Shown here in pieces: positions 1 through 64,000 of a stretch of DNA of 64,000 bases. Origin of the DNA: Crossiella equi (lineage in GTDB: Bacteria; Actinomycetota; Actinomycetes; Mycobacteriales; Pseudonocardiaceae). Each line of letters starts with the position of its first letter. Position 1 is the stretch's first letter. The notes under the pieces are model-generated. The model saw only the letters and a program-made list of their open reading frames with translations, ran no database searches and was not told where the DNA came from. Location: positions 6,309,786 to 6,373,785 of the forward strand of contig NZ_JAGIOO010000001.1 in assembly GCF_017876755.1 (NCBI RefSeq). The letters run 5' to 3'. A program made the position numbers and the translations under genes.

Positions 1-2
1 GC

Positions 3-137
3 GCCTGGCCGGTGCTCACCGAGGCCCTGCGCCGGGGCCTGGCCACCCGGATCGGCCTGGAGGACACGCTGCACCTGCCGGACGGCACGCTGGCCGAGGA
101 CAACGCGGCCCTGGTTCGCGCGGCCCAGGGGCAGTAG
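3..137 (+). CDS. 3-keto-5-aminohexanoate cleavage (BKACE, DUF849) family protein, 3' end only
   Basis: Only the last 44 codons lie in the window; the frame is open from the left edge to a TAG stop. The tail reads [13 protein letters not shown] followed by DNAALVRAA, which matches the C-terminal stretch of BKACE enzymes. These zinc-dependent enzymes condense a beta-keto acid with acetyl-CoA. The substrate cannot be read from this fragment. The next gene starts about 28 bp later and is unrelated. The family call rests on recalled motif similarity over a short piece, so it is moderate. Confidence 0.6.
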
Positions 138-165
138 CCGCCACTTGGCGGTGCATCCCTGGTGT

Positions 166-390
166 ATGGCACGAACAAACATCGACATCGACGAAGGCCT
201 CGTCGCCGAGGTGATGCGTCGCTACGGGCTGTCCACCAAGCGGGAAGCAGTGCACCTGGCGCTGCAACGGCTGGTTGGGCACACCGTGACCACTGATGAC
301 GTGCTCTCCCTCCGCGGTGTCGGCGGGGACGGCGACCTCGACGAGCTGCGTTCGGGGGACAGCCCGGAGGACATGTGGCGCTCTGCCTGA
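166..390 (+). CDS. vapB: VapB-type antitoxin
   Basis: A 74-residue protein beginning [20 protein letters not shown], the usual start of VapB antitoxins of the DUF2191 type: a short N-terminal DNA-binding segment and a C-terminal tail that binds the toxin. The ATG at 166 is chosen over an upstream in-frame GTG at 145 because it begins the family's conserved start. It overlaps the downstream vapC by 16 bp, which is normal for a cotranscribed toxin-antitoxin pair. Family behaviour suggests the complex represses its own promoter; no operator was identified. Confidence 0.85.
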
Positions 391-785
391 TCGATACCTC
401 CGTGTGGATCGACTGGTTCCGGAACAGGGACTTCACGGCGGCCTTGACCATGGAGAAGCTCGCTCAACAGCCGGAGCTCATCGCGACCACCCAGCCGGTT
501 CTCATGGAGGTCCGGGCGGGTGCGCAGCCCGCGGTCCTCACCCGGCTGGAGGAGGTCCTGGCCGGTTCTGTGCAGCTCGACCTCGACCCGGCCGTTGACT
601 TCCACCAAGCGGCGGACCTGTACCGAGCCGTCCGGCGGGCCGGGGACACGGTGCGGTCCCTGGTCGGCTGCCTGATCGCCTCGGTCGCACTGCGCACCGG
701 AGCGAGGTTGGTGCACAAGGACATCGACTACGAACGCTTGGCCGCGGTCGCTCCCGGGCTTCGCACCATGCCATTGTTCGACTGA
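375..785 (+). CDS. vapC: VapC-type PIN-domain toxin, probably impaired
   Basis: A 136-residue PIN-domain protein starting at GTG inside the end of vapB. PIN toxins are Mg-dependent ribonucleases using a cluster of acidic residues. Visible are D7 ([11 protein letters not shown]), E45 (LMEVRAG) and the C-terminal HKDIDY segment (D116/D118). In the conserved segment before LIAS, where this family normally has Asp, the sequence reads SLVGCLIAS: residue 98 is Gly (codon GGC at 666-668). Loss of that metal ligand would be expected to weaken or abolish cleavage. The adjacent genes on the other strand are pseudogenes, which fits local decay. The fold assignment is firm; the inactivity is inferred. 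Confidence 0.85.
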
Positions 786-793
786 ACGATCCC

Positions 794-1413
794 TCACCCC
801 AGCCCGTGCTCGTACGCGTAGATCACCGCATGCACCCGCGTGCGCAGCCCGAGCTTGGCCAGCACCCGGCCGACGTGCGTGCGCGCCGTCCCCTCCCCGA
901 TCCCCAGCTCCGCCGCGAGCTCGGCGTTGCTGTGCCCGCGCGCCAGCAGCCGCAGCACCTCGCGCTCGCGGTTGGTGAGGGCCTCCGCCTCGGGGCCGGG
1001 GGAGGAGGCGGATCGCGGTCAGGTGGTGGCCCACCGCGTCGTGCAGGTAGGTCGCGGGCCAGGCGCAGGCGTTCGTTCGCGATCGCGGTGGGCAGCTCGG
1101 CCCGGCGCAGGCGGCGCGCGGTGGCCAGCCGATCCTGGTGCAGCCGCACCGCCGCGCACAGCGCACCCGCCGCGACCAGCCTGCCGGACCAACCGGGCAG
1201 GCCGGTGCCCAGGAACGCCACCGCCGCGCACAGCACGGCCACGGTCACCGGCGCCCGTCGGTGCCAGGGCAGCGGCAGGCAGATCACCAGGCTGGCCAGC
1301 GCGATCGGCCCGGACACCGTGCCGGGCTCCAGCAGGGCGCCCAGGAGCAGGCCCAGGAGGACGACCCCCGCCAGGAGCGTGTCCCGGAGCGGGGGCCGCA
1401 CGCGTGCGGTCAT
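794..1413 (-). pseudogene. two-component system remnant: sensor kinase N-terminus joined to LuxR-type regulator C-terminus
   Basis: From 1413 downward the frame encodes four hydrophobic segments and then NERLRLARDL, the lead-in to a NarL-type kinase dimerisation domain. The expected LHDAVGHHLTAI follows only after a frame change. On the minus strand ACCT is tandemly duplicated there (plus-strand AGGTAGGT at 1045-1052), adding 4 bp. Just after LTAIR (about 990-1008) the sequence changes to ALTNREREVLRLLARG, the helix-turn-helix of a LuxR/NarL response regulator, ending at 794. The kinase catalytic domain and regulator receiver domain are absent. The locus is therefore a deletion fusion plus a frameshift, not a working gene. 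Confidence 0.85.
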
Positions 1414-1524
1414 GGGGCCAGTGTTCAGGGGTGCCGGGGGCAGGAGGTCCCGAACGGCGGAAGTGCCCCGGTGCGCAGGAAGCGGTGCACGTGCCCGCGC
1501 GGGCACGGGTTGGCCGCGTAGAGG

Positions 1525-2819
1525 TTAGGTGGCGTGCGCGCCGTCCACGGTGATGTGCCGGGACCCCGGCAGCTGCGCGGTCAGCCGCCGTCCTTCCTCC
1601 ACTGTGGACACCTGGTCGTGCAGGCCGTCGGCCAGCAGCACTGGCGGGCGCGGCGCGGGCGGCACCCGGTGCGGCGCGTAACCCGGTACCCGGGGCAGGC
1701 CGGTGCGCCTCAGCGCGTTCACCCAGGCCTGCCGCCAGCCCAGCCGAGGTGCCACCGTGGCCCGGAGGTCCGCGACGATCCCGATGATCTCCTTGTACCC
1801 GGCCGGGTACGGGAAGTCCGAGCAGCTGATGAGGCGGTTGACGTCGGTCTCCACCGGCACCGGGGGCAGCCCGACCAGCTTGTTGGCATCACCGGCGGCG
1901 GCCTCCGCGATGCCCTCGGCCAGCCGCGGCCACTCCCGCTCGAAGTCCACGTGCGTGCTGGTGGTGATCCGCGCGGCGGCGCCCGGCCCGTCCACCACCG
2001 CACCCGGTGCCGGGACCGGCTCGCGTTAGGCCCGCGCGAGGAGGTCCTCCCAGACCCGCACGGGATTTCGCCCGTGCAGGGCACAGAACGGCGTGCTGTC
2101 ACACCACCGGGCGAACCTGTGCAGGTTGCGCTCGGTCACCTCGGCCCGTGCGGCCACCCAGTCCCGCTGCACGCGTGGTGTGGTCGAACACGCTGTCCAT
2201 GAAGAACCGGCCTACCCGGTGCGGGAACAGGCTCAGGTAGGCCTGGCCGAACACGGTGCCGTAGGAGTTGCCCAGGTGGTGCAGCCGAGGCTCGCCCAGC
2301 GCGGCCCGCACGGCGTCCAGGTCGTGCGCCACCTGACGGCTGTCCAGGTGCCCGGCCAGGGGACCGGCGGCGGCCGTGCAACCCTCGCCGAACACCCGGC
2401 TGGCCTCGGTGTGCGCGTCGAAGGCGGCCCGGGTGGGGAAGGTCCACTCCAGCGGCATCGGCGCCGGGGACGGGCAGCGCACGCCCGCGCGGGTCGAACA
2501 GCACCACGTCGAACCACTGGGTCAGGTCCGCGAACTGCCCGCCCAGCTGCGGCAACAGGTCGATGACCGCGGCGGGTCCGCCGGGGTTGACCACCAGCGA
2601 GCCCAGGCGGGCGGCCGGGTCCCGGGCGGGCAGCCGGGCCAGCGCCAAGTCGCAGCGGGGCCCGCCCGGCTCGGCGTGGTCCACGGGCAGTGACAGCGTC
2701 GCGCACTGCCGCCCGCCACCGCAGTCGGTCCAGCCCGGCGACGGTGCGGCGACCGCGGGCGGGGCGGTCAGGCCGGAGCTGAGCACGGCGCCCAGCAGGA
2801 GGGGGATTCCGAATCTCAC
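1525..2819 (-). pseudogene. secreted alpha/beta hydrolase of the tripeptidyl aminopeptidase (S33) type, broken
   Basis: Read from 2819 downward: a signal peptide (MRFGIPLLLGAVLSSGLTAP), then an S33-like domain with FDPRG, nucleophile motif GNSYGT, and a C-terminal segment ending VDGAHAT that carries the catalytic His. These pieces lie in different frames. A small deletion after FDPRG (about 2490) removes the usual VGRS-like residues and shifts frame. A second shift occurs near 2165-2180, and a third follows a TAA stop near 2028. With three lesions the gene cannot make a full enzyme. Intact relatives release N-terminal tripeptides outside the cell. Confidence 0.85.
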
Positions 2820-2904
2820 CCGGCCAGGCTGACCCGGCCGGAGCCACCGCCGCGTCTGCGGATCCGCAGACGCGGAGCCCGGGGCGTCCTGCTACCGGGC
2901 AGGA

Positions 2905-3561
2905 TCAGTCGGGCAGCACAACCGAGACGATGCCCGCCAGGTGCGCGAGCCGGGCGACCTCGGCGGCGCGGAACATCGGTCCGCCCGGACGCCCCACGAG
3001 CACCACCCGGTCCGCCCTGCCCAGCGGCGTGGCGGCCAGCTCGGTGCCCAGCTCCTGCCAGGTGTCGGGCACCCACGGCTCCTCGCCGTCCAGCACGGTG
3101 GCCTTGGGCAGCGGCAGCCACGGCAGCTCGATCGCCCGCGTCTCCGGGGCGGCGCTGCTGGCGGCCAGCCGGTGCGGCTGCCCCTTGGCGTCGGTGCCCA
3201 CGATGACGGCCCAGCCTGCGCGGATTATCCGCGGCACGCCCTCGGCGAAGATCTCCAGGCCCTTGCGGGGCTCGGCCGCGACCTCCTCCACCAGCTCCAG
3301 CTCGCGGTGGGTGTTGAGGATGCCCGCGTACGGCCGGACCGCGTCGACCTCGACCCCCTCCACGGACTCGGCCGCGGTGATCAGCACGTCCGGCAGCCGC
3401 CCGGACGGCAGCTCGACCACGAGGTCGTCGATGGCCAGTCCGGCGCCGCGCTCGACGACGTCGACGCTGAGGATGTCGGCCCCGATCTCACCAAGAGCCG
3501 ACGCGACCGCGCCCAGGGTGCCGGGACGGTCGGGCAGCTGCACGCGGATCAGGAAGGACAC
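2905..3561 (-). CDS. ACT-domain amino-acid-binding protein
   Basis: A 218-residue protein from a GTG start. The N-terminal ACT domain reads FLIRVQLPDRPGTLGAVASA and is followed by a second, less clear domain. ACT domains bind amino acids as regulatory ligands. The longer reading frame upstream is rejected because residues 1-40 look like untranslated Cys/Gly/Pro-rich sequence. It is divergent from gatC across a 200-bp gap, the same arrangement as next to gatC in mycobacteria as recalled. The ligand and partner are unknown. Confidence 0.8.
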   Translation of the reverse strand: MSFLIRVQLPDRPGTLGAVASALGEIGADILSVDVVERGAGLAIDDLVVELPSGRLPDVLITAAESVEGVEVDAVRPYAGILNTHRELELVEEVAAEPRKGLEIFAEGVPRIIRAGWAVIVGTDAKGQPHRLAASSAAPETRAIELPWLPLPKATVLDGEEPWVPDTWQELGTELAATPLGRADRVVLVGRPGGPMFRAAEVARLAHLAGIVSVVLPD

Positions 3562-3761
3562 GGCCGACGATTCTCGCAGACCGGTCCGACATGCCCGAGC
3601 CTGGCGTCCACATCCTGGGCAGAGGTGCCCGCTGACCGGGCCGGGAGCGGCTTCGTCGCCGGGTGTGACGGCCCTGGCCACAACCCGTTCGGAACCGCCC
3701 GGGGGTGCGCCATAGACTCAAGGCTCGCATCGCGGCAGAAAATCTTTCAGGGAGTCCACCA

Positions 3762-4061
3762 GTGCCCACCATCTCGCGCGACGAGGTAGCGCACCTGGCC
3801 AGGCTGGCCAGGCTCGCCGTCACCGACGCCGAACTGGACCTGTTCGCAGGCCAGCTCGACGGCATCATCCAGGCGGTGGCCAAGGTCAGCGAGGTAGCGG
3901 ACCAGGACGTCCCGCCCACCTCGCACTCGGTGCCGCTCACCAACGTCTTCCGCGAGGACGTCGTCCGGCCGTCGCTGTCCCGCGAGGACGTGCTCGCCTC
4001 GGCGCCCGCCGCCGAGGACGGCCGGTTCCGCGTGCCGCGCATCCTGGGCGAGGAGGCCTGA
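3762..4061 (+). CDS. gatC: aspartyl/glutamyl-tRNA amidotransferase subunit C
   Basis: A 99-residue subunit starting at GTG 3762, 8 nt after a GGAG ribosome site at 3751-3754. The conserved start [17 protein letters not shown] and the end [14 protein letters not shown] are typical of GatC, the small scaffold that wraps GatA and GatB. It is the first gene of gatC-gatA-(88 aa)-gatB, with 2 bp to gatA. The complex amidates Glu-tRNA(Gln), and in some species Asp-tRNA(Asn), in the cytoplasm. Confidence 0.96.
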
Positions 4062-4063
4062 GC

Positions 4064-5580
<1,517 letters not shown>

Positions 5581-5584
<4 letters not shown>

Positions 5585-5847
5585 GCGAGCGCGAGCGGGA
5601 GGACACCCGCCAGGCGGTCGGCCAGGTGCTGCGGGGCATCGAACTGTTCCCGCTGCCCGAGGGCTGGACCCCCATCGAGGCACTCGCCGTGGTGAAGTGC
5701 CTCGACGCCAGTGGCACGCCCACCTGGTGCACCCGGCGCACCGCCGGGATCAACGACGAGGAACTGCTCGGCACGATGGTGCTGCAGTCCGAGCTGCTCA
5801 AGCGGGACATCCTGTCCGACTGGGAGGACGACGGCGATGACGACTGA
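5581..5847 (+). CDS. small conserved-looking protein within the gat operon
   Basis: An 88-residue acidic protein starting at a GTG that overlaps the gatA stop by 4 bp and ending 11 bp inside gatB. No known domain is recognised. The centre has [21 protein letters not shown] and a WCTRRTAG segment, and the end is a run of Asp. Tight overlap on both sides and normal codon use argue that it is real and cotranslated with GatA and GatB. Its location suggests a role tied to the amidotransferase, but this is context only. Confidence 0.75.
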
Positions 5848-7351
5848 CGTCACGGCAGATCTGCTGCCCTTCACCGACGTGGTCGAGCGCTTCGACCCCG
5901 TCATGGGCCTGGAAGTGCACGTCGAGCTGCACACCAACACCAAGATGTTCTGCGGCTGCCCCACGCGGTTCGGCGGCGAGCCGAACACGCAGGTCTGCCC
6001 GACCTGCCTGGGCCTGCCGGGCTCGCTGCCCGTGGTCAACGCCAAGGGCGTCGAGTCGGCCATCCGCATCGGCCTGGCGCTGAACTGCGACATCGCCGAG
6101 TGGTGCCGCTTCGCGCGGAAGAACTACTTCTACCCGGACATGCCGAAGAACTTCCAGACCTCCCAGTACGACGAGCCGATCGCCTTCAACGGCTACCTGG
6201 ACGTCGTGCTGGACGACGGCGAGGTCTTCCGGGTCGACATCGAGCGCGCCCACATGGAGGAGGACACCGGCAAGTCGCTGCACGTCGGTGGCGCCACGGG
6301 CCGCATCCACGGCGCGGACCACTCGCTGCTGGACTACAACCGCGCGGGCGTCCCCCTGATCGAGATCGTCACCAAGCCGATCACGGGCACGGGCGAACGC
6401 GCCCCGGAGGTCGCACGCGCCTACGTGAGCGCGCTCCGCGACCTGCTCAAGGCCCTGGACGTCTCTGACGTCCGCATGGACCAGGGCTCGCTGCGCTGCG
6501 ACGCGAACGTCTCCCTGATGCCGAAGGGCACCACGGTGTTCGGCACCCGCTCGGAGACCAAGAACGTCAACTCCCTGCGCAGCGTCGAACGCGCGGTCCA
6601 CTTCGAGATGCGCCGCCACGCCACGGTCCTGTCCGAGGGCGGCACGATCATCCAGGAGACCCGCCACTTCGACGAGTCCACGGGCAGCACCCGCGCCGGT
6701 CGCCGCAAGGAGACCAGCGAGGACTACCGCTACTTCCCGGAACCGGACCTGGTCCCGATCGCCCCCTCCCGCGAGTGGGTGGAGGAACTGAGGGCCACCC
6801 TCCCGGAACTCCCGTGGGCCCGCCGCAAGCGCATCCAGGAAAGCTGGAACCTCACCGACGAGGAACTCCGCGACCTGGTGAACGCAGGCGCCCTGGACCT
6901 CGTGGCGGCCACGGTCGACGCGGGCGCCCCGCCAGCGGAAGCCCGCTCCTGGTGGGTCTCCTACCTCTCCCAGCAGGCCAACACCCAGGGCGTCGACCTG
7001 ACGGCCCTGGCCATCACCCCGGCCCAGGTAGCCCGAGTGATCGCCCTGGTCACCGAAGGCAAACTGACCAACAAGCTGGCCCGCCAGGTCGTCGACGGCG
7101 TCCTGGCAGGCGAGGGCGAACCCGACGCGGTGGTCGAGTCCCGAGGCCTGGTCGTGGTCTCGGACGACTCGGCGCTGTACGCGGCGATCGACGAGGCCCT
7201 GGCCGCCCAGCCGGACGTGGCGGACAAGATCCGCTCCGGCAAGGTCGCCGCCGCGGGCGCGGTCGTGGGCGCGGTCATGAAGGCCACCAAGGGCCAGGCC
7301 GACGCGAAGCGCGTACGAGAGCTCGTCCTGGAACGCTGCGGCCAGGCATAA
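5837..7351 (+). CDS. gatB: aspartyl/glutamyl-tRNA amidotransferase subunit B
   Basis: A 504-residue subunit that binds and activates misacylated tRNA. The start at ATG 5837 gives [12 protein letters not shown] followed by the conserved [35 protein letters not shown] and [16 protein letters not shown] follow. The C-terminal part is the YqeY-like tail domain. It overlaps the preceding small gene by 11 bp and is followed by a strong terminator at 7358, closing the gat operon. Confidence 0.97.
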
Positions 7352-7357
7352 GAGCCA

Positions 7358-7403
7358 AAGCAAAGAAACGCCCCGGTGCAACCCACACCGGGGCGTTTTG
7401 CTT
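7358..7403 (+). terminator. Rho-independent terminator of the gat operon
   Basis: GCCCCGGTG and CACCGGGGC form a perfect stem with a 7-nt loop, extended by A-rich 5' bases pairing with the T-rich tail GTTTTGCTT. It lies 6 bp after the gatB stop. The A/T symmetry means it can also serve the convergent lipoprotein gene. Confidence 0.88.
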
Positions 7404-7445
7404 GTGACTTTGGGCTGCGGAGCAGCCAGAAGATCCGCTGGCGCG

Positions 7446-8621
7446 TTAGTCGACGCCGTTCCCACCCTGTTGCTGGCGCTGCATGACCCAAACCCGGTCA
7501 TCGCTGGACACCGGCTTCCCGCCGCCCTTGTTCACAGTCCCCACGAACGCGTGCGAGCCGTCCGGGAGCATGTCCATGGCGCTCAGCCGCCCGTACACGT
7601 TCTCCATCAACGGCGCGGGCCGCCCGGTGAACGCCCCGGTGTTGCTGATCGACAGGCTGAACAGCTGAGCACCTTCGGCCTGCGCGACGACCAACATGTC
7701 GGGGAACGCCGCACACCCACCGACCCCGGGCCGGTTCGGCCAGGTCCACGCCGGGTTCCCGAGCGGCTTGCCCACCGCGAGCTTGTACACGACGTCCTGG
7801 CGCTCAGCCCGGTCGGTGACCCACGTCGTGGCGAAGTCCGCCGTGGTGCAGATCCCGCCCGGCGAGGTCAGCCCGTTGGCGACCACCGCACTCCCCGGAT
7901 CCGGGTTCCCGTCCGCGGGCTTGCCCTGCGCGTTGATCCGCAGCACCTTCCCGGCCAACGACTTCGGATCCGAAGCCGCCCCGGCGTTGCCCGCGTTCCC
8001 GGTGGCCACGAGCAGCGCCCCGGACCGGTCCTTGGCCAGCGCGCCCGCGTTGTTCCGGGCCCCACGCGGAATCCCGGTGAGGATGGGCTTCGGCCCGTCG
8101 CCCTTCGCGATCCGGATGACCCGGTTGTCCGACCCAGTCGTGACCAGCGCGAACACCAGCTCGTCCTCGCGGTAGGCAGGCGAGAGGGTGAGCCCGGTGA
8201 GTCCACCGCCACCCGCCGTGTCCACCGGCACCTTCGCGAACTCCACCGGTGCCTGGCCCTGCTGCACCCGCAGGATCCGCCCGGTCGTCCGCTCCGCGAC
8301 CAGCGCCGACTGGCCGTCCGGCAGGGCGGCGATCGCCGACACCGGTTCCAGGCAGGTCGCGATGACCACGGGGTCGAAGTCCTTGCAGCCGTCCGGCGGC
8401 GGCACCGGGGTGCGGGGGCCGCCCTGCGGGGGCTGCTGACCGCCGCCGCCACCGTTCCCGCCGCCGCCCGGCGGTGGGCCGCCCTGCGGCTGGAGCTTGG
8501 GCTGGGGGGTCCACTCCGCCTGCTGCACCTCCGGGAAGGAAGCACAGCCGGAGACCAGCAGCGCGAGCGTCACGAACCCGGCGAGGGCCGCCTTCCGTCG
8601 TGTCGAACCCGTGGCTGGCAT
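7446..8621 (-). CDS. secreted lipoprotein of the glucose/sorbosone dehydrogenase (PQQ-type propeller) family
   Basis: A 391-residue protein with an N-terminal lipoprotein signal ending in the lipobox LVSGCAS, so Cys26 should be lipidated and the protein anchored outside the membrane. Residues about 40-75 are a Pro/Gly/Gln-rich linker with a poly-Gly run. The rest is a beta-propeller with SAIAALPDGQSALVAERTTG, GLTGLTLSPAY and AGKVLRINAQG motifs, as in soluble PQQ sugar dehydrogenases. Whether PQQ is bound cannot be told. It is transcribed alone, divergent from the hydroxyacid dehydrogenase. Confidence 0.85.
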   Translation of the reverse strand: MPATGSTRRKAALAGFVTLALLVSGCASFPEVQQAEWTPQPKLQPQGGPPPGGGGNGGGGGQQPPQGGPRTPVPPPDGCKDFDPVVIATCLEPVSAIAALPDGQSALVAERTTGRILRVQQGQAPVEFAKVPVDTAGGGGLTGLTLSPAYREDELVFALVTTGSDNRVIRIAKGDGPKPILTGIPRGARNNAGALAKDRSGALLVATGNAGNAGAASDPKSLAGKVLRINAQGKPADGNPDPGSAVVANGLTSPGGICTTADFATTWVTDRAERQDVVYKLAVGKPLGNPAWTWPNRPGVGGCAAFPDMLVVAQAEGAQLFSLSISNTGAFTGRPAPLMENVYGRLSAMDMLPDGSHAFVGTVNKGGGKPVSSDDRVWVMQRQQQGGNGVD

Positions 8622-8670
8622 GTCCTCCAGGGTAGGCGGGCGCAGGTGAACCCGGGGTTAGAGTGCGTTC

Positions 8671-9594
8671 GTGACCTTGACCGTGCTGCTCCCCGACTAC
8701 CCTGGCGCCGTGGAGCTGGTCTCCGCGATCGACGGCGTGCGGGTGGTCCCGTACGACCCCCAGGACCAGCTCAACCTGCCCGCCGAGGCGGACCAGGCCG
8801 AGGTGTTCGTGCCGCCGTTCCTGGCCGCGCGCAAGCTCGTGCCGCTGGCCCTGGGCATGCCCAAGCTGCGGCTGGTCCAGCTGCTCAGCGCCGGGGCCGA
8901 GGCCTGGATCGGGGCGCTGCCCGAGCACGTCGCGCTGTCCAACTGCCGGGGCGCGCACGGGGGCAGCACCGCCGAGTGGGCGGTCGGGGCGCTGCTGTCG
9001 ATCTACCGCGACTTCCGCGAGTTCGACGCCGCCCAGCGCGAGGGCCGCTGGGCCTACCACCAGACCGACACGCTCCAGGACAAGAAGGTCCTCGTCGTCG
9101 GTGCCGGGGACCTCGGCCGCGAGCTGGAGCGGCGCCTGCTGCCCTTCGACACCCAGGTCACCCTGGTCGGGCGCACCGCGCGCGGGGACGTCCGCGGTGA
9201 GGAAGAGCTGCCCGAGCTGCTCGGCCAGTACGACGTGGTCATCGTGGTGGTGCCGATGACCGAGGACACCCGGCACCTGGTCGACGCCGAGTTCCTCGCG
9301 CACATGGCCGACGGCGCCATCCTGGTCAACGGCGCCCGCGGCCCCGTCGTCGACACCGACGCGCTGCTCGCTGAGCTCACCTCGGGCCGCCTGCGCGCCG
9401 CCCTGGACGTCACCGACCCCGAGCCGCTGCCCGAGGGGCACCCGCTGTGGAGTGCGCCGAACCTGCTGCTCACCCCGCACGTGGCGGGCAGCGTGGCCGG
9501 TCAGCACCAGCGCGCGTTCCGGATCGTGGCCCGCCAGATCGGGCTGTTCGCGCGGGGCGAGGAGCCGGAGAACCTCATCCGCGGCACCTACTGA
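8671..9594 (+). CDS. D-isomer-specific 2-hydroxyacid dehydrogenase
   Basis: A 307-residue enzyme starting at GTG. The NAD(P)-binding segment is VLVVGAGDLGRELERRLLPF. The catalytic region contains NGARGPVVDTDALL (Arg), DVTDPEPLPEGHPLW (Glu) and LLLTPHVAGS (His). The family interconverts 2-oxo acids and D-2-hydroxy acids. The glycine motif is GAGDLG rather than the commoner GLGxIG. It shares a divergent promoter region of about 50 bp with the lipoprotein gene. The exact substrate is not predictable. Confidence 0.9.
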   Translation: MTLTVLLPDYPGAVELVSAIDGVRVVPYDPQDQLNLPAEADQAEVFVPPFLAARKLVPLALGMPKLRLVQLLSAGAEAWIGALPEHVALSNCRGAHGGSTAEWAVGALLSIYRDFREFDAAQREGRWAYHQTDTLQDKKVLVVGAGDLGRELERRLLPFDTQVTLVGRTARGDVRGEEELPELLGQYDVVIVVVPMTEDTRHLVDAEFLAHMADGAILVNGARGPVVDTDALLAELTSGRLRAALDVTDPEPLPEGHPLWSAPNLLLTPHVAGSVAGQHQRAFRIVARQIGLFARGEEPENLIRGTY

Positions 9595-9656
9595 CAGCGA
9601 GCTGACACGCCGCGCCGGGTCGCCGGACCGCCCGGTTTCCCCTAGCCTGCCGTGGC

Positions 9657-10286
9657 GTGAGCACTCACGACGACACCCCCGGAACCAGCGGGGGCGCGCA
9701 CCACTTCGACGACGCGGGGTACAGCACCGGCACCACGGCGGCGCTGCCCGTCAACCAGGGTGACGGTGACACCGTGCGGCGCAAGCCGTTCGCGTGGAAC
9801 GGTGGGGCGGACCTCGGTCTGCTCGTGCTGCGGCTCGTGCTCGGTGGCACCTTCATCGCGCACGGCGCGCAGAAGCTCTTCGGCGCCTTCGGCGGTCCGG
9901 GCATCAACGGGTTCGCGCAGTACCTGGAGTCCTTCAACTTCCAGCAGACGCGCATCCTGGCCTACGTCACCGCGGTCACCGAGCTCGGCGGCGGCGCGCT
10001 GCTCGTGCTCGGCTTCCTCACCCCGCTCGGCGCGGCGGGCCTGCTCGGCGTGATGATCAACGTGGTCACGCTGAAGTGGAACACCGGGTTCTTCCTCGGC
10101 CAGAACGGCGGGTTCGAGTTCGACCTGGTGCTCGGTTCGATCGCGGCCGCGCTGCTCTTCCTCGGCCCCGGCCGGGTGAGCCTGGACAACGGCCGCGCCT
10201 GGGCACGCGTCCCGCTGCCGTGGGGCGTGCTGTTCCTACTGGTGGCCGCCGGTTCCGCGGTGGTCACGCTCGTGGTCCTGCGCTGA
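9657..10286 (+). CDS. DoxX family membrane protein
   Basis: A 209-residue protein from a GTG start. About 50 hydrophilic residues precede four predicted membrane segments, beginning LGLLVLRLVLGGTFIAHGAQKLFG, interrupted here between halves of the first helix and its conserved HGAQKLFG motif. GGPGINGFAQYLE and ELGGGALLVLGFLTP also fit DoxX. In mycobacteria DoxX proteins work with thiol-redox partners, but no such partner is adjacent. The extended N-terminus is longer than usual. Confidence 0.88.
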   Translation: MSTHDDTPGTSGGAHHFDDAGYSTGTTAALPVNQGDGDTVRRKPFAWNGGADLGLLVLRLVLGGTFIAHGAQKLFGAFGGPGINGFAQYLESFNFQQTRILAYVTAVTELGGGALLVLGFLTPLGAAGLLGVMINVVTLKWNTGFFLGQNGGFEFDLVLGSIAAALLFLGPGRVSLDNGRAWARVPLPWGVLFLLVAAGSAVVTLVVLR

Positions 10287-10290
10287 TGTC

Positions 10291-10317
10291 GGGGGCCCGC
10301 CACCGCGGCGGGCCCCC
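10291..10317. terminator. bidirectional terminator between doxX and ilvD
   Basis: Perfect inverted repeat GGGGGCCCGCC / GGCGGGCCCCC with a 5-nt loop lies between the stops of two convergent genes. There is no clear T run, as is common at this GC content. Confidence 0.75.
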
Positions 10318-10323
10318 ACAGCA

Positions 10324-12168
10324 CTACTTGCCCGGGTCGCGCACCGCGCCCGCGGCGGCCGAGGTGGCCAGCCGGGCGTAGGCGCGCAGCGCCTTGGACA
10401 CCGGCCGCTGCCGGTCCACCGGCTGCCACGGGTTCTCGCTGGCGTCCATCTTCGCCCGCCGCTCGGCCAGCACCGCCTCGTCCACCAGCAGCTCCAGCTT
10501 GCGCTGGTGCACGTCGATGAGGATCTCGTCCCCGTCCTGCACCAGGCCGATCAGACCGCCCGAGGCCGCCTCCGGCGAGATGTGCCCGACCGAGATGCCC
10601 GAGGACCCACCGGAGAAGCGCCCGTCGGTGATCAGCGCGCACACCTTGCCCAGACCCGCGCCCTTGAGGAAGGCCGTCGGGTGCAGCATCTCCTGCATGC
10701 CGGGGCCACCGGCCGGGCCCTCGTAGCGCACCACGATCACCTCACCCGGCTGCACCTGCTTGCCCAGGATCGCCGAGACCGCCTGCTCCTGGCTCTCCAC
10801 CACGCGCGCCGGGCCGCGGAAGACCCACAGCTCCTCGTCGATGCCCGCGGTCTTGATCACCGCGCCTTCCTCGGCCAGGTTCCCGGTCAGCACCGCCAGG
10901 CCGCCGTCGCGGGTGTAGGCGTGCTCGAAGTCGCGGATGCAGCCGCCCGCCGCGTCGGTGTCCAGTGAGGACCAGCGGTTCTCGGTGGAGAAGGCCTGCG
11001 TGGTGCGCACCCCGCCCGGCGCGGCGTGGAACAGCTCCACCGCCTCCGCCGAGGGCGAGTCGGCGCGGATGTCCCAGGTGCCGAGCCAAGAGTCCATGTC
11101 GGTGCTGTGCACGGTGCGCACGTCCCGGTTGAGCAGCCCGGCCCGGTCCAGCTCGCCCAGGATCGCCGGGATGCCGCCCGCCCGGTGCACGTCCTCCATG
11201 TGGTAGTCGGAGTTCGGGCTCACCTTCGACAGGCACGGCACGCGCCTGCTCACCGCGTCGATGTCGGCCATGGTGAACTCGATCTCCGCCTCGTGCGCGG
11301 CGGCCAGGATGTGCAGCACCGTGTTCGTCGAGCCGCCCATGGCCACGTCCAGCGCCATCGCGTTCTCGAACGCCGCCCGGTTGGCGATGTTGCGCGGCAG
11401 CACGGACTCGTCGCCGTCCTGGTAGTACCGCTTGGCCAGCTCCACCACGGTGGTACCCGCCTGCTCGAACAGCGCGCGGCGCTTGGCGTGCGTGGCCAGC
11501 GTGGACCCGTTGCCCGGAAGGGACAGCCCGAGCGCCTCGGTGAGGCAGTTCATCGAGTTCGCGGTGAACATGCCCGAACAGGAGCCGCAGGTCGGACACG
11601 CCGAGCGCTCCACGACGGACAGGCCCTCGTCGTCGACGTCGGGGTTGGCCGAGGCCGAGATCGCGGTGATCAGGTCGGTGGGCGCCTGCGCGACGCCGTC
11701 CACCACGACCGCCTTGCCCGCCTCCATCGGCCCGCCGGAGACGAACACCACCGGGATGTTCAGGCGCAGCGCGGCCATCAGCATGCCCGGGGTGATCTTG
11801 TCGCAGTTGGAGATGCACACCAGCGCGTCGGCGGCGTGCCCGTTGACCATGTACTCCACCGCGTCCGCGATGAGCTCGCGCGAGGGCAGCGAGTAGAGCA
11901 TGCCGCCGTGCCCCATGGCGATGCCGTCGTCCACCGCGATCGTGTGGAACTCCCGCGCCACGCCACCCGCCGCGCGCACCGTCTCGGCCACGATGTCGCC
12001 GAGGTCACGCAGGTGCACGTGGCCGGGCACGAACTGGGTGTAGGAGTTGGCGATCGCCACGATCGGCTTGCCGAAGTCGGAGTCGGTCATGCCGGTGGCC
12101 CGCCACAGCGAACGGGCGCCTGCCGCGTTGCGGCCGTGGGTGGTGACTCGGGAGCGGAGCGGGGGCAC
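10324..12168 (-). CDS. ilvD: dihydroxy-acid dehydratase
   Basis: A 614-residue Fe-S dehydratase converting dihydroxy acids to 2-oxo acids in valine, isoleucine and leucine synthesis. Cluster ligands are seen in CISNCDK and [16 protein letters not shown]. The C-terminal [10 protein letters not shown] carries the proposed catalytic Ser. The GTG start at 12168 follows AAGGAGGAG closely; the stop of the upstream PH-domain gene lies in this ribosome site, so the two are probably cotranscribed. ilvB starts about 0.7 kb away on the other strand, so the pathway genes are clustered but not in one operon. Confidence 0.97.
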
Positions 12169-12177
12169 AGCTCCTCC

Positions 12178-12558
12178 TTAACGGGGTTCGTCGGTGGTGG
12201 GGGCGCCGAAGCGGCCGCCGCTGGCCTCGGACAGCGCGGCCAGGTCGCGCACCCGCACCGCGGGCAGGGCGACCTCGGAGCTGTCGGCCAGCACGACCTT
12301 CACGCCCTGGCGCTTCGTCAGTCGCAGGGAGGTGATGTCGGACCAGCTGATGCTGCGGGCGCCGAACAGGGTGCGGATGTGCACGTGTTCGGCGTCGACC
12401 ACGGTCCTGGTGCGGATCACCCACAGGACCAGTGCGATCGGCACCAGGTAGATGACCTGGAGCCCCGGCGCCCCGAAGGCGAGGGGTGTCGCGCACAGGA
12501 ACAGCAGCGCCACCGCGATCATAGCCGTCGTGGGGATCCGGAATATCAGTCCGCTCAC
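12178..12558 (-). CDS. PH-domain membrane protein
   Basis: A 126-residue protein from GTG 12558. Two hydrophobic segments (about residues 10-45) are followed by a bacterial PH-like domain: VVDAEHVHIRTLFGARSISWSDITSLRLTK. This pattern is common in actinobacterial low-molecular-weight PH proteins, including those next to ilvD. It ends 10 bp before ilvD. Function is unknown; membrane anchoring is inferred from the hydrophobic start. Confidence 0.8.
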   Translation of the reverse strand: MSGLIFRIPTTAMIAVALLFLCATPLAFGAPGLQVIYLVPIALVLWVIRTRTVVDAEHVHIRTLFGARSISWSDITSLRLTKRQGVKVVLADSSEVALPAVRVRDLAALSEASGGRFGAPTTDEPR

Positions 12559-12667
12559 CCCCCGATCCTCGCACGCCCGCGCGGTGCGCCCGTGTCCGCG
12601 AGGGCACGATCCAAGGTTCCGATGTCGCTCAGTCGTGTCCAACATCCGGGAGTACCGTCTCGCAGAG

Positions 12668-12810
12668 TTGACGCCTGGCCGGACCGGGGTCTAGCGTCGG
12701 CAGGGTGCAGCGCAAGACCTTCCTCGTACTTCCCAGGCGCGTCGACGCCTAGGAAGCACTCGTCGACGCGCAACCCTCGTACGGCCAACCCTGGTCGGCG
12801 GGGGTTTTTT
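12668..12810 (+). promoter_or_regulatory. ilvBNC promoter and leader-peptide attenuator
   Basis: TTGACG (12668-12673), an 18-bp spacer and TAGCGT (12692-12697) place transcription start at about 12705, the first base of the leader GTG. After the leader, a perfect 11-bp inverted repeat (12737-12747 with 12761-12771, built on GCGTCGACG) covers its last codons and stop. A terminator stem follows (12772-12786 with 12793-12806) ending in six T. This is the layout of a transcription attenuator for branched-chain amino acid supply. The pairing model is by eye. Confidence 0.85.
12705..12752 (+). CDS. ilvB leader peptide, 15 residues
   Basis: GTG-initiated peptide MQRKTFLVLPRRVDA ending at TAG. The core Leu-Val-Leu uses CTC-GTA-CTT; GTA and CTT are rare in neighbouring genes, which suits supply-sensing. 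There is no ribosome site upstream and the start codon sits at the predicted transcript 5' end, so translation is probably leaderless. The last codons lie in the 5' arm of the first hairpin. Streptomyces ilvB leaders are recalled to have a similar ILVLGKRVG core. Confidence 0.85.
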   Translation: MQRKTFLVLPRRVDA

Positions 12811-12851
12811 GTTGCCCGCAGCTCGCCCACACCGAACACGAGGCAGACCCG

Positions 12852-14669
12852 ATGACCCAGGTGAGGCCCACACCGCCGCCCCAGGGGGCGCGCCCCCGTC
12901 CCACTCCGCCCGCCGGTGCCCCGGTGCGCGTGACCGGCGCGCAGTCCCTCGTCCGCTCGCTCGAGGCGGTCGGCTGCGAGGTCGTCTTCGGCATCCCGGG
13001 CGGCGCGATCCTCCCCGCCTACGACCCGCTGCTGGACTCCACCAAGGTCCGCCACGTCCTCGTCCGCCACGAGCAGGGCGCCGGGCACGCGGCCTCCGGC
13101 TACGCGCACGCCACCGGCCGCGTCGGTGTGTGCATGGCCACCTCCGGGCCGGGCGCCACCAACCTGGTCACCCCGATCGCCGACGCCTACATGGACTCCA
13201 TCCCCATGGTGGCCATCACGGGCCAGGTCGCGCGCACCTCGATCGGCACGGACGCCTTCCAGGAAGCCGACATCTGCGGCATCACCATGCCGATCACCAA
13301 GCACAACATCCTCGTCACCGACGCGGCGGAGATCCCGCGCGCGATCGCCGAGGCCTTCCACATCGCCAGCACCGGCCGCCCCGGCCCGGTCCTGGTCGAC
13401 CTGCCCAAGGACATCCTGCAGGCCACCACGTCCTTCACCTGGCCGCCGGAGATGCGTCTGCCCGGCTACCGGCCCACCACCAAGCCGCACGGCAAGCAGG
13501 TGCGCGAGGCCGCCAAGCTCATCGCCACCGCACGCCGTCCGGTGCTCTACGTCGGTGGCGGCGTGGTGCGCGGCAAGGCCTCCGCCGAGCTGCTGGAGCT
13601 GGCCGAGCTCACCGGCATCCCGGTGGTCACCACGCTGATGGCCCGCGGCGCCTTCCCCGACTCCCACCGCGCGCACCTGGGCATGCCCGGCATGCACGGC
13701 ACGGTCGCCGCGGTGGCCGCGTTGCAGCGCTCGGACCTGCTCATCACCCTGGGCGCCCGCTTCGACGACCGCGTCACCGGCCAGCTCAGCTCCTTCGCGC
13801 CGGACGCGCAGGTCATCCACGCCGACATCGACCCGGCCGAGATCTCCAAGAACCGCAAGGCGGACGTGCCGATCGTGGGCGACGTCAAGGAGATCATCGC
13901 CGACCTGGTGCCCGCCGTGCGGTCGGAGTACGACCACGGCACCCGCGCGGACATCTCCGCCTGGTGGACCATGCTGGACGGGATGCGCGAGTCCTTCCCG
14001 CTCGGCTACGACTGGCCCGCCGACGGCACGCTGTCCCCGCAGTACGTCATCGAGCGCATCGGCGCCCTGGTCGGCCCGGACGCCGCCTACGTGGCGGGCG
14101 TCGGCCAGCACCAGATGTGGGCCGCGCAGTTCATCAAGTACGAGAAGCCCGCCACCTGGATCAACTCCGGCGGCCTGGGCACCATGGGCTTCTCGGTGCC
14201 CGCGGCCATGGGCGCCAAGGCAGGCCTGCCGGACACCCCGGTGTGGGCCATCGACGGCGACGGCTGCTTCCAGATGACCAACCAGGAGCTGGCCACCTGC
14301 GCGATCGAGGGCATCCCGATCAAGGTCGCGGTCATCAACAACGGCAACCTGGGCATGGTCCGCCAGTGGCAGACCCTCTTCTACTCCGAGCGCTACTCCA
14401 ACACCGACCTGGGCACGCACAAGCACCGCATCCCGGACTTCGTGCTGCTCGGTGAGGCGCTGGGCTGCGCCGCGTTCCGCGCGGAGACCAAGGAGGAGGT
14501 CGACAAGGTCATCCAGCAGGCCATGGAGATCAACGACCGCCCGGTGGTCATCGACTTCGTGGTCGGCAAGGACGCCCAGGTGTGGCCCATGGTGGCCGCG
14601 GGCACCGGCAACGACGAGATCATGGCCGCGCGCGGCATCCGCCCGCTGTTCGACGAAGACGAGGTGTGA
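12852..14669 (+). CDS. ilvB: acetolactate synthase large (catalytic) subunit
   Basis: A 605-residue thiamine-diphosphate enzyme making acetolactate or acetohydroxybutyrate, the common first step of valine/leucine and isoleucine routes. Visible: [15 protein letters not shown], the catalytic Glu in [14 protein letters not shown], and the diphosphate/Mg motif [15 protein letters not shown]. The first 25 residues are a Pro-rich extension. The ATG at 12852 lies 42 bp after the attenuator T run. It is the first gene of ilvB-ilvN-ilvC. Confidence 0.97.
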
Positions 14670-14673
14670 GGCG

Positions 14674-15180
14674 ATGACTCGGCACACGCTGAGCGTGCTG
14701 GTGGAGAACAAGCCGGGTGTGCTCGCCCGGGTCGCGGGCCTGTTCTCCCGGCGGGGCTTCAACATCGAGAGCCTCGCGGTCGGCCCGACCGAGCACCCCG
14801 AGGTGTCCCGGATGACCATCGTGGTCGCCGTGGAGGAGCTGCCGCTGGAGCAGGTCACCAAGCAGCTCAACAAGCTCGTGCACGTCATCAAGATCGTCGA
14901 GCTGGACGCCTCGGTGTCCGTGCGGCGGGAACTGCTCCTGGTCAAGGTGCGGGCGGACGCCACCGTGCGCAGCCAGGTCCTGGAGACCGTGCAGCTCTTC
15001 CGCGCCAAGGTGGTCGACGTCTCCCCGGAGGCGCTGACCGTCGAGGCCACCGGCACCACCGACAAGCTCGACGCCCTGCTGCGCATGCTGGAGCCCTACG
15101 GGATCCGCGAGATGGTCCAGTCCGGCATGGTGGCCATCGGCAGGGGCGCCCGTTCGATCACCGCTACCGCGGTCCGTTGA
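14674..15180 (+). CDS. ilvN: acetolactate synthase small (regulatory) subunit
   Basis: A 168-residue subunit starting at ATG 14674, 4 bp after ilvB. The N-terminal ACT domain has SVLVENKPGVLARVAGLFSR and GFNIESLAVGPTE, which bind valine for feedback inhibition. The C-terminal half is the usual ALS_ss_C domain. Length is normal. It activates IlvB and is cotranscribed with it. Confidence 0.97.
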   Translation: MTRHTLSVLVENKPGVLARVAGLFSRRGFNIESLAVGPTEHPEVSRMTIVVAVEELPLEQVTKQLNKLVHVIKIVELDASVSVRRELLLVKVRADATVRSQVLETVQLFRAKVVDVSPEALTVEATGTTDKLDALLRMLEPYGIREMVQSGMVAIGRGARSITATAVR

Positions 15181-16221
<1,041 letters not shown>

Positions 16222-16240
16222 CGTCTGCAACCTGCACAGA

Positions 16241-16276
16241 GCGAACGCCGTCTGCCCTCGGGGAGGCGGCGTTCGC
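16241..16276 (+). terminator. terminator after ilvC
   Basis: GCGAACGCCG and CGGCGTTCGC form a perfect 10-bp stem enclosing a GC-rich loop, 20 bp after the ilvC stop. There is no T run, so it may act as a weak or Rho-assisted terminator. Confidence 0.7.
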
Positions 16277-16445
16277 GCTGTCCAGCCCCGGTACTCCCCG
16301 CTACGGAGGGTGATCTGGAACCCCACCCGATCAGTTCATTTCACTCCGTAATTTGCTTATTTAGCATGGTCTTCACGCGATCCGCGTTCGGCTGGTGAGG
16401 CTTGGGACCCCGTTACCAGCAGCGAGACGGCGGAGGCGAAGCCTC

Positions 16446-16823
16446 ATGACGCGGGGAGCGTGGAAAACCATGACCGGCAACATGACCGGGGGCCTGGACG
16501 ACTCGGTCCGCACCCACCTGGCCAAGTTGTTCACCCTGGTCCACAGCCTGGATGACCTCGACGTGGCTGAACTGGCCCGCACGGAGATGCCCAGGCTCAT
16601 CTCGGCCTTGAAACTGGTGCTGGACGCCCACGCCCCGGACGAGTACGGCCACTGCACGGTCTGCCAACCGGGCAAGCGCCGCCACCGCCTCCCCTTCGAA
16701 CCCTGTCGTGCCTACGACAGCGCCCAACGCTTCCTGGCAGTGGAACGCGGCCTCCCGCAAATGCTGGTCCAGGCCCAGTCGGCCTCCTTCGCCGACCACC
16801 GCCCCCGCCACGCCCTTCGCTAG
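16446..16823 (+). CDS. small CxxC protein of unknown function
   Basis: A 125-residue protein starting at ATG 16446, 9 nt after GGAGG at 16432-16436; a second ATG at 16470 is possible. The middle has a possible metal site, HCTVCQPG followed after 13 residues by a third Cys in FEPCRAY. A similar C-x2-C-x(11-13)-C arrangement occurs in the facing gene at 17551-17994, so the two may be distant paralogs. An AT-rich promoter-like stretch lies at about 16330-16370. Function is unknown; the setting looks accessory. Confidence 0.7.
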   Translation: MTRGAWKTMTGNMTGGLDDSVRTHLAKLFTLVHSLDDLDVAELARTEMPRLISALKLVLDAHAPDEYGHCTVCQPGKRRHRLPFEPCRAYDSAQRFLAVERGLPQMLVQAQSASFADHRPRHALR

Positions 16824-17469
16824 CCTCCAGAGACTTGGGGTGGCCCGCCCACCCCGCCACCGCTGCCCTCGCCGACACCCACCGGGCGAGGGCAGTCGGC
16901 TGTGTGCGAGCAGCCGCCAGCCCCCGCCTGGTGGGTGTCGGCGGCTGAGGAAACCGTTGCACCCCAGGCGATTGTCCGCCCTGCGGGTGGAGCTCGGCAC
17001 CGCCGGTCGAGTCCCGTTGCGTCGCAAGCCCAGGTCGACCGTGAAGGCAGCTCGGCCCGCCAGCCCGAGGCTCGGCGGCGAAGGCGCCTCGGCTTCCACG
17101 CACCCCCGCTCCGGCACCACAAGCACGGGCGCTCACCCACACCGAGCGGGCATCCACCCGCGTCGTCCGCTCGACTGGTGTGGACGTGAGGGACCGGCGC
17201 GGGTTCCGCCGGAGGCCGTCCACGGCGGCCGACGAACGGCCCTAGCGGGGGTCGGGCCCGTCGGCGAGGCTGCCTCCGGTGGGGGCGTCCCCGCCGCCCG
17301 ATCCCCGGGTAACCCGGTGCGGGTCGATGAGGTGGACGCAGGGGGTCGGGTGGGTCGTAGCGGATGATGATGCAACCTGCACAAGACCGCTACAACGTGT
17401 CTTCGCGATCTGATCCGTTCGGCCGCATACTCCGCGCTGGTGCTACGCGGAGTAGTCAGAAATAAGGGG
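16824..17469. other. 646-bp non-coding stretch with nested inverted repeats
   Basis: No convincing gene is seen on either strand; long open frames here lack family motifs and ribosome sites. Just after the upstream gene, TGGGGTGG and CCACCCC (about 16836-16855) form a terminator-like stem. At 16863-16942 two mutually exclusive stems exist: CTGCCCTCGCC with GGCGAGGGCAG, and GCCGACACCCACC (16871-16883) with GGTGGGTGTCGGC (16930-16942), the latter enclosing a CGGCTG/CAGCCG hairpin. At 17428-17454 TACTCCGCG and CGCGGAGTA form another stem. Confidence 0.6.
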
Positions 17470-17498
17470 GCGGCCCGGCTGGGAAGTCGCCGGGCCGC
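17470..17498. terminator. GC-rich hairpin downstream of the 147-aa gene
   Basis: GCGGCCCGGC (17470-17479) and GCCGGGCCGC (17489-17498) form a perfect 10-bp stem about 50 bp beyond the stop of the minus-strand gene at 17551, so it probably terminates that transcript. Confidence 0.65.
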
Positions 17499-17550
17499 CG
17501 GGTACTGCCGGGGGCTGGAGTGGGGTGTGGGGGAGGGGTGAGTCCGCTGG

Positions 17551-17994
17551 TCAGGCCACCTGGCCTGGGGCCACGGTCAGGCGGTGGCGGGCTCGCTGGG
17601 CCGGGATGTCGTCCTGGCCTGACGGGGGGCTACCGGGCCAGGACGACAGTTCCGGGGTGGGGGCGTCCTCGACCAGGCACAGCTGGACGTAGGCGATCCA
17701 CCAGGTCGGGCAGGGCCACTCGCCGCCAATGCCCCAGCTCGGGCGGCACAGGCGGCAGCGCCTGCGCTTGCGGCGGCCCACCGTGCGGTGCTGGGCCAGT
17801 AAGAACTGCCAGCCGCGCACCGTGCGCAGCAGCGCGTTGCGGGCCGCCGGGTCGCGCTGGGCCTCTGCCAGGCGTTCCAGTTCGGCCAGCCGGGTGGCCA
17901 CCGCGCGGTAGCACTCACGGCCACGAGTCGTGCAGCGATCCGGCGCCTCGTGTACGTCCAGGATGGACCTGCCTGACGGCCACACGGTCTCCAC
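17551..17994 (-). CDS. hypothetical actinobacterial CxxC protein
   Basis: A 147-residue basic protein from a GTG at 17994; a second in-frame GTG at 17985 has better spacing to AAGGGG. The centre is alpha-helical (ATRLAELERLAEAQRD), followed by RRCRLCRP and, after 11 residues, WPCPTWWIAYVQL, a possible zinc site. The C-terminus is Pro/Ser-rich. No function is recognised. Proteins of this look are common in Pseudonocardiales accessory regions. It is convergent with the CxxC gene at 16446 and divergent from the XRE regulator. Confidence 0.65.
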   Translation of the reverse strand: METVWPSGRSILDVHEAPDRCTTRGRECYRAVATRLAELERLAEAQRDPAARNALLRTVRGWQFLLAQHRTVGRRKRRRCRLCRPSWGIGGEWPCPTWWIAYVQLCLVEDAPTPELSSWPGSPPSGQDDIPAQRARHRLTVAPGQVA

Positions 17995-18303
17995 CGCCCC
18001 TTAGCGTGAGTCGTGATTACCCAAGGTCGCGACCTCCGTGTTCGGAGCGCGACGATCCGGGTACCTAGCGTGCAAGACCGAACCCCAGAAATGCAACATA
18101 CATACTGCGAAAGACACGATCGGGTGAGACTGTCGTCCTGCAAACCACAAGCGATTGCAGCTGACTAGCCTCGACCGGCACACTGCGCAAGTTCCCTCTC
18201 ACAGCGTGTCACTGCGGTCTCGTCCGGTTTCCGAGGGAGTCGGGTCACCGGGCGTCCGGACACGCCGCGCTCGCGTGTTGCAACCCGCCGGAGGCACAGG
18301 AAG
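17995..18303. other. 309-bp divergent intergenic region
   Basis: This lies between the minus-strand 147-aa gene and the XRE regulator. It is less GC-rich than its surroundings (about 18080-18130) and must hold both promoters. No clear operator palindrome or small gene could be identified. GGAGG at about 18291 serves the XRE start. Confidence 0.5.
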
Positions 18304-19152
18304 ATGACCACCAGCCACAGCCCGACCGTCCGCCGCAGGCGGCTGGCCTCCGAGTTACGGCGCCTCCGCGAGTCGGCGAACCTGACGTGCGAGGAGGTGG
18401 CCAGCCACCTCGAGTGCTCGGCGGCCAAGGTCAGCCGCATCGAGACCGGTCGCACCGGGGTCAACCCGCGCGACGTGCGCGACATGCTCGTGCTCTACGG
18501 CGTCGACGGCGACCGCCAGAACGCCCTGATCGACCTCGCCCGCATGGCCAAGCTCAAGGGCTGGTGGCACAACTACGGCGATGTGCTCACCGGTGGCTTC
18601 GCCGGGATGGAGGCCGAGGCCTCCTCGATCCGCACGTTCGAGTACCTCGTGGTGCCCGGGCTGCTGCAGACCGAGCGCTACGCCCTCGCCGTCTTCCGCG
18701 CGGTCCGGCCCAAGGCCGCGCCGTCGGAGGTGGAGCGGCGCGTGGCCGCGCGGATGGCCCGGCAGAGCCTGCTCTCCTCGGACTCCGGCCCGAAGTACTG
18801 GGCGGTCCTGGACGAGGCGGCCCTCAGGCGTCGCGTCGGTGATGCCGATGTCATGCGCGAGCAGCTCGACCGCCTGGTCAAGATGAGCTCGCTGCCGAAC
18901 GTGGAGATCCAGGTGCTCCCGTTCAGCGCGGGCGCGCACGCGGCCTCCGACGGCCCGTTCGTCATCCTCGGCTTCCCCGACCCGCTCGACCCGACCGTGG
19001 TCTACGTGGAAAGCCTGACCAGCGCGCTCTACCTGGAGAAGCCGGAGGAGATCCGGCTGTACAGCACCGTCTTCGACCACGTCCGCGCCGCCGCCCTCGG
19101 CACGGAGGAGTCGGTCGCCCTCATGGCGGCCATGGCCGAGGAGCTCGCGTGA
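18304..19152 (+). CDS. XRE-family regulator with DUF5753 (Scr1-type antitoxin-like)
   Basis: A 282-residue protein. Residues about 12-70 form an XRE helix-turn-helix (RRLASELRRLRESANLTCEE; then SAAKVSRIETGRTGVNPRDV). Residues about 95-275 are the DUF5753 ligand-like domain with EYLVVPGLLQTERYA and ALRRRVGDADVMREQLDRL. In Streptomyces, Scr1-type regulators act with the DUF397 protein encoded next to them, as here. ATG 18304 follows GGAGG. Such gene pairs are numerous in sporulating actinobacteria. Confidence 0.92.
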   Translation: MTTSHSPTVRRRRLASELRRLRESANLTCEEVASHLECSAAKVSRIETGRTGVNPRDVRDMLVLYGVDGDRQNALIDLARMAKLKGWWHNYGDVLTGGFAGMEAEASSIRTFEYLVVPGLLQTERYALAVFRAVRPKAAPSEVERRVAARMARQSLLSSDSGPKYWAVLDEAALRRRVGDADVMREQLDRLVKMSSLPNVEIQVLPFSAGAHAASDGPFVILGFPDPLDPTVVYVESLTSALYLEKPEEIRLYSTVFDHVRAAALGTEESVALMAAMAEELA

Positions 19153-19199
19153 GCACCCGATTACCCCTCACACAACCGTTGTCCAGCAAGGAGCTCGTG

Positions 19200-19406
19200 A
19201 TGTCCGCGAACGTTCGCACCGCCCCGCTGTCCTGGCGCAAGAGCAGTTACAGCGGCGGTGGCAACAACTGCGTCGAGGTCGCCCTCCCCGCCGGGGAGGC
19301 CGCCGTGCGCGACACCAAGAACCGGTCGGCGGGCACGCTGACCTTCACCCGGGCGCAGTGGCACGGCTTCCTGGCCGCCTCCGCCCGCCTCGGGACCGGG
19401 GCGTGA
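19200..19406 (+). CDS. DUF397 protein
   Basis: A 68-residue protein from ATG 19200 with AAGGAG about 8 nt upstream. It contains LSWRKSSYSGGGNNCVEVAL, the DUF397 signature, and ends with FTRAQWHGFLAA. DUF397 proteins are the small partners of Scr1-type XRE regulators and are proposed to bind or oppose them. It lies 47 bp after the regulator gene, in the same direction. Confidence 0.92.
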   Translation: MSANVRTAPLSWRKSSYSGGGNNCVEVALPAGEAAVRDTKNRSAGTLTFTRAQWHGFLAASARLGTGA

Positions 19407-19690
19407 CCCAGCCCGACACGGCCGGGGGCCCGCGGCGGGTCCCCGTCTACGACGACAAGGCGGGCGTCCGCGACACCCTGGACTTCTCCGGGGCGACGTG
19501 GCTGTCCGCCGACGAGGACCCGGACGGGACCGGCAAGGTGGAGATCGCCTTCGTGGACTCCGGCGGCGCCACCTACATCGGGATGCGCAACAGCGCCGAG
19601 CCCGACGGGCCCGTCCTGGTCTTCACCACCGGTGAGTGGGACGCCTTCCTCGCCGGGGCCAAAGACGGGGAGTTCAACGAGCCCTGGTGA
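19403..19690 (+). CDS. second DUF397-like protein
   Basis: A 95-residue protein starting at a GTG that overlaps the preceding stop by 4 bp. It has a longer N-terminus (VTQPDTAGGPRRVPVYDDKAG), then LDFSGATWLSADEDP and a DUF397-like end, VLVFTTGEWDAFLAGAKDGEF. The SSYSGG motif is missing, so it is a divergent member. The overlap suggests coupled translation with the first DUF397 protein. Confidence 0.8.
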   Translation: MTQPDTAGGPRRVPVYDDKAGVRDTLDFSGATWLSADEDPDGTGKVEIAFVDSGGATYIGMRNSAEPDGPVLVFTTGEWDAFLAGAKDGEFNEPW

Positions 19691-19703
19691 GGCCCATCGG
19701 GAC

Positions 19704-19729
19704 GCGGGGGTGACCAAGCTCGCCCCCGC
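19704..19729 (+). terminator. terminator after the XRE-DUF397 operon
   Basis: GCGGGGG (19704-19710) pairs with CCCCCGC (19723-19729) across a 12-nt loop, 14 bp after the DUF397 stop and before the serA promoter region. Confidence 0.6.
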
Positions 19730-19830
19730 CACCTGAAACACCGCGTTAACACCGCAGCTAGACTGCGGCTTTCCGCTCGGGGCACAACGCGGTGACCCGG
19801 ACACAGGCCCGTCCTATCAGGAGCGCACCG

Positions 19831-21429
19831 GTGACCAACCCCACCCGCCCCGTCGTACTGATCGCGGAGAAGCTCGCGCCCTCGGTGCTCGACGTGCTCG
19901 GTGACGACGTCGAGATCCGCCACGTCGACGGTACCGACCGTCCGGCCCTGCTCTCCGCCGTCGCGGACGCCGACGCGCTGCTCGTGCGCTCGGCGACCAA
20001 GGTCGACGCGGAGGTCTTCGCGGCCACCACGAAGCTGAAGGTCGTCGCCCGCGCGGGTGTCGGCCTGGACAACGTCGAGGTCCCGGCCGCGACCGCCCGC
20101 GGGGTCATGGTCGTGAACGCCCCGACCTCCAACATCGTCTCCGCCGCCGAGCACGCGGTCGCCCTGCTGCTGGCCGCGGCCCGCAACATCGCGCCCGCCG
20201 ACGCCAGCCTGCGCACCGGCCAGTGGAAGCGCAGCGCCTACGGCGGTGTCGAGCTCAACGGCAAGACCGTCGGCGTGGTCGGCCTCGGCAAGATCGGCCA
20301 GCTGTTCGCCCAGCGCGTGGCCGCCTTCGGCACCACGCTGATCGCCTACGACCCCTACATCTCCCCGGCCCGCGCCGCGCAGCTGGGCATCGAGCTGGTC
20401 GGCCTGGACGAGCTCCTGCAGCGCGCGGACGCGATCTCCATCCACCTGCCCAAGACCCCGGAGACCCTGGGGCTGATCGGCAAGGAGCAGCTCGCCCGCA
20501 CCAAGAAGGGCGTCATCATCGTCAACGCCGCGCGCGGCGGGCTGATCGACGAGGCCGCGCTGGCCGACGCGATCCGCGAGGGCCAGGTCGGCGCCGCGGG
20601 CATCGACGTCTTCGTCACCGAGCCGTGCACCGAGAGCCCGCTCTTCGAGCTGCCCAAGGCCGTGGTCACCCCGCACCTGGGCGCCTCCACCGCCGAGGCG
20701 CAGGACCGCGCGGGCACCGACGTGGCCCGCTCGGTCGTGCTCGCGCTGCGCGGCGACTTCGTGCCGGACGCGGTCAACGTGCAGGGCGGCGGTGTGGTCG
20801 GCGAGGAGGTGCGCCCGTACCTGCCGCTGACGCAGAAGCTGGGCTCGGTGCTGGCCGCCTTCGGCGCCAGCAAGGCCCCGGCCTCGGTCACCGTCGAGGT
20901 GCGCGGTGAACTGTCCACTGAGGACGTCCGCGTGCTGCCGCTGGCCGCGCTGCGCGGGGTGTTCGCCCACCTGGTCGACGAGCAGGTCACGTTCGTGAAC
21001 GCGCCGAAACTGGCCGCGGACCTGGGCGTGGACGTGCGCGTGGTCACCGAGTCGGAGAGCGCCAACTACCGCAGCGCGGTCACCGTGCGCGCGGTCGCCG
21101 CCGACGGCACCGCCTACAGCGTCTCCGGCACGCTCAGCGGCCGTAACCAGGTCGAGAAGCTGGTCGAGGTCAACGGCCGCAACTTCGACCTGCGCGCCGA
21201 GGGCAACGTCCTGCTGCTGGAGTACCCGGACCGCCCGGGTGTCATGGGCACCGTGGGCACCCTGCTCGGCGAGGCCGGGGTGAACGTCGAGGCCGCGCAG
21301 ATCAGCCAGACCCGCGACGGCCAGGACGCCACCATGCTGCTGCGCGTGGACCGTCCGGTCGACGCCGGTGTGCTCGAGCCGATCGGCGCCACCGTGGGCG
21401 CCCGCACGGTCAAGGCGATCGCGTTCTGA
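19831..21429 (+). CDS. serA: D-3-phosphoglycerate dehydrogenase
   Basis: A 532-residue enzyme of the long type, making 3-phosphohydroxypyruvate in the first step of serine synthesis. NAD motif VGLGKIGQLFAQRV; catalytic VNAARGGLIDE (Arg) and VTPHLGASTAEAQ (His). The C-terminal third holds the intervening (ASB) domain and an ACT domain (LLLEYPDRPGVMGTVGTLLG) for serine feedback. GTG 19831 is chosen because CAGGAG lies 7-8 nt upstream. A small CCGCAG/CTGCGG hairpin is at 19752-19768 in the leader. Confidence 0.96.
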   Translation: MTNPTRPVVLIAEKLAPSVLDVLGDDVEIRHVDGTDRPALLSAVADADALLVRSATKVDAEVFAATTKLKVVARAGVGLDNVEVPAATARGVMVVNAPTSNIVSAAEHAVALLLAAARNIAPADASLRTGQWKRSAYGGVELNGKTVGVVGLGKIGQLFAQRVAAFGTTLIAYDPYISPARAAQLGIELVGLDELLQRADAISIHLPKTPETLGLIGKEQLARTKKGVIIVNAARGGLIDEAALADAIREGQVGAAGIDVFVTEPCTESPLFELPKAVVTPHLGASTAEAQDRAGTDVARSVVLALRGDFVPDAVNVQGGGVVGEEVRPYLPLTQKLGSVLAAFGASKAPASVTVEVRGELSTEDVRVLPLAALRGVFAHLVDEQVTFVNAPKLAADLGVDVRVVTESESANYRSAVTVRAVAADGTAYSVSGTLSGRNQVEKLVEVNGRNFDLRAEGNVLLLEYPDRPGVMGTVGTLLGEAGVNVEAAQISQTRDGQDATMLLRVDRPVDAGVLEPIGATVGARTVKAIAF

Positions 21430-21443
21430 GCTGAACCTCGGAA

Positions 21444-21599
21444 CGGCCAACACGAGGTACGGAACCGGCCAACACGAGGTACTGAGTCGGCCAACACGAC
21501 GTGCGGAAACGGCCAACACGGGCTGGGGTGCGGGGCACCTCGGGCGTGTTGGCCGTTCTCGTACCTCGTGTTGGCCGGACCGGTACCTCGTGTTGGCCG
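21444..21599. repeat. phased 22-bp palindromic repeat array after serA
   Basis: The 11-mer CGGCCAACACG occurs at 21444, 21466, 21488 and 21510, exactly 22 bp apart. Its reverse complement CGTGTTGGCCG occurs at 21545, 21567 and 21589, again 22 bp apart. Units share CGGCCAACACGAGGTAC plus five variable bases. The last three direct and the three inverted copies are symmetric about 21532.5, so RNA or single-stranded DNA could fold into one stem of about 60 bp. It begins 15 bp after the serA stop. It is neither CRISPR-like in unit nor coding. Function is unknown; termination of serA is one possibility. Confidence 0.9.
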
Positions 21600-21689
21600 T
21601 TCTCGTACAAATGGGCGTGACCCGACGCGGACCGTGGAGTCCCGGCGCCGGAAGTGGCAGCATTCGGCGTATGTGGATCTCCAGGGGTC

Positions 21690-22301
21690 ATGGTGCCTCC
21701 CGGCGCGGGTGATGGCGCGGGGGACTACGAGTGGCTGGGCGAGCTGCCGCTGGGGGCGGCGTTCTGCTTCGCGTTCGTGCGGGGGGTCGACGAGGCCGAG
21801 GTGCTGCGGCGCTTCGGGGCCGACCCCGACTCCGCGCGGCCGATGACGTTGGACGAGATCGACCGCGCGCAACAGGACGCGCAGCCCGACGCGCTGCTGC
21901 TGGCCGCGGTCACCAAGGTCGGGGACTGGGTCGTGGTGGTGGAGCCCAACGGGTTCCAGTCCACTTTGGACGAGGTGCTGTCCGCGGTGTCCGCGGGCGG
22001 TGAGGTGCTGTCGGTGTACCGCAACCTCGACGCGGTCGGCCAGATCAGCCACGCCGTGGACGGGCGCCTGCGCACCGCCTTCGACCAGCTGGTCCCGTAC
22101 CTGCGCTGGGGTGGCCTGCCGGATGCCCTGCTGCCCGTGATGCTGGCCGTCGGCCTGGATCCGGATGGTGGGACACCGCCCGATCCGGACGGTGCGGCAC
22201 TGGCCCTGGCCGAGCGCGTCACCGGGATCCGGCTGACACCCGAGACGCTGTCCGGGGCGCTGCCGACGGTGGTCCTCTCCGCTGTCGAGGACAGCGGATG
22301 A
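21690..22301 (+). CDS. DUF6461 family protein
   Basis: A 203-residue protein of unknown function. The N-terminus DYEWLGELPLGAAFCFAFVRG and VYRNLDAVGQISHAVDGRL are typical of DUF6461 proteins of filamentous actinobacteria. The start is ATG 21690 or the GTG 3 bp later, which is better spaced from AGGGG at 21683-21686. It lies between the serA repeat array and leuB and has no obvious pathway link; it looks like an insertion into the conserved serA-leuB order. Confidence 0.75.
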   Translation: MVPPGAGDGAGDYEWLGELPLGAAFCFAFVRGVDEAEVLRRFGADPDSARPMTLDEIDRAQQDAQPDALLLAAVTKVGDWVVVVEPNGFQSTLDEVLSAVSAGGEVLSVYRNLDAVGQISHAVDGRLRTAFDQLVPYLRWGGLPDALLPVMLAVGLDPDGGTPPDPDGAALALAERVTGIRLTPETLSGALPTVVLSAVEDSG

Positions 22302-22626
22302 ACCCAGGCATCACTCACTCGTTCGGGTGGACTTGTGAAAATATCCGGCCACGCCTCGGCAGGGTCCGGAAGGGGTCACCGAGGCCCGGTTACGCTCCCG
22401 GAGTTGGTGGCCACGCGCGGAGTTGGCCGGTCCAGGCGGTGTTCTCGGCCGCAGAACCGGCTGAAATCGGGCTCCCTTGACGGGGGAAACCCGATCGGGT
22501 GTCCCGCAGTCCGGGAGAGATCGGCCGGAATGCGTGTCCGGACTGCGTTTTCCCGCCGGGGAGCCGGTAACCTTCGCGCAACGCTTTGTCCCAGCAAGTT
22601 GGGACGACTAGCCAGGAGGTGTGTGC
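22302..22626. other. 325-bp leuB upstream region with hairpins
   Basis: Three stems are visible: ATCGGG with CCCGAT near 22466-22496; CGCAGTCCGG (22505-22514) with CCGGACTGCG (22538-22547) followed by TTTT, a terminator-like element; and GTCCCA with TGGGAC at about 22591-22608, 5-10 bp before the leuB ribosome site. No leader peptide with repeated Leu codons was found. The terminator may end the upstream DUF6461 transcript or regulate leuB. Confidence 0.55.
22505..22551 (+). terminator. terminator-like hairpin upstream of leuB
   Basis: A perfect 10-bp stem with a 23-nt loop and four T. It lies about 75 bp before leuB and about 200 bp after the previous gene. The distance from the upstream stop makes a regulatory role for leuB possible, but no alternative pairing partner was established. 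Confidence 0.6.
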
Positions 22627-23667
22627 ATGCGGCTCGCGGTGATCCCAGGAGATGGGATCGGCCCCGAGGTGATCGCTGAAGCGCTCAAGGTGCTCGGTGA
22701 GGTCCTTCCGACCGCGGAGATCACCCGCTTCGACCTCGGTGCGGCTCGCTGGCACGCCACGGGGGAACTGCTGCCCGAGTCCGTGCTCGGGGAGCTGCGT
22801 CAGCACGACGCGATCCTGCTCGGCGCGGTCGGCGACCCCTCGGTGCCCAGCGGCATCCTGGAACGCGGCCTGCTGCTGCGCCTCCGGTTCGAGCTCGACC
22901 ACCACGTGAACCTGCGCCCGGCGCGGCTGTACCCGGGCGTGCGCAGCCCGCTGGCCGACTCGCCGGAGATCGACATGGTCGTGGTCCGCGAGGGCACCGA
23001 GGGCCTGTACGCGGGCAACGGCGGCCTGCTGCGCAAGGACACCGAGCACGAGATCGCCACCGAGGTCAGCATCAACACCCAGTTCGGGGTGAACCGGGTG
23101 GTGCGGGATGCCTTCGCGAGGGCTTCCTCCCGTCCGCGCAAGCACCTCACGCTGGTGCACAAGACCAACGTGCTCACCCATGCCGGGCAGCTCTGGTCGC
23201 GGGTGGTCGAGGAGGTGTCGCTGCAGTACCCGGACGTCTCCGTGGCCTACCAGCACGTCGACGCCACCACGATCCACCTGGTCACCGACCCGAGCCGGTT
23301 CGACGTGATCGTCACCGACAACCTGTTCGGCGACATCATCACCGACCTGGCGGCCGCGGTCACCGGCGGCATCGGCCTGGCGGCCAGCGGCAACCTGGAC
23401 GTCACCCGCCGCAACCCGAGCATGTTCGAGCCGGTGCACGGCAGCGCCCCGGACATCGCGGGCCAAGGCGTCGCCGACCCGACCGCGGCGGTGCTCTCCG
23501 TCGCGCTGATGCTGGACCACCTCGGCGAGTCCGAGTCGGCCCGCCGCATCGAGGCCGCGGTGGCCTTCGACCTGGCCACCCGCGACCACGCCGCCCCCGG
23601 TGCCACCTACGCCATCGGCGACCGCCTCGCCGCACTGGTGAGCTCGGGGCAGCGCACCGGCGCCTGA
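22627..23667 (+). CDS. leuB: 3-isopropylmalate dehydrogenase
   Basis: A 346-residue NAD enzyme of leucine synthesis. [19 protein letters not shown] opens it; [35 protein letters not shown] and [17 protein letters not shown] are family motifs. The ATG at 22627 is preferred over GTG 22621 because AGGAGG at 22613-22618 gives 8-nt spacing. It is short relative to E. coli LeuB, as is normal for actinobacterial forms. It is monocistronic, ended by a terminator at 23687. Confidence 0.96.
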
Positions 23668-23686
23668 GCCAGCGTGTAAGACCCGG

Positions 23687-23720
23687 AAGGGCCCGGTCGT
23701 CCACGGACGACCGGGCCCTT
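23687..23720. terminator. leuB terminator
   Basis: AAGGGCCCGGTCGTCC and GGACGACCGGGCCCTT are perfect 16-bp arms around a 2-nt centre, 20 bp after the leuB stop. The symmetric A/T ends allow action in both directions. Confidence 0.88.
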
Positions 23721-23760
23721 CGTCGTTGGCGGGAGTCCGGGGTTCCCGCCACCTCGTGCG

Positions 23761-23795
23761 GAAGCCCCCGTGCTGACGGGCAACACGGGGGCTTC
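23761..23795. terminator. second hairpin, end of the minus-strand operon
   Basis: GAAGCCCCCGTG (23761-23772) and CACGGGGGCTTC (23784-23795) form a 12-bp stem about 95 bp beyond the stop of the convergent gene at 23890, fitting a terminator for that operon. Confidence 0.75.
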
Positions 23796-23889
23796 CGGGC
23801 CGTCCGGGCGGTTGGCGGACCGGGGTCCGGACGGCGGGCGGTCGGTGGTGAGCCCTGGGGGTGGCCCCTCCGACCTGGTCCGCGACGGG

Positions 23890-24705
23890 TCAGAGGTCCT
23901 TGAACTCCCGCACCCGGCCCGTGATCGCGGTCTCGGTGGGCAGCCGCTCCATCGAGGAGGCGCCGAAGAACCCGGCGATGCCCTCGGTGTTGGCCAGCAC
24001 GTACCGGGCGTCCTCGGGCTCGGCGATCGGGCCGCCGTGGCAGAGCACCAGCACGTCCGGGTTCACCGCCACCGCGGCATCCCGCATGGCCTGCACGCGC
24101 GCCACGCCCTCGTCCAGGGTGAGCGCGGTGCGCGCGCCGATCGTGCCCTTCGTGGTCAGGCCCAGGTGCGGCACCAGCACGTCCGCGCCCGCGGCCGTCA
24201 TCGCGGCGGCCTGGTCCGGGTCGAAGACGTACGGCGCGGTCAGCAGCTCCCGTTGCGCGGCCAGGCGGATGAGCTCGACCTCCAGGTCGTAGCCCATGCC
24301 GGTCTCCTCCAGGTTGGCGCGGAACACCCCGTCGATCAGACCGACGGTCGGGAAGTTCTGCACCCCGGCGAAGCCCAGCGCGGCCAGCTGGTCCAGGAAG
24401 TGCGGCATGACGCGGAAGGGGTCGGTGCCGCAGACCCCGGCCAGCACCGGCGTGCGGCGCACCACCGGCAGCACCTCGTGCCCCATCTCCAGCACGATCG
24501 CGTTCGCGTCGCCGTAGGGCATCAGCCCGGCCAGCGAGCCCCGGCCGTTCATGCGGTAGCGGCCGGAGTTGTACACGATGAGCAGGTCCGCCCCGCCCTC
24601 CTCGGCGCACTTGGCGGACAGGCCGTTGCCCGCACCCGCTCCGATCACCGGCCGTCCGGCGTCCACAGTGGAACGCAGCCGGGCCAGGACCTCATTGCGG
24701 CTCAT
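23890..24705 (-). CDS. phosphoenolpyruvate hydrolase-like TIM-barrel protein (Tm-1 C-terminal type)
   Basis: A 271-residue protein similar to the COG5564 group: [48 protein letters not shown] and [16 protein letters not shown]. The fold is probably a TIM barrel. The reaction is not known for most members. Its start overlaps the stop of the Tm-1-like gene upstream (24702-24705), so the two are one operon. In the tomato virus-resistance protein Tm-1 the two domains are fused, which supports a joint function. Confidence 0.85.
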
Positions 24706-25964
24706 CGGGTTCCCCCTCCCACCAGCGCGGTCTGGGCGCGGACCGAGACCATCTGGTGCAGCCGGTCGGCCATCGCCACCGCGAACTCCGCGTCGTTGAT
24801 GTGCGCGTCGTGCTCGTGCAGCTCCACCGAGGTGCCCGCCAGCGCCGTGCGCAGCGTGCCGAACAGCGCGGCGTCGGCCACCCGGTCGTCGAAGGGACCG
24901 CCTGAGGCGTCGATCGCGGACACCCCGCGCAGCGGTACGAACAGCGCGGCCGGACCGGTGGCCGCGCGCAGCTTCGCCGCGATCCGGCGGCCCAGCTCCC
25001 GGTTCTCCGAGGGCGTGGTGCGCATCAGCGTGACGGTCGGGTTGTGCACGTACAGCTTCCGCTCGGCGAAGCGCTCCGGCACGGACTGGCGCGGGCCGAA
25101 GTTCACCATGTCCAGCGCGCCCAGGCTCACCACCTGCGGCAGCCCGGCCCGCCCGGCCGCGTCCAGCCTGCCCGGCCCGGCGGAGAGCACCCCGCCGACC
25201 AGGTCGTCGGCCAGCTCGGTGGTGGTCAGGTCCAGCACCCCGGCGAGCAGCCCGCCCGCCGCCAGCGCCTCCAGGGACCGCCCGCCGGAGCCGGTGGCGT
25301 GGAAGACCAGCACCTCGTAGCCCAGGCCGGTCAGGTGCTCGCGGGCGGCGTCCACGGCCGGGGTGGTCACGCCGAACATGCTCGCCGCGATCACCGGCCG
25401 GTCGCCGCGCGGGTCCGCGGCCGAGCGCTCGCGCTCGTGCGTGGCGGCCATGCCCGCGATGCCCGCCGCGGCGTTGCGCAGGATCAGCTCCGACACCGAG
25501 TTCAGCCCGGCGATGTCCACGACGCTGTACATCATGGTCAGGTCCACCGCGTCCACGTACGGCGCGGTGTCGCCGGAGGCCATCGTGGACACCAGCAGCT
25601 TCGGCACCCCGACCGGCAGCGCCCGCATGGCCGCGCTGACCACTGAGGACCCGCCGGAACCGCCCAGCCCGAGCACGCCGTGCACCAGGCCCTTGCCGTG
25701 CAGGCAGCGCAGGATGCGGGCCGCGCCCTCGGCCATGGTGGCCAGCGCCGCACCCCGGTCGGCGCGTTCGCGCAGCTCGGTGAGGTCCGCGCCCGCCGCC
25801 GAGGCGACCTCGCGCGCGCTCACGTCCGCGCGCAGCCCCGGCTCGCCGAGCACCCCGATGTCCACCAGCAACGTCGCGCACCCGGCGGCGGTGATCCGCG
25901 CCACCAGCCGCTCGTACTCGGCCCCCTTGGTGTCCAGGGTTCCGACCAGCACCACGGTCGCCAA
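24702..25964 (-). CDS. Tm-1-like ATP-binding (UPF0261) protein
   Basis: A 420-residue UPF0261 protein: [62 protein letters not shown] and [16 protein letters not shown]. The N-terminal half resembles the ATP-binding region described for Tm-1. The start appears to be TTG at 25964; no ATG is available. It overlaps the downstream TIM-barrel gene by 4 bp and is divergent from a MocR regulator 176 bp away, which may control it. The biochemical role is unknown. Confidence 0.88.
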
Positions 25965-26140
25965 GGCGGAGCGCTCCCTTCACGGGCCGAGCAGGCAGGG
26001 GCTGAGCAGGATGGAGTAACGCCGGTGCGGCACGGGGCGACAACCCGGTGATCATTCCGATACGTTGCGGCCCATCAGATCAGAGACTGCTCCGGCCGCG
26101 CCCGCGCCGGACAGGCCAATTCCGCGGAGGTGGACTGCGG

Positions 26141-27622
26141 GTGTCCGCTCGTCTGGGCAAACCAGCCATCAGCGTCACCCGTCTGGCTGGACTACTCCAG
26201 GGTTGGACGGAGGACACCGGCCCGCTGCACCACCGCCTCGCCGGGGCCGTCCGGCAGCTCGTGGAGACCGGGGAGCTGCCCGAGGGCACCACGCTGCCCG
26301 CCGAGCGCGCCATGGCCGTGGCGCTGGCGGTCAGCCGGTCCACCGTGGTCGCCGCCTACGACAACCTCCGCAGCGAGGGCTGGCTGGCCAGCCGCCGGGG
26401 GAGCGGCACCTGGGTGCGGCGGCCCGGCATCGACTACCCGGCGCCCGAAGCGCGGCCCGGCCTGCTCGGGCGGCGCAGCGGCGCGGTGCCCGCCTCGCTG
26501 ACCGGCGCGCACCTGCCCAACCCGCCGGACATCGTCGACATGTCCACCGGCGCGCTGCCCGGCCTGCCGATGGTCGCCGAGATCGCCGCCCAGCTCGGTG
26601 CCGAGGACTACCGGAGGCTGCTGGACCACCACGGCTACTTCACCGGCGGGCTGCCCGCGCTGCGCGAGGCCCTGGTCGCCCAGCTGGCCGAGCGGGGCGT
26701 GCCGTCGGTGGCCGAGGACCTCATCGTCACCAGCGGCTCCCAGCAGGCCGTGGACACCCTCGCCCAGGGGCTGCTGCAGCCCGGTGACGAGGTGGTGCTG
26801 GAGGAGCCGACCTACCGGGGCGCGCTGGAGGCCTTCCGGGCGCGCGGGGCCAAGGTGCTCTCCGTCCCGGTGCGCACCGGCCGACGTGGGCCGGGCGGGG
26901 TGGACATCGAGGTGCTGGAGCGCCTGCTCGACTCCCGCCGCCCCCGGCTGCTCTACCTGCTGCCCACCGCGCACAACCCGACCGGCGCCACCCTGGGCCT
27001 GGCCGACCGGCTGCGCGTGGTGCGCGCGGCCGCCGCGTGCGGGGTCGCGGTGGTCGACGACGGGTCCACTGTGGACACCTCGCTGAGCTGGCCGCCGCCC
27101 GCGCCGCTGGCCGCGGTGGCCGCCGAGCACGGCGTGCCCGCCACCGTGTTCTCCGTCGGCTCGCTGTCCAAGCTGTTCTGGGGCGGCCTGCGGGTCGGCT
27201 GGGTGCACGGGCCCAGCGAGCTGATCGCGCGGCTGAGCCGGGTGAAGAACGCCGCCGACCTCGGCAGCTCGGTGCCCGGGCAGCTGCTCGGGCTGAAGCT
27301 GTTGCCGCACAGCGCCACCGCCCGCGCGCAGCGCGTCGCCCAGCTCACCACCGGCCTGCACGCCGCCGAGTCCGCCGCCCGGGAGTTCCTGCCCGGCTGG
27401 GAGTTCGCCCGGCCGCTGGGCGGGGCCGCGCTGTGGCTGCGCGCACCGGGCGTGGACGCGGTGGCGCTGGCCGCCAAGGCCTCCCGGCACGGTGTGCTGG
27501 TGGTGCCCGGACCGGCCTACTCGGCGGCCGAGGGCCTGCGCGAGTACCTGCGCGTCGGCTACGCCACGTCACCGGACCGCGTCCGGGAGGGTTTCCGGCG
27601 GCTGGCTTCGGCGGCGGAATGA
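26141..27622 (+). CDS. MocR-type regulator (GntR helix-turn-helix plus aminotransferase domain)
   Basis: A 493-residue protein from GTG 26141, with GGAGG 10 nt upstream. Residues about 25-95 are a GntR winged helix (LPAERAMAVALAVSRSTVVA; RRGSGTWVRRPG). The rest is a type I aminotransferase fold with the AHNPTGATLG motif and PLP-lysine context SVGSLSKLFWGGLRVGW. The usual EDDYD is replaced by VVDDGSTVD, as in some MocR subgroups. It is divergent from the Tm-1-like operon, its likely target. PLP or an amino acid derivative would be the effector. Confidence 0.9.
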   Translation: MSARLGKPAISVTRLAGLLQGWTEDTGPLHHRLAGAVRQLVETGELPEGTTLPAERAMAVALAVSRSTVVAAYDNLRSEGWLASRRGSGTWVRRPGIDYPAPEARPGLLGRRSGAVPASLTGAHLPNPPDIVDMSTGALPGLPMVAEIAAQLGAEDYRRLLDHHGYFTGGLPALREALVAQLAERGVPSVAEDLIVTSGSQQAVDTLAQGLLQPGDEVVLEEPTYRGALEAFRARGAKVLSVPVRTGRRGPGGVDIEVLERLLDSRRPRLLYLLPTAHNPTGATLGLADRLRVVRAAAACGVAVVDDGSTVDTSLSWPPPAPLAAVAAEHGVPATVFSVGSLSKLFWGGLRVGWVHGPSELIARLSRVKNAADLGSSVPGQLLGLKLLPHSATARAQRVAQLTTGLHAAESAAREFLPGWEFARPLGGAALWLRAPGVDAVALAAKASRHGVLVVPGPAYSAAEGLREYLRVGYATSPDRVREGFRRLASAAE

Positions 27623-27662
27623 GCTGGGGACTCCCAGGTGCTGGGAACACTCGTCCGTGTGC

Positions 27663-27803
27663 TGGATATTCGGCGGGGGTGTGTGGCAGCATCTCCACCG
27701 TGACTCACCGTGCCGTGATCATTATTTGCCAGCGCGTCGGGTAGTGCCTCCGCCCAGGAGCACCCGACGCGCAGACCTCTCGCACCTTGCGGGGGGTCTT
27801 TTT
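27663..27803 (+). promoter_or_regulatory. cimA leader: promoter and isoleucine-type attenuator
   Basis: TGGATA (27663-27668), an 18-bp spacer and CAGCAT (27687-27692) place transcription start at about 27700, the leader GTG. A perfect 10-bp stem GCGCGTCGGG (27732-27741) / CCCGACGCGC (27762-27771) covers the leader's end. A terminator stem follows: 27773-27784 with 27788-27799, then T run. CCTCCGC (27747-27753) could instead pair with GCGGGGG (27789-27795), giving an antiterminator when a ribosome stalls on the Ile codons. The promoter match is weak; the hairpins are strong. Confidence 0.85.
27700..27744 (+). CDS. cimA leader peptide with Ile-Ile-Ile, 14 residues
   Basis: GTG-initiated MTHRAVIIICQRVG, ending at TAG. 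The three consecutive Ile codons are ATC-ATT-ATT; ATT is rare in this DNA. The gene 110 bp downstream makes citramalate, the first committed intermediate of pyruvate-derived isoleucine. No ribosome site precedes it, consistent with leaderless translation. The ending QRVG-stop parallels RRVDA-stop of the ilvB leader, and both place GCGCGTCG in the first hairpin. Confidence 0.85.
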   Translation: MTHRAVIIICQRVG

Positions 27804-27853
27804 GTTTTCCCGGACACCCACCACGCAGGACACCCGGCCACCTGGAGCCCGCA

Positions 27854-29494
27854 GTGACCTCCCGCACCAGCCCCGAAGGCACTCCGCTCGGCGACGCTTT
27901 CCACGTCTACGACACGACCCTGCGCGACGGCGCGCAGCGCGAGGGCGTCTCGTACTCGGCCACCGACAAGCTCGCGGTGGCCCGGCTGCTGGACTCCCTG
28001 GGGGTCGGGTTCATCGAGGGCGGCTGGCCGGGCGCGCTGCCCAAGGACACCGAGTTCTTCCAGCGCGCCGCGGCCGGGGAGCTCCAGCTCCGGCACGCCG
28101 CGCTGGTGGCCTTCGGCGCCACCCGCAAGCCGGGCGGCCGGGCCGAGCAGGACGCGCAGGTGCGGGCCCTGCTTGACTCCCAGGCCCCGGTGGTCACGCT
28201 GGTGGCCAAGTCCGACCGGCGGCACGTGGAGCGCGCGCTGCGCACCACGGTCGCCGAGGCGGCCGCGATGGTCGCCGACACGGTGTCCTTCCTGGTCGGA
28301 CAGGGCCGCCGGGTCTTCCTGGACGCCGAACACTTCTTCGACGGCTACGCCTTCGACCCGGACTGCGCGCTGCGCGTGCTCGGTGCCGGGGTCGAGGCGG
28401 GCGCGGACGTCGTCGTCCTCTGCGACACCAACGGCGGGCAGCTGCCGCTGGGCATCGCCGAGACCGTCCGCGAGGTGGTGGACCGCACCGGGTTCCGGGT
28501 CGGCATCCACTGCCAGGATGACACGGCCTGCGCCGTGGCCAACAGCGTCGCCGCCGTGCAGGCGGGGGCGAGCCACGTGCAGTGCACCGCGAACGGCTAC
28601 GGGGAACGGGCGGGCAACGCCGACCTGTTCGCCGTGGTGGCGAATCTGGTGACCAAGCTCGACAAGCCGGTGCTACCCACCGGGGCGCTTGGCGAGCTCA
28701 CCCGCGTTTCCCATGCCCTGGCCGAGATCGCCAACATCGCCCCCGACGCCCACCAGGCGTATGTCGGGTCCGCGGCGTTCGCCCACAAGGCGGGCCTGCA
28801 CGCGAGTGCGATCAAGGTCGACCCGGATCTGTACAACCACATCGATCCGGAGACCGTCGGCAACGGCATGCGGGTGCTGGTCACCGAGATGGCCGGCCGG
28901 GCCAGTATCGAGCTCAAGGGAAAGGAGCTCGGACTGGACCTGGCCGGCCAGGGGGAGGCCGTGGGCCGCGCGGTGCGCAAGGTCAAGGAGCTGGAGGCGC
29001 GGGGCTGGTCCTTCGAGGCCGCCGACGCCTCCCTGGAGCTGCTGCTGCGCGGCGAGATGTCCACTTCGGACAGCGTCGACGGGCCGCTGGGCCTGCCGTT
29101 CGTGCTGGACTCCTACCGCGTGCTGCTGGACCACCGCCCGGACGGCGTGGTGGTGGCCGAGGCCACGGTCAAGGTCTTCGTGGGCGGCGAACGGGTGATC
29201 GCCACCGCTGAGGGCAACGGCCCGGTGCACGCCCTGGACGCCGCGCTGCGCCAGGCCCTCACCCCGCACCTGCCCTGGCTGGCCGAGGTCGAGCTGGTCG
29301 ACTACAAGGTGCGCATCCTCACCGAGACCTCCGGCACCGACGCCGTCACCCGGGTGCTGGTGGAGTCCTCCGACGGCGAGCGCGAGTGGACCACCGTGGG
29401 TGTGCACGGCAACATCGTCGAGGCCAGCTGGCTGGCGCTGTGCGACGCGCTCGCGCACAAGGCCATGCGCGTGGGGACACTGTCCGCGCACTGA
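27854..29494 (+). CDS. cimA: citramalate synthase
   Basis: A 546-residue enzyme condensing pyruvate and acetyl-CoA to (R)-citramalate, the threonine-independent entry to isoleucine. HVYDTTLRDGAQREGVSYS and FIEGGWPGALPKDTEFF mark the CimA branch and not LeuA. The metal site is in VGIHCQDDTACAVANS and CTANGYGERAGNADL. The C-terminal LeuA-type allosteric domain (about residues 410-546) would bind isoleucine. GTG start at 27854. It sits 50 bp after an attenuator whose leader encodes Ile codons. Confidence 0.94.
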   Translation: MTSRTSPEGTPLGDAFHVYDTTLRDGAQREGVSYSATDKLAVARLLDSLGVGFIEGGWPGALPKDTEFFQRAAAGELQLRHAALVAFGATRKPGGRAEQDAQVRALLDSQAPVVTLVAKSDRRHVERALRTTVAEAAAMVADTVSFLVGQGRRVFLDAEHFFDGYAFDPDCALRVLGAGVEAGADVVVLCDTNGGQLPLGIAETVREVVDRTGFRVGIHCQDDTACAVANSVAAVQAGASHVQCTANGYGERAGNADLFAVVANLVTKLDKPVLPTGALGELTRVSHALAEIANIAPDAHQAYVGSAAFAHKAGLHASAIKVDPDLYNHIDPETVGNGMRVLVTEMAGRASIELKGKELGLDLAGQGEAVGRAVRKVKELEARGWSFEAADASLELLLRGEMSTSDSVDGPLGLPFVLDSYRVLLDHRPDGVVVAEATVKVFVGGERVIATAEGNGPVHALDAALRQALTPHLPWLAEVELVDYKVRILTETSGTDAVTRVLVESSDGEREWTTVGVHGNIVEASWLALCDALAHKAMRVGTLSAH

Positions 29495-29591
29495 CCGCGT
29501 GTGACCGGCGCCACCCGCGGCACGGTCCACAAGGGACGGTGTGCCGAACGCGAGCTTCCCAACCCGGCCGGTGATGGCCGAGACTGTCCGG

Positions 29592-30284
29592 ATGACCGCA
29601 CGGGCCGCACACATCCTGGTCGTCGACGACGAGCACTACCTCGCCGACCTCGCGGCGAACGCCCTGCGCCGGGCCGGTTTCACGGCCGAGATCGCGGGCA
29701 CCGGCGGTGCCGGGCTGGCCATGGGCATGGCCCGGCGCCCCGACCTGCTGGTGCTCAACCCGCGCCTGGCCCGCGGCCCGGCCGGGGACGTGGGGGAGCA
29801 GATGGCCCGGTTCGGCTGCCAGGTCCCGGTGCTGTTCCTGCTCGCCCGCGACGCCACCGACGACAAGGTCACCGGGCTGCCCGTGCCAGGGGCGGACTAC
29901 CTGGGCAAACCGTTCAGCCTGGGGGAGCTGGTGGCGCGGTGCCGGGCCCTGCTGCGGCGCAGCCGGGGTGATGGGGAGTCGGTGCTGCGGTGCGCCGACC
30001 TCAGCCTGGACGAGGACGCGCACCTGGTGCACCGGGACTCCTCCCGCGTCGACCTCAGCCCCACCGAGTTCCGCCTGCTGCGGCACCTGCTCACCCACCA
30101 GAACCGCGTGCTCACCAAGCAGCACATCCTCGAGCACGTGTGGGAGTACGACTACGCGGGCGAGGACTCGGTGGTACCGACCTACATCAGCTACCTGCGC
30201 CGCAAGGTCGACGCCAGCCGCAGCCCGATGATCCACACCATCCCGCGCACCGGCTACGTGCTGCGGCCACCGGCGAAGTCGTAG
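29592..30284 (+). CDS. OmpR-family response regulator lacking the phospho-acceptor Asp
   Basis: A 230-residue protein if started at ATG 29592; an ATG at 29574 is also possible. The receiver domain has the acidic pair D12-D13 (ILVVDDEHYL) and K105 (DYLGKPFS). The phosphorylation site reads LLVLNPRL, so position 56 is Asn (AAC at 29757-29759) where LDxxLP is usual. The switch Thr is also changed (FLLARDATDD for FLTARD). The C-terminal winged helix is intact (SPTEFRLLRHLLTHQNRVLT; YLRRKVD). No kinase is adjacent, so it is likely an atypical, phosphorylation-independent regulator. Confidence 0.9.
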   Translation: MTARAAHILVVDDEHYLADLAANALRRAGFTAEIAGTGGAGLAMGMARRPDLLVLNPRLARGPAGDVGEQMARFGCQVPVLFLLARDATDDKVTGLPVPGADYLGKPFSLGELVARCRALLRRSRGDGESVLRCADLSLDEDAHLVHRDSSRVDLSPTEFRLLRHLLTHQNRVLTKQHILEHVWEYDYAGEDSVVPTYISYLRRKVDASRSPMIHTIPRTGYVLRPPAKS

Positions 30285-30293
30285 GCTGGGCCC

Positions 30294-31076
30294 GTGCGCA
30301 TCGCTCGTGTAGCCCACCCGGAGGGCATGGCCTTCGCCGCGGTCGAGGGCGACCTCAACGGCCCCGCCGAGGGCCTGACCGTCGCCGAGATCGCCGAACA
30401 CCCCTTCGGCGTGCCCCAGTTCACCGGCCGCAAGTGGCCCCTGGCCGACGTCCGGCTGCTGGCCCCCATGCTGCCCAGCAAGGTCGTCTGCATCGGCCGC
30501 AACTACGCCGACCACGCCAAGGAGATGGGCGGCGAGGCCCCGGCCAGCCCGGTCATCTTCCTCAAGCCCTCCACCTCGGTGGTCGGCCCGAACGTGGCCA
30601 TCAAGCTGCCGCCGAACTCCGAGCGCGTGGACTTCGAGGGCGAGCTGGCCGTGGTCATCGGCCGTCCCTGCAAGGACGTGCCCGCCGCCAAGGCCGCCGA
30701 CGTCATCCTCGGCTACACCATCGCCAACGACGTCACCGCGCGCGACCAGCAGAAGGCCGACGGGCAGTTCGGACGGGCCAAGGGCTACGACACCTTCTGC
30801 CCGCTGGGCCCCTGGGTGGAGACCGCGCTGGACGTCTCCGACCTGTCCATCCGCACCGAGCTGGACGGCGTGCTCAAGCAGGACGGGCGCACCTCGCAGC
30901 TCATCCACGACGTGCCCGCGCTGATCGAGTGGATCTCCCACATCATGACGCTGCTGCCGGGTGACGTGATCCTCACCGGCACCCCCGCCGGGGTCGGCCC
31001 GATGACCGCCGGGCAGACCGTGTCGATCACGGTGGAGGGCCTTGGCACCCTCAGCAACCCGGTCACCACGAAGTAG
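30294..31076 (+). CDS. fumarylacetoacetate hydrolase family protein
   Basis: A 260-residue FAH-family enzyme from GTG 30294. After a short N-terminal domain: VVCIGRNYADHAKEMG, VDFEGELAVVIGRPC with the metal-binding Glu pair, YTIANDVTARDQQ, and LTGTPAGVGPM. Members cleave or decarboxylate C-C bonds of acyl-pyruvates; the substrate here is unknown. In mycobacteria a FAH gene precedes gltX. Here a flavoprotein gene on the other strand separates them. It starts 10 bp after the response regulator and may be cotranscribed. Confidence 0.9.
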   Translation: MRIARVAHPEGMAFAAVEGDLNGPAEGLTVAEIAEHPFGVPQFTGRKWPLADVRLLAPMLPSKVVCIGRNYADHAKEMGGEAPASPVIFLKPSTSVVGPNVAIKLPPNSERVDFEGELAVVIGRPCKDVPAAKAADVILGYTIANDVTARDQQKADGQFGRAKGYDTFCPLGPWVETALDVSDLSIRTELDGVLKQDGRTSQLIHDVPALIEWISHIMTLLPGDVILTGTPAGVGPMTAGQTVSITVEGLGTLSNPVTTK

Positions 31077-31082
31077 AGGGGC

Positions 31083-31109
31083 GGGCGGGCCCGGATCCCG
31101 GGCCCGCCC
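31083..31109. terminator. bidirectional terminator between convergent genes
   Basis: GGGCGGGCCCGG and CCGGGCCCGCCC form a 12-bp stem with a 3-nt loop between the FAH gene stop and the flavoprotein stop. Confidence 0.7.
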
Positions 31110-31114
31110 CCTCC

Positions 31115-32368
31115 TCAGCCCCGGCCCGCGGGCCGCCGCGCGAACACCGGCGCGTGCTCGGGCAGCGGGCCGATGCCCACCAGATAGGCGGGCACCACCT
31201 GCAACCTGGGGAACCGCTGGAGGAACCGGATCGGCTTGGGCATCCCGGTCGCGCCGCTGGCGTCGACCTGCCCGGCCAGCGCCCGGCCCAAGAACCGCTT
31301 GTGGATGAACCGCTGCGCGCCCTGGATCAGCCAGGTCGGGAACCACCGGCGCCGCTGCACCCGCGCCAGGTCCGCCGTGCCGACCCGCCCTCGCCGCAGC
31401 GGTGCGGCCAGCAGCCGGGCGGTGGCCACCGCGTCCTGCACGGCCAGGTTGATGCCCACCCCGCCCACCGGCGACATGGCGTGCGCGGCGTCCCCGATGC
31501 ACAGCAGGCCGTCGGTGTACCAGCGGGTCAGGCGGTTCAGCCGCACGTCCAGCAGCTTCGCGTCCTCCAGTGACGTGATCTCCTCGACCCGGTCGCCCAG
31601 CCACGGGACCAGGCCCTTCACCCGCTCCCGGAAGGCCTCGACGCCCTCGGCGCGCAGCGTGGCGTCCATGCCCTTGCGGATCAGGTAGGCGCACTGGAAG
31701 TAGTCGCCGCGGTCGATGAGCACCAGTGCCTGGCCCGCGCTGAACCGGCCCAGCGCGCCCTCGGCCTCACCCTCGTTGCGCGGCAGCCGGAACCACCACA
31801 CGTCCATCGGCACGCCGAACTCCCGCGTGCGCAGGCCCGCCGCGGTGCGCGCGACCGAGTTGCGGCCGTCGCAGGCCACGGTCAGCTCCGCGCGCAGCTC
31901 GCCCTTGGCGCCGGTCTCCCGGTCGGTCCAGCGCACCCCCACGACCTTGCCGTTCTCCCGCAGCAGGCCGGTGACCTCGGTGTTCATCCGCAGCGAGAAG
32001 CCCGGTTCCCGGCGGCCCGCCTCGGCCACCATGTCCAGGAAGTCCCACTGCGGGACGAACGCGATGTGCTGGTGGCCGCCCGGCAGGTGCCGCATGTCGC
32101 CCACCCGCGCCAGCCCGCCGTCCAGCTGCACGCTCAGCTGGTTCACCAGCCGGTGCGGCACCTTCGCGAACTCCTCGGCCAGGCCCAGCTCGTCCAGCAG
32201 CGTCAGCGTGGACGGGTGCACGGTGTCGCCCCGGAAGTCGCGCAGGAAGTCGCCGTGCTTCTCCAGCACGGTCACCTCGACGCCCGCCCGGGCCAGCAGC
32301 AGCCCGAGCACGACCCCCGCCGGTCCACCGCCGATCACCACGCACCCGGTGACGCCCTTGTCGCCCAT
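31115..32368 (-). CDS. FAD-dependent monooxygenase (PHBH/UbiH-type)
   Basis: A 417-residue flavoprotein. VVIGGGPAGVVLGLLLARAG binds the ADP part of FAD, VACDGRNSVAR is the DG motif, and LLCIGDAAHAMSPVGGVGIN is the GD motif. The family hydroxylates aromatic or isoprenoid compounds using NAD(P)H. ATG 32368 is chosen over ATG 32377 because AAGGGG and GAGG lie just upstream. A perfect palindrome typical of TetR operators stands at 32384-32399 before the start. It interrupts the order seen around gltX in relatives. Confidence 0.88.
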   Translation of the reverse strand: MGDKGVTGCVVIGGGPAGVVLGLLLARAGVEVTVLEKHGDFLRDFRGDTVHPSTLTLLDELGLAEEFAKVPHRLVNQLSVQLDGGLARVGDMRHLPGGHQHIAFVPQWDFLDMVAEAGRREPGFSLRMNTEVTGLLRENGKVVGVRWTDRETGAKGELRAELTVACDGRNSVARTAAGLRTREFGVPMDVWWFRLPRNEGEAEGALGRFSAGQALVLIDRGDYFQCAYLIRKGMDATLRAEGVEAFRERVKGLVPWLGDRVEEITSLEDAKLLDVRLNRLTRWYTDGLLCIGDAAHAMSPVGGVGINLAVQDAVATARLLAAPLRRGRVGTADLARVQRRRWFPTWLIQGAQRFIHKRFLGRALAGQVDASGATGMPKPIRFLQRFPRLQVVPAYLVGIGPLPEHAPVFARRPAGRG

Positions 32369-32383
32369 GGTCCTCATCCCCTT

Positions 32384-32399
32384 TTCAACGCGCGTTGAA
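32384..32399. promoter_or_regulatory. TetR-like operator palindrome
   Basis: TTCAACGCGCGTTGAA is a perfect 16-bp palindrome between the divergent monooxygenase and gltX starts, 15 bp upstream of the monooxygenase ATG. Form and spacing suit a TetR dimer site. No TetR gene is in the window, so the cognate regulator must be elsewhere. Confidence 0.7.
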
Positions 32400-32466
32400 T
32401 ACAGTCAGCATCCTCCCGGGTCATCCACTTCGTCAACCACCGATCGGATGAGTAACCTCTTGCCCC

Positions 32467-33951
32467 GTGAGTGAGGTCCGCGTTCGCTTCTGCCCGTCCC
32501 CGACCGGTACCCCGCACGTCGGGTTGATCCGCACCGCCCTGTTCAACTGGGCCTACGCCCGGCACACGGGCGGCAAGCTGGTCTTCCGCATCGAGGACAC
32601 CGACGCCGCCCGCGACTCCGAGGAGTCCTACGAGGCGCTGCTCGACGCGCTGCGGTGGGTCGGCATCGACTGGGACGAGGGCCCCGAGGTCGGCGGCCCC
32701 TACGCGCCGTACCGGCAGAGCCAGCGCCGCGACATCTACCGCGACGTCATCGCCAAGCTGGTCGAGGCGGGCGAGCTGTACGAGTCCTTCTCCACCCCGG
32801 AGGAGGTCGAGGCGCGGCACAAGGCCGCCGGGCGCGACCCGAAGCTGGGCTACGACAACTTCGACCGCGACCTCACCGCCGAGCAGAAGGCGGCCTACCG
32901 CGCGCAGGGGCGCGAGCCCGTGCTGCGGCTGCCCATGCCCGCCCGTGACATCACCTTCACCGACCTGGTGCGCGGGGAGATCACCTTCCCCGCGGGCAGC
33001 ATCCCGGACCAGGTGCTCGTGCGCGCCAACGGCGAGCCGCTGTACACGCTGGTCAACCCGGTCGACGACGCGCTCATGCGGGTCACCCACGTGCTGCGCG
33101 GCGAGGACCTGCTGCCGTCCACGCCCCGGCAGATCGCGCTGTACGAGGCGCTCACCCGCATCGGGGTGGCCGAGGGCACGCCGCAGTTCGGGCACCTGCC
33201 GTTCGTCATGGGCGAGGGCAACAAGAAGCTGTCCAAACGCGACCCCTCGTCCAACCTGTTCCACCACCGCGACCGCGGTTTCCTGCCCGAGGGGCTGCTG
33301 AACTACCTCGCGCTGCTCGGCTGGTCCATCGCCGAGGACCGCGACGTGTTCACCATGGCCGAGATGGTCGAGGCCTTCGACCTCGGCAAGGTCAGCGCGA
33401 ACCCGGCCCGGTTCGACCAGAAGAAGGCCGAGGCGATCAACGGCAGCCACGTGCGGCTGCTCGCGCCGGAGGACTTCCAGCAGCGCCTGCTGCCGTACCT
33501 GCAGCGCGCCGGACTGCTGCCGGAGGAGCCCTCGGCCGAGCAGCTGGCGCTGCTGGCCGGTGCGGCGCCGCTGGTGCAGGAGCGCGTGGCCGTGCTGTCC
33601 GAGGCCGTGGACATGCTCGCCTTCCTCTTCGCCGACGAGGAGACTTTCCAGGTCGAGCCGGAGTCCGCGGCCAAGGCGCTCGGTGCCGACGCCGAGCCGG
33701 TGCTGCGCGCCTCCCTGGAGGCGCTGACCGGATTGTCGGAGTGGAAGACGGAGGCCATCGAGGAGGCGCTCAAGGGCGCGCTCGTCGACGGGCTGGGCCT
33801 CAAGCCGAGGAAGGCGTTCGCGCCGGTGCGCGTGGCGGCCAGTGGTCGCACCGTGTCACCGCCGCTGTACGAGTCCCTCGAGCTGCTCGGCCGCGACCGC
33901 TCGCTGGGCCGCCTGGAGCGTGCGCTGGAGGCCGTCCCGACGGCCTCCTAA
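32467..33951 (+). CDS. gltX: glutamyl-tRNA synthetase
   Basis: A 494-residue class I synthetase from GTG. The HIGH-like motif is in [19 protein letters not shown] and the KMSKS-like motif in [13 protein letters not shown]. Length and C-terminal anticodon-binding domain are typical of bacterial GluRS. In lineages without GlnRS it also charges tRNA-Gln with glutamate, which GatCAB then amidates; gatCAB and tRNA-Gln are both in this window. The tRNA genes for Gln and Glu follow within 1.2 kb. Confidence 0.96.
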
Positions 33952-34053
33952 GCCGTCTCGGTTACTCAGGATTACCACTTGACCGTGCCAGCCGTGCAAA
34001 AGTCACCTCTTCAGCAGAATCGAACACGGCTGGTACGCGTCTAATCTCACCGG

Positions 34054-34803
34054 GTGACATCCGCCCTGGCGTTCGGCGCTGCCCCTGAGAAGGTCGGTCA
34101 AATTCGAGCGGTGTGCTTCGACATCGACGAGACACTGGTCGACTACGAGACTTCGGCCCGGCTCGGTTTGGCGGCTGTGCTGGGGCACGACAACGGCTGG
34201 CCGGCATGGGAACGAGCCACCGAATGCCAGTTGGCCCGCCTGATTGCCGGTGAGATCGACTACGACACGATGCGCCGGGAACGCTCCCGCTCGTTCTTCG
34301 CCGATCTCGGCGAACTCATCTCCGACACAGAGGCAATTGCGCGCGAGGAACGCCGCGTGGCCGCGATGCGCCGATCCTGGCGCCTGTACGACGACGCGGG
34401 CCCCTGTCTGGAGTGGCTGCGCGGCATGGGCCTGCGCATGGCCGCCATCACCAACGCCTCGGGCGCCCTCCAACGGGTGAAGCTGGCCGACTGCGGCCTG
34501 GCCGAGTACTTCGAGGAAGTCGTCATCGCGGGCGAGCTGGGCGTGGCCAAGCCGGACGAAGTGATCTTCCACACCACCTGCGCCGCACTGGGGATCGCTC
34601 CGGAACAGGCCGTCCACGTGGGCGACCGCCTGGACCTGGACGCGGTGGGCGCGCGCGACGCGGGCATGTACGGCGTCTGGCTGGACCGCACCGGCGCGGG
34701 CCGGGCGGACCTCCCGCCCCGGGTCTCGGTGATCTCCAGCCTGGACGAGCTCCCGGAGCTCCTGGTCTGCGACCTGGCCGAGATCCCCGTCCAGCACCGC
34801 TGA
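34054..34803 (+). CDS. HAD-superfamily hydrolase
   Basis: A 249-residue HAD phosphatase-like enzyme. Motif I is AVCFDIDETLVDYE (nucleophile and acid Asp), motif II ITNAS, and motifs III/IV are GVAKPDEVIFH and VHVGDRLDLDAVGARDAG. A helical cap lies between motifs I and II. GTG 34054 lies 6 nt after TAATCT (34042-34047), so the mRNA may be leaderless. The substrate is unknown. Confidence 0.9.
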   Translation: MTSALAFGAAPEKVGQIRAVCFDIDETLVDYETSARLGLAAVLGHDNGWPAWERATECQLARLIAGEIDYDTMRRERSRSFFADLGELISDTEAIAREERRVAAMRRSWRLYDDAGPCLEWLRGMGLRMAAITNASGALQRVKLADCGLAEYFEEVVIAGELGVAKPDEVIFHTTCAALGIAPEQAVHVGDRLDLDAVGARDAGMYGVWLDRTGAGRADLPPRVSVISSLDELPELLVCDLAEIPVQHR

Positions 34804-34930
34804 GCTGGGCGGAAGGGGTACCCGGGGGGTCGATTAGGTAATCGCTGGAGCCGTGGTCTAGTATTCATCTCAGCACGGAGGACAGCACGGAGCTCCAAGC
34901 CAAGGAGTCCGGCAGCTGACCTGGTTGCGA

Positions 34931-35002
34931 TGGGGTATGGTGTAATTGGCAGCACAACGGATTCTGGTTCCGTTAGTCTAGGTTCGAGTCCTGGTACCCC
35001 AG
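34931..35002 (+). tRNA. tRNA-Gln (anticodon CTG)
   Basis: A 72-nt cloverleaf: acceptor TGGGGTA pairs with TACCCCA, the anticodon loop contains CTG, and the T-loop is GGTTCGAGTCC. The U1-A72 pair is typical of bacterial tRNA-Gln. No CCA is encoded. A -10-like TAGTAT (34859-34864) lies upstream. Confidence 0.95.
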
Positions 35003-35039
35003 CAGGAGCAAGCCTGGTAAATCCAGGATCCTCTCCTAG

Positions 35040-35112
35040 GGCCCCGTCGTCTAGCGGCCTAGGACGCCGCCCTCTCAAGGCGGTAGCGCGGGTTCAAATC
35101 CCGTCGGGGCTA
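35040..35112 (+). tRNA. tRNA-Glu (anticodon CTC)
   Basis: A 73-nt cloverleaf: acceptor GGCCCCG with CGGGGCT (first pair G-U), anticodon stem CCGCC/GGCGG with loop CTCTCAA giving anticodon CTC, and T-loop GGTTCAAATCC. It lies 37 bp after tRNA-Gln and is probably cotranscribed with it. Confidence 0.95.
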
Positions 35113-35702
35113 CAGCGGTGCATGCGGTCTGATCCGGTAGAGCTGGATCAGGCCGCTTTCGCTTTTCTGCCCGGGGGCTCGAGCCCCCGGACCCCCACGG
35201 GGCGAGCTCCTGCTGAACCAGCTCGGTATTTCTTTTATTTGACCAGCATTGTTTTGGGCCTGCCCTTCGGGCGGTCCTATTGGTGTGGTCATGGTCGCCC
35301 TTCGGGCGGAGCCGCGGGAGTGGTGTTGCTTGTTTGCAATCTGAGCGTGACTTGGGTCACGGTGCTCAGGTGGGCTTGGTGGTAGGGGTGGGGGCGCCTG
35401 GCGGCGTAGGGGTGGTGTGGGTGGGGTTCGGGGCTGTGGGGGCTTCTGGGGGGCTTTCGGGGGCCTTGGGGCGGGCTTTGGCCGGGGGGCTTTGGGTGCG
35501 GCTGACTGCTCGTGCGGCTGACTGCTCGTGCGGCTGACTGCTCGTGCGGCTGGGTGGGAGAGCACGGTTCGTGTGGCCGGGCTCGGTCGGAACGGGTTCG
35601 TGCGGCTGACGCGCCCGGCCTCGGGGCGAGACGGCGAAGCCGTCAGCCCGGATGACCAAAGACCGCCGGGCAGTAGCGCCACCCGGCGGTCTCCCAGGGA
35701 TC
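35113..35702. other. 590-bp repetitive, low-complexity region after the tRNA genes
   Basis: A perfect 20-bp palindrome at 35171-35190 (CCGGGGGCTC and its complement) follows the tRNA genes and probably terminates them. Two GCCCTTCGGGC hairpins lie near 35262 and 35297 in an AT-richer patch. A G/T-rich low-complexity stretch follows (about 35365-35495), then tandem 16-bp repeats at 35496. A long Pro-rich frame on the minus strand is judged a by-product of this composition. Confidence 0.6.
35496..35553 (+). repeat. 16-bp tandem repeat
   Basis: GTGCGGCTGACTGCTC is repeated three times without interruption (35496-35543), followed by a partial fourth copy GTGCGGCTG. A further related GTGCGGCTGAC is near 35600. 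It is non-coding and could vary in copy number by slippage. Confidence 0.85.
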
Positions 35703-36404
35703 TCAGAGCCTGGACTGGAGAGCTTCCGCCGCGGCCAACAGGTCCGCCGCCCACCGAGCCCCGGGCCGCCGCCCGATCCGGTCCACCGGTCCGCTGACGG
35801 ACACCGCCGCCACGACTGTCCCGGTGCTGTCCCGCACCGGGGCGCTCACGCTTGCCACGCCCGGCTCGCGTTCGGCCACGCTCTGGGCCCAGCCCCGGCG
35901 GCGAACGTCCAGCAGGGTGCGCTCGCCGTAGACCGCGTCGGAGAGGACCGCTCGTTGGGTCGTCGGGTCCGACCAGGCCGCCAGGACCTTGGCGCCGCTG
36001 CCCGCCGTCATCGGGAGTCTCGAGCCCACCGGGACCGTGTCCCTCAGTCCTGACAGGGGTTCCGCGCTCGCCACGCAGATGCGCTGGGTGCCGTCGCGGC
36101 GGTAGAGCTGGACGCTCTCGCCCGTGATGTCGCGCAGCCTGGGCAGGACCGCGCTCGCCGCGTCCAGCAACGGATCCGTCACGCCGCCCGCCAGTTCGGC
36201 CAGGGCCGTGCCCGGGCGCCAGCGGCCGTCCGCACCCCGCTGGAGGAGGCGGTGGACTTCCAGGCCCACGGCCAAGCGGTGGGCGGTTGCTCTGGGCAGG
36301 CCGGTGCGTTGGCAGAGCTCGGCCAGGCCGCAGGGGTCGGTGGCGACCGCGTGCAGAACCGCCACTGCCTTGTCGAGTACTCCGATGCCGCTATGCTGTC
36401 CCAC
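35703..36404 (-). CDS. ndgR: IclR-family regulator NdgR
   Basis: A 233-residue IclR protein. Residues 1-70 are a winged helix ([35 protein letters not shown]). The C-terminal ligand domain contains [20 protein letters not shown] and [16 protein letters not shown], strongly like Streptomyces NdgR. NdgR-type proteins control leuCD and other amino acid genes. It is divergent from leuC across a 69-bp gap holding a candidate operator, the standard arrangement. Confidence 0.92.
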
Positions 36405-36416
36405 AAGCCGATACTA

Positions 36417-36437
36417 ACTTCCCGGTATTTGGGAAGT
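36417..36437. promoter_or_regulatory. candidate NdgR operator between ndgR and leuC
   Basis: ACTTCCC and GGGAAGT are perfect 7-bp arms around a 7-bp AT-rich centre, in the short gap between the divergent starts. Position suggests control of leuCD and autoregulation. The NdgR consensus was not available for comparison. Confidence 0.5.
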
Positions 36438-36473
36438 CCAGGGTTCATTTTTCTACCTCGACGCGGAGGAGCG

Positions 36474-37877
36474 ATGGGACGCACGCTCGCGGAGAAGGTG
36501 TGGGACGCGCATGTTGTGCGCCGTGGCAGTGGGGCCGAGCCCGACCTGCTCTACATCGATCTGCACCTGGTCCACGAAGTCACCAGCCCGCAGGCCTTCG
36601 ACGGCCTCCGGCTGGCCGGGCGGCCGGTGCGCCGGCCCGATCTCACGATCGCCACCGAGGACCACAACGTGCCCACGGTGGACATCGACAAGCCCATCGC
36701 GGACCTCGTCTCGCGCACCCAGGTCGACACGCTCCGGAAGAACTGCGCCGAGTTCGGGGTTCGCCTGCACCCCATGGGCGACCTGGAGCAGGGCATCGTG
36801 CACGTGGTCGGGCCGCAGCTCGGGCTCACCCAGCCCGGCATGACCGTGGTGTGCGGTGACTCGCACACCTCCACGCACGGCGCCTTCGGGGCGCTCGCCT
36901 TCGGCATCGGCACCTCGGAGGTCGAGCACGTGCTCGCCACCCAGACGCTGCCGCTGAAGCCGTTCAAGACCATGGCTATCACCGTCGACGGTGAGCTCGC
37001 GCCCGGGGTCACGGCCAAGGACATCATCCTCGCCGTCATCGCCAAGATCGGCACCGGCGGCGGGCAGGGGTACGTGCTGGAGTACCGGGGCAGCGCCATC
37101 ACCGCGCTGTCCATGGAAGCCCGCATGACCGTGTGCAACATGTCGATCGAAGCCGGGGCCCGCGCGGGGATGATCGCGCCGGATGAGACCACGTTCGCGT
37201 ACCTGAAGGGGCGTGCGCACGCTCCCGAGGGCGCCGACTGGGACGCCGCCGTGGAGTACTGGACCTCGCTGCGGACCGACGAGGACGCCGTCTTCGACGA
37301 GGAGGTCGTGCTCGACGCGGACCAGCTGTCGCCGTTCGTGACCTGGGGCACCAACCCGGGCCAAGGCCTGCCGCTGTCGGCCTCCGTGCCCGACCCCGAG
37401 CAGATCGCCGACGAGAACGAGCGCACCGCCGCCGAGAAGGCGTTGGCCTACATGGGGCTGACCGCGGGGCAGCCGCTGCGCGAGATCGGGGTGGACACGG
37501 TCTTCCTCGGGTCTTGCACGAATGGCCGCATCGAGGACCTGCGCGCGGCCGCCGCGGTGCTCAAGGGGCGCAAGGTTGCGTCGGGTGTGCGCATGTTGGT
37601 GGTGCCCGGTTCCATGCGGGTGCGCGCCCAGGCCGAGGCCGAGGGCCTGCACGAGATCTTCAGTGAGGCGGGCGCCGAGTGGCGGCAGGCGGGCTGCTCC
37701 ATGTGCCTTGGCATGAACCCGGATCAGCTCAAGCCCGGTGAGCGCTCGGCCTCGACCTCCAACCGCAACTTCGAGGGGCGGCAGGGCAAGGGCGGCCGGA
37801 CGCACCTGGTCTCACCCCTGGTGGCCGCCGCCACGGCCGTCACCGGCCACCTGTCCGCCCCCGCGGACCTGGACTGA
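36474..37877 (+). CDS. leuC: 3-isopropylmalate dehydratase large subunit
   Basis: A 467-residue aconitase-family subunit binding a 4Fe-4S cluster. [12 protein letters not shown] starts it; [20 protein letters not shown] is the substrate loop; the cluster ligands are in [13 protein letters not shown] and [17 protein letters not shown] 36474 follows GGAGGAG. LeuC with LeuD isomerises 2- to 3-isopropylmalate. A 13-bp gap separates it from leuD. Confidence 0.97.
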
Positions 37878-37890
37878 GAGGAGTCTTGAC

Positions 37891-38502
37891 ATGGGCGCGA
37901 TGAAGCCGTTCACCACGCACACCGGGGTCGGGGTGCCCCTCCGACGGTCCAACGTGGACACCGACCAGATCATCCCGGCGGTCTACCTGAAGAGGGTCAC
38001 CCGGAGCGGCTTCGAGGACGGGCTGTTCGCCGCCTGGCGCAACGACCCGGACTTCATCCTCAACTCCGAGCCCTTCCGGAACGGGTCCGTCCTGGTGGCC
38101 GGGCCGGACTTCGGCACCGGGTCCTCCCGGGAGCACGCCGTCTGGGCGTTGGGGGACTACGGCTTCCGAGTGGTGATCTCTTCACGGTTCGCCGACATCT
38201 TCCGGGGCAACTCCGGCAAGGCCGGACTGCTGGCCGCCCAGTGCGAGCAGAGCGATGTCGAACAGCTCTGGAAGCTCCTGGAGGCCGAGCCGGGCACCGA
38301 GGTCACTGTGGACCTGGAGTCGAAGACGGTCCGAGCCAAGGAGTTCCAGGCCACCTTCCAGGTCGACGACTACACCCGCTGGAGGCTCCTGGAGGGCCTC
38401 GACGACATCGGTCTGACCCTGCGACACGCCGAAAGCGTTGATGCGTTCGAAAAATCGCGGCCAAGTTGGCTGCCCCGGACCCTCCCGGCCCGCAGCGGCT
38501 GA
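37891..38502 (+). CDS. leuD: 3-isopropylmalate dehydratase small subunit
   Basis: A 203-residue swivel-domain subunit completing Leu[23 protein letters not shown] and [20 protein letters not shown] are the family hallmarks. ATG 37891 follows GAGAGGAG. A very strong hairpin 16 bp downstream ends the leuCD operon. Confidence 0.97.
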
Positions 38503-38517
38503 GAATTCCGGCCCTGT

Positions 38518-38557
38518 CCGACCTGAATCCCCTGGTGGGGAAGGGGATTCAGGTCGG
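38518..38557 (+). terminator. leuCD terminator
   Basis: CCGACCTGAATCCCC and GGGGATTCAGGTCGG form a perfect 15-bp stem with a 10-nt loop, beginning 16 bp after the leuD stop. Confidence 0.88.
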
Positions 38558-38735
38558 GAAACGGCGGGCCCCGAACCCGCCCATTCCACCGCTCGGCGTA
38601 CCTCAGACGGGCGGAACACCGCGCGTCGCAATGGATTTTCTGGCGTGGCGCGTGGAAACTATTGGCGTTAGGCCTTACCTTTGCTTCTAGTCGGCCTGTG
38701 TTGAGGGGCCGTAAGCGTCCTGGGAGGGACTGAAG

Positions 38736-39437
38736 GTGAACAAGGCCCAGCTCATCGATGCGCTTGCCGAGCGCATTGGCGACAAGAAGACCGCCGGCCT
38801 CGCTGTCGACGGCATCGTCGACACCATCGTCCGCGCCGTCCACAAGGGTGACAAGGTCACCATCACCGGCTTCGGCGTCTTCGAGAAGCGTGCCCGCGCG
38901 GCCCGCACCGCTCGCAACCCGCGCACCGGTGAGACCGTCAAGGTCAAGAAGACCAACGTCCCCGCGTTCCGCGCTGGCACCACGTTCAAGAACGTGATCA
39001 GCGGCACCACCAAGCTGCCCAAGGTCACCGCGCCGAAGGCCGCCGCCAAGGCCGCCCCGGCCAAGGCGACCGCCGCTCCGAAGGCCGCTGCCACGAAGAC
39101 CGCGGCCGCCGCCAAGACCACGGCGACCCGTGCCGCGCGTGCGACCGCCGCCACCAAGGCGCCGGCCACCAAGGCCGCCGCCAAGCCGGCGACCACCCGC
39201 AAGACGGCCGCCGCGGCCAAGCCCGCTGCCGCCGCCAAGCCGGCTGCCAAGGCTGCTGCCCCCAAGGCCGCCGCCGCGAAGAAGCCGGCTGCCGCGAAGG
39301 CCGCTCCGGCCGCGAAGGCCGCCCCCAAGGCCACCGCGACCGCCAAGGCTGCTGCCCCCAAGGCCGCCGCCGCGAAGAAGCCCGCCGCCGCGAAGGCCGC
39401 CCCGGCCGCCAAGAAGCCGGCCGCGCGCAAGAAGTGA
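38736..39437 (+). CDS. hupB: HU-family histone-like protein with long Ala/Lys/Pro tail
   Basis: A 233-residue nucleoid protein from GTG. Residues 1-92 are a normal HU domain ([43 protein letters not shown]). Residues about 93-233 are a disordered tail of KAAAPAK/KKPAAAK-like repeats with no acidic residues, similar to mycobacterial HupB and Streptomyces HupS. The tail should bind DNA and perhaps RNA or polyphosphate. It faces mutT1-ppk, the order recalled for mycobacteria. Confidence 0.95.
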
Positions 39438-39500
39438 GCCGCTCTGGACCGGCCGTGACACCCAGGCAGGTTCAGAAAAGCTGATCAACACCTGGTAACA

Positions 39501-39537
39501 CGAAAAGGCCCCGCCGGGACGCCGGCGGGGCCTTTCG
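39501..39537. terminator. terminator after hupB
   Basis: AGGCCCCGCCGG and CCGGCGGGGCCT form a 12-bp stem with a 4-nt loop, flanked by GAAA and TTTC, so it can work in both directions. The 196 bp from here to the mutT1 stop contain nothing recognised. Confidence 0.88.
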
Positions 39538-39733
39538 TATGCCTGGGGACGGGCTCTCAGCTCCCCTCTGGGCGGCCGAACCAGGGTCGCCGGACTCTGG
39601 ACAGGACAGCCGTCCGGCAGGGCGCTGGGGGCGTCCTGGGCGCTCCGGCCGGGGAGTCGCGCACCACGGCCCCGGTCCCGCCGGAGCGGGTGCCGGGGCC
39701 GTGGCGGTCTGGAACCGGGTCGGGGCCGGGCTT

Positions 39734-40654
39734 TCAGCCCACCGGATAAGGGGGCAGGGGATCATCCCAGTAATCCGCTGTCCGGACCTTCAGCGATTCT
39801 CCGGGCGGGGTGCAGGTGAGGATCCAGAGGCTGCCTTTGCGACTGGGCGGGTCGGCCAATTCGGCCACCCGGGTGATGACCTCCGGAATGACGCCGCCCT
39901 GACTGGAGACCACCGCGGTGCCCTCGCCCTCGGATATCGCCAGGAATCGGCGCATGCCCGCCTCCGGGTCCGGCCAGAAGCCCTCCTCGGACAGCAGCCA
40001 CTCCTCGGTCATCGGCAGGCCCAGCCGCGCGGACAGCGGTTCCAGCGTCTGCGCGCAGCGCACCCGGGGTGCGGTGTAGAGCCGCTTCGGGTCGAACGCG
40101 GCCAGCATCCCGGCCAGCGCGGCGGCCTGCTCGCGGCCGTTGCCGGTGAGCGGGCGGAGGTCGTCGTCACCGGTCCAGCGCTCGCGCTTGCCCGCCTTCG
40201 CGTGCCGGGCCAGCAGCACCGTGCGGGCGCGCACCGGCTGGTCCAGGAAGGCCTCCAGCAGCGTCTGGTCGTGGCTGTAGCTGAGCAGACCGCGCGCCTG
40301 GGCCGGGGTGGTCCAGCGCAGCTCGTCGACCTCGTCGTTGCTGGTGAACTCGCCGCCGACGGCCTCGGCGGTGAAGTAGGTCACGACCTTGGGTGCCCGG
40401 CCACCGTCCTGAGTGGACACCTCGTAGTGGGCGGCGGGCAGCAGCCTGCCCAGCACCGCCCGGTAGCCCGTCTCCTCGGCGATCTCCCGGACCGCGGTCT
40501 CCGCGATGGTCTCGCCGGGGTCCACCTTGCCCTTGGGCATCGACCAGTCGTCGTAACGGGGGCGGTGGGTGACCGCGACCTCGACCTGGCCGTCCCGCTC
40601 GCGCCACAGCACGGCACCCGCCGCGTGCACCACCGGCGCCTGCACCCGGGTCAC
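39734..40654 (-). CDS. mutT1: Nudix hydrolase fused to histidine phosphatase (MutT1 type)
   Basis: A 306-residue fusion. Residues about 8-140 are Nudix with the full box [20 protein letters not shown], then TGY. Residues about 165-300 are a histidine-phosphatase domain starting [14 protein letters not shown]. Mycobacterial MutT1 removes 8-oxo-dGTP/GTP and diadenosine polyphosphates. The GTG start overlaps the ppk stop by 2 bp, so it is translationally coupled to ppk. Confidence 0.92.
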
Positions 40655-43290
40655 GCCTTGGCCCCGTGGCGGCGCAGCATCTCCTCCTGGTGGTCGAGCA
40701 CGCGGTGCTCGCCGCCCTGCGGGGACGGTGTCCAGTGCCCGTTGGGTTCCAGCACCCAGCAGCGGGTGGCCGGGTCCATGCACGAGTCGAACATCACGTC
40801 CAGGTCGTGCGTGAGCTTGGGGTCGCTCACCCGGACCATCACCTCGATCCGCCGGTCCAGGTTGCGGTGCATCATGTCCGCGCTGCCCACCCAGTGCTCG
40901 TCGCTGCCCCGGAAGTGCACCACCCGGGAGTGCTCCAGGAAGCGGCCGAGGATCGACCGCACCGTGATGTTCTCGCTCAGGCCGGGCGCGCCGGGCTTGA
41001 GCGTGCAGATCCCGCGCACCACCACCTCGACCGGCACGCCGGCCTGGGAGGCGCGGTAGAGCGCGTCGATGACCTGTTCGTCCACCAGCGAGTTCACCTT
41101 CAGCCGGATGCCGGATGGCTTGCCCTGCCGGGCCAGCGCGACCTCCCGGTTGATGCGCTCGACGATGCCGCGCCGCACCCCGTAGGGGGCCACCAGCAGG
41201 CTGCGGTAGGTGTGCTGGCGGGAGTAGCCGGTCAGCACGTTGAACAGGTCGGTGAGGTCCTGGCCGATCGAGGGCTCGGCGGTGAGCAGGCCGATGTCCT
41301 CGTACAGCCGTGCGGTCTTGGGGTTGTAGTTGCCGGTGCCGATGTGGCAGTAGCGGCGGATGGTCGAGCCCTCCTGGCGCACCACCAGTGCGGTCTTGCA
41401 GTGCGTCTTCAGGCCCACCAGGCCGTAGACCACGTGCACGCCCGCGCGTTCCAGCTGCCGCGCCCACTTGATGTTGGCCTGCTCGTCGAAGCGGGCCTTG
41501 AGCTCCACCAGCGCGACGACCTGCTTGCCCGCCTCGGCCGCGTCGATGAGGGCGTCCACGATCGGCGAGTCGCCGGAGGTGCGGTACAGCGTCTGCTTGA
41601 TGGCCAGCACGTGCGGGTCGGCCGCGGCCTGTTCGACAAAGCGCTGCACGGAGGTGGAGAAGGAGTCGTAGGGGTGGTGCACCAGCACGTCGCCCTCGCG
41701 CAGCGTGGCGAACACGCTCTTGGGCGTCTCGCCCTCACTGAAGGCGGCGTGCGTGGCGGGCACGAACGGCTTGTCCTTGAGCTCCGGCCGGGCCAGGCCG
41801 TGCAGCTGCCACAGGCAGGACAGGTCGAGCAGCCCGGGCACCTCGACCACGTCGTGCGGGTCGACCTCCAGCTCGCGCAGCAGCAGCTCGAGCATGTGCT
41901 CGCTCATGGTGTCGGCGACCTCCAGCCGCACCGGCGGGCCGAACCGGCGGCGGGCCAGCTCCCGTTCCAGGGCCTGCAACAGGTCCTCGTCGCGGTCCTC
42001 CTCGACCTCGAGGTCGGCGTTGCGCGTGACGCGGAACACGTGGTGCTCCAGCACGTCCATGCCGGTGAACAGGTCGGAGAGGTGGGCGGAGATGAGCTCT
42101 TCCAGGGGCAGGTAGGTGGCGGAGTCGGCGTCCTTCTCCGTCTCCACGCGCACCAGCCGGGGCACGTTGTCCGGCACCTTGATGCGGGCGAAGCGCTCCT
42201 GCCCGCCCTCCGGGTCGCGCACCGTCACGGCCAGGTTCAGCGACAGGCCGGAGATGTAGGGGAAGGGGTGCGCCGGGTCGACGGCGAGCGGGGTGAGCAC
42301 CGGGAAGATGTGGTCGCTGAAGTAGTTGGCCAGCCGCAGCTTGTCCGGGTCGTCGAGGTCGTCCCAGGCCACGATGCGCACCTGGTACTTCTCCAGCTCG
42401 GGCTGGATCTGGTCCAGGAAGGTGCGCGAGTGCAGCTCCACCAGGTCCTGCGCCCGGGTGTAGATGCGCGCCAGCTGCTCGCGCGGGGACAGGCCGTCGG
42501 CGCTGCGAACGGACAGACCGGTCTCCTCACGGCGCTTCAGGCCCGCCACCCGCACCATGTAGAACTCGTCCAGGTTGGAGGCGAAGATCGCCAGGAACTT
42601 CGCGCGCTCCAGCAACGGCTCCGAGGTGTCCTCGGCCAGCGCGAGCACGCGGGCGTTGAAGTCCAGCCAGGACATCTCGCGGTTGAAGTAGCGGTCGTCG
42701 GGCAGGTCGGTGACCGTGGGCAGCGCGGTGACGGCGGGCGGCGCGGCGGGCGAGGCCTTGACCGGGACCAGCGGCGCGGCCGGGGAATCGGTTGCCGCGG
42801 CCGTGACCACCACGCCCTGGATCGGCTGGGCCGCCGCGATCGCCTGGGCCGCCGGGGACGGCGTGGCGGGCGGGGGTGCGTCGGGCTGGGGCGTCGTGTT
42901 CGCCGCGGTGCGCGGCCGGGTCCCCGCCGAGGGGCGAGCGGACGGCTTCGGGGGTGTGGCCCGGACCCGCTTGGCCGCCGGGGTGCCCCCGGTGGCGGCC
43001 TTGGCACCGGTGGTCTTCGCGCCGGTCGGCTTGGCACCCGTCGCCTTGGCCGTGGCCGGCTTGGCGCCGGTGGTCTTGGCGGTGGCGGAGCGGGCCGTGG
43101 TGCGTGCGGTGCTCTTGGCCGTGCTCGCCGCCGCGGTCCGCCGGGCCCGGGCGGCGGGCTCCGGTTTCGGCTCGGCCGCCCCGTCGGGCGCCTTCGCGGT
43201 CTTGTTCCGAGTGGACGGTGCGGACGCGGTGCCGCGCCGCCTCGCCTTCGTCGGTTCGGTCGGCTGCTCGTCGCTGCGGTCCGTGCTCAC
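40651..43290 (-). CDS. ppk: polyphosphate kinase 1 with long basic N-terminal extension
   Basis: An 879-residue kinase making inorganic polyphosphate from ATP. The core starts near residue 197 ([20 protein letters not shown]) and includes [15 protein letters not shown] and the phospho-histidine region [19 protein letters not shown]. The first about 195 residues are a low-complexity extension rich in Ala, Thr, Pro and Lys with TTGAK/ATGAK repeats, absent from most Ppk1 proteins. GTG 43290 is the only plausible upstream start. It is followed by mutT1 in one operon. Confidence 0.95.
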
Positions 43291-43367
43291 CCGGCCATTG
43301 TTGCTGACGGGGGCCGTTGTCGCGCCCCGCGCGGGGAGGCAACCTCCGGCGAGGCGTGAACTTCGGA

Positions 43368-43580
43368 TTAAGCGGGCGGAACCGGTAGCCGTACGGCCAC
43401 GACCCGTCCCGCCACCCGGTCCAGCGTCACCCGCTGACCCGGGCGCGGGGCCCGCCAGCCACCGGCCGCCACGGCCTCGGCGGGCGCGTCCAGGAGCAGG
43501 CCGTCATCGCGCACGACCGTGACCGACCCGTCGGGGTGCGCGGTGTGCACGGTGGCCTGCTCAGAATCGCTTGCGCTCAC
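43368..43580 (-). CDS. small protein of unknown function upstream of ppk
   Basis: A 70-residue protein from a GTG at 43580. The sequence [20 protein letters not shown], then [10 protein letters not shown] and [11 protein letters not shown], suggests a compact beta-barrel like small cold-shock or RNA-binding folds, but no family is recognised. It lies 77 bp upstream of ppk on the same strand and may be cotranscribed. The start is uncertain. Confidence 0.6.
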
Positions 43581-43694
43581 GGGCGGTGATGCTATCGGCT
43601 GACCCGAATGCCTTACGACTAACGACTGTTGTCGCAGGCCTGGGCCACTGCGAGGGTGCAGGGACAGCTGTGTCACGAAGAGGGGTCTCCCACG

Positions 43695-45293
43695 ATGAAG
43701 TCACTCGTGGTGCTGGTCGCCGCGCTCGCCACCGGGCTCACCGGGGGCGGTTTCGCCGCCGCCGCGCCCGCACCGCAAGCGCCGCTGCCGTCCGCCGCGC
43801 AGTCCGCTGCCAAGGACCTGCCTGAACTGCCCGCCGCCTCCGCCAACGTCGAGGTGGTCAACCGCATCCCGGACACCAAGGGCGCCATCTCGATCAACTA
43901 CACCACCTACCGGCAGGGCTGGCGCAGCAAGGAGGTGATGTTCGTCAGCGGTGAGTTCGGTCTCAAGTCCTACGACGTGACCGACCCGGACAAGCCGGTC
44001 TTCCTGGACCACCTGGAGAACGCCACCCTCGCACTGCCCGGGGACGACCCGACCAAGCGGTTCTGGGAGAACGAGGACATCGACGTCGACCACCGCCGCA
44101 AGCTGGTCTTCATGGCCCGCGAGCGTTCGGCGTTCGGCCGCCCGGCCACCGGGCCGCGCCCGACCGGCGTGTACGTGGTCTCGGCGGAGAACCCGGCCGA
44201 CCTGAAGGTGCTCAGCTTCGCCGAGATGGGCACCGGGCACACCACGACCTGCGTCAACGACTGCCAGTACCTGTGGACCGCGGGCTACGACGGCACGCCG
44301 GCCACCGACCCGGACCTGTACAAGCGCTCCGGCAAGATCTTCGTCACCGACATCCGGGACCCGCGCAACCCCAAGACGTCGGAGACCTACGTCGACCTCA
44401 ACCGCAACCAGGGCAAGACCCACATGACCCACGACGTCCAGGTGGACGCGGCGGGCATCGCCTGGGTCGCGGGCACCGGCGGTACGCGGGGCTACTGGAC
44501 CAACGGCTGGCACTTCGACCCGCTGGCCAAGCGTTTCCGCGAGGCCACCGCGGGCAACCCCATCCCGTACGCGGGCGGCGGCGTGCCCACCAAGGACATG
44601 CCGGTGGCCTTCAGCCACAACTCGATCCGCCCGGTCGGCGCGCGCCTGGCCGACGGTCCCAAGCCGACGCGCGAGCACCCGGCGGGCAGCCTGCTGCTGC
44701 ACACCGAGGAGGCTTTCGGCTCCCCGACCTGTGCCGACCAGGGCCGCTTCGTCATCTCCTCGCTCAAGGGTTCCGGCTCCGGTGAGTCCTGGAAGGCCAC
44801 CGACAACAAGCCGTTCTACCTGGAGACCGTCGCGGTGTGGAGCCCGCACGACCAGGAGGGCACCATCACCGACGCGGGCTGCTCGGCGCACTACTTCGAC
44901 ATCGACGACCGCGTGGTGGCCTACTCCTTCTACGGCCAGGGCACCCGCTTCATCGACATCAGCGACCCGAAGCGCCCCTTCCAGATCGCCTACTACCGCC
45001 CCGAGGCGGCGGTGAGCTTCTCCCCGTACTGGTACAAGGGGCGGGCCTACATCGCCGACATCTCGCGCGGTGTGGAGATCGTGAAGCTGGGCAAGGGCGC
45101 CGACGAGGCCCGGGCGGCCGGTGCCGAGGTCGTGCTGAAGACCAGCAAGCCGGTGGACAAGTCGATCCTCACCACCCCCAACCGCTCCAACCCGATGCCC
45201 ATCGCGCCGGACCCCGACTACGGCTGGGCCTGCCCGATGGTCCTGCGCCGGGGTGGCCAGGGCTGCACGGAGGGTGCGGAGAGCTGCTGCTGA
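43695..45293 (+). CDS. secreted LVIVD-repeat beta-propeller protein
   Basis: A 532-residue protein from ATG 43695. Residues 1-24 are a signal peptide (LVVLVAALATGLTGGGFAAA). The mature part has repeated strands of LVIVD type: VMFVSGEFGLKSYDVTDPDK, KIFVTDIRDPRNPKTS and RFIDISDPKRPFQIAYYRPE. Paired cysteines (CVNDC and the final CPMVLRRGGQGC-ESCC segment) suggest disulfides outside the cell. The role is unknown. It is divergent from the small gene at 43368. Confidence 0.85.
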   Translation: MKSLVVLVAALATGLTGGGFAAAAPAPQAPLPSAAQSAAKDLPELPAASANVEVVNRIPDTKGAISINYTTYRQGWRSKEVMFVSGEFGLKSYDVTDPDKPVFLDHLENATLALPGDDPTKRFWENEDIDVDHRRKLVFMARERSAFGRPATGPRPTGVYVVSAENPADLKVLSFAEMGTGHTTTCVNDCQYLWTAGYDGTPATDPDLYKRSGKIFVTDIRDPRNPKTSETYVDLNRNQGKTHMTHDVQVDAAGIAWVAGTGGTRGYWTNGWHFDPLAKRFREATAGNPIPYAGGGVPTKDMPVAFSHNSIRPVGARLADGPKPTREHPAGSLLLHTEEAFGSPTCADQGRFVISSLKGSGSGESWKATDNKPFYLETVAVWSPHDQEGTITDAGCSAHYFDIDDRVVAYSFYGQGTRFIDISDPKRPFQIAYYRPEAAVSFSPYWYKGRAYIADISRGVEIVKLGKGADEARAAGAEVVLKTSKPVDKSILTTPNRSNPMPIAPDPDYGWACPMVLRRGGQGCTEGAESCC

Positions 45294-45347
45294 CCTGAGG
45301 CCCGCTCGGACGGCCCTGCCCCGGTTGGGGTGGGGCCGTTTGGCGTT

Positions 45348-45980
45348 TCAGGCCGCCTCCGCCACCAGCCGCGCGGTCTGCTCGCCCAGCCCCAGCGCCG
45401 CGGCCTCGGCCAGGTCCTCCTCGGTGTCCACATCGCACCGCAGCGACGGCCACGGCCCGAGCAGCGCGGCCGCCCCGGACTCCGCGTGCGCCCGTGCCGA
45501 ACCGGGCCCGAACCGGGGGTCCAGCCCGCCCGTGCCCGCCAGCAGCAGGGTGGTGCCGGTGCCCTGGCGGTCCGGGCAGAACGCCCGGCCCGAGGCCGCC
45601 CGCAGGGCCGCGGTCAGCTCCGCCGGGCGCAGCGCGGGCAGGTCCGCCTGCAGGGCACCGACCAGCGCCCTCGGGTCGTCTCGGCGGAGCAGCTCCGCGC
45701 CGTAGGCCAGGGCCGCGTTCAGACCGCCTTCGGGCACGTCCGGGGCGGTCTCCACGCCCAGGCCGGTGAGCACCTCGGCGATGTGCGGGTCGGCGGTGAT
45801 GGCCAGCACCCGCCGGACGCCCTCCGCCGCCGTGGCCGCCACCATGGTGTCGGTCACCAGGGCCAGCGCGAGCCTGCCGTGGGCGGTGCGGTCGCCCCGG
45901 CCGCCGTCGGCCGCGCCCAGCAGCCGGGACTTCGCCCGGAGCAGGCCCTTCACCGGGACCACCAGATCAACGCGGTTCAC
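45348..45980 (-). CDS. fbiD: phosphoenolpyruvate guanylyltransferase of F420 synthesis
   Basis: A 210-residue nucleotidyltransferase of the CofC/FbiD family: DLVVPVKGLLRAKSRLLG, VLAITADP, VGALQADLPALRP and SLRCDVDTEEDLAEA. In mycobacteria FbiD activates phosphoenolpyruvate with GTP as the first step of coenzyme F420 side-chain building. GTG 45980 is preferred because AGGA lies 7 nt upstream; ATG 45995 is an alternative. Gene order fbiD next to gpsA matches M. tuberculosis as recalled. Confidence 0.9.
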   Translation of the reverse strand: MNRVDLVVPVKGLLRAKSRLLGAADGGRGDRTAHGRLALALVTDTMVAATAAEGVRRVLAITADPHIAEVLTGLGVETAPDVPEGGLNAALAYGAELLRRDDPRALVGALQADLPALRPAELTAALRAASGRAFCPDRQGTGTTLLLAGTGGLDPRFGPGSARAHAESGAAALLGPWPSLRCDVDTEEDLAEAAALGLGEQTARLVAEAA

Positions 45981-46086
45981 CGGTCCATCCTGCATCACCC
46001 GACCGCCCGTGTGCCCCGGCTGGACCAGTGGCGGCCCCGGGAGGAAGACTGCGTCGGGCAGCACACCGGTGAGAGGAGACGACAGG

Positions 46087-46851
46087 GTGGCCAAGAAGGA
46101 GAAGGGCGGGTTCTGGGTCGGCCTGGCCGCGGCGGTCTTCTTCCCCGCGACCAGGACGCTCGCGCGGCGGAAGTTCGTTGGGGTCGAGCACATCCCGTTC
46201 GACAAGCCCGTGCTCGTGGTCGCGAACCACATCTCCTACCTGGACCCGGTCTACAGCGCGGTGTTCGTGCGCACGGCCCGGCGGGTGCCCCGGTTCCTGG
46301 CCAAGGCCAGCCTGTGGAAGATCCCGCTGCTCAAGCAGATCCTCGTCGGCTCCGGGCAGATCCCCGTGCACCGCGGCACCACCGACGCGCGGCGCAGCCT
46401 CCGTGACGGGCTCAAGGCGCTGGCCGAGGGCAAGGTCGTGGTGATCTACCCCGAGGGCACCATCACCCGCGACCCCGAGGTCTGGCCCATGCAGTCGCAC
46501 GTGGGCGTCGGGCGGCTCGCGGTGGAGCAGGTCGTCAACGGCGACGCCATCTGCGTGCCGATGGTGCACTGGGGCACCCACAAGGTCGTCGACCTGTACC
46601 AGAAGAAGGTCAAGCTCATCCCGCGCCAGCCGGTCACCGTCCAGGCCGGGCCGCCCCTGGACCTGTCCCGGTTCCAGGGCCGCGAGATCGACAACGAGCT
46701 GGTGCGCGAGGTCACCGACTACCTGATGGGCGAGGTCCGCGACCTGCTCGCGCAGGTGCGCGGGGAGACCGCGCCCACCGGGTTCTACTCGCCGAAGAAG
46801 GCCCGCCAGGCCAAGAAGGCCGAAGCCGCCGAGAAGGAGACCGACAAGTGA
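46087..46851 (+). CDS. 1-acyl-sn-glycerol-3-phosphate acyltransferase family protein
   Basis: A 254-residue PlsC-type acyltransferase from GTG. The HX4D motif is in [13 protein letters not shown], and YPEGTITRD is the substrate motif. An N-terminal hydrophobic stretch ([19 protein letters not shown]) should contact the membrane; the C-terminus is Lys-rich. It overlaps gpsA by 1 bp (TGATG), so glycerol-3-phosphate synthesis and acylation are coupled in one operon. Confidence 0.92.
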
Positions 46852-47858
46852 TGCCCCAGCGCATCGCCGTGCTCGGCGCGGGCTCCTGGGGCACCACCTT
46901 CGCCAAGGTGCTCGCCGACGCGGGCCGCGACGTGCTGCTGTGGGCCCGCCGCCCGGAGGTGGCCGAGGCCATCACCGGGCGTGGGGAGAACCCCGACTAC
47001 CTGCCGGGCATCCCGCTGCCCGCCACCCTGCGCTCCACAGTGGACCCGCTGGAGGCCCTGGACGGCGCGCAGGCCGTGGTGCTCGCCGTGCCCAGCCAGA
47101 CCCTGCGCGCCAACCTGGACAGCTGGCGGCCCTCGCTGCCCGCCGGGGCCACGCTGGTCAGCCTGGCCAAGGGTGTGGAACTGGGCACGCTGAAGCGGAT
47201 GAGCGAGGTCATCGCCGAGGTCGCGCGGGTGCCCGCCGACCAGGTCGCGGTCGTCTCCGGCCCGAACCTGGCCCGCGAGATCGCCGCCGAGCAGCCCACC
47301 GCCAGCGTGGTGGCCTGCCCGGACGCCGAGCGCGCGGTGGCCTTCCAGCGCGCCTGCTTCACCAACTACTTCCGCTCCTACACCAATACCGACGTGGTGG
47401 GCTGCGAGCTGGGCGGGGCGTGCAAGAACGTCATCGCGCTGGCCTGCGGCATGGCGGGCGGGCTCGGCTACGGGGACAACACCATGGCCGCGCTCATCAC
47501 CCGGGGCCTGGCCGAGACCGCCCGGCTGGGCGTGGCGCTCGGCGCGGACCCCATCACCTTCTCCGGGCTGGCCGGGCTCGGCGACCTCGTCGCCACCTGC
47601 GCCTCCCCGCTGTCCCGCAACCGCACCTTCGGCGACCGCCTGGGGCGTGGCGAGACCCTCGCGCAGGCCCAGGAGGCCACGCACGGGCAGGTGGCCGAGG
47701 GCGTGAAGTCCTGCTCCTCCATCCGGGAGCTGGCCGCGCGGCACGGCGTGGACATGCCCATCACCGAGGGCGTGCACCGCGTGTGCCACCAGGGCCTGGA
47801 GCCGTTGAAGATGGCGGCCGAGCTGCTCGGCCGGGCGCAGAAGGACGAACGCCTGTGA
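46851..47858 (+). CDS. gpsA: glycerol-3-phosphate dehydrogenase [NAD(P)+]
   Basis: A 335-residue enzyme reducing dihydroxyacetone phosphate for phospholipid backbones. [21 protein letters not shown] binds the nucleotide; [10 protein letters not shown] and [20 protein letters not shown] hold catalytic Lys residues; [12 protein letters not shown] is conserved. It starts on the plsC stop and overlaps the next gene by 4 bp. Confidence 0.96.
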
Positions 47859-48979
47859 ACGAGGAGTGGGGCGACGGCACGCGCAGCGTGCGCGCGGGCG
47901 TGCCCGGACCGGTGCCGGGCCAGCCGATCCTGCCGGGACCGGTGTTCGCCTCGGCCTACCACCTGCCGCCCGGCCCGCCCTCGGGCAACACCTACGGCCG
48001 GGCCGAGCAGCCCACCTGGGCGTTGCTGGAGCAGGCGATCGGCGAGCTGGACGGTGGCCGCACGCTGGTCTACCCCTCCGGCATGGCCGCGGTCGCCGCC
48101 CTGCTGCGCGCGACCCTGCGCGCCTACGACACCGTGCTGCTGCCCTCGGACGGCTACTACGCCACGCGCGTGCTGGCCCGCGAGGAGCTGTCCGCCTACG
48201 GCGTCCAGGTGCGCGAGGTGCCCACCACCGGGCCGTGGACGCCCGAGGTTTTCCAGGACGTGCGGCTGGTGCTCGTGGAGACCCCGTCCAACCCGTTTTT
48301 GGACGTGTGCGACCTGCGCCAGGTCATCGACGCCGCGCACGAGGCCGGTGCGCTGGTGGCCGTGGACAACACCACCGCCACGCCGCTCGGCCAGCGCCCC
48401 CTGGAACTGGGCGCCGACCTCGTGGTGGCCAGCGACTCCAAGGCGCTGACCGGGCACACCGACCTGCTTCTCGGGCACGTCAGCACCAACGACGGGGCGC
48501 TGTTCGACAAGCTCGCCCAGGGCCGCAAGCTCAGCGGTGCCATCCCCGGCCCGTTCGAGGCCTGGCTGGCCCACCGCAGCCTCGGCACGCTGGACCTCCG
48601 GCTGGCCCGGCAGGCGGCGAACGCGGAGGCCATCGCGACCGCGCTGCGCGCACATCCCCAGGTGTCGGACGTGCGCTGGCCGGGTCTTCGGGACGACCCG
48701 GCGCACGAGGTCGCCAGCCGCCAGATGCTGCGCTACGGCGGGGTGCTGCGGTTCACGCTGCCGGACGCGGCCGCGGTCGAGCGGTTCCTGGCGGCCAGCG
48801 AGCTGGTCGCCTCGGCCACCAGCTTCGGCGGCCTGCACACCACGGCCGACCGCCGGGCCCAGTGGGGCGACGCGGTCCCGGAGGGCTTCGTGCGCCTGTC
48901 CGCAGGCTGCGAGGACACCGCGGACATCGTCACCGACATCGTGGTGGCCCTGCACAAAGCCCTGCCACTGACCTACTGA
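47855..48979 (+). CDS. transsulfuration-family PLP lyase (cystathionine gamma-lyase-like)
   Basis: A 374-residue Cys/Met-metabolism PLP enzyme. [53 protein letters not shown] and [16 protein letters not shown] (PLP lysine) are visible. The family makes or breaks cystathionine and related thioethers. GTG overlaps gpsA by 4 bp. A LysR regulator and cysteine dioxygenase 1-2 kb away suggest a link to cysteine balance, but exact specificity is uncertain. Confidence 0.88.
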
Positions 48980-48981
48980 GC

Positions 48982-49656
48982 TCAGCCCAGCACGCGCACG
49001 AACGCCTGCGCGGTGTCCACCGTGGACTGCGGGTTCTGGCCGGTCACCAGGTTGCCGTCCACCACGACGGTGTTCGACCACGGCTGGCCGACCTCCACCT
49101 GGGCACCGCGCTCGCGCAGCGAGCCCTCCACCCACCACGGGGCGTTCTCACCCAGCGCCTGGCGCTCCTCCGCGTCGGAGAAGGAGGTCAGCCGCCGCCC
49201 GGCGAAGACGAAGCCGCCGTCCGCGGTGTTCGCGGCCAGCAGTCCGGCCAGGCCGTGGCAGAGCGCGCCGACCGCGGCGCCCCGGGAGTCCGCCTGGACC
49301 AGCAGCGCGCCCAGGTCCTTGTCGTGGGCCAGGTCGGCCATCGGGCCGTGGCCGCCCGGCAGGTACACGCCGTCGTAGTCGGCGGGGGAGACCGAGGCGA
49401 GGTCGAGGGGCTTGGTCAGCGCCTCGCCGAGCGAGCCCAGGTAGGCGACGAGCTCGTCCGCGCCCTCCAGGCTGCCCTTGTCGGCGGTGGGGGCGACGCC
49501 GCCGGGGGTGGCGATGTCCACGTGGTGCCCGGCAGCGACGAACTCGCGGTGGCTGGCCGCCACCTCCTCCACCCAGTAGCCGGTGGGGTGCGCCGAACCG
49601 TCCGCGAGGACGAGGGAGTCGGCGCCGGTCAGGACCATCAGGATCTTCTTCGACAT
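48982..49656 (-). CDS. DJ-1/PfpI family protein
   Basis: A 224-residue class I glutamine-amidotransferase-like protein of the Hsp31 type. MSKKILMVLTGADSLVLADG opens it; GVYLPGGHGPMADLAHDKDL carries the acid residue, and AVGALCHGLAGLL the nucleophile Cys with following His. Relatives act as glyoxalase III or deglycase-like stress proteins. It is convergent with the lyase gene, with only 2 bp between stops, and divergent from a LysR regulator. Confidence 0.9.
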   Translation of the reverse strand: MSKKILMVLTGADSLVLADGSAHPTGYWVEEVAASHREFVAAGHHVDIATPGGVAPTADKGSLEGADELVAYLGSLGEALTKPLDLASVSPADYDGVYLPGGHGPMADLAHDKDLGALLVQADSRGAAVGALCHGLAGLLAANTADGGFVFAGRRLTSFSDAEERQALGENAPWWVEGSLRERGAQVEVGQPWSNTVVVDGNLVTGQNPQSTVDTAQAFVRVLG

Positions 49657-49713
49657 GCCTGTCAACGTAGGCGCGGAGCCGCGTGAACGCACCTGGCCGC
49701 CATAAGCTGAGTT

Positions 49714-50622
49714 ATGGCTGATCTCGACCTGCTGGAAACATTCCTGGAGATCCACCGCACCGGTTCGCTGACCGCGGCGGCGGCCTGCCGGGGCCTGACC
49801 CAGCCCGCGGTGAGCGGTCAGCTGGCCCGGCTGGAGAAGCACCTCGGCGAGGTCCTGTTCACCCGCACCAGCCGGGGGGTGCGCCCGACCCCGCGTGCGG
49901 ACGAGCTGGCCGGGCGGATCGGCGCGCACCTGGTCTCGCTGCGCCGCGCCCTGGACCCCGAGGACGGGCCCGAGGCGGGGGAGCGCGGCCTGCTGCGCCT
50001 GGGGGGCCCGGCCGAGCTCACCACGCTGCGCCTGCTGCCCGTGCTCAGCCCGCTGCTCACCCGGGGGCTGCGACTGCGCACCCAGTTCGGGCTGGCCGCC
50101 GACCTGCTCACCGCGCTGGCCGAGGACCGCCTGGACCTGGTGGTGGCCTCGGTGCGCCCGCAGCACCGGGGCATCACCGCCACGCCGTTCGCCGACGAGG
50201 AGTTCGTGCTGGTCGGCGCCCCGTCCCTGGCCCGCACGGTCTCCGCCGAACAGCTGGCCGCCGAGCCGGTGAAGGCCCTGGCGCACCTGCCGCTGATCGC
50301 CTACGCCGAGGACCTGCCGATCATCCGCCGGTACTGGCGGAGCGTGTTCGGCCGCCGCCCGCCCAACGAGGTCGCCGCGGTGCTGCCGGACCTGCGCGCG
50401 GTGCTCGTCGCGGTGGTGGCCGGGGCCGGGGTGTCGGTGCTGCCGCGCTACCTGGCCGAGTCCGCGCTCACCGCGGGTTCGGTGCGACCACTGCACGAGC
50501 CCGAGGTCGCGCCGCTCAACACGCTGTTCCTGGCCACCCGCACCGGCGGGCTGGCCGACCCGGTGCTCGCACGGATCCACCGGGTATTGCTCGACCGGGC
50601 CAAGGTGTGGCCCACGCTGTGA
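49714..50622 (+). CDS. LysR-family transcriptional regulator
   Basis: A 302-residue LysR protein. Residues 1-60 form the winged helix (DLDLLETFLEIHRTGSLTAA; QPAVSGQLARLEKHLGEVLF). The rest is a periplasmic-binding-protein-like effector domain. It is divergent from the DJ-1 gene across 57 bp, the usual LysR target position, so DJ-1 is its likely target. Confidence 0.92.
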   Translation: MADLDLLETFLEIHRTGSLTAAAACRGLTQPAVSGQLARLEKHLGEVLFTRTSRGVRPTPRADELAGRIGAHLVSLRRALDPEDGPEAGERGLLRLGGPAELTTLRLLPVLSPLLTRGLRLRTQFGLAADLLTALAEDRLDLVVASVRPQHRGITATPFADEEFVLVGAPSLARTVSAEQLAAEPVKALAHLPLIAYAEDLPIIRRYWRSVFGRRPPNEVAAVLPDLRAVLVAVVAGAGVSVLPRYLAESALTAGSVRPLHEPEVAPLNTLFLATRTGGLADPVLARIHRVLLDRAKVWPTL

Positions 50623-50639
50623 GATTCCGGCCGGTCGGC

Positions 50640-50837
50640 TTGACGCCCCCGGCGGGCCACCGGTCTAATCCCTGGCATGTCTTCGCGCGCCGTCTCGCAC
50701 CGGAGGGGTCCCATCGACCTCCTCCGCGTCGCCAGCGCGCTCTGTCCTTCCTGCTGAAAGACCTCACCGAAGTCTTCCGCTTCCGGTGCGGCCCCGTCTT
50801 GGCCTGCGCCGACCCCTCAGCACGAAGGACCTCTGCC
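50640..50837 (+). promoter_or_regulatory. cysteine dioxygenase leader region with Cys-type leader ORF
   Basis: TTGACG (50640-50645), an 18-bp spacer and TCTAAT (50664-50669) place transcription start at about 50677, the A of the leader ATG. After the leader stop, AAGAC can pair with GTCTT, or ACCGAAG with CTTCCGGT; these two hairpins exclude each other. No terminator with a T run was found, so control could be by Rho or by translation. A good ribosome site is weak before the main GTG at 50838. Confidence 0.7.
50677..50757 (+). CDS. putative Cys-responsive leader peptide, 26 residues
   Basis: ATG-initiated peptide whose second half reads IDLLRVASALCPSC before TGA. The pattern (H/P)IDLLRVASALC is recalled from short actinobacterial leader peptides placed before sulfur-metabolism genes. 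The downstream gene degrades cysteine, fitting a Cys-sensing uORF with Cys codons TGT and TGC at its end. It has no ribosome site and starts at the predicted mRNA 5' end, so leaderless translation is likely. Confidence 0.8.
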   Translation: MSSRAVSHRRGPIDLLRVASALCPSC

Positions 50838-51317
50838 GTGTTCGCCGTTCCGCCCAACACCCTCGTCCAGGACGCCCAGCGCGCCGCCGCGCACCCCGCC
50901 CGCATCGCGATCGAGGTCGCCGCCGACCGCTCGCGCTGGGCCCACCTGCTGCGCTACGACCCGACCGAGCGCTACACCGCCCTGCTGGAGAAGCACGGCG
51001 ACCAGGAGATCTGGATCATGAGCTGGCTGCCCGGCCAGCGCACCGAGCTGCACGACCACGGCGGCGCGACCGGGGCGTACACCATCGTCACCGGCACGTT
51101 GGTCGAGCGCGTGGCCCGGGTGGCCGACAACGGCCGCCCGGTCGAGCTGGTGCACGCCCTCAAGGAGGGCCAGACCAGGGTGTTCGGCCCGAACTACGTG
51201 CACGAGGTGGTCAACGAGGGGCCGGACCCCGCGGTGAGCATCCACGTCTTCGAGCAGGGCCGCCGCCCGATGCCGCGCTACCGCATGGACTACGCCACCG
51301 GGCCGGTCCGGGACTGA
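50838..51317 (+). CDS. cysteine dioxygenase
   Basis: A 159-residue cupin that oxidises cysteine to cysteine sulfinate with Fe(II). The iron-binding histidines are in TELHDHGGATGAYTIV and FGPNYVHEVVNEG; VSIHVFEQ completes the cupin. It is the compact bacterial form. GTG 50838. It lies behind a Cys-type leader ORF and 28 bp of its end overlap the convergent PNPOx-like gene. Confidence 0.92.
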   Translation: MFAVPPNTLVQDAQRAAAHPARIAIEVAADRSRWAHLLRYDPTERYTALLEKHGDQEIWIMSWLPGQRTELHDHGGATGAYTIVTGTLVERVARVADNGRPVELVHALKEGQTRVFGPNYVHEVVNEGPDPAVSIHVFEQGRRPMPRYRMDYATGPVRD

Positions 51318-51952
51318 ACGTGCGCGGGCACCCCGGCCCCCTCCGGTAGCTCCGGCGCGGGCACCGGGGTGCCCCAGGACCGGTGCAGCGGCAGCACCCC
51401 CGCCCACGCGGGCAGCGCCAGGTCCTCCTCCTCGTCCACCGGCGGGCCGGTGCGGATCTTCACCGCGGCCTCGGTCAGGTCCAGGCGCAGCACCGCGGTC
51501 GCGGCCAGCTCGCGGCGGTTCGGCTGCCGCGCGTGGTCCCAGGAGCCGGGCGCGATCTGCTCGGTCAGCACGCGCAGACCGTGCAGCTTCGCCGCCTCCT
51601 CCACCACCGGTTCGGCGCGGCCGTGCACGACCGCGCTGCGGTAGTTGGCGGAGAAGTTGAACACCGAGCGCGCGTAGACCACGCCGTCCAGGTGCGTGAC
51701 GGTGACGCACACCTCGGCGCCCGCGCCCGCGCGCAGGCTGGCCGCGCCGCTGGAGCCGTGCAGGTACAGGGTGTCGCCGTCGCGGCCGTAGCAGGTGGGC
51801 AGCACCAGCGGGCTGCCCTCGCGCACCACGCCGAGGTGGCAGAGGAAGCCCGCGTCGAGCACCTCGGCCAGCGCCGCGCGGTCGGTGACCGCCCGCTTCT
51901 TGCCACGCCGGATGGTGCTGCGGTCGGTCGGGGACAGGCTGGTCTCGGTCAC
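51290..51952 (-). CDS. pyridoxamine 5'-phosphate oxidase-like FMN-binding protein
   Basis: A 220-residue split-barrel flavoprotein: GFLCHLGVVREGSPLVLPTC, DTLYLHGSSGAASLR and VYARSVFNFSANYRSAVVHG. Relatives include heme- or F420/FMN-binding proteins and PNPOx-like enzymes. GTG 51952 is chosen; the longer frame runs into the divergent gene. It is divergent from a PdxR/MocR regulator 28 bp away, suggesting that the regulator controls it and that it may act on B6 vitamers. Confidence 0.88.
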   Translation of the reverse strand: MTETSLSPTDRSTIRRGKKRAVTDRAALAEVLDAGFLCHLGVVREGSPLVLPTCYGRDGDTLYLHGSSGAASLRAGAGAEVCVTVTHLDGVVYARSVFNFSANYRSAVVHGRAEPVVEEAAKLHGLRVLTEQIAPGSWDHARQPNRRELAATAVLRLDLTEAAVKIRTGPPVDEEEDLALPAWAGVLPLHRSWGTPVPAPELPEGAGVPAHVQSRTGPVA

Positions 51953-51980
51953 GCGGCCTACTATTCGAGGCGCAACTGGC

Positions 51981-53420
51981 ATGCCGACAGTGCCACTGCG
52001 CAGCGAACTGGAAAGGCCACTCATCGTGCTCGACGGCGCCCTGCCCTCGGAACTGCCCATCGTGCTGGACCGGCGGTCCGGCACGCCGCTGGCCGTGCAG
52101 CTGGCCGACGAGCTGCGCCGCGCCGCCGCCACCGGGCAGCTGCGGCACGGTGACCGCCTGCCGTCCACGCGCGCCCTGGCCGGGCGGCTCCAGGTCAGCC
52201 GCACCGTCACCGCCGCCGCGTACGAGCAGCTGCACGCCGAGGGCTGGATCGGCGGGCGGCGCGGCTCCGGCACCTACGTGACCACCACGCCGCCCGCGGC
52301 CACCCCGAGCGCCGGTCCGGTGCGCCGCCCGGAACCCGAGGAGTCCGGGCTGATCGACCTCGTGCCGGGCGCCGCGCTGTCCGGGGGTGTGGACCGGGCG
52401 GCCTGGCGGCGGGCCTGGCGCGCGGCGGGCGACGTGCCCGCGTTGCAGCGCCCGGAGCGCGGCGGCCTGCCCGCCTACCGCGAGGTCATCGCCGAGCACC
52501 TGCTGCGCCACCGCGGCCTGGTGGTCGGCGCGGGCGCCTCCCCGGCCGAGGCGGTGCTGGCCACCACCGGTACCACCGGGGTGGTGACCGAGCTGGCCGC
52601 CGCGGTGTTCCGGCCCGGTGACGTGGTGGCGGTCGAGGAGCCCGGCTACCAGCGCGCGGTCGGCGCGCTGCGCGCGGCGGGCATGACCGTCATCCCGGCC
52701 GAGGTGGACGCCGAGGGCCTGGTCGTGGACAGCCTGCCGGAGGGCCTGCGCGCGGTGTACTGCTCGCCCGCGCACCAGTACCCGCTGGGCGGACGGCTCC
52801 CGGCGGCGCGGCGGGTCGAGCTGGTGCGGCGGGCCCGGGCCGAGGGCTGGCTGGTCATCGAGGACGACTACGACGGCGAGCTGCGCTACGACGTGGCGCC
52901 CCTGCCCCTGCTGGCCGCCCTGGCGCCGGACGTGGTGGTCCACCTGGGCACCACCAGCAAGATCCTCAGCGCCACCCTGGGCGTGGGCTGGATGGTGGCC
53001 CCGCCCGAGGTCGCGCGCGCCGTGCTGGACCACCGGTTCCGCTGCGGGGTCAGCCCGGCCGCGGCGGGCCAGCAGGTCATGGTGCAGCTGGCCCGCAACG
53101 GTGACCTGGGCCGCCACCTCCGGCGGCTGCGGCGGGAGCTGGCCGAACGGCGTGAGCTCGTCGTCTCCGCACTCTCCGTGACCGGGCGCCCGGTGCACGG
53201 CGACTCCGCGGGCGGGCACGTGGTGGTGCTGCTGGACTCCGCCGAGCACGAGGAGCGCATCGTCGCGCGGGGCCGCTCGGCCGGCCTGGCCCTGGACGGT
53301 CTGGCCCGCCACCACCAGTCCACGCGGCGCTGGTTCGGCCTCGCGGTCGGCTACACCAACTGCACCCGGGCACAGCTCAACGCGGCCCTGCCGCTGCTGA
53401 CCAGCCTGCTCGCGAAGTAG
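51981..53420 (+). CDS. MocR/PdxR-type regulator
   Basis: A 479-residue GntR-aminotransferase fusion. The winged helix lies at residues about 28-95 (GDRLPSTRALAGRLQVSRTV). The aminotransferase part has the EDDYDGELRYD motif and PLP-lysine context HLGTTSKILSATLGVGW. ATG 51981 has no ribosome site. TACTAT just upstream fits a -10 box, so a leaderless mRNA is possible. Short repeats TGGCA/TGCCA overlap the start and may be its operator. Confidence 0.9.
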   Translation: MPTVPLRSELERPLIVLDGALPSELPIVLDRRSGTPLAVQLADELRRAAATGQLRHGDRLPSTRALAGRLQVSRTVTAAAYEQLHAEGWIGGRRGSGTYVTTTPPAATPSAGPVRRPEPEESGLIDLVPGAALSGGVDRAAWRRAWRAAGDVPALQRPERGGLPAYREVIAEHLLRHRGLVVGAGASPAEAVLATTGTTGVVTELAAAVFRPGDVVAVEEPGYQRAVGALRAAGMTVIPAEVDAEGLVVDSLPEGLRAVYCSPAHQYPLGGRLPAARRVELVRRARAEGWLVIEDDYDGELRYDVAPLPLLAALAPDVVVHLGTTSKILSATLGVGWMVAPPEVARAVLDHRFRCGVSPAAAGQQVMVQLARNGDLGRHLRRLRRELAERRELVVSALSVTGRPVHGDSAGGHVVVLLDSAEHEERIVARGRSAGLALDGLARHHQSTRRWFGLAVGYTNCTRAQLNAALPLLTSLLAK

Positions 53421-53462
53421 CGCGGACCGGTCGCCCTCTGTGCGCGGGTAGGGTCGGGGCCC

Positions 53463-54566
53463 ATGACGCAGCGCAAGACCCGGGTGGCGGTTGTGTTCGG
53501 CGGCCGCAGCACCGAGCACACCATCTCCTGCGTGTCCGCAGGCAGCATCCTTTCCCACCTCGACCCGGAGCGGTTCGAGGTCATCCCGGTGGGCATCTCC
53601 CGGGACGGTGCCTGGGTGATCGGCACCAGCGACGTCACCGCGCTGGAGATCCACGGCCGCGTGCTGCCCGAGGTGGACGGCAGCGCGGGCGCGCTGACCC
53701 TGCCCGCCGACCCCACCCGCCGCGACCTCGTGCACCTGTCCGCCGAGCAGGCCGGTCAGGCCTTCAGCGGTGTGGACGTCGTCTTCCCGGTCCTGCACGG
53801 CGCCTACGGCGAGGACGGCACCATCCAGGGCCTGCTGGAGCTGGCCGAGCTGCCCTACGTCGGCGCGGGTGTGCTGGCCAGCGCGGCCGCCATGGACAAG
53901 GAGTTCACCAAGAAGCTCCTGGCCGCCGAGGGCCTGCGTTCCGGCGACCACGTGGTGCTGCGCCGCGACCAGGACACCCTCACCCAGGAGCAGCGCGACC
54001 GCCTCGGCCTGCCGGTCTTCGTCAAGCCCTCGCGCGCCGGGTCCTCCATCGGCATCACCAGGGTCAGCGACTGGTCCCAGCTGGACGCCGCCATCGCGCT
54101 GGCCCGCCGGACCGACCCCAAGGTGCTCGTCGAGGCGGGCATCGTCGGCCGCGAGATCGAGTGCGGCGTGCTGGAGTACCCGGACGGCCGCGTCGAGGCC
54201 TCGCTGCCCTCGGAGATCCGGGTGGTCAGCGACAACGTCGAGTTCTACGACTTCGAGTCCAAGTACCTGGACACCGACGAGGTCTGCGAGTTCGACATCC
54301 CGGCCAAGATCGACGACGAGGTCTCCGAGGAGGTCCGCCGCCAGGCGGTGGCCGCCTTCCGCGCGCTGGACGGCCAGGGCCTGGCCCGTGTGGACTTCTT
54401 CCTCACCCCGGACAACGAGCTGATCGTCAACGAGGTCAACACGATGCCCGGGTTCACCCCGGTCTCGCAGTACCCGCGCATGTGGGCGGTGACCGGTGTG
54501 GACTACCCCACACTGCTGAGCACGCTGGTCGACACCGCGATCGCGCGGGGGACCGGACTGCGCTGA
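53463..54566 (+). CDS. ddlA: D-alanine-D-alanine ligase
   Basis: A 367-residue ATP-grasp ligase for peptidoglycan precursors. [58 protein letters not shown] and [20 protein letters not shown] are visible. The SxxK/Tyr-loop region near GSSIGITRV looks like a D-Ala-D-Ala form and not D-Ala-D-Lac, though specificity was not tested. It overlaps the next gene by 1 bp. Confidence 0.96.
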
Positions 54567-55885
54567 TGGGCAAGCGCAACCGGGAGAAGCGGGCGGCGAA
54601 GGCCAAGCAGCGGGCCCGACGGGGGCCTACCGAGCCGAGGGCGGACCCCGAGTTCCTCGACGAGCAGACCTTCGCCCAGGCACAGCGACACGCGTTGGCG
54701 CAGGCGGTGCGGATGGCCGCGCAGACGCATGTCCTGCACGGGCCGGAAGCCGCGGCCGAGCACGTCGAGCTGGTGTGCGAGGCGACCCGGACAATGGGTG
54801 CGCGCGCGGTCTGGTTGCTGTTGGAGCAGATGCTGCTCGCCGAGACCGGTGAGATCTGGTCACGGGGCTGGTCACCGGTGGACGTGCACCAACTCGTTCG
54901 ACGCCGGGTCGGCAAGGACGCGGCGACCCTGGTGGCCGACGTCGTGGCGGCCGAGCACGAGCGGTATGTCCCGGCCACGGTGCACCCGCGCTGGCAGGAC
55001 CAGCTGGCCGGAATCGGGGCCCAGGTGTGGTGGGACCGGGCTGAGCCGTTGCTGACCCAGTGGGCCGCGCGGCACGGCCACGACCGGACGAGCATGGTGA
55101 CCGCGGCGATCGCCGTCATCGGGGATCTCGCCTACACCGGGGCCACCGCGCCGGTGCTGCCCCCGCCGGGCAGCGCCCGGACCGCCTCAGGCGGGCGAGC
55201 CGGGGTGGATGAGAAGGTGCTCGCCCGGGTGCGGGCCCTGCTGGCCAAGGCCGAGTCCACCGACTACCCCGACGAGGCCGAGGCGTTGTCCGGCAAGGCC
55301 CAGGAGCTGATGCACCGGTACGCGCTGGACCAGGCCGCGGTGGCCGCCGAGCAGCACGCGGCACCGGTGGTGGCCACCCGGCGGATGTGGCTGGACAGCC
55401 CGTACCTGGCGGAGAAGGCGCACCTGGTGGGTGCGGTGGCCGAGGCCAACCGGTGCCGGACGGTGCTCGCCGAGAAGCCCGGCTACCTCACCCTGGTCGG
55501 CGACGAGCTGGACCTGGACGCGACCGAGCTGCTGGCCACCTCGCTGCTGGTGCAGGCCAACCGGGCGATGCTGGTCGAGGGCAGGCAGGTCCGCCGTGGC
55601 GGCCAGTCCGGTACTCGGTCCTTCCGGCAGTCCTTCCTGGTCTCCTACGCCGTGCGAGTCGGGGAGCGGCTGCACGAGGTCACCGGTGCTGGTGACGCGG
55701 TCTCCCAGGCCCTCGTACCGGTGTTCGCGGCACGCGCGCAGGCGGTGGACAGCAGGGTCGACGAGCTGTTCCCCGAGCTCCGCGGGCGAGGCTTCCGCGC
55801 CGGTGACGCATCCGGCTGGGCGGCCGGGCGCGCCGCGGCCAACCGGGCGAACCTCACCCTGGACCGCGCGTCGGTGCGGGGCTGA
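54566..55885 (+). CDS. DUF2786 protein
   Basis: A 439-residue protein starting on the ddl stop. It opens with a very basic [20 protein letters not shown]. The DUF2786 segment is at about residues 210-255: VRALLAKAESTDYPDEAEAL, then KAQELMHRYALDQA. A third region resembles the DUF7168 tail (MWLDSPYLAEKAHLVGAVAE). Related short proteins occur in phages and actinobacteria. Function is unknown. It is an insertion relative to the ddl-DUF3515 order recalled in mycobacteria. Confidence 0.82.
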   Translation: MGKRNREKRAAKAKQRARRGPTEPRADPEFLDEQTFAQAQRHALAQAVRMAAQTHVLHGPEAAAEHVELVCEATRTMGARAVWLLLEQMLLAETGEIWSRGWSPVDVHQLVRRRVGKDAATLVADVVAAEHERYVPATVHPRWQDQLAGIGAQVWWDRAEPLLTQWAARHGHDRTSMVTAAIAVIGDLAYTGATAPVLPPPGSARTASGGRAGVDEKVLARVRALLAKAESTDYPDEAEALSGKAQELMHRYALDQAAVAAEQHAAPVVATRRMWLDSPYLAEKAHLVGAVAEANRCRTVLAEKPGYLTLVGDELDLDATELLATSLLVQANRAMLVEGRQVRRGGQSGTRSFRQSFLVSYAVRVGERLHEVTGAGDAVSQALVPVFAARAQAVDSRVDELFPELRGRGFRAGDASGWAAGRAAANRANLTLDRASVRG

Positions 55886-55892
55886 ACCGCCG

Positions 55893-56495
55893 CTACTTCG
55901 GGGCGGTGCCGGTGTCGATCTTCTGCTGCGGCAGCACGGGCAGGATCGCCTCCGACACCCCCTGGAGCGGCCCGGTGCCCGCGCCCTCGGGCACGGTCAG
56001 CACCACGTAGACCTCCCGGTCCACCGCGACCCAGCTGCTGGCGCCCTCGCCGCGCAGCTCCAGCCACTGCACGCCCGAGATGTCGGAGAGGCGGCTGGTG
56101 GGTGTGAGCTCGTCCGGCCGCGACAGGCCGCAGCGCAGCACCACCGGCTCGCGCTTCTCGTTGCCCCACACCGCGGTCCCGGCGGGCTGCGGCTGCACGA
56201 CCTCGCGGCGCCCGATCTGCTCGCCCGCCGAGGTGAGCTGCGCGGGCAGGCCGCCGACGAGCTTGGCGCACGCGGGTGAGTCGGCCTTCTCCGCCGGGAT
56301 CGGCGGCAGCGCCACCGGACCGGTGAAGCGCGGTGCCGCGGTGGTGGTGCTCGCGGCGGTGGGCGTGGAGCCGTACAGCACACCCAGCGTGCCGACCGCA
56401 GCCACCAGCAGCAGCGGCAGCGCGATCAGGGCGATGAGCACCGGGCGCGGGAGGGAGCGGTCGTTCTGGGCCACGGCCCTACCCAACCACGACAC
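55893..56495 (-). CDS. DUF3515 membrane-anchored protein
   Basis: A 200-residue protein with one N-terminal membrane helix (VLIALIALPLLLVAAVGTLG) and an extracytoplasmic domain with ALPPIPAEKADSPACAKLVG and VLRCGLSRPDEL; two Cys probably pair. DUF3515 proteins sit beside ddl/thiL in many Actinobacteria. The start is GTG 56495, or GTG 56474, which is nearer to TAGGG. Function is unknown. It is convergent with the DUF2786 gene. Confidence 0.82.
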   Translation of the reverse strand: MSWLGRAVAQNDRSLPRPVLIALIALPLLLVAAVGTLGVLYGSTPTAASTTTAAPRFTGPVALPPIPAEKADSPACAKLVGGLPAQLTSAGEQIGRREVVQPQPAGTAVWGNEKREPVVLRCGLSRPDELTPTSRLSDISGVQWLELRGEGASSWVAVDREVYVVLTVPEGAGTGPLQGVSEAILPVLPQQKIDTGTAPK

Positions 56496-56554
56496 ACCAC
56501 CGCGCCCGTCTCCCGGGGGGCGGGCGACGGGCGCGGAGAGGTGTTCGCAAGCGC

Positions 56555-56791
56555 TTACTTGATGTGCACCACAGGACAGGTCAGCGTGCGCGTGATGCCG
56601 TCGACCGCCTGGACCTGTGCCACCACGAGCTGTCCGAGGTCGTCCACGGTCTCGGCCTCCGCGCGCACGATCACGTCATACGGACCGGTCACGTCCTCGG
56701 AAGTGATCACGCCGGGTATGCCGCCGATGCGCTCGGCCACGGCCGCGGCCTTGCCGACCTCGGTCTGGATGAGGATGTAAGCCTGGACCAC
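56555..56791 (-). CDS. stand-alone RAM (Lrp/AsnC ligand-binding) domain protein
   Basis: A 78-residue protein consisting of a single RAM domain: VQAYILIQTEVGKAAAVAER and TSEDVTGPYDVIVRAEAETV. It has no DNA-binding domain. Such proteins form rings and bind amino acids. GTG 56791 follows AAGGGG at good spacing. It is divergent from thiL. Confidence 0.88.
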   Translation of the reverse strand: MVQAYILIQTEVGKAAAVAERIGGIPGVITSEDVTGPYDVIVRAEAETVDDLGQLVVAQVQAVDGITRTLTCPVVHIK

Positions 56792-56885
56792 GGCGTGCCC
56801 CTTCGTCTCGACCGTTGTGCTCGGGGTAGGAATCGTGGGGAACTTACCCCAGAGGGGGAGCCAAAGCTCGGAACTGGAGGCGCCT

Positions 56886-57857
56886 TTGTGCCCGGAACCG
56901 CCGCAGAGTGCGGACACCGTCGCCGATCTGGGTGAGTTCGGGTTGATCCGCCGGGTGACCGATGGCCGTGCGCAACCACCGGTCACCCTGCTCGGTCCGG
57001 GGGACGACGCCGCGGTCGTGGCGGCCCCCGACGGGCGGGTGGTCGCGTCCACGGATGTGTTGGTCGAGGGGGTGCACTTCCGGCTGGACTGGTCCACCCC
57101 TGAGCAGGTCGGACGCAAGGCGGTGGCGGTCAACCTGGCCGACGTGGTGGCCATGGGAGCCGAGCCCTCCGGCGTCCTCGTCGGGCTCGCCTGCCCGGCC
57201 GACACCCTCGCCGAGACGGTCGAGGGCGTGATGGCCGGGATGTGGGAGGAAGCCCGCGTCGCCGGGGTCGGTGTGGTGGGCGGCGACATGGTCACCGCGA
57301 AGGAGTTGGTGATCTCCGTCACCGCGCTCGGCCATCTCAATGGTCTGGACCCCGTGACGCGGTCCGGCGCCCGGCCGGGGGACGTGCTCGCGGTGTGCGG
57401 ACGGCTCGGCTGGGCGGCCGCCGGACTGGCCGTGCTCGGCCGCGGGTTCCGCTCGCCGGTGGCCGTGGTCGGCGCGCAGCGGGTGCCCGAACCGCCGTAC
57501 GAGGCCGGTGCCCAGGCCGCGCGCGCCGGGGCCACCTCGATGATCGACATCTCCGACGGGCTGCTCGCCGACCTCGCGCACGTGGCCGCGGCCTCCGGGG
57601 TGGGCCTGGACGTGCGCACCAAGGCCGTCGAGGTGCACCAGCGGTTGCAGGACGTGGCCTCCGCGCTCGGTGCCGACCCGCTGCACTGGGCGCTCACCGG
57701 CGGCGAGGACCACGCGCTGGCCGCGACCTTCCCCGGCGTGGAGGCCGTACCGGACGGATGGGCGGTCATCGGGTCGGTCGGCAGTGGATCCGGTGTCACG
57801 GTCGACGGGCGGCCCTACGACGGTCCGGCGGGCTGGGAGCACTGGCAGCGCGGCTGA
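56886..57857 (+). CDS. thiL: thiamine-monophosphate kinase
   Basis: A 323-residue kinase making thiamine diphosphate, the cofactor of IlvB among others. LGPGDDAAVVAAPDGRVVAS, STDVLVEGVHFRLDW and SMIDISDGLLADLAHVAAAS are the Mg/ATP motifs, and LTGGEDHALAATFP is conserved. The start is judged to be TTG 56886 because GGAGG lies 5 nt upstream; no ATG or GTG with a ribosome site fits the frame. Position near ung and ddl matches mycobacteria as recalled. Confidence 0.92.
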   Translation: MCPEPPQSADTVADLGEFGLIRRVTDGRAQPPVTLLGPGDDAAVVAAPDGRVVASTDVLVEGVHFRLDWSTPEQVGRKAVAVNLADVVAMGAEPSGVLVGLACPADTLAETVEGVMAGMWEEARVAGVGVVGGDMVTAKELVISVTALGHLNGLDPVTRSGARPGDVLAVCGRLGWAAAGLAVLGRGFRSPVAVVGAQRVPEPPYEAGAQAARAGATSMIDISDGLLADLAHVAAASGVGLDVRTKAVEVHQRLQDVASALGADPLHWALTGGEDHALAATFPGVEAVPDGWAVIGSVGSGSGVTVDGRPYDGPAGWEHWQRG

Positions 57858-57941
57858 GGTCATCGCGCGGTCAACCAGCGATGATTGGAAATACGGATTC
57901 GTGCATTGTCATGCAGTGAACTCTGGGTTAGATTTTGCCGC

Positions 57942-58427
57942 GTGGAGCTGCGGACTCTTGCCTACGACCACCCCGACGCCACCGCCCTGATCGGTTTGGT
58001 CCAGCAGGAGTACGTCGTCCGCTACGGAGACGAGGACATCACCCCGGTCGACCCAGCCGAGTTCTCGCCGCCGCGCGGACTGTTCCTTGTCGGGTACGCC
58101 GACGGCGTGCCCGTGGTGTGCGGCGGTTGGCGCGCGCACGACTCGGACGAACCCGGATTCTCCGACGGGGACGCCGAGCTGAAGAGGATGTTCGTGGTCG
58201 AGGCCGCCCGAGGCCGCGGCCTGGCTCGGCAGCTGCTCGCCGAGCTCGAACGTCTCGCGCTCGCCGCCGGCCGCCGCCGGATGGTCCTGGAGACCGGCAC
58301 TGCCCAGCCGGAGGCCATCGCGTTGTACACCACGAGCGGCTACACCCCGATGCCCAAGTTCGGGGTGTACGCCGCGTACGACAACAGCCGCTGCTTCAGC
58401 AAGGTCATCGCGGTCCCGGCTGTCTGA
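57942..58427 (+). CDS. GNAT-family N-acetyltransferase
   Basis: A 161-residue acetyltransferase. The acetyl-CoA motif is LKRMFVVEAARGRGLARQLL, followed by RRMVLETGTAQPEAIALYTT. GTG 57942 lies 8 nt after TTAGAT (57928-57933), so the transcript is probably leaderless; the longer frame upstream would run through this promoter. The substrate is unknown. Confidence 0.88.
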   Translation: MELRTLAYDHPDATALIGLVQQEYVVRYGDEDITPVDPAEFSPPRGLFLVGYADGVPVVCGGWRAHDSDEPGFSDGDAELKRMFVVEAARGRGLARQLLAELERLALAAGRRRMVLETGTAQPEAIALYTTSGYTPMPKFGVYAAYDNSRCFSKVIAVPAV

Positions 58428-58442
58428 ACGTTAGAGTTCCGC

Positions 58443-58964
58443 ATGGCCGTCTACGCCCTTGGTGAGCTGGAACCGGTAATCCACGAGACCGCGTACGTGC
58501 ACCCGGACGCCGTCGTGATCGGCAACGTGACGCTGGGTGCCCACGTCTCGGTGTGGCCGACCGCCGTGCTGCGGGGCGACTACGGGCGGATCGAGGTGGG
58601 CGAGCGCACCTCCGTGCAGGACGGCACGGTCGTGCACTGCACGCAGATCCACCCGACCGTCATCGGCGCCGGGTGCGTCGTGGGGCACAACACGCACATC
58701 GAGGGCGCGACGATCGGCGACGGCTGCCTGATCGGCTCCGGCTCGGTGGTGCTCAACGGCGCGGTCGTCGAGGACGGCGCGATCGTCGGTGCCGGGGCGG
58801 TGGTCAGCAACAACGGCCACGTGCCCGCGCGCAGGCTCGCGCTCGGCGTGCCCGCCAAGATCAAGGGCAACTTCGAGGTCCCGGAGAACGCGGTCGCGCC
58901 CGGGGTCGAGATGTACGTCAACAACATCAAGGTCTACAAGGACGGGCTGCGCCGCCTGGACTGA
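58443..58964 (+). CDS. gamma-class carbonic anhydrase-like protein
   Basis: A 173-residue left-handed beta-helix protein with hexapeptide repeats. TAVLRGDYGRIEVGERTSVQ, DGTVVHCTQIHPTVIG and GCVVGHNTHIEGATIGDGCL supply the three zinc-binding His. The acidic loop of archaeal Cam is absent, as in CamH/YrdA-type members. It starts 16 bp after the GNAT gene. Confidence 0.9.
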   Translation: MAVYALGELEPVIHETAYVHPDAVVIGNVTLGAHVSVWPTAVLRGDYGRIEVGERTSVQDGTVVHCTQIHPTVIGAGCVVGHNTHIEGATIGDGCLIGSGSVVLNGAVVEDGAIVGAGAVVSNNGHVPARRLALGVPAKIKGNFEVPENAVAPGVEMYVNNIKVYKDGLRRLD

Positions 58965-59058
58965 CCGGGTGACCGCCCGTTAATCGCTCCCCGCCGGTGA
59001 CGCCTCGGCGTAGCCTCGGTACCGGCTGTGTTCGATGTATTCCTGGGGGCGGGAACAC

Positions 59059-59706
59059 ATGGGTGGCAAGACGTACTCGCACGCGTGCGTGCGGCAGACG
59101 GGGTCGAGACCGGTGCTGGCGATGCAGCGCTTCACCGCGCGCGGGGACCAGGTGCTGGCCGAGGTGGTGCTCGGCGACGAGCGCACCGCCTCGCCGATGC
59201 TGAGCCTGGCGACCGGTGCGGTCAACGAGCGGCTGCCGGTGCACCGGGCGGTCCCGGTGACCCTGCACGGGCTGGCCGAACCGGGCGAGCGGGTGAGCGT
59301 GGCGCTGGGGTGCGACCGGCTGCCCGCGTGCGTGGCCCGGCGGCCGCAGCGCAACCAGCCCCGGTTGGTGGAGCTGAACCCGGGTTCGCCGCCCGCGCGG
59401 CCGGTCGACGGCTGGGCCTGGGAGGCGGCGCTGGCGGTCCCGGTGATCGGCAGCCACGGCCGCACGGTCGTGCTGGGCGACCCGGTGACCGGCGGCCCGT
59501 ACGCGGCGGCGGTGCTGGACGGCGTGCCCGCGCGGCAGCTGGTGGCCGCGGAGGCGGTGCTGGTGGGCTACGACCCGGCCCGGTACGACGGTGTGGCGGA
59601 GGCCCTGGCCGAGGGCGCGGCGGCCCTGCACCTGCGGGCCTGGCCCCGGCCGCTGGCCCTGCGCCCGCACCACCTCCGGCTGCGGCGACGCCCCGTGACC
59701 ACCTGA
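59059..59706 (+). CDS. hypothetical protein upstream of ung
   Basis: A 215-residue protein, ATG 59059 preceded by GGGGGCGGGA; ATG 59035 is less likely. No family is recognised. It is Ala/Val/Arg-rich with [38 protein letters not shown] and [20 protein letters not shown]. There is no signal peptide or membrane helix. Codon use is like its neighbours. It lies between the gamma carbonic anhydrase and ung genes, all in the same direction. Confidence 0.65.
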
Positions 59707-59749
59707 CCCGGGCCCCCGTGCCTGGGCCGAGGCGATAGGGTCACTTTCC

Positions 59750-60424
59750 GTGGTTGGACGTCCGCTGCATGAGATCGTGGAAGCCGGTTGGGCCAAGGCG
59801 CTCGACCCCGTCGCCGACAAGATCGGCACCATGGGGGAGTTCCTCCGGGAGGAGATCGCCGCCGGGCGGCGCTACCTACCGGCGGGCGAGAACGTGCTGC
59901 GCGCGTTCAAACAACCCTTCAACGACGTCCGCGTCCTGATCGTGGGCCAGGACCCGTACCCGACCCCGGGCCACGCGATCGGCCTGTCCTTCTCGGTGGC
60001 CGCCGACGTGCGCCCCCTGCCGAAGAGCCTGGTCAACATCTACCGCGAGTACGGCGAGGACCTGGGCTTCCCGCCCCCGCCGAACGGCGACCTCTCCCCG
60101 TGGACCGACCGCGGCGTCCTGCTGCTGAACCGCTCCCTGACCGTGGCCCCGGGCAAACCCGCCTCCCACCGCGGCAAGGGCTGGGAACAGGTCACCGAAC
60201 AGGCCATCGTCGCCCTGGCGGCCCGGGGCACCCCCATGGTCGCCATCCTGTGGGGCCGCGACGCCCGCGAGCTCAAGCCCCTGCTGGGCGGCGTGCCGTG
60301 CATCGAGTCGGCCCACCCCTCACCCATGTCGGCCGACCGGGGCTTCTTCGGCTCCAAGCCGTTCTCCCGTGCCAACCAGCTGCTGGTGGACCAGGGCGCC
60401 GAGCCCGTCGACTGGCGGCTCTGA
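59750..60424 (+). CDS. ung: uracil-DNA glycosylase
   Basis: A 224-residue family 1 enzyme removing uracil from DNA. The water-activating loop is [20 protein letters not shown], the ligand Asn region is [11 protein letters not shown], and the Leu-loop is [20 protein letters not shown]. Length is normal. GTG start. Confidence 0.96.
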
Positions 60425-60480
60425 CGTGCTCCGGTGACCGGCCGCCCAGCCGGTCACCGGAACAACTCCCGGACACAGCA

Positions 60481-60516
60481 CGAGGCCCGGACCACATCAC
60501 TGTGATCCGGGCCTCG
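60481..60516. terminator. bidirectional terminator between ung and rpmB
   Basis: CGAGGCCCGGA (60481-60491) and TCCGGGCCTCG (60506-60516) form an 11-bp stem with a 14-nt loop, between the convergent ung and rpmB stops. Confidence 0.8.
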
Positions 60517-60533
60517 TGTGAACCGGTGCGGCC

Positions 60534-60725
60534 TCAGCCGCGCGCGACCTTGCCCGCCTTCAGGCAGGAGGTGCACACGTTCAGACGCTTGGTCTGCGAC
60601 AGGCCGATCTTGGCACGCACGGTCTGGATGTTCGGGTTCCACCGGCGGTTGGTCCTCCGGTGGGAGTGCGAGACCGACTTGCCGAAGCCCGGCCCCTTGC
60701 TACAGACGTCGCAAACGGCAGCCAC
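60534..60725 (-). CDS. rpmB: 50S ribosomal protein L28
   Basis: A 63-residue protein starting [20 protein letters not shown] and continuing [20 protein letters not shown]. Two CxxC pairs (CDVC and CTSC) are retained, so this is the zinc-binding form. GTG 60725 is chosen over GTG 60734 because AAGGAG lies 8 nt upstream. Actinobacteria often carry a Cys-free second copy used when zinc is low; none is seen here. Confidence 0.96.
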
Positions 60726-60924
60726 GTCAGACACTCCTTACACGTTGTTCTGCAGAAATCCGCGATGCCAGCTGGCACTCGGCCGCACGTACCCCAAGTG
60801 CGAGTGCGTGCATGAGCCCAGGCAGTGCCGGGCAACTACGACAGGGTATCTGGTCGTCGTGTGCGCATCCAAACCGGGCCACGACTAGTCTCGTCGCCAG
60901 GTTCAGCAGAGGAGGCGGCCGCGG

Positions 60925-62529
60925 GTGTTGCAGGTGCTGGATGCGGTCGCGGTGCGCGGGTGGGCCTGCGCCTGTGTGGAGGCCCTGGCCGCCGACCGGG
61001 ACGCCATCAACCGGATCAACGTCTTCCCCGTGCCGGACGGGGACACGGGCAGCAACCTGCTGCACACCATGCGCGCCGCGTGTGAGGAGCTGGCCGCCGT
61101 GCCCGCCGCCGGTGACGGGGGCGCCGCCCTGGCCGCGCTGGCCAGGGGGGCGCTGGCCGGAGCCCGGGGGAACTCCGGGGTGATCCTGTCCCAGGTGCTG
61201 CGCGGGCTGGCCGAGGCGCTGGCCGTCGACGGCACGCTCACCGGGCCCGCGCTCAAGGACGGGCTGCGCCTGGCCGACCGGCTGGCCACCGCCGCTGTCA
61301 GCGAGCCCAGGAACGGCACCGTGCTCACCGTCATGCACGCCGCCGCCGAGGCCGCCGCGCTCGCCGGGGACGCCCTCGACCAGGTCGCCACCGCCGCCAG
61401 CACGGCCGCCGCCGAGGCCTTGGCCCGCACGCCCAGCCAGCTGCCCGCCCTGGCCCGCGCCGGGGTGGTCGACGCCGGAGGGCGCGGCCTGCTCGTGCTG
61501 CTGGACACCCTCACCGCCGTGGTCACCGGGGCACCGCTGGCCACCACCGGCCGCTTCGACGCCCCCGTGCCGCGTGGTCGCGAGGCGCTCCAGGCCGCCC
61601 GGGAAGCAGGCTCGGCCGAGTACGACTACGAGGTCATGTACCTCCTGGACAGCACCGACGAGGCCCGCGCGGGCACCCTGCGCGCCCGGCTGGCCGAGCT
61701 CGGCGACTGCGTGTCCGTGGTCTCCGACGGCGCCGGGCTGTGGACCGTGCACGTGCACTGCCAGGACGTCGGCGCCGCCGTCGAGGCGGGCGTGGAGGCC
61801 GGGCGGCCGCACCGCATCACCGTCATCCGCTTCGCCGACCAGCTGCCCACCGAGCCCGCCGGGCTGTTGCGCGAGCGCGCGGTCGTGGTGCTGGCCGACG
61901 GCGACGGCCTGGCCGAGCTCTTCCGCGGCGAGGGCGCGGTCGTGCACCGCTGGGGCCCGCGCAGGCCCAGCCCGCAGGAGCTGCTCAGCACGCTCACCGG
62001 CGCGGGCGCGCGGCACCTGGTGGTGCTGCCCAACGACCCCGAGCTGACGCTGCTGGCCGAGGACGCCGCCGAGCACGCCGTGCGCGCCGGGTACGACGTG
62101 GTCGTGGTGCCCACCGCCTCCCCGGTGCAGGGCCTGGCCGCGCTGGCCGTGCACGACCCGCAGCGCCGCCACGGCGACGACGTGGTGGCCATGGCCGAGG
62201 CGGCCGCGGCCACCCGGCGCGGTGAGCTGGGCGTGGCCACCGAGGACGCCATCACCTGGGCGGGCCGCTGCCGCCCTGGCGACCTGCTGGGCATGATCGA
62301 CCGCGAGGTCGTGCTCATCGGCACCGAACCGGCCTCGGCGGTGTGCGCGCTGCTGGACCGCATGCTGTCCGCGGGCGGCGAGCTGGTCACGCTGCTGCTG
62401 GGCGAGAACGCGCCGCCGGGCTTGGCCGAGGACGTCGAGGAGCACCTGCGCCGCGCCTACCCGGAGGTCGACCTGGCCTCCTACTCGGGTGGGGCCCGGG
62501 ACGCCGTGGTGCTGCTCGGCGTCGAATAG
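60925..62529 (+). CDS. DAK2-domain protein (FakA/YloV-like)
   Basis: A 534-residue protein. The N-terminal DhaL-type kinase domain has NRINVFPVPDGDTGSNLLHT and GARGNSGVILSQVLRGLAEA; the C-terminal part is the FakA-type DegV-interacting region. FakA proteins phosphorylate DegV-bound fatty acids, but no DegV gene is near, so the substrate is unsure. It stands between rpmB and recG, as in other Gram-positive genomes. Confidence 0.9.
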   Translation: MLQVLDAVAVRGWACACVEALAADRDAINRINVFPVPDGDTGSNLLHTMRAACEELAAVPAAGDGGAALAALARGALAGARGNSGVILSQVLRGLAEALAVDGTLTGPALKDGLRLADRLATAAVSEPRNGTVLTVMHAAAEAAALAGDALDQVATAASTAAAEALARTPSQLPALARAGVVDAGGRGLLVLLDTLTAVVTGAPLATTGRFDAPVPRGREALQAAREAGSAEYDYEVMYLLDSTDEARAGTLRARLAELGDCVSVVSDGAGLWTVHVHCQDVGAAVEAGVEAGRPHRITVIRFADQLPTEPAGLLRERAVVVLADGDGLAELFRGEGAVVHRWGPRRPSPQELLSTLTGAGARHLVVLPNDPELTLLAEDAAEHAVRAGYDVVVVPTASPVQGLAALAVHDPQRRHGDDVVAMAEAAAATRRGELGVATEDAITWAGRCRPGDLLGMIDREVVLIGTEPASAVCALLDRMLSAGGELVTLLLGENAPPGLAEDVEEHLRRAYPEVDLASYSGGARDAVVLLGVE

Positions 62530-62557
62530 TCAGACCTCCACGGTTGAATGGGCGACG

Positions 62558-64000
62558 ATGACGACCTTCGACGACCGGCTCGACCACGTGCTGGGCCAGA
62601 AGACCGCCGAGGCGCTGGCGAAGGGCCTCGGCCTGACCAGCGTGGGCGACCTGCTGCGGCACTACCCCCGGCGCTACGCCGAGCGCGGTGAGCTGACCAG
62701 CATCGCCGGGCTGGAGATCGGCGAGCACGCCACCGTGCTCGCCGAGGTCCGCAAGACCACCACGCGCCGGATGAAGACCAAGTACGGCTCGATCGTGGAG
62801 TCCACGATCACCGACGGGCAGCGGTCCATGACCATCGCCTTCTTCAACCAGCAGCACCGCGCCAAGGACCTCGTGGTCGGGCGGCGCGGGCTGTTCGCGG
62901 GCAAGGTCACCTCGTTCAACGGCGCGCTCCAGCTCGCCCACCCCGACTACAAGATGCTCACCGAGGACGAGGACGACTCGGTGGCCGACGAGTTCGCGGG
63001 CGGGCTCATCCCGGTCTACCCGGCCACCAAGGGCATCGAGAGCTGGGTCATCGAGCGCTGCGTGCGCCAGGTGCTCGACCAGTGGGACGGCGCGGAGGAC
63101 CCGCTGCCGGAGGTCGTGCGCAGGAAGCACGGCCTGGCCGACCTGTCCGGCTCGCTGCGCAAGGTGCACCGCCCGGCCAACTGGGGCGAGCTCAACGCCG
63201 CCCGGGAACGCCTGAAGTGGGACGAGGCGCTGGCCGTGCAGCTGGTACTGGCACAGCGCAAGGTCCTGTCCGGCGCCCGCCCCGCGCCCCGCTGCGCGCC
63301 GCGGCCGGACGGCGTGCTGGCCGCCTTCGACACCCGCCTGCCCTTCCAGCTCACCGAGGGCCAGGCCGAGGTCGGCGAGCAGATCGCGCACGACCTCACC
63401 GGCGAGCACCCGATGAACCGCCTGCTGCAGGGCGAGGTCGGCTCCGGCAAGACCATCGTGGCGCTGCGCGCGATGCTCCAGGCCGTCGACGCGGGCCGCC
63501 AGGCCGCCCTGCTGGCGCCCACCGAGGTGCTGGCCGCCCAGCACGCGCGCTCGCTGTCGGACATGCTCGGCGACCTGGTGCGCGGCGGGGAGCTGGGCGC
63601 CCCCGAGCACGCCACCCGGCTCACCCTGCTCACCGGCTCGATGGGCGCCAAGGAGCGCAAGCAGGCGCTGCTGGACATCGTCTCCGGCACCGCGGGCATC
63701 GTGGTCGGCACGCACGCGCTCATCCAGGACAAGGTGGCCTTCGCCGACCTGGGCCTGGTCGTGGTCGACGAGCAGCACCGCTTCGGCGTGGAGCAGCGCG
63801 ACGCCCTGCGCACCCGGGCGGGTGAGCACACCAGCCCGCACGTGCTGGTCATGACCGCCACGCCCATCCCGCGCACGGTGGCCATGACCGTCTACGGCGA
63901 CCTGGAGGTCTCCGCGCTGCGCCAGCTGCCGCAGGGCCGGTCCCCGATCAGCACGAACGTCGTGCCGGTGGCCGAGAAACCGGCCTGGCTGGAACGCGTC
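62558..64000 (+). CDS. recG: ATP-dependent DNA helicase RecG, 5' part
   Basis: The first 481 codons; the frame runs off the right edge. An N-terminal wedge/OB domain (residues about 50-170) is followed by the helicase core. Walker A is LQGEVGSGKTIVALRAML, Walker B DEQHRFGVEQR, and motif III VLVMTATPIPRT. RecG reverses stalled forks and processes Holliday junctions. ATG 62558 is the first start after the DAK2 gene. Confidence 0.95.
   Translation, partial: MTTFDDRLDHVLGQKTAEALAKGLGLTSVGDLLRHYPRRYAERGELTSIAGLEIGEHATVLAEVRKTTTRRMKTKYGSIVESTITDGQRSMTIAFFNQQHRAKDLVVGRRGLFAGKVTSFNGALQLAHPDYKMLTEDEDDSVADEFAGGLIPVYPATKGIESWVIERCVRQVLDQWDGAEDPLPEVVRRKHGLADLSGSLRKVHRPANWGELNAARERLKWDEALAVQLVLAQRKVLSGARPAPRCAPRPDGVLAAFDTRLPFQLTEGQAEVGEQIAHDLTGEHPMNRLLQGEVGSGKTIVALRAMLQAVDAGRQAALLAPTEVLAAQHARSLSDMLGDLVRGGELGAPEHATRLTLLTGSMGAKERKQALLDIVSGTAGIVVGTHALIQDKVAFADLGLVVVDEQHRFGVEQRDALRTRAGEHTSPHVLVMTATPIPRTVAMTVYGDLEVSALRQLPQGRSPISTNVVPVAEKPAWLERV

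Follow-up and report, generated by a model that had tools for sequence, protein, structure and literature searches.

Proteobacterial attenuators of the trp, ilv and his type combine control codons with a terminator and a logic of coupling. In the actinobacterium Corynebacterium glutamicum, changing three Val codons of the ilvBNC leader to Ala is reported to abolish valine-dependent expression (PMC11857589), and in Mycobacterium tuberculosis an LVVI-to-AAAA change in the ilvB1 leader is reported to abolish induction. A ribosome at the ilvB1 stop codon is proposed to mask an anti-terminator hairpin, which forms when the ribosome is held at the control codons (PMC13236596). Changes to candidate control codons of the Streptomyces coelicolor ilvB leader were reported to leave regulation unaffected (PMC1262725), a result that counts against codon-dependent control. 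A survey published in 2005 by Seliverstov described trp, cys, ilvB, leuS and leuA leaders and ileS T-boxes in Actinobacteria (PMC1262725), and cimA is not among the leaders that its text sets out. RNA sequencing of Streptomyces lividans reported eight leader peptides, with no cimA leader among those its main text presents (PMC8079986), which counts against the element reported here. The term cimA is absent from the main texts of PMC10272879, PMC8079986, PMC4833913, PMC2965389 and PMC13236596, and searches of open-licence PMC papers returned nothing relevant on a cimA or citramalate leader, in agreement with the original prediction that an Ile attenuator on an actinobacterial cimA is not known to have been described.

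Here we report a leader element in front of cimA, the gene for citramalate synthase, in a 64,000-nucleotide stretch of DNA (the window) from a 9.44-Mb host genome (Table 1). We hold with good confidence that the element is a ribosome-mediated transcription attenuator that senses charged tRNA-Ile and controls cimA, and, from its sequence, the best reading makes it a sister of the ilvB attenuators already known from actinobacteria. At isoleucine shortage it very probably turns the isoleucine pathway on and, if so, would be the device that regulates isoleucine synthesis from pyruvate across much of the actinobacteria. Its layout is that described for actinobacterial ilvB leaders (PMC1262725; PMC13236596; S. 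lividans ilvL, MRTRILVLGKRVG, PMC8079986). Like C. glutamicum ilvBNC and the ilvB-II leaders, as described in Narunsky 2023 (PMC10272879) and Ryabchenko 2025 (PMC11857589), it has a short ORF with branched-chain codons, which in C. glutamicum starts adjoining the transcription start, a hairpin over the end of the ORF, an intrinsic terminator and a branched-chain biosynthesis gene downstream. Unlike in those systems, the target is cimA rather than ilvB and the control codons are Ile only; the antiterminator and terminator of C. glutamicum ilvBNC overlap by GCC (PMC11857589), whereas the hairpin and terminator of the cimA element have no base in common. The ilvB leaders of the window's family are rich in Leu and Val, whereas the cimA leaders read Ile. 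With the Proteobacterial attenuators the element shares control codons, a terminator and the coupling logic, but its control codons precede the first hairpin instead of forming part of it, its start is probably leaderless, and no 2:3 antiterminator was found.

Table 1. Coordinates of the cimA leader element and of related leaders (window positions, except where a locus identifier is given).
Feature	Position	Strand	Description
Promoter-like sequence	27662..27692	+	CTGGAT (−35-like, 27662-27667) and TGTGG-CAGCAT (−10-like, hexamer 27687-27692); sequence reading
Leader ORF	27700..27744	+	14 codons, GTG 27700 to TAG 27744; translation VTHRAVIIICQRVG, then stop
Control codons	27718..27726	+	ATC-ATT-ATT (Ile-Ile-Ile); first bases 14, 11 and 8 nt 5′ of P1
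Hairpin P1	27732..27772	+	perfect 11-bp inverted repeat, 27732-27742 / 27762-27772
Intrinsic terminator	27773..27808	+	stem 27773-27784 / 27788-27799, 12 pairs including G-U, then U-run
cimA, citramalate synthase (putative regulated gene)	27854..29494	+	TIGR00977, 596 bits (cut-off 450)
ilvB sister attenuator (putative)	12705..12812	+	leader VQRKTFLVLPRRVDA, then stop, from GTG 12705; P1-like stem 12737-12747 / 12761-12771; terminator
Leaders before dehydrogenase-family gene	L342 2692-2782; L343 240-330; L344 182-275; L345 2677-2767	−; +; +; −	
Ile leaders in two class genomes	L346 2634-2727; L347 2734-2826	−; −	MFALVIIM; MFTPRIII
Weaker R1 matches before leuB-like gene	L076 3872-3964; L079 2849-2941; L057 3943-4034		

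By sequence and structure, the locus has two features of attenuators in general, a leader ORF in which codons for the pathway product stand in a row and an intrinsic terminator, and it has the upstream ORF with branched-chain codons, the hairpin and the terminator of ilvB-type leaders, with leaderlessness inferred. The original prediction had described a 14-codon leader with three consecutive Ile codons, a perfect stem over its last codons, a U-run terminator and then cimA; all of these are present, except that the stem comprises 11 rather than 10 bp. P1 begins within the last codons of the leader and takes in the first base of its stop codon. The terminator stem is followed by TTTTTGTTTT, counted from 27799, and this is the only terminator-like site in 27600-27900, where shuffled sequences average 0.2. 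The minimum free energy of 27690-27815 is −55.9 kcal/mol (z −5.1), and none of 200 shuffles was equally stable. The promoter-like sequence, which a sigma-70 consensus scan did not pick up, ends 7 nt before the leader start codon; judging from this spacing, the transcript is probably leaderless and the ORF translated. An Rfam search of the whole window at gathering score returned two tRNAs only and no T-box, riboswitch or leader, and at a relaxed threshold all matches in 27550-27950 lay far under gathering. A gene for a MocR-like (GntR/aminotransferase) regulator, at 26048-27622, lies immediately 5′ of the cimA leader; its top NCBIfam match is YczR-like, under that model's cut-off.

In the window's family, 129 of 150 genomes matched the element by DNA search, and these loci, with 11 of 80 named public cimA loci, make up a set of 140 loci in which some organisms occur twice (L003/L180 and L010/L109). 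The gene downstream is cimA, rather than the ilvB of ilvB-type leaders, in 140/140 of these loci (tblastn, CimA identity at least 74.6%) and in 65 of 68 loci outside the family. Parsing of the leaders required a pair of neighbouring Ile codons as anchor, and all 140 loci had one; two loci (L194 and L207) failed only the start rule, leaving 138 parsed leaders, whose stop codons lie 68–191 nt 5′ of the aligned cimA start. Among these family leaders, 112 have three consecutive Ile codons and 26 have two, and the start codon is GTG in 75 and ATG in 63. A TGTGnCAnnAT-type motif stands 6–7 nt 5′ of the start codon in 110 leaders and at other distances in four, with 24 unmatched; because the motif ends so close to the start codon, leaderless transcripts would fit. 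From 82 non-redundant family elements we built a covariance model, R1, which matched 141 of the 150 family genomes; cimA and the element occur together in 140. Eleven strong R1 matches had been missed by the DNA search, ten of them in genomes with a citramalate synthase over the cut-off; in the other, G011, the citramalate synthase match is partial and below it. In ten family genomes no citramalate synthase exceeds the cut-off, and of these nine have no R1 match and one a weak match (G098, E 0.007). The element and cimA are thus present or absent together, apart from this weak match. The proposal of an Ile attenuator of cimA thus gains support from the conservation of the Ile codons, P1, the terminator and the position before cimA, and from the way the element tracks cimA across the 150 genomes. 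Citramalate synthase is under the cut-off or absent in G004, G014, G042, G050, G075, G082, G098, G118, G134 and G138.

The predicted pairing is supported by covariation. In the family alignment (A1, 82 rows, loci first reduced at 90% identity), 98.7% of the P1 and terminator cells are paired, changes on both sides occur in 7 of 20 pairs, in 34 cells versus 6.6 in shuffled alignments, and when the partners are slid by 1–3 columns, at most 59% of cells remain paired. The class alignment (A2) has 100 rows, 99 from cimA leaders and one from the ilvB leader of the window, and gave 97.7% paired cells with both-side changes in 13 pairs (191 cells versus 38 shuffled), although its rows were selected by and fitted to R1, which favours the structure and biases spacing counts towards the spacing of R1. 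For P1 by itself, the family alignment has both-side changes in 5 of 10 pairs and the class alignment in 6 of 10. Contrary evidence, as the original prediction framed it, would have been Ile codons or stems that are not conserved; both are conserved, and the stems covary. The P1 loop ranges from 3 to 51 nt in A2, whereas P1 and the terminator core adjoin, separated by 1 nt in 97 of the 100 rows and by 2 nt in the other three. As judged from this conservation and covariation in family and class, the window element exceeds chance.

The distance between the control codons and the hairpin is almost fixed. In all 99 cimA rows of A2, counted independently of the start codon, an Ile triplet lies 8–14 nt 5′ of P1, with its first base at −11 in 83 rows, −8 in 74 and −14 in 43; offsets of −12 and −9 occur in 12 rows each, and others are rare. 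Short runs count against the reading: besides the 26 family leaders with two consecutive Ile codons, at least three class leaders (L270, L275 and L276) have one Ile codon only. Codon choice within the run is unusual, in that ATT accounts for 205 of the 396 Ile codons of family cimA leaders, versus 7 of 438 in 34 window ORFs, which were chosen by third-position GC above 0.88 and are thereby biased against ATT; among five family-identified genes the figure is 1 of 81. ATT takes the second place of the run in 119 of 138 family leaders, while the other leader codons have a third-position GC of 0.87. The toeprint edge of a ribosome lies at +15/16 from the P-site base, and with the −11 codon in the A site this edge falls at P1 base 1–2. 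With the ribosome front at P1 nucleotide 2, the remaining P1 pairs keep a mean probability of 0.90, compared with only 0.62 when the edge is at base 5; P1 could therefore still form in front of a ribosome stalled at −11. A ribosome terminating at the stop codon would cover the P1 5′ arm.

At the level of sequence, the Ile codons with their offsets, both P1 and the terminator, and the linkage to cimA are established by conservation, and sensing of Ile-tRNA by the cimA leader would follow from its codon content together with those ilvB leaders of actinobacteria that have been tested by experiment. The arrangement would suit the logic put forward for M. tuberculosis ilvB1 and C. glutamicum ilvBNC, P1 taking the part of the hairpin ahead of the stalled ribosome. 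In the mechanism that we propose, transcription would begin at or adjoining the leader start codon, as the promoter-like motif suggests, and a ribosome would load on the leaderless end. When Ile-tRNA is plentiful, the ribosome would reach the stop codon, which lies within or beside the P1 5′ arm, and cover this arm, the terminator would form and cimA would be off. When Ile-tRNA is short, the ribosome would stall at the Ile codons, mostly 11–14 nt 5′ of P1, P1 would form directly ahead of it, with the terminator beginning 0–1 nt after P1, and RNA polymerase would read through. Since P1 and the terminator share no base, we propose that ribosome and polymerase would occupy the same junction: in a stack of P1 on the terminator, the 5′ end, leading to the ribosome, and the 3′ end, leading to the polymerase, would leave from one point. 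The near-fixed distances from the Ile codons to P1 and from P1 to the terminator, together with the freely varying loops, suggest exclusion by bulk, and we infer that P1, the stalled ribosome and the polymerase sterically exclude the terminator. A purely thermodynamic version of this steric model is weakened by equilibrium folding, which shows no switch: the terminator has a mean pair probability of 0.95–0.99 in every state tested, 0.98 with the P1 5′ arm free and 0.95 with it masked (lowest single value 0.06, masked), and with the arm masked, none of the 82 elements has an equally good fold without the terminator. The simple layout of an Ile run, one hairpin, one nucleotide and a terminator suits tests of the limits of attenuation, and the near-fixed codon–hairpin distance and the enrichment of ATT yield clear predictions of how ribosomes stall on leaderless leaders, which extend to the missing codon effect reported at Streptomyces ilvB.

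Neither constrained folding and duplex scoring nor equilibrium folding revealed a conserved, mutually exclusive antiterminator pairing, and a classical 2:3 antiterminator was rejected as a candidate on the first two. This bears on the best surviving alternative, a trp-type attenuator with an overlooked antiterminator in which the freed P1 3′ arm pairs with the terminator, for example as a kinetic intermediate. Well-studied leader-peptide attenuators have a base-paired antiterminator. The hairpins of C. glutamicum ilvBNC are reported to have GCC in common (PMC11857589), and the P1 3′ arm can pair with the terminator 3′ arm at a family mean of −9.3 kcal/mol. However, the loop and P1 3′ arm pair with the terminator 5′ arm no better than shuffled loops do (−3.6 versus −4.0 kcal/mol), and the terminator persists at the 0.95 given above when the P1 5′ arm is masked. 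We regard such an antiterminator as unlikely, though with an appreciable chance of being right.

The original prediction had itself offered an antitermination model for Ile starvation, in which CCTCCGC in the P1 loop (27747-27753) pairs with the terminator 3′ arm and blocks termination. The pairing stands in the window, where the duplex of the loop with the 3′ arm reaches −14.1 kcal/mol against a shuffled-loop mean of −11.4, and the family shows a weak signal of the same kind (mean −9.5 versus −7.9 kcal/mol shuffled; mean percentile 0.33 for 82 loops and 0.39 for 15 non-redundant ones, against 0.55 for the P1 5′ arm as control target). It does not hold as a conserved feature, as 1 of 82 family loops contains CCTCCGC and 11 contain CTCCGC. 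Outside the family, 17 of 90 loops are only 3–5 nt long and the 64 loops of at least 8 nt pair at chance (mean percentile 0.48), and the family mean of the loop duplex is weaker than that of the terminator (−9.5 versus −16.8 kcal/mol), whose 3′ arm is made last. On the rarity of CCTCCGC and the chance-level pairing outside the family we rejected this pairing as a general mechanism, and the loop-based model now appears improbable.

Strong sequence conservation of P1 and the terminator, and the lack of an Rfam match that would assign the RNA to a known class, might suggest a ligand-binding riboswitch or a protein-binding RNA instead of a leader read by ribosomes. We consider this very improbable: the widely varying loops leave no conserved unpaired pocket, the conserved unpaired part is the Ile-codon run with start and stop in frame, and the position of the stop codon shifts between lineages. 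An ordinary terminator of the MocR-like gene, whose stop codon (27622) lies about 150 nt upstream, combined with a small ORF by chance, is already contradicted by the covarying unit of leader, P1 and terminator kept before cimA, and has almost no probability left.

A second leader in the window stands before ilvB, and its Leu-Val-Leu run (CTC GTA CTT) begins 14 nt 5′ of its own P1, matching the Ile run. The cimA-leader model R1 matches this ilvB leader (33.9 bits, E 3.7e-7), and conversely an ilvB-leader model, R2, built from 26 family ilvB leaders matches the cimA leader at 27700-27803 (36 bits, E 4.8e-9) and all 41 other cimA leaders supplied to it. The two leaders thus appear homologous in sequence and structure, a comparison that rests on the ilvB leaders of the family rather than on the published ilvB-II alignment, although they may instead have converged on the same GC-rich stem. 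Parsing from an LVL core set aside three of 30 ilvB leaders (L291, L306 and L308) for failing the start rule; the other 27 contain 72 Leu, 62 Val and 12 Ile codons and are enriched in GTA and CTT, each of which makes up less than 1% of its codon family in the 34 window ORFs. The cimA and ilvB copies look like one device with swapped codons, reading Leu and Val at the enzyme common to all three amino acids and Ile at the Ile-specific enzyme. The combined proposal, of an attenuator without antiterminator pairing whose terminator is excluded by bulk and whose sister copies split sensing between Leu/Val at ilvB and Ile at cimA, is one that we advance tentatively, as possible but somewhat doubtful. 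The presence of both leaders in one genome amounts to a natural codon-swap experiment on one scaffold.

Across the class, R1 matches 177 of 296 genomes (E ≤ 0.01), and TIGR00977 exceeds its cut-off in 230. About 60 class genomes have no match of cimA strength, and R1 matches eight of these. The 68 non-family matches examined came in two batches, with cimA downstream in 28/28 of one and 37/40 of the other; of the remaining three, two precede ilvB, both in genomes lacking a cimA match of full strength, and one precedes a small ACT-like gene. In family f2, R1 matches none of 24 genomes, all of which lack cimA, whereas in class family f19 none of 26 genomes is matched, though cimA matches strongly in most of them, and a scan of three f19 cimA loci with R1 gave no match. 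The element is thus absent from some lineages that carry cimA, which counts against the reading. Because the R1 genome search omitted the ilvB leader of the window, which the full window scan detected, these genome counts may miss weaker relatives. Among the 80 named cimA loci, a few of which start within cimA so that the leader region falls outside the record, 38 have an R1 match directly upstream with E < 1e-6, and L066 has one at 2e-4; those matched include loci of Amycolatopsis, Saccharothrix, Nonomuraea, Micromonospora, Cellulomonas and Demequina. Two extra R1 matches in the window's own genome (L213 and L214; 16 bits, E 1.1 and 1.7) were rejected as chance, since neither CimA nor IlvB matches at either site. 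One cimA match (L281, G202:C101:7133-8689) contains an in-frame TGA.

Related leaders also stand before other genes. In four family genomes (L342-L345), Ile leaders precede a Glu/Leu/Phe/Val dehydrogenase-family gene, assigned by Pfam for L344 and by tblastn at 75–76% identity for L342, L343 and L345; the leaders read MVFGLIIMCGAG at two loci, MSLGLIIIDGAG and MIFGSIIINGAG, with variant P1 and terminator. The L346 and L347 leaders precede an ACT-like protein of about 105 residues (ACT_4 match sub-threshold) and score above the cimA leaders of their own two genomes with R1. Weaker R1 matches lie before a leuB-like gene that stands about 2 kb 5′ of cimA, with leaders reading MTTSIIISIS (L076) and MATLIIISIS (L079) or with one Ile adjoining P1 (L057). 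At L076 the leader heads leuB-ilvE-cimA, in which leuB and ilvE were confirmed by family search.
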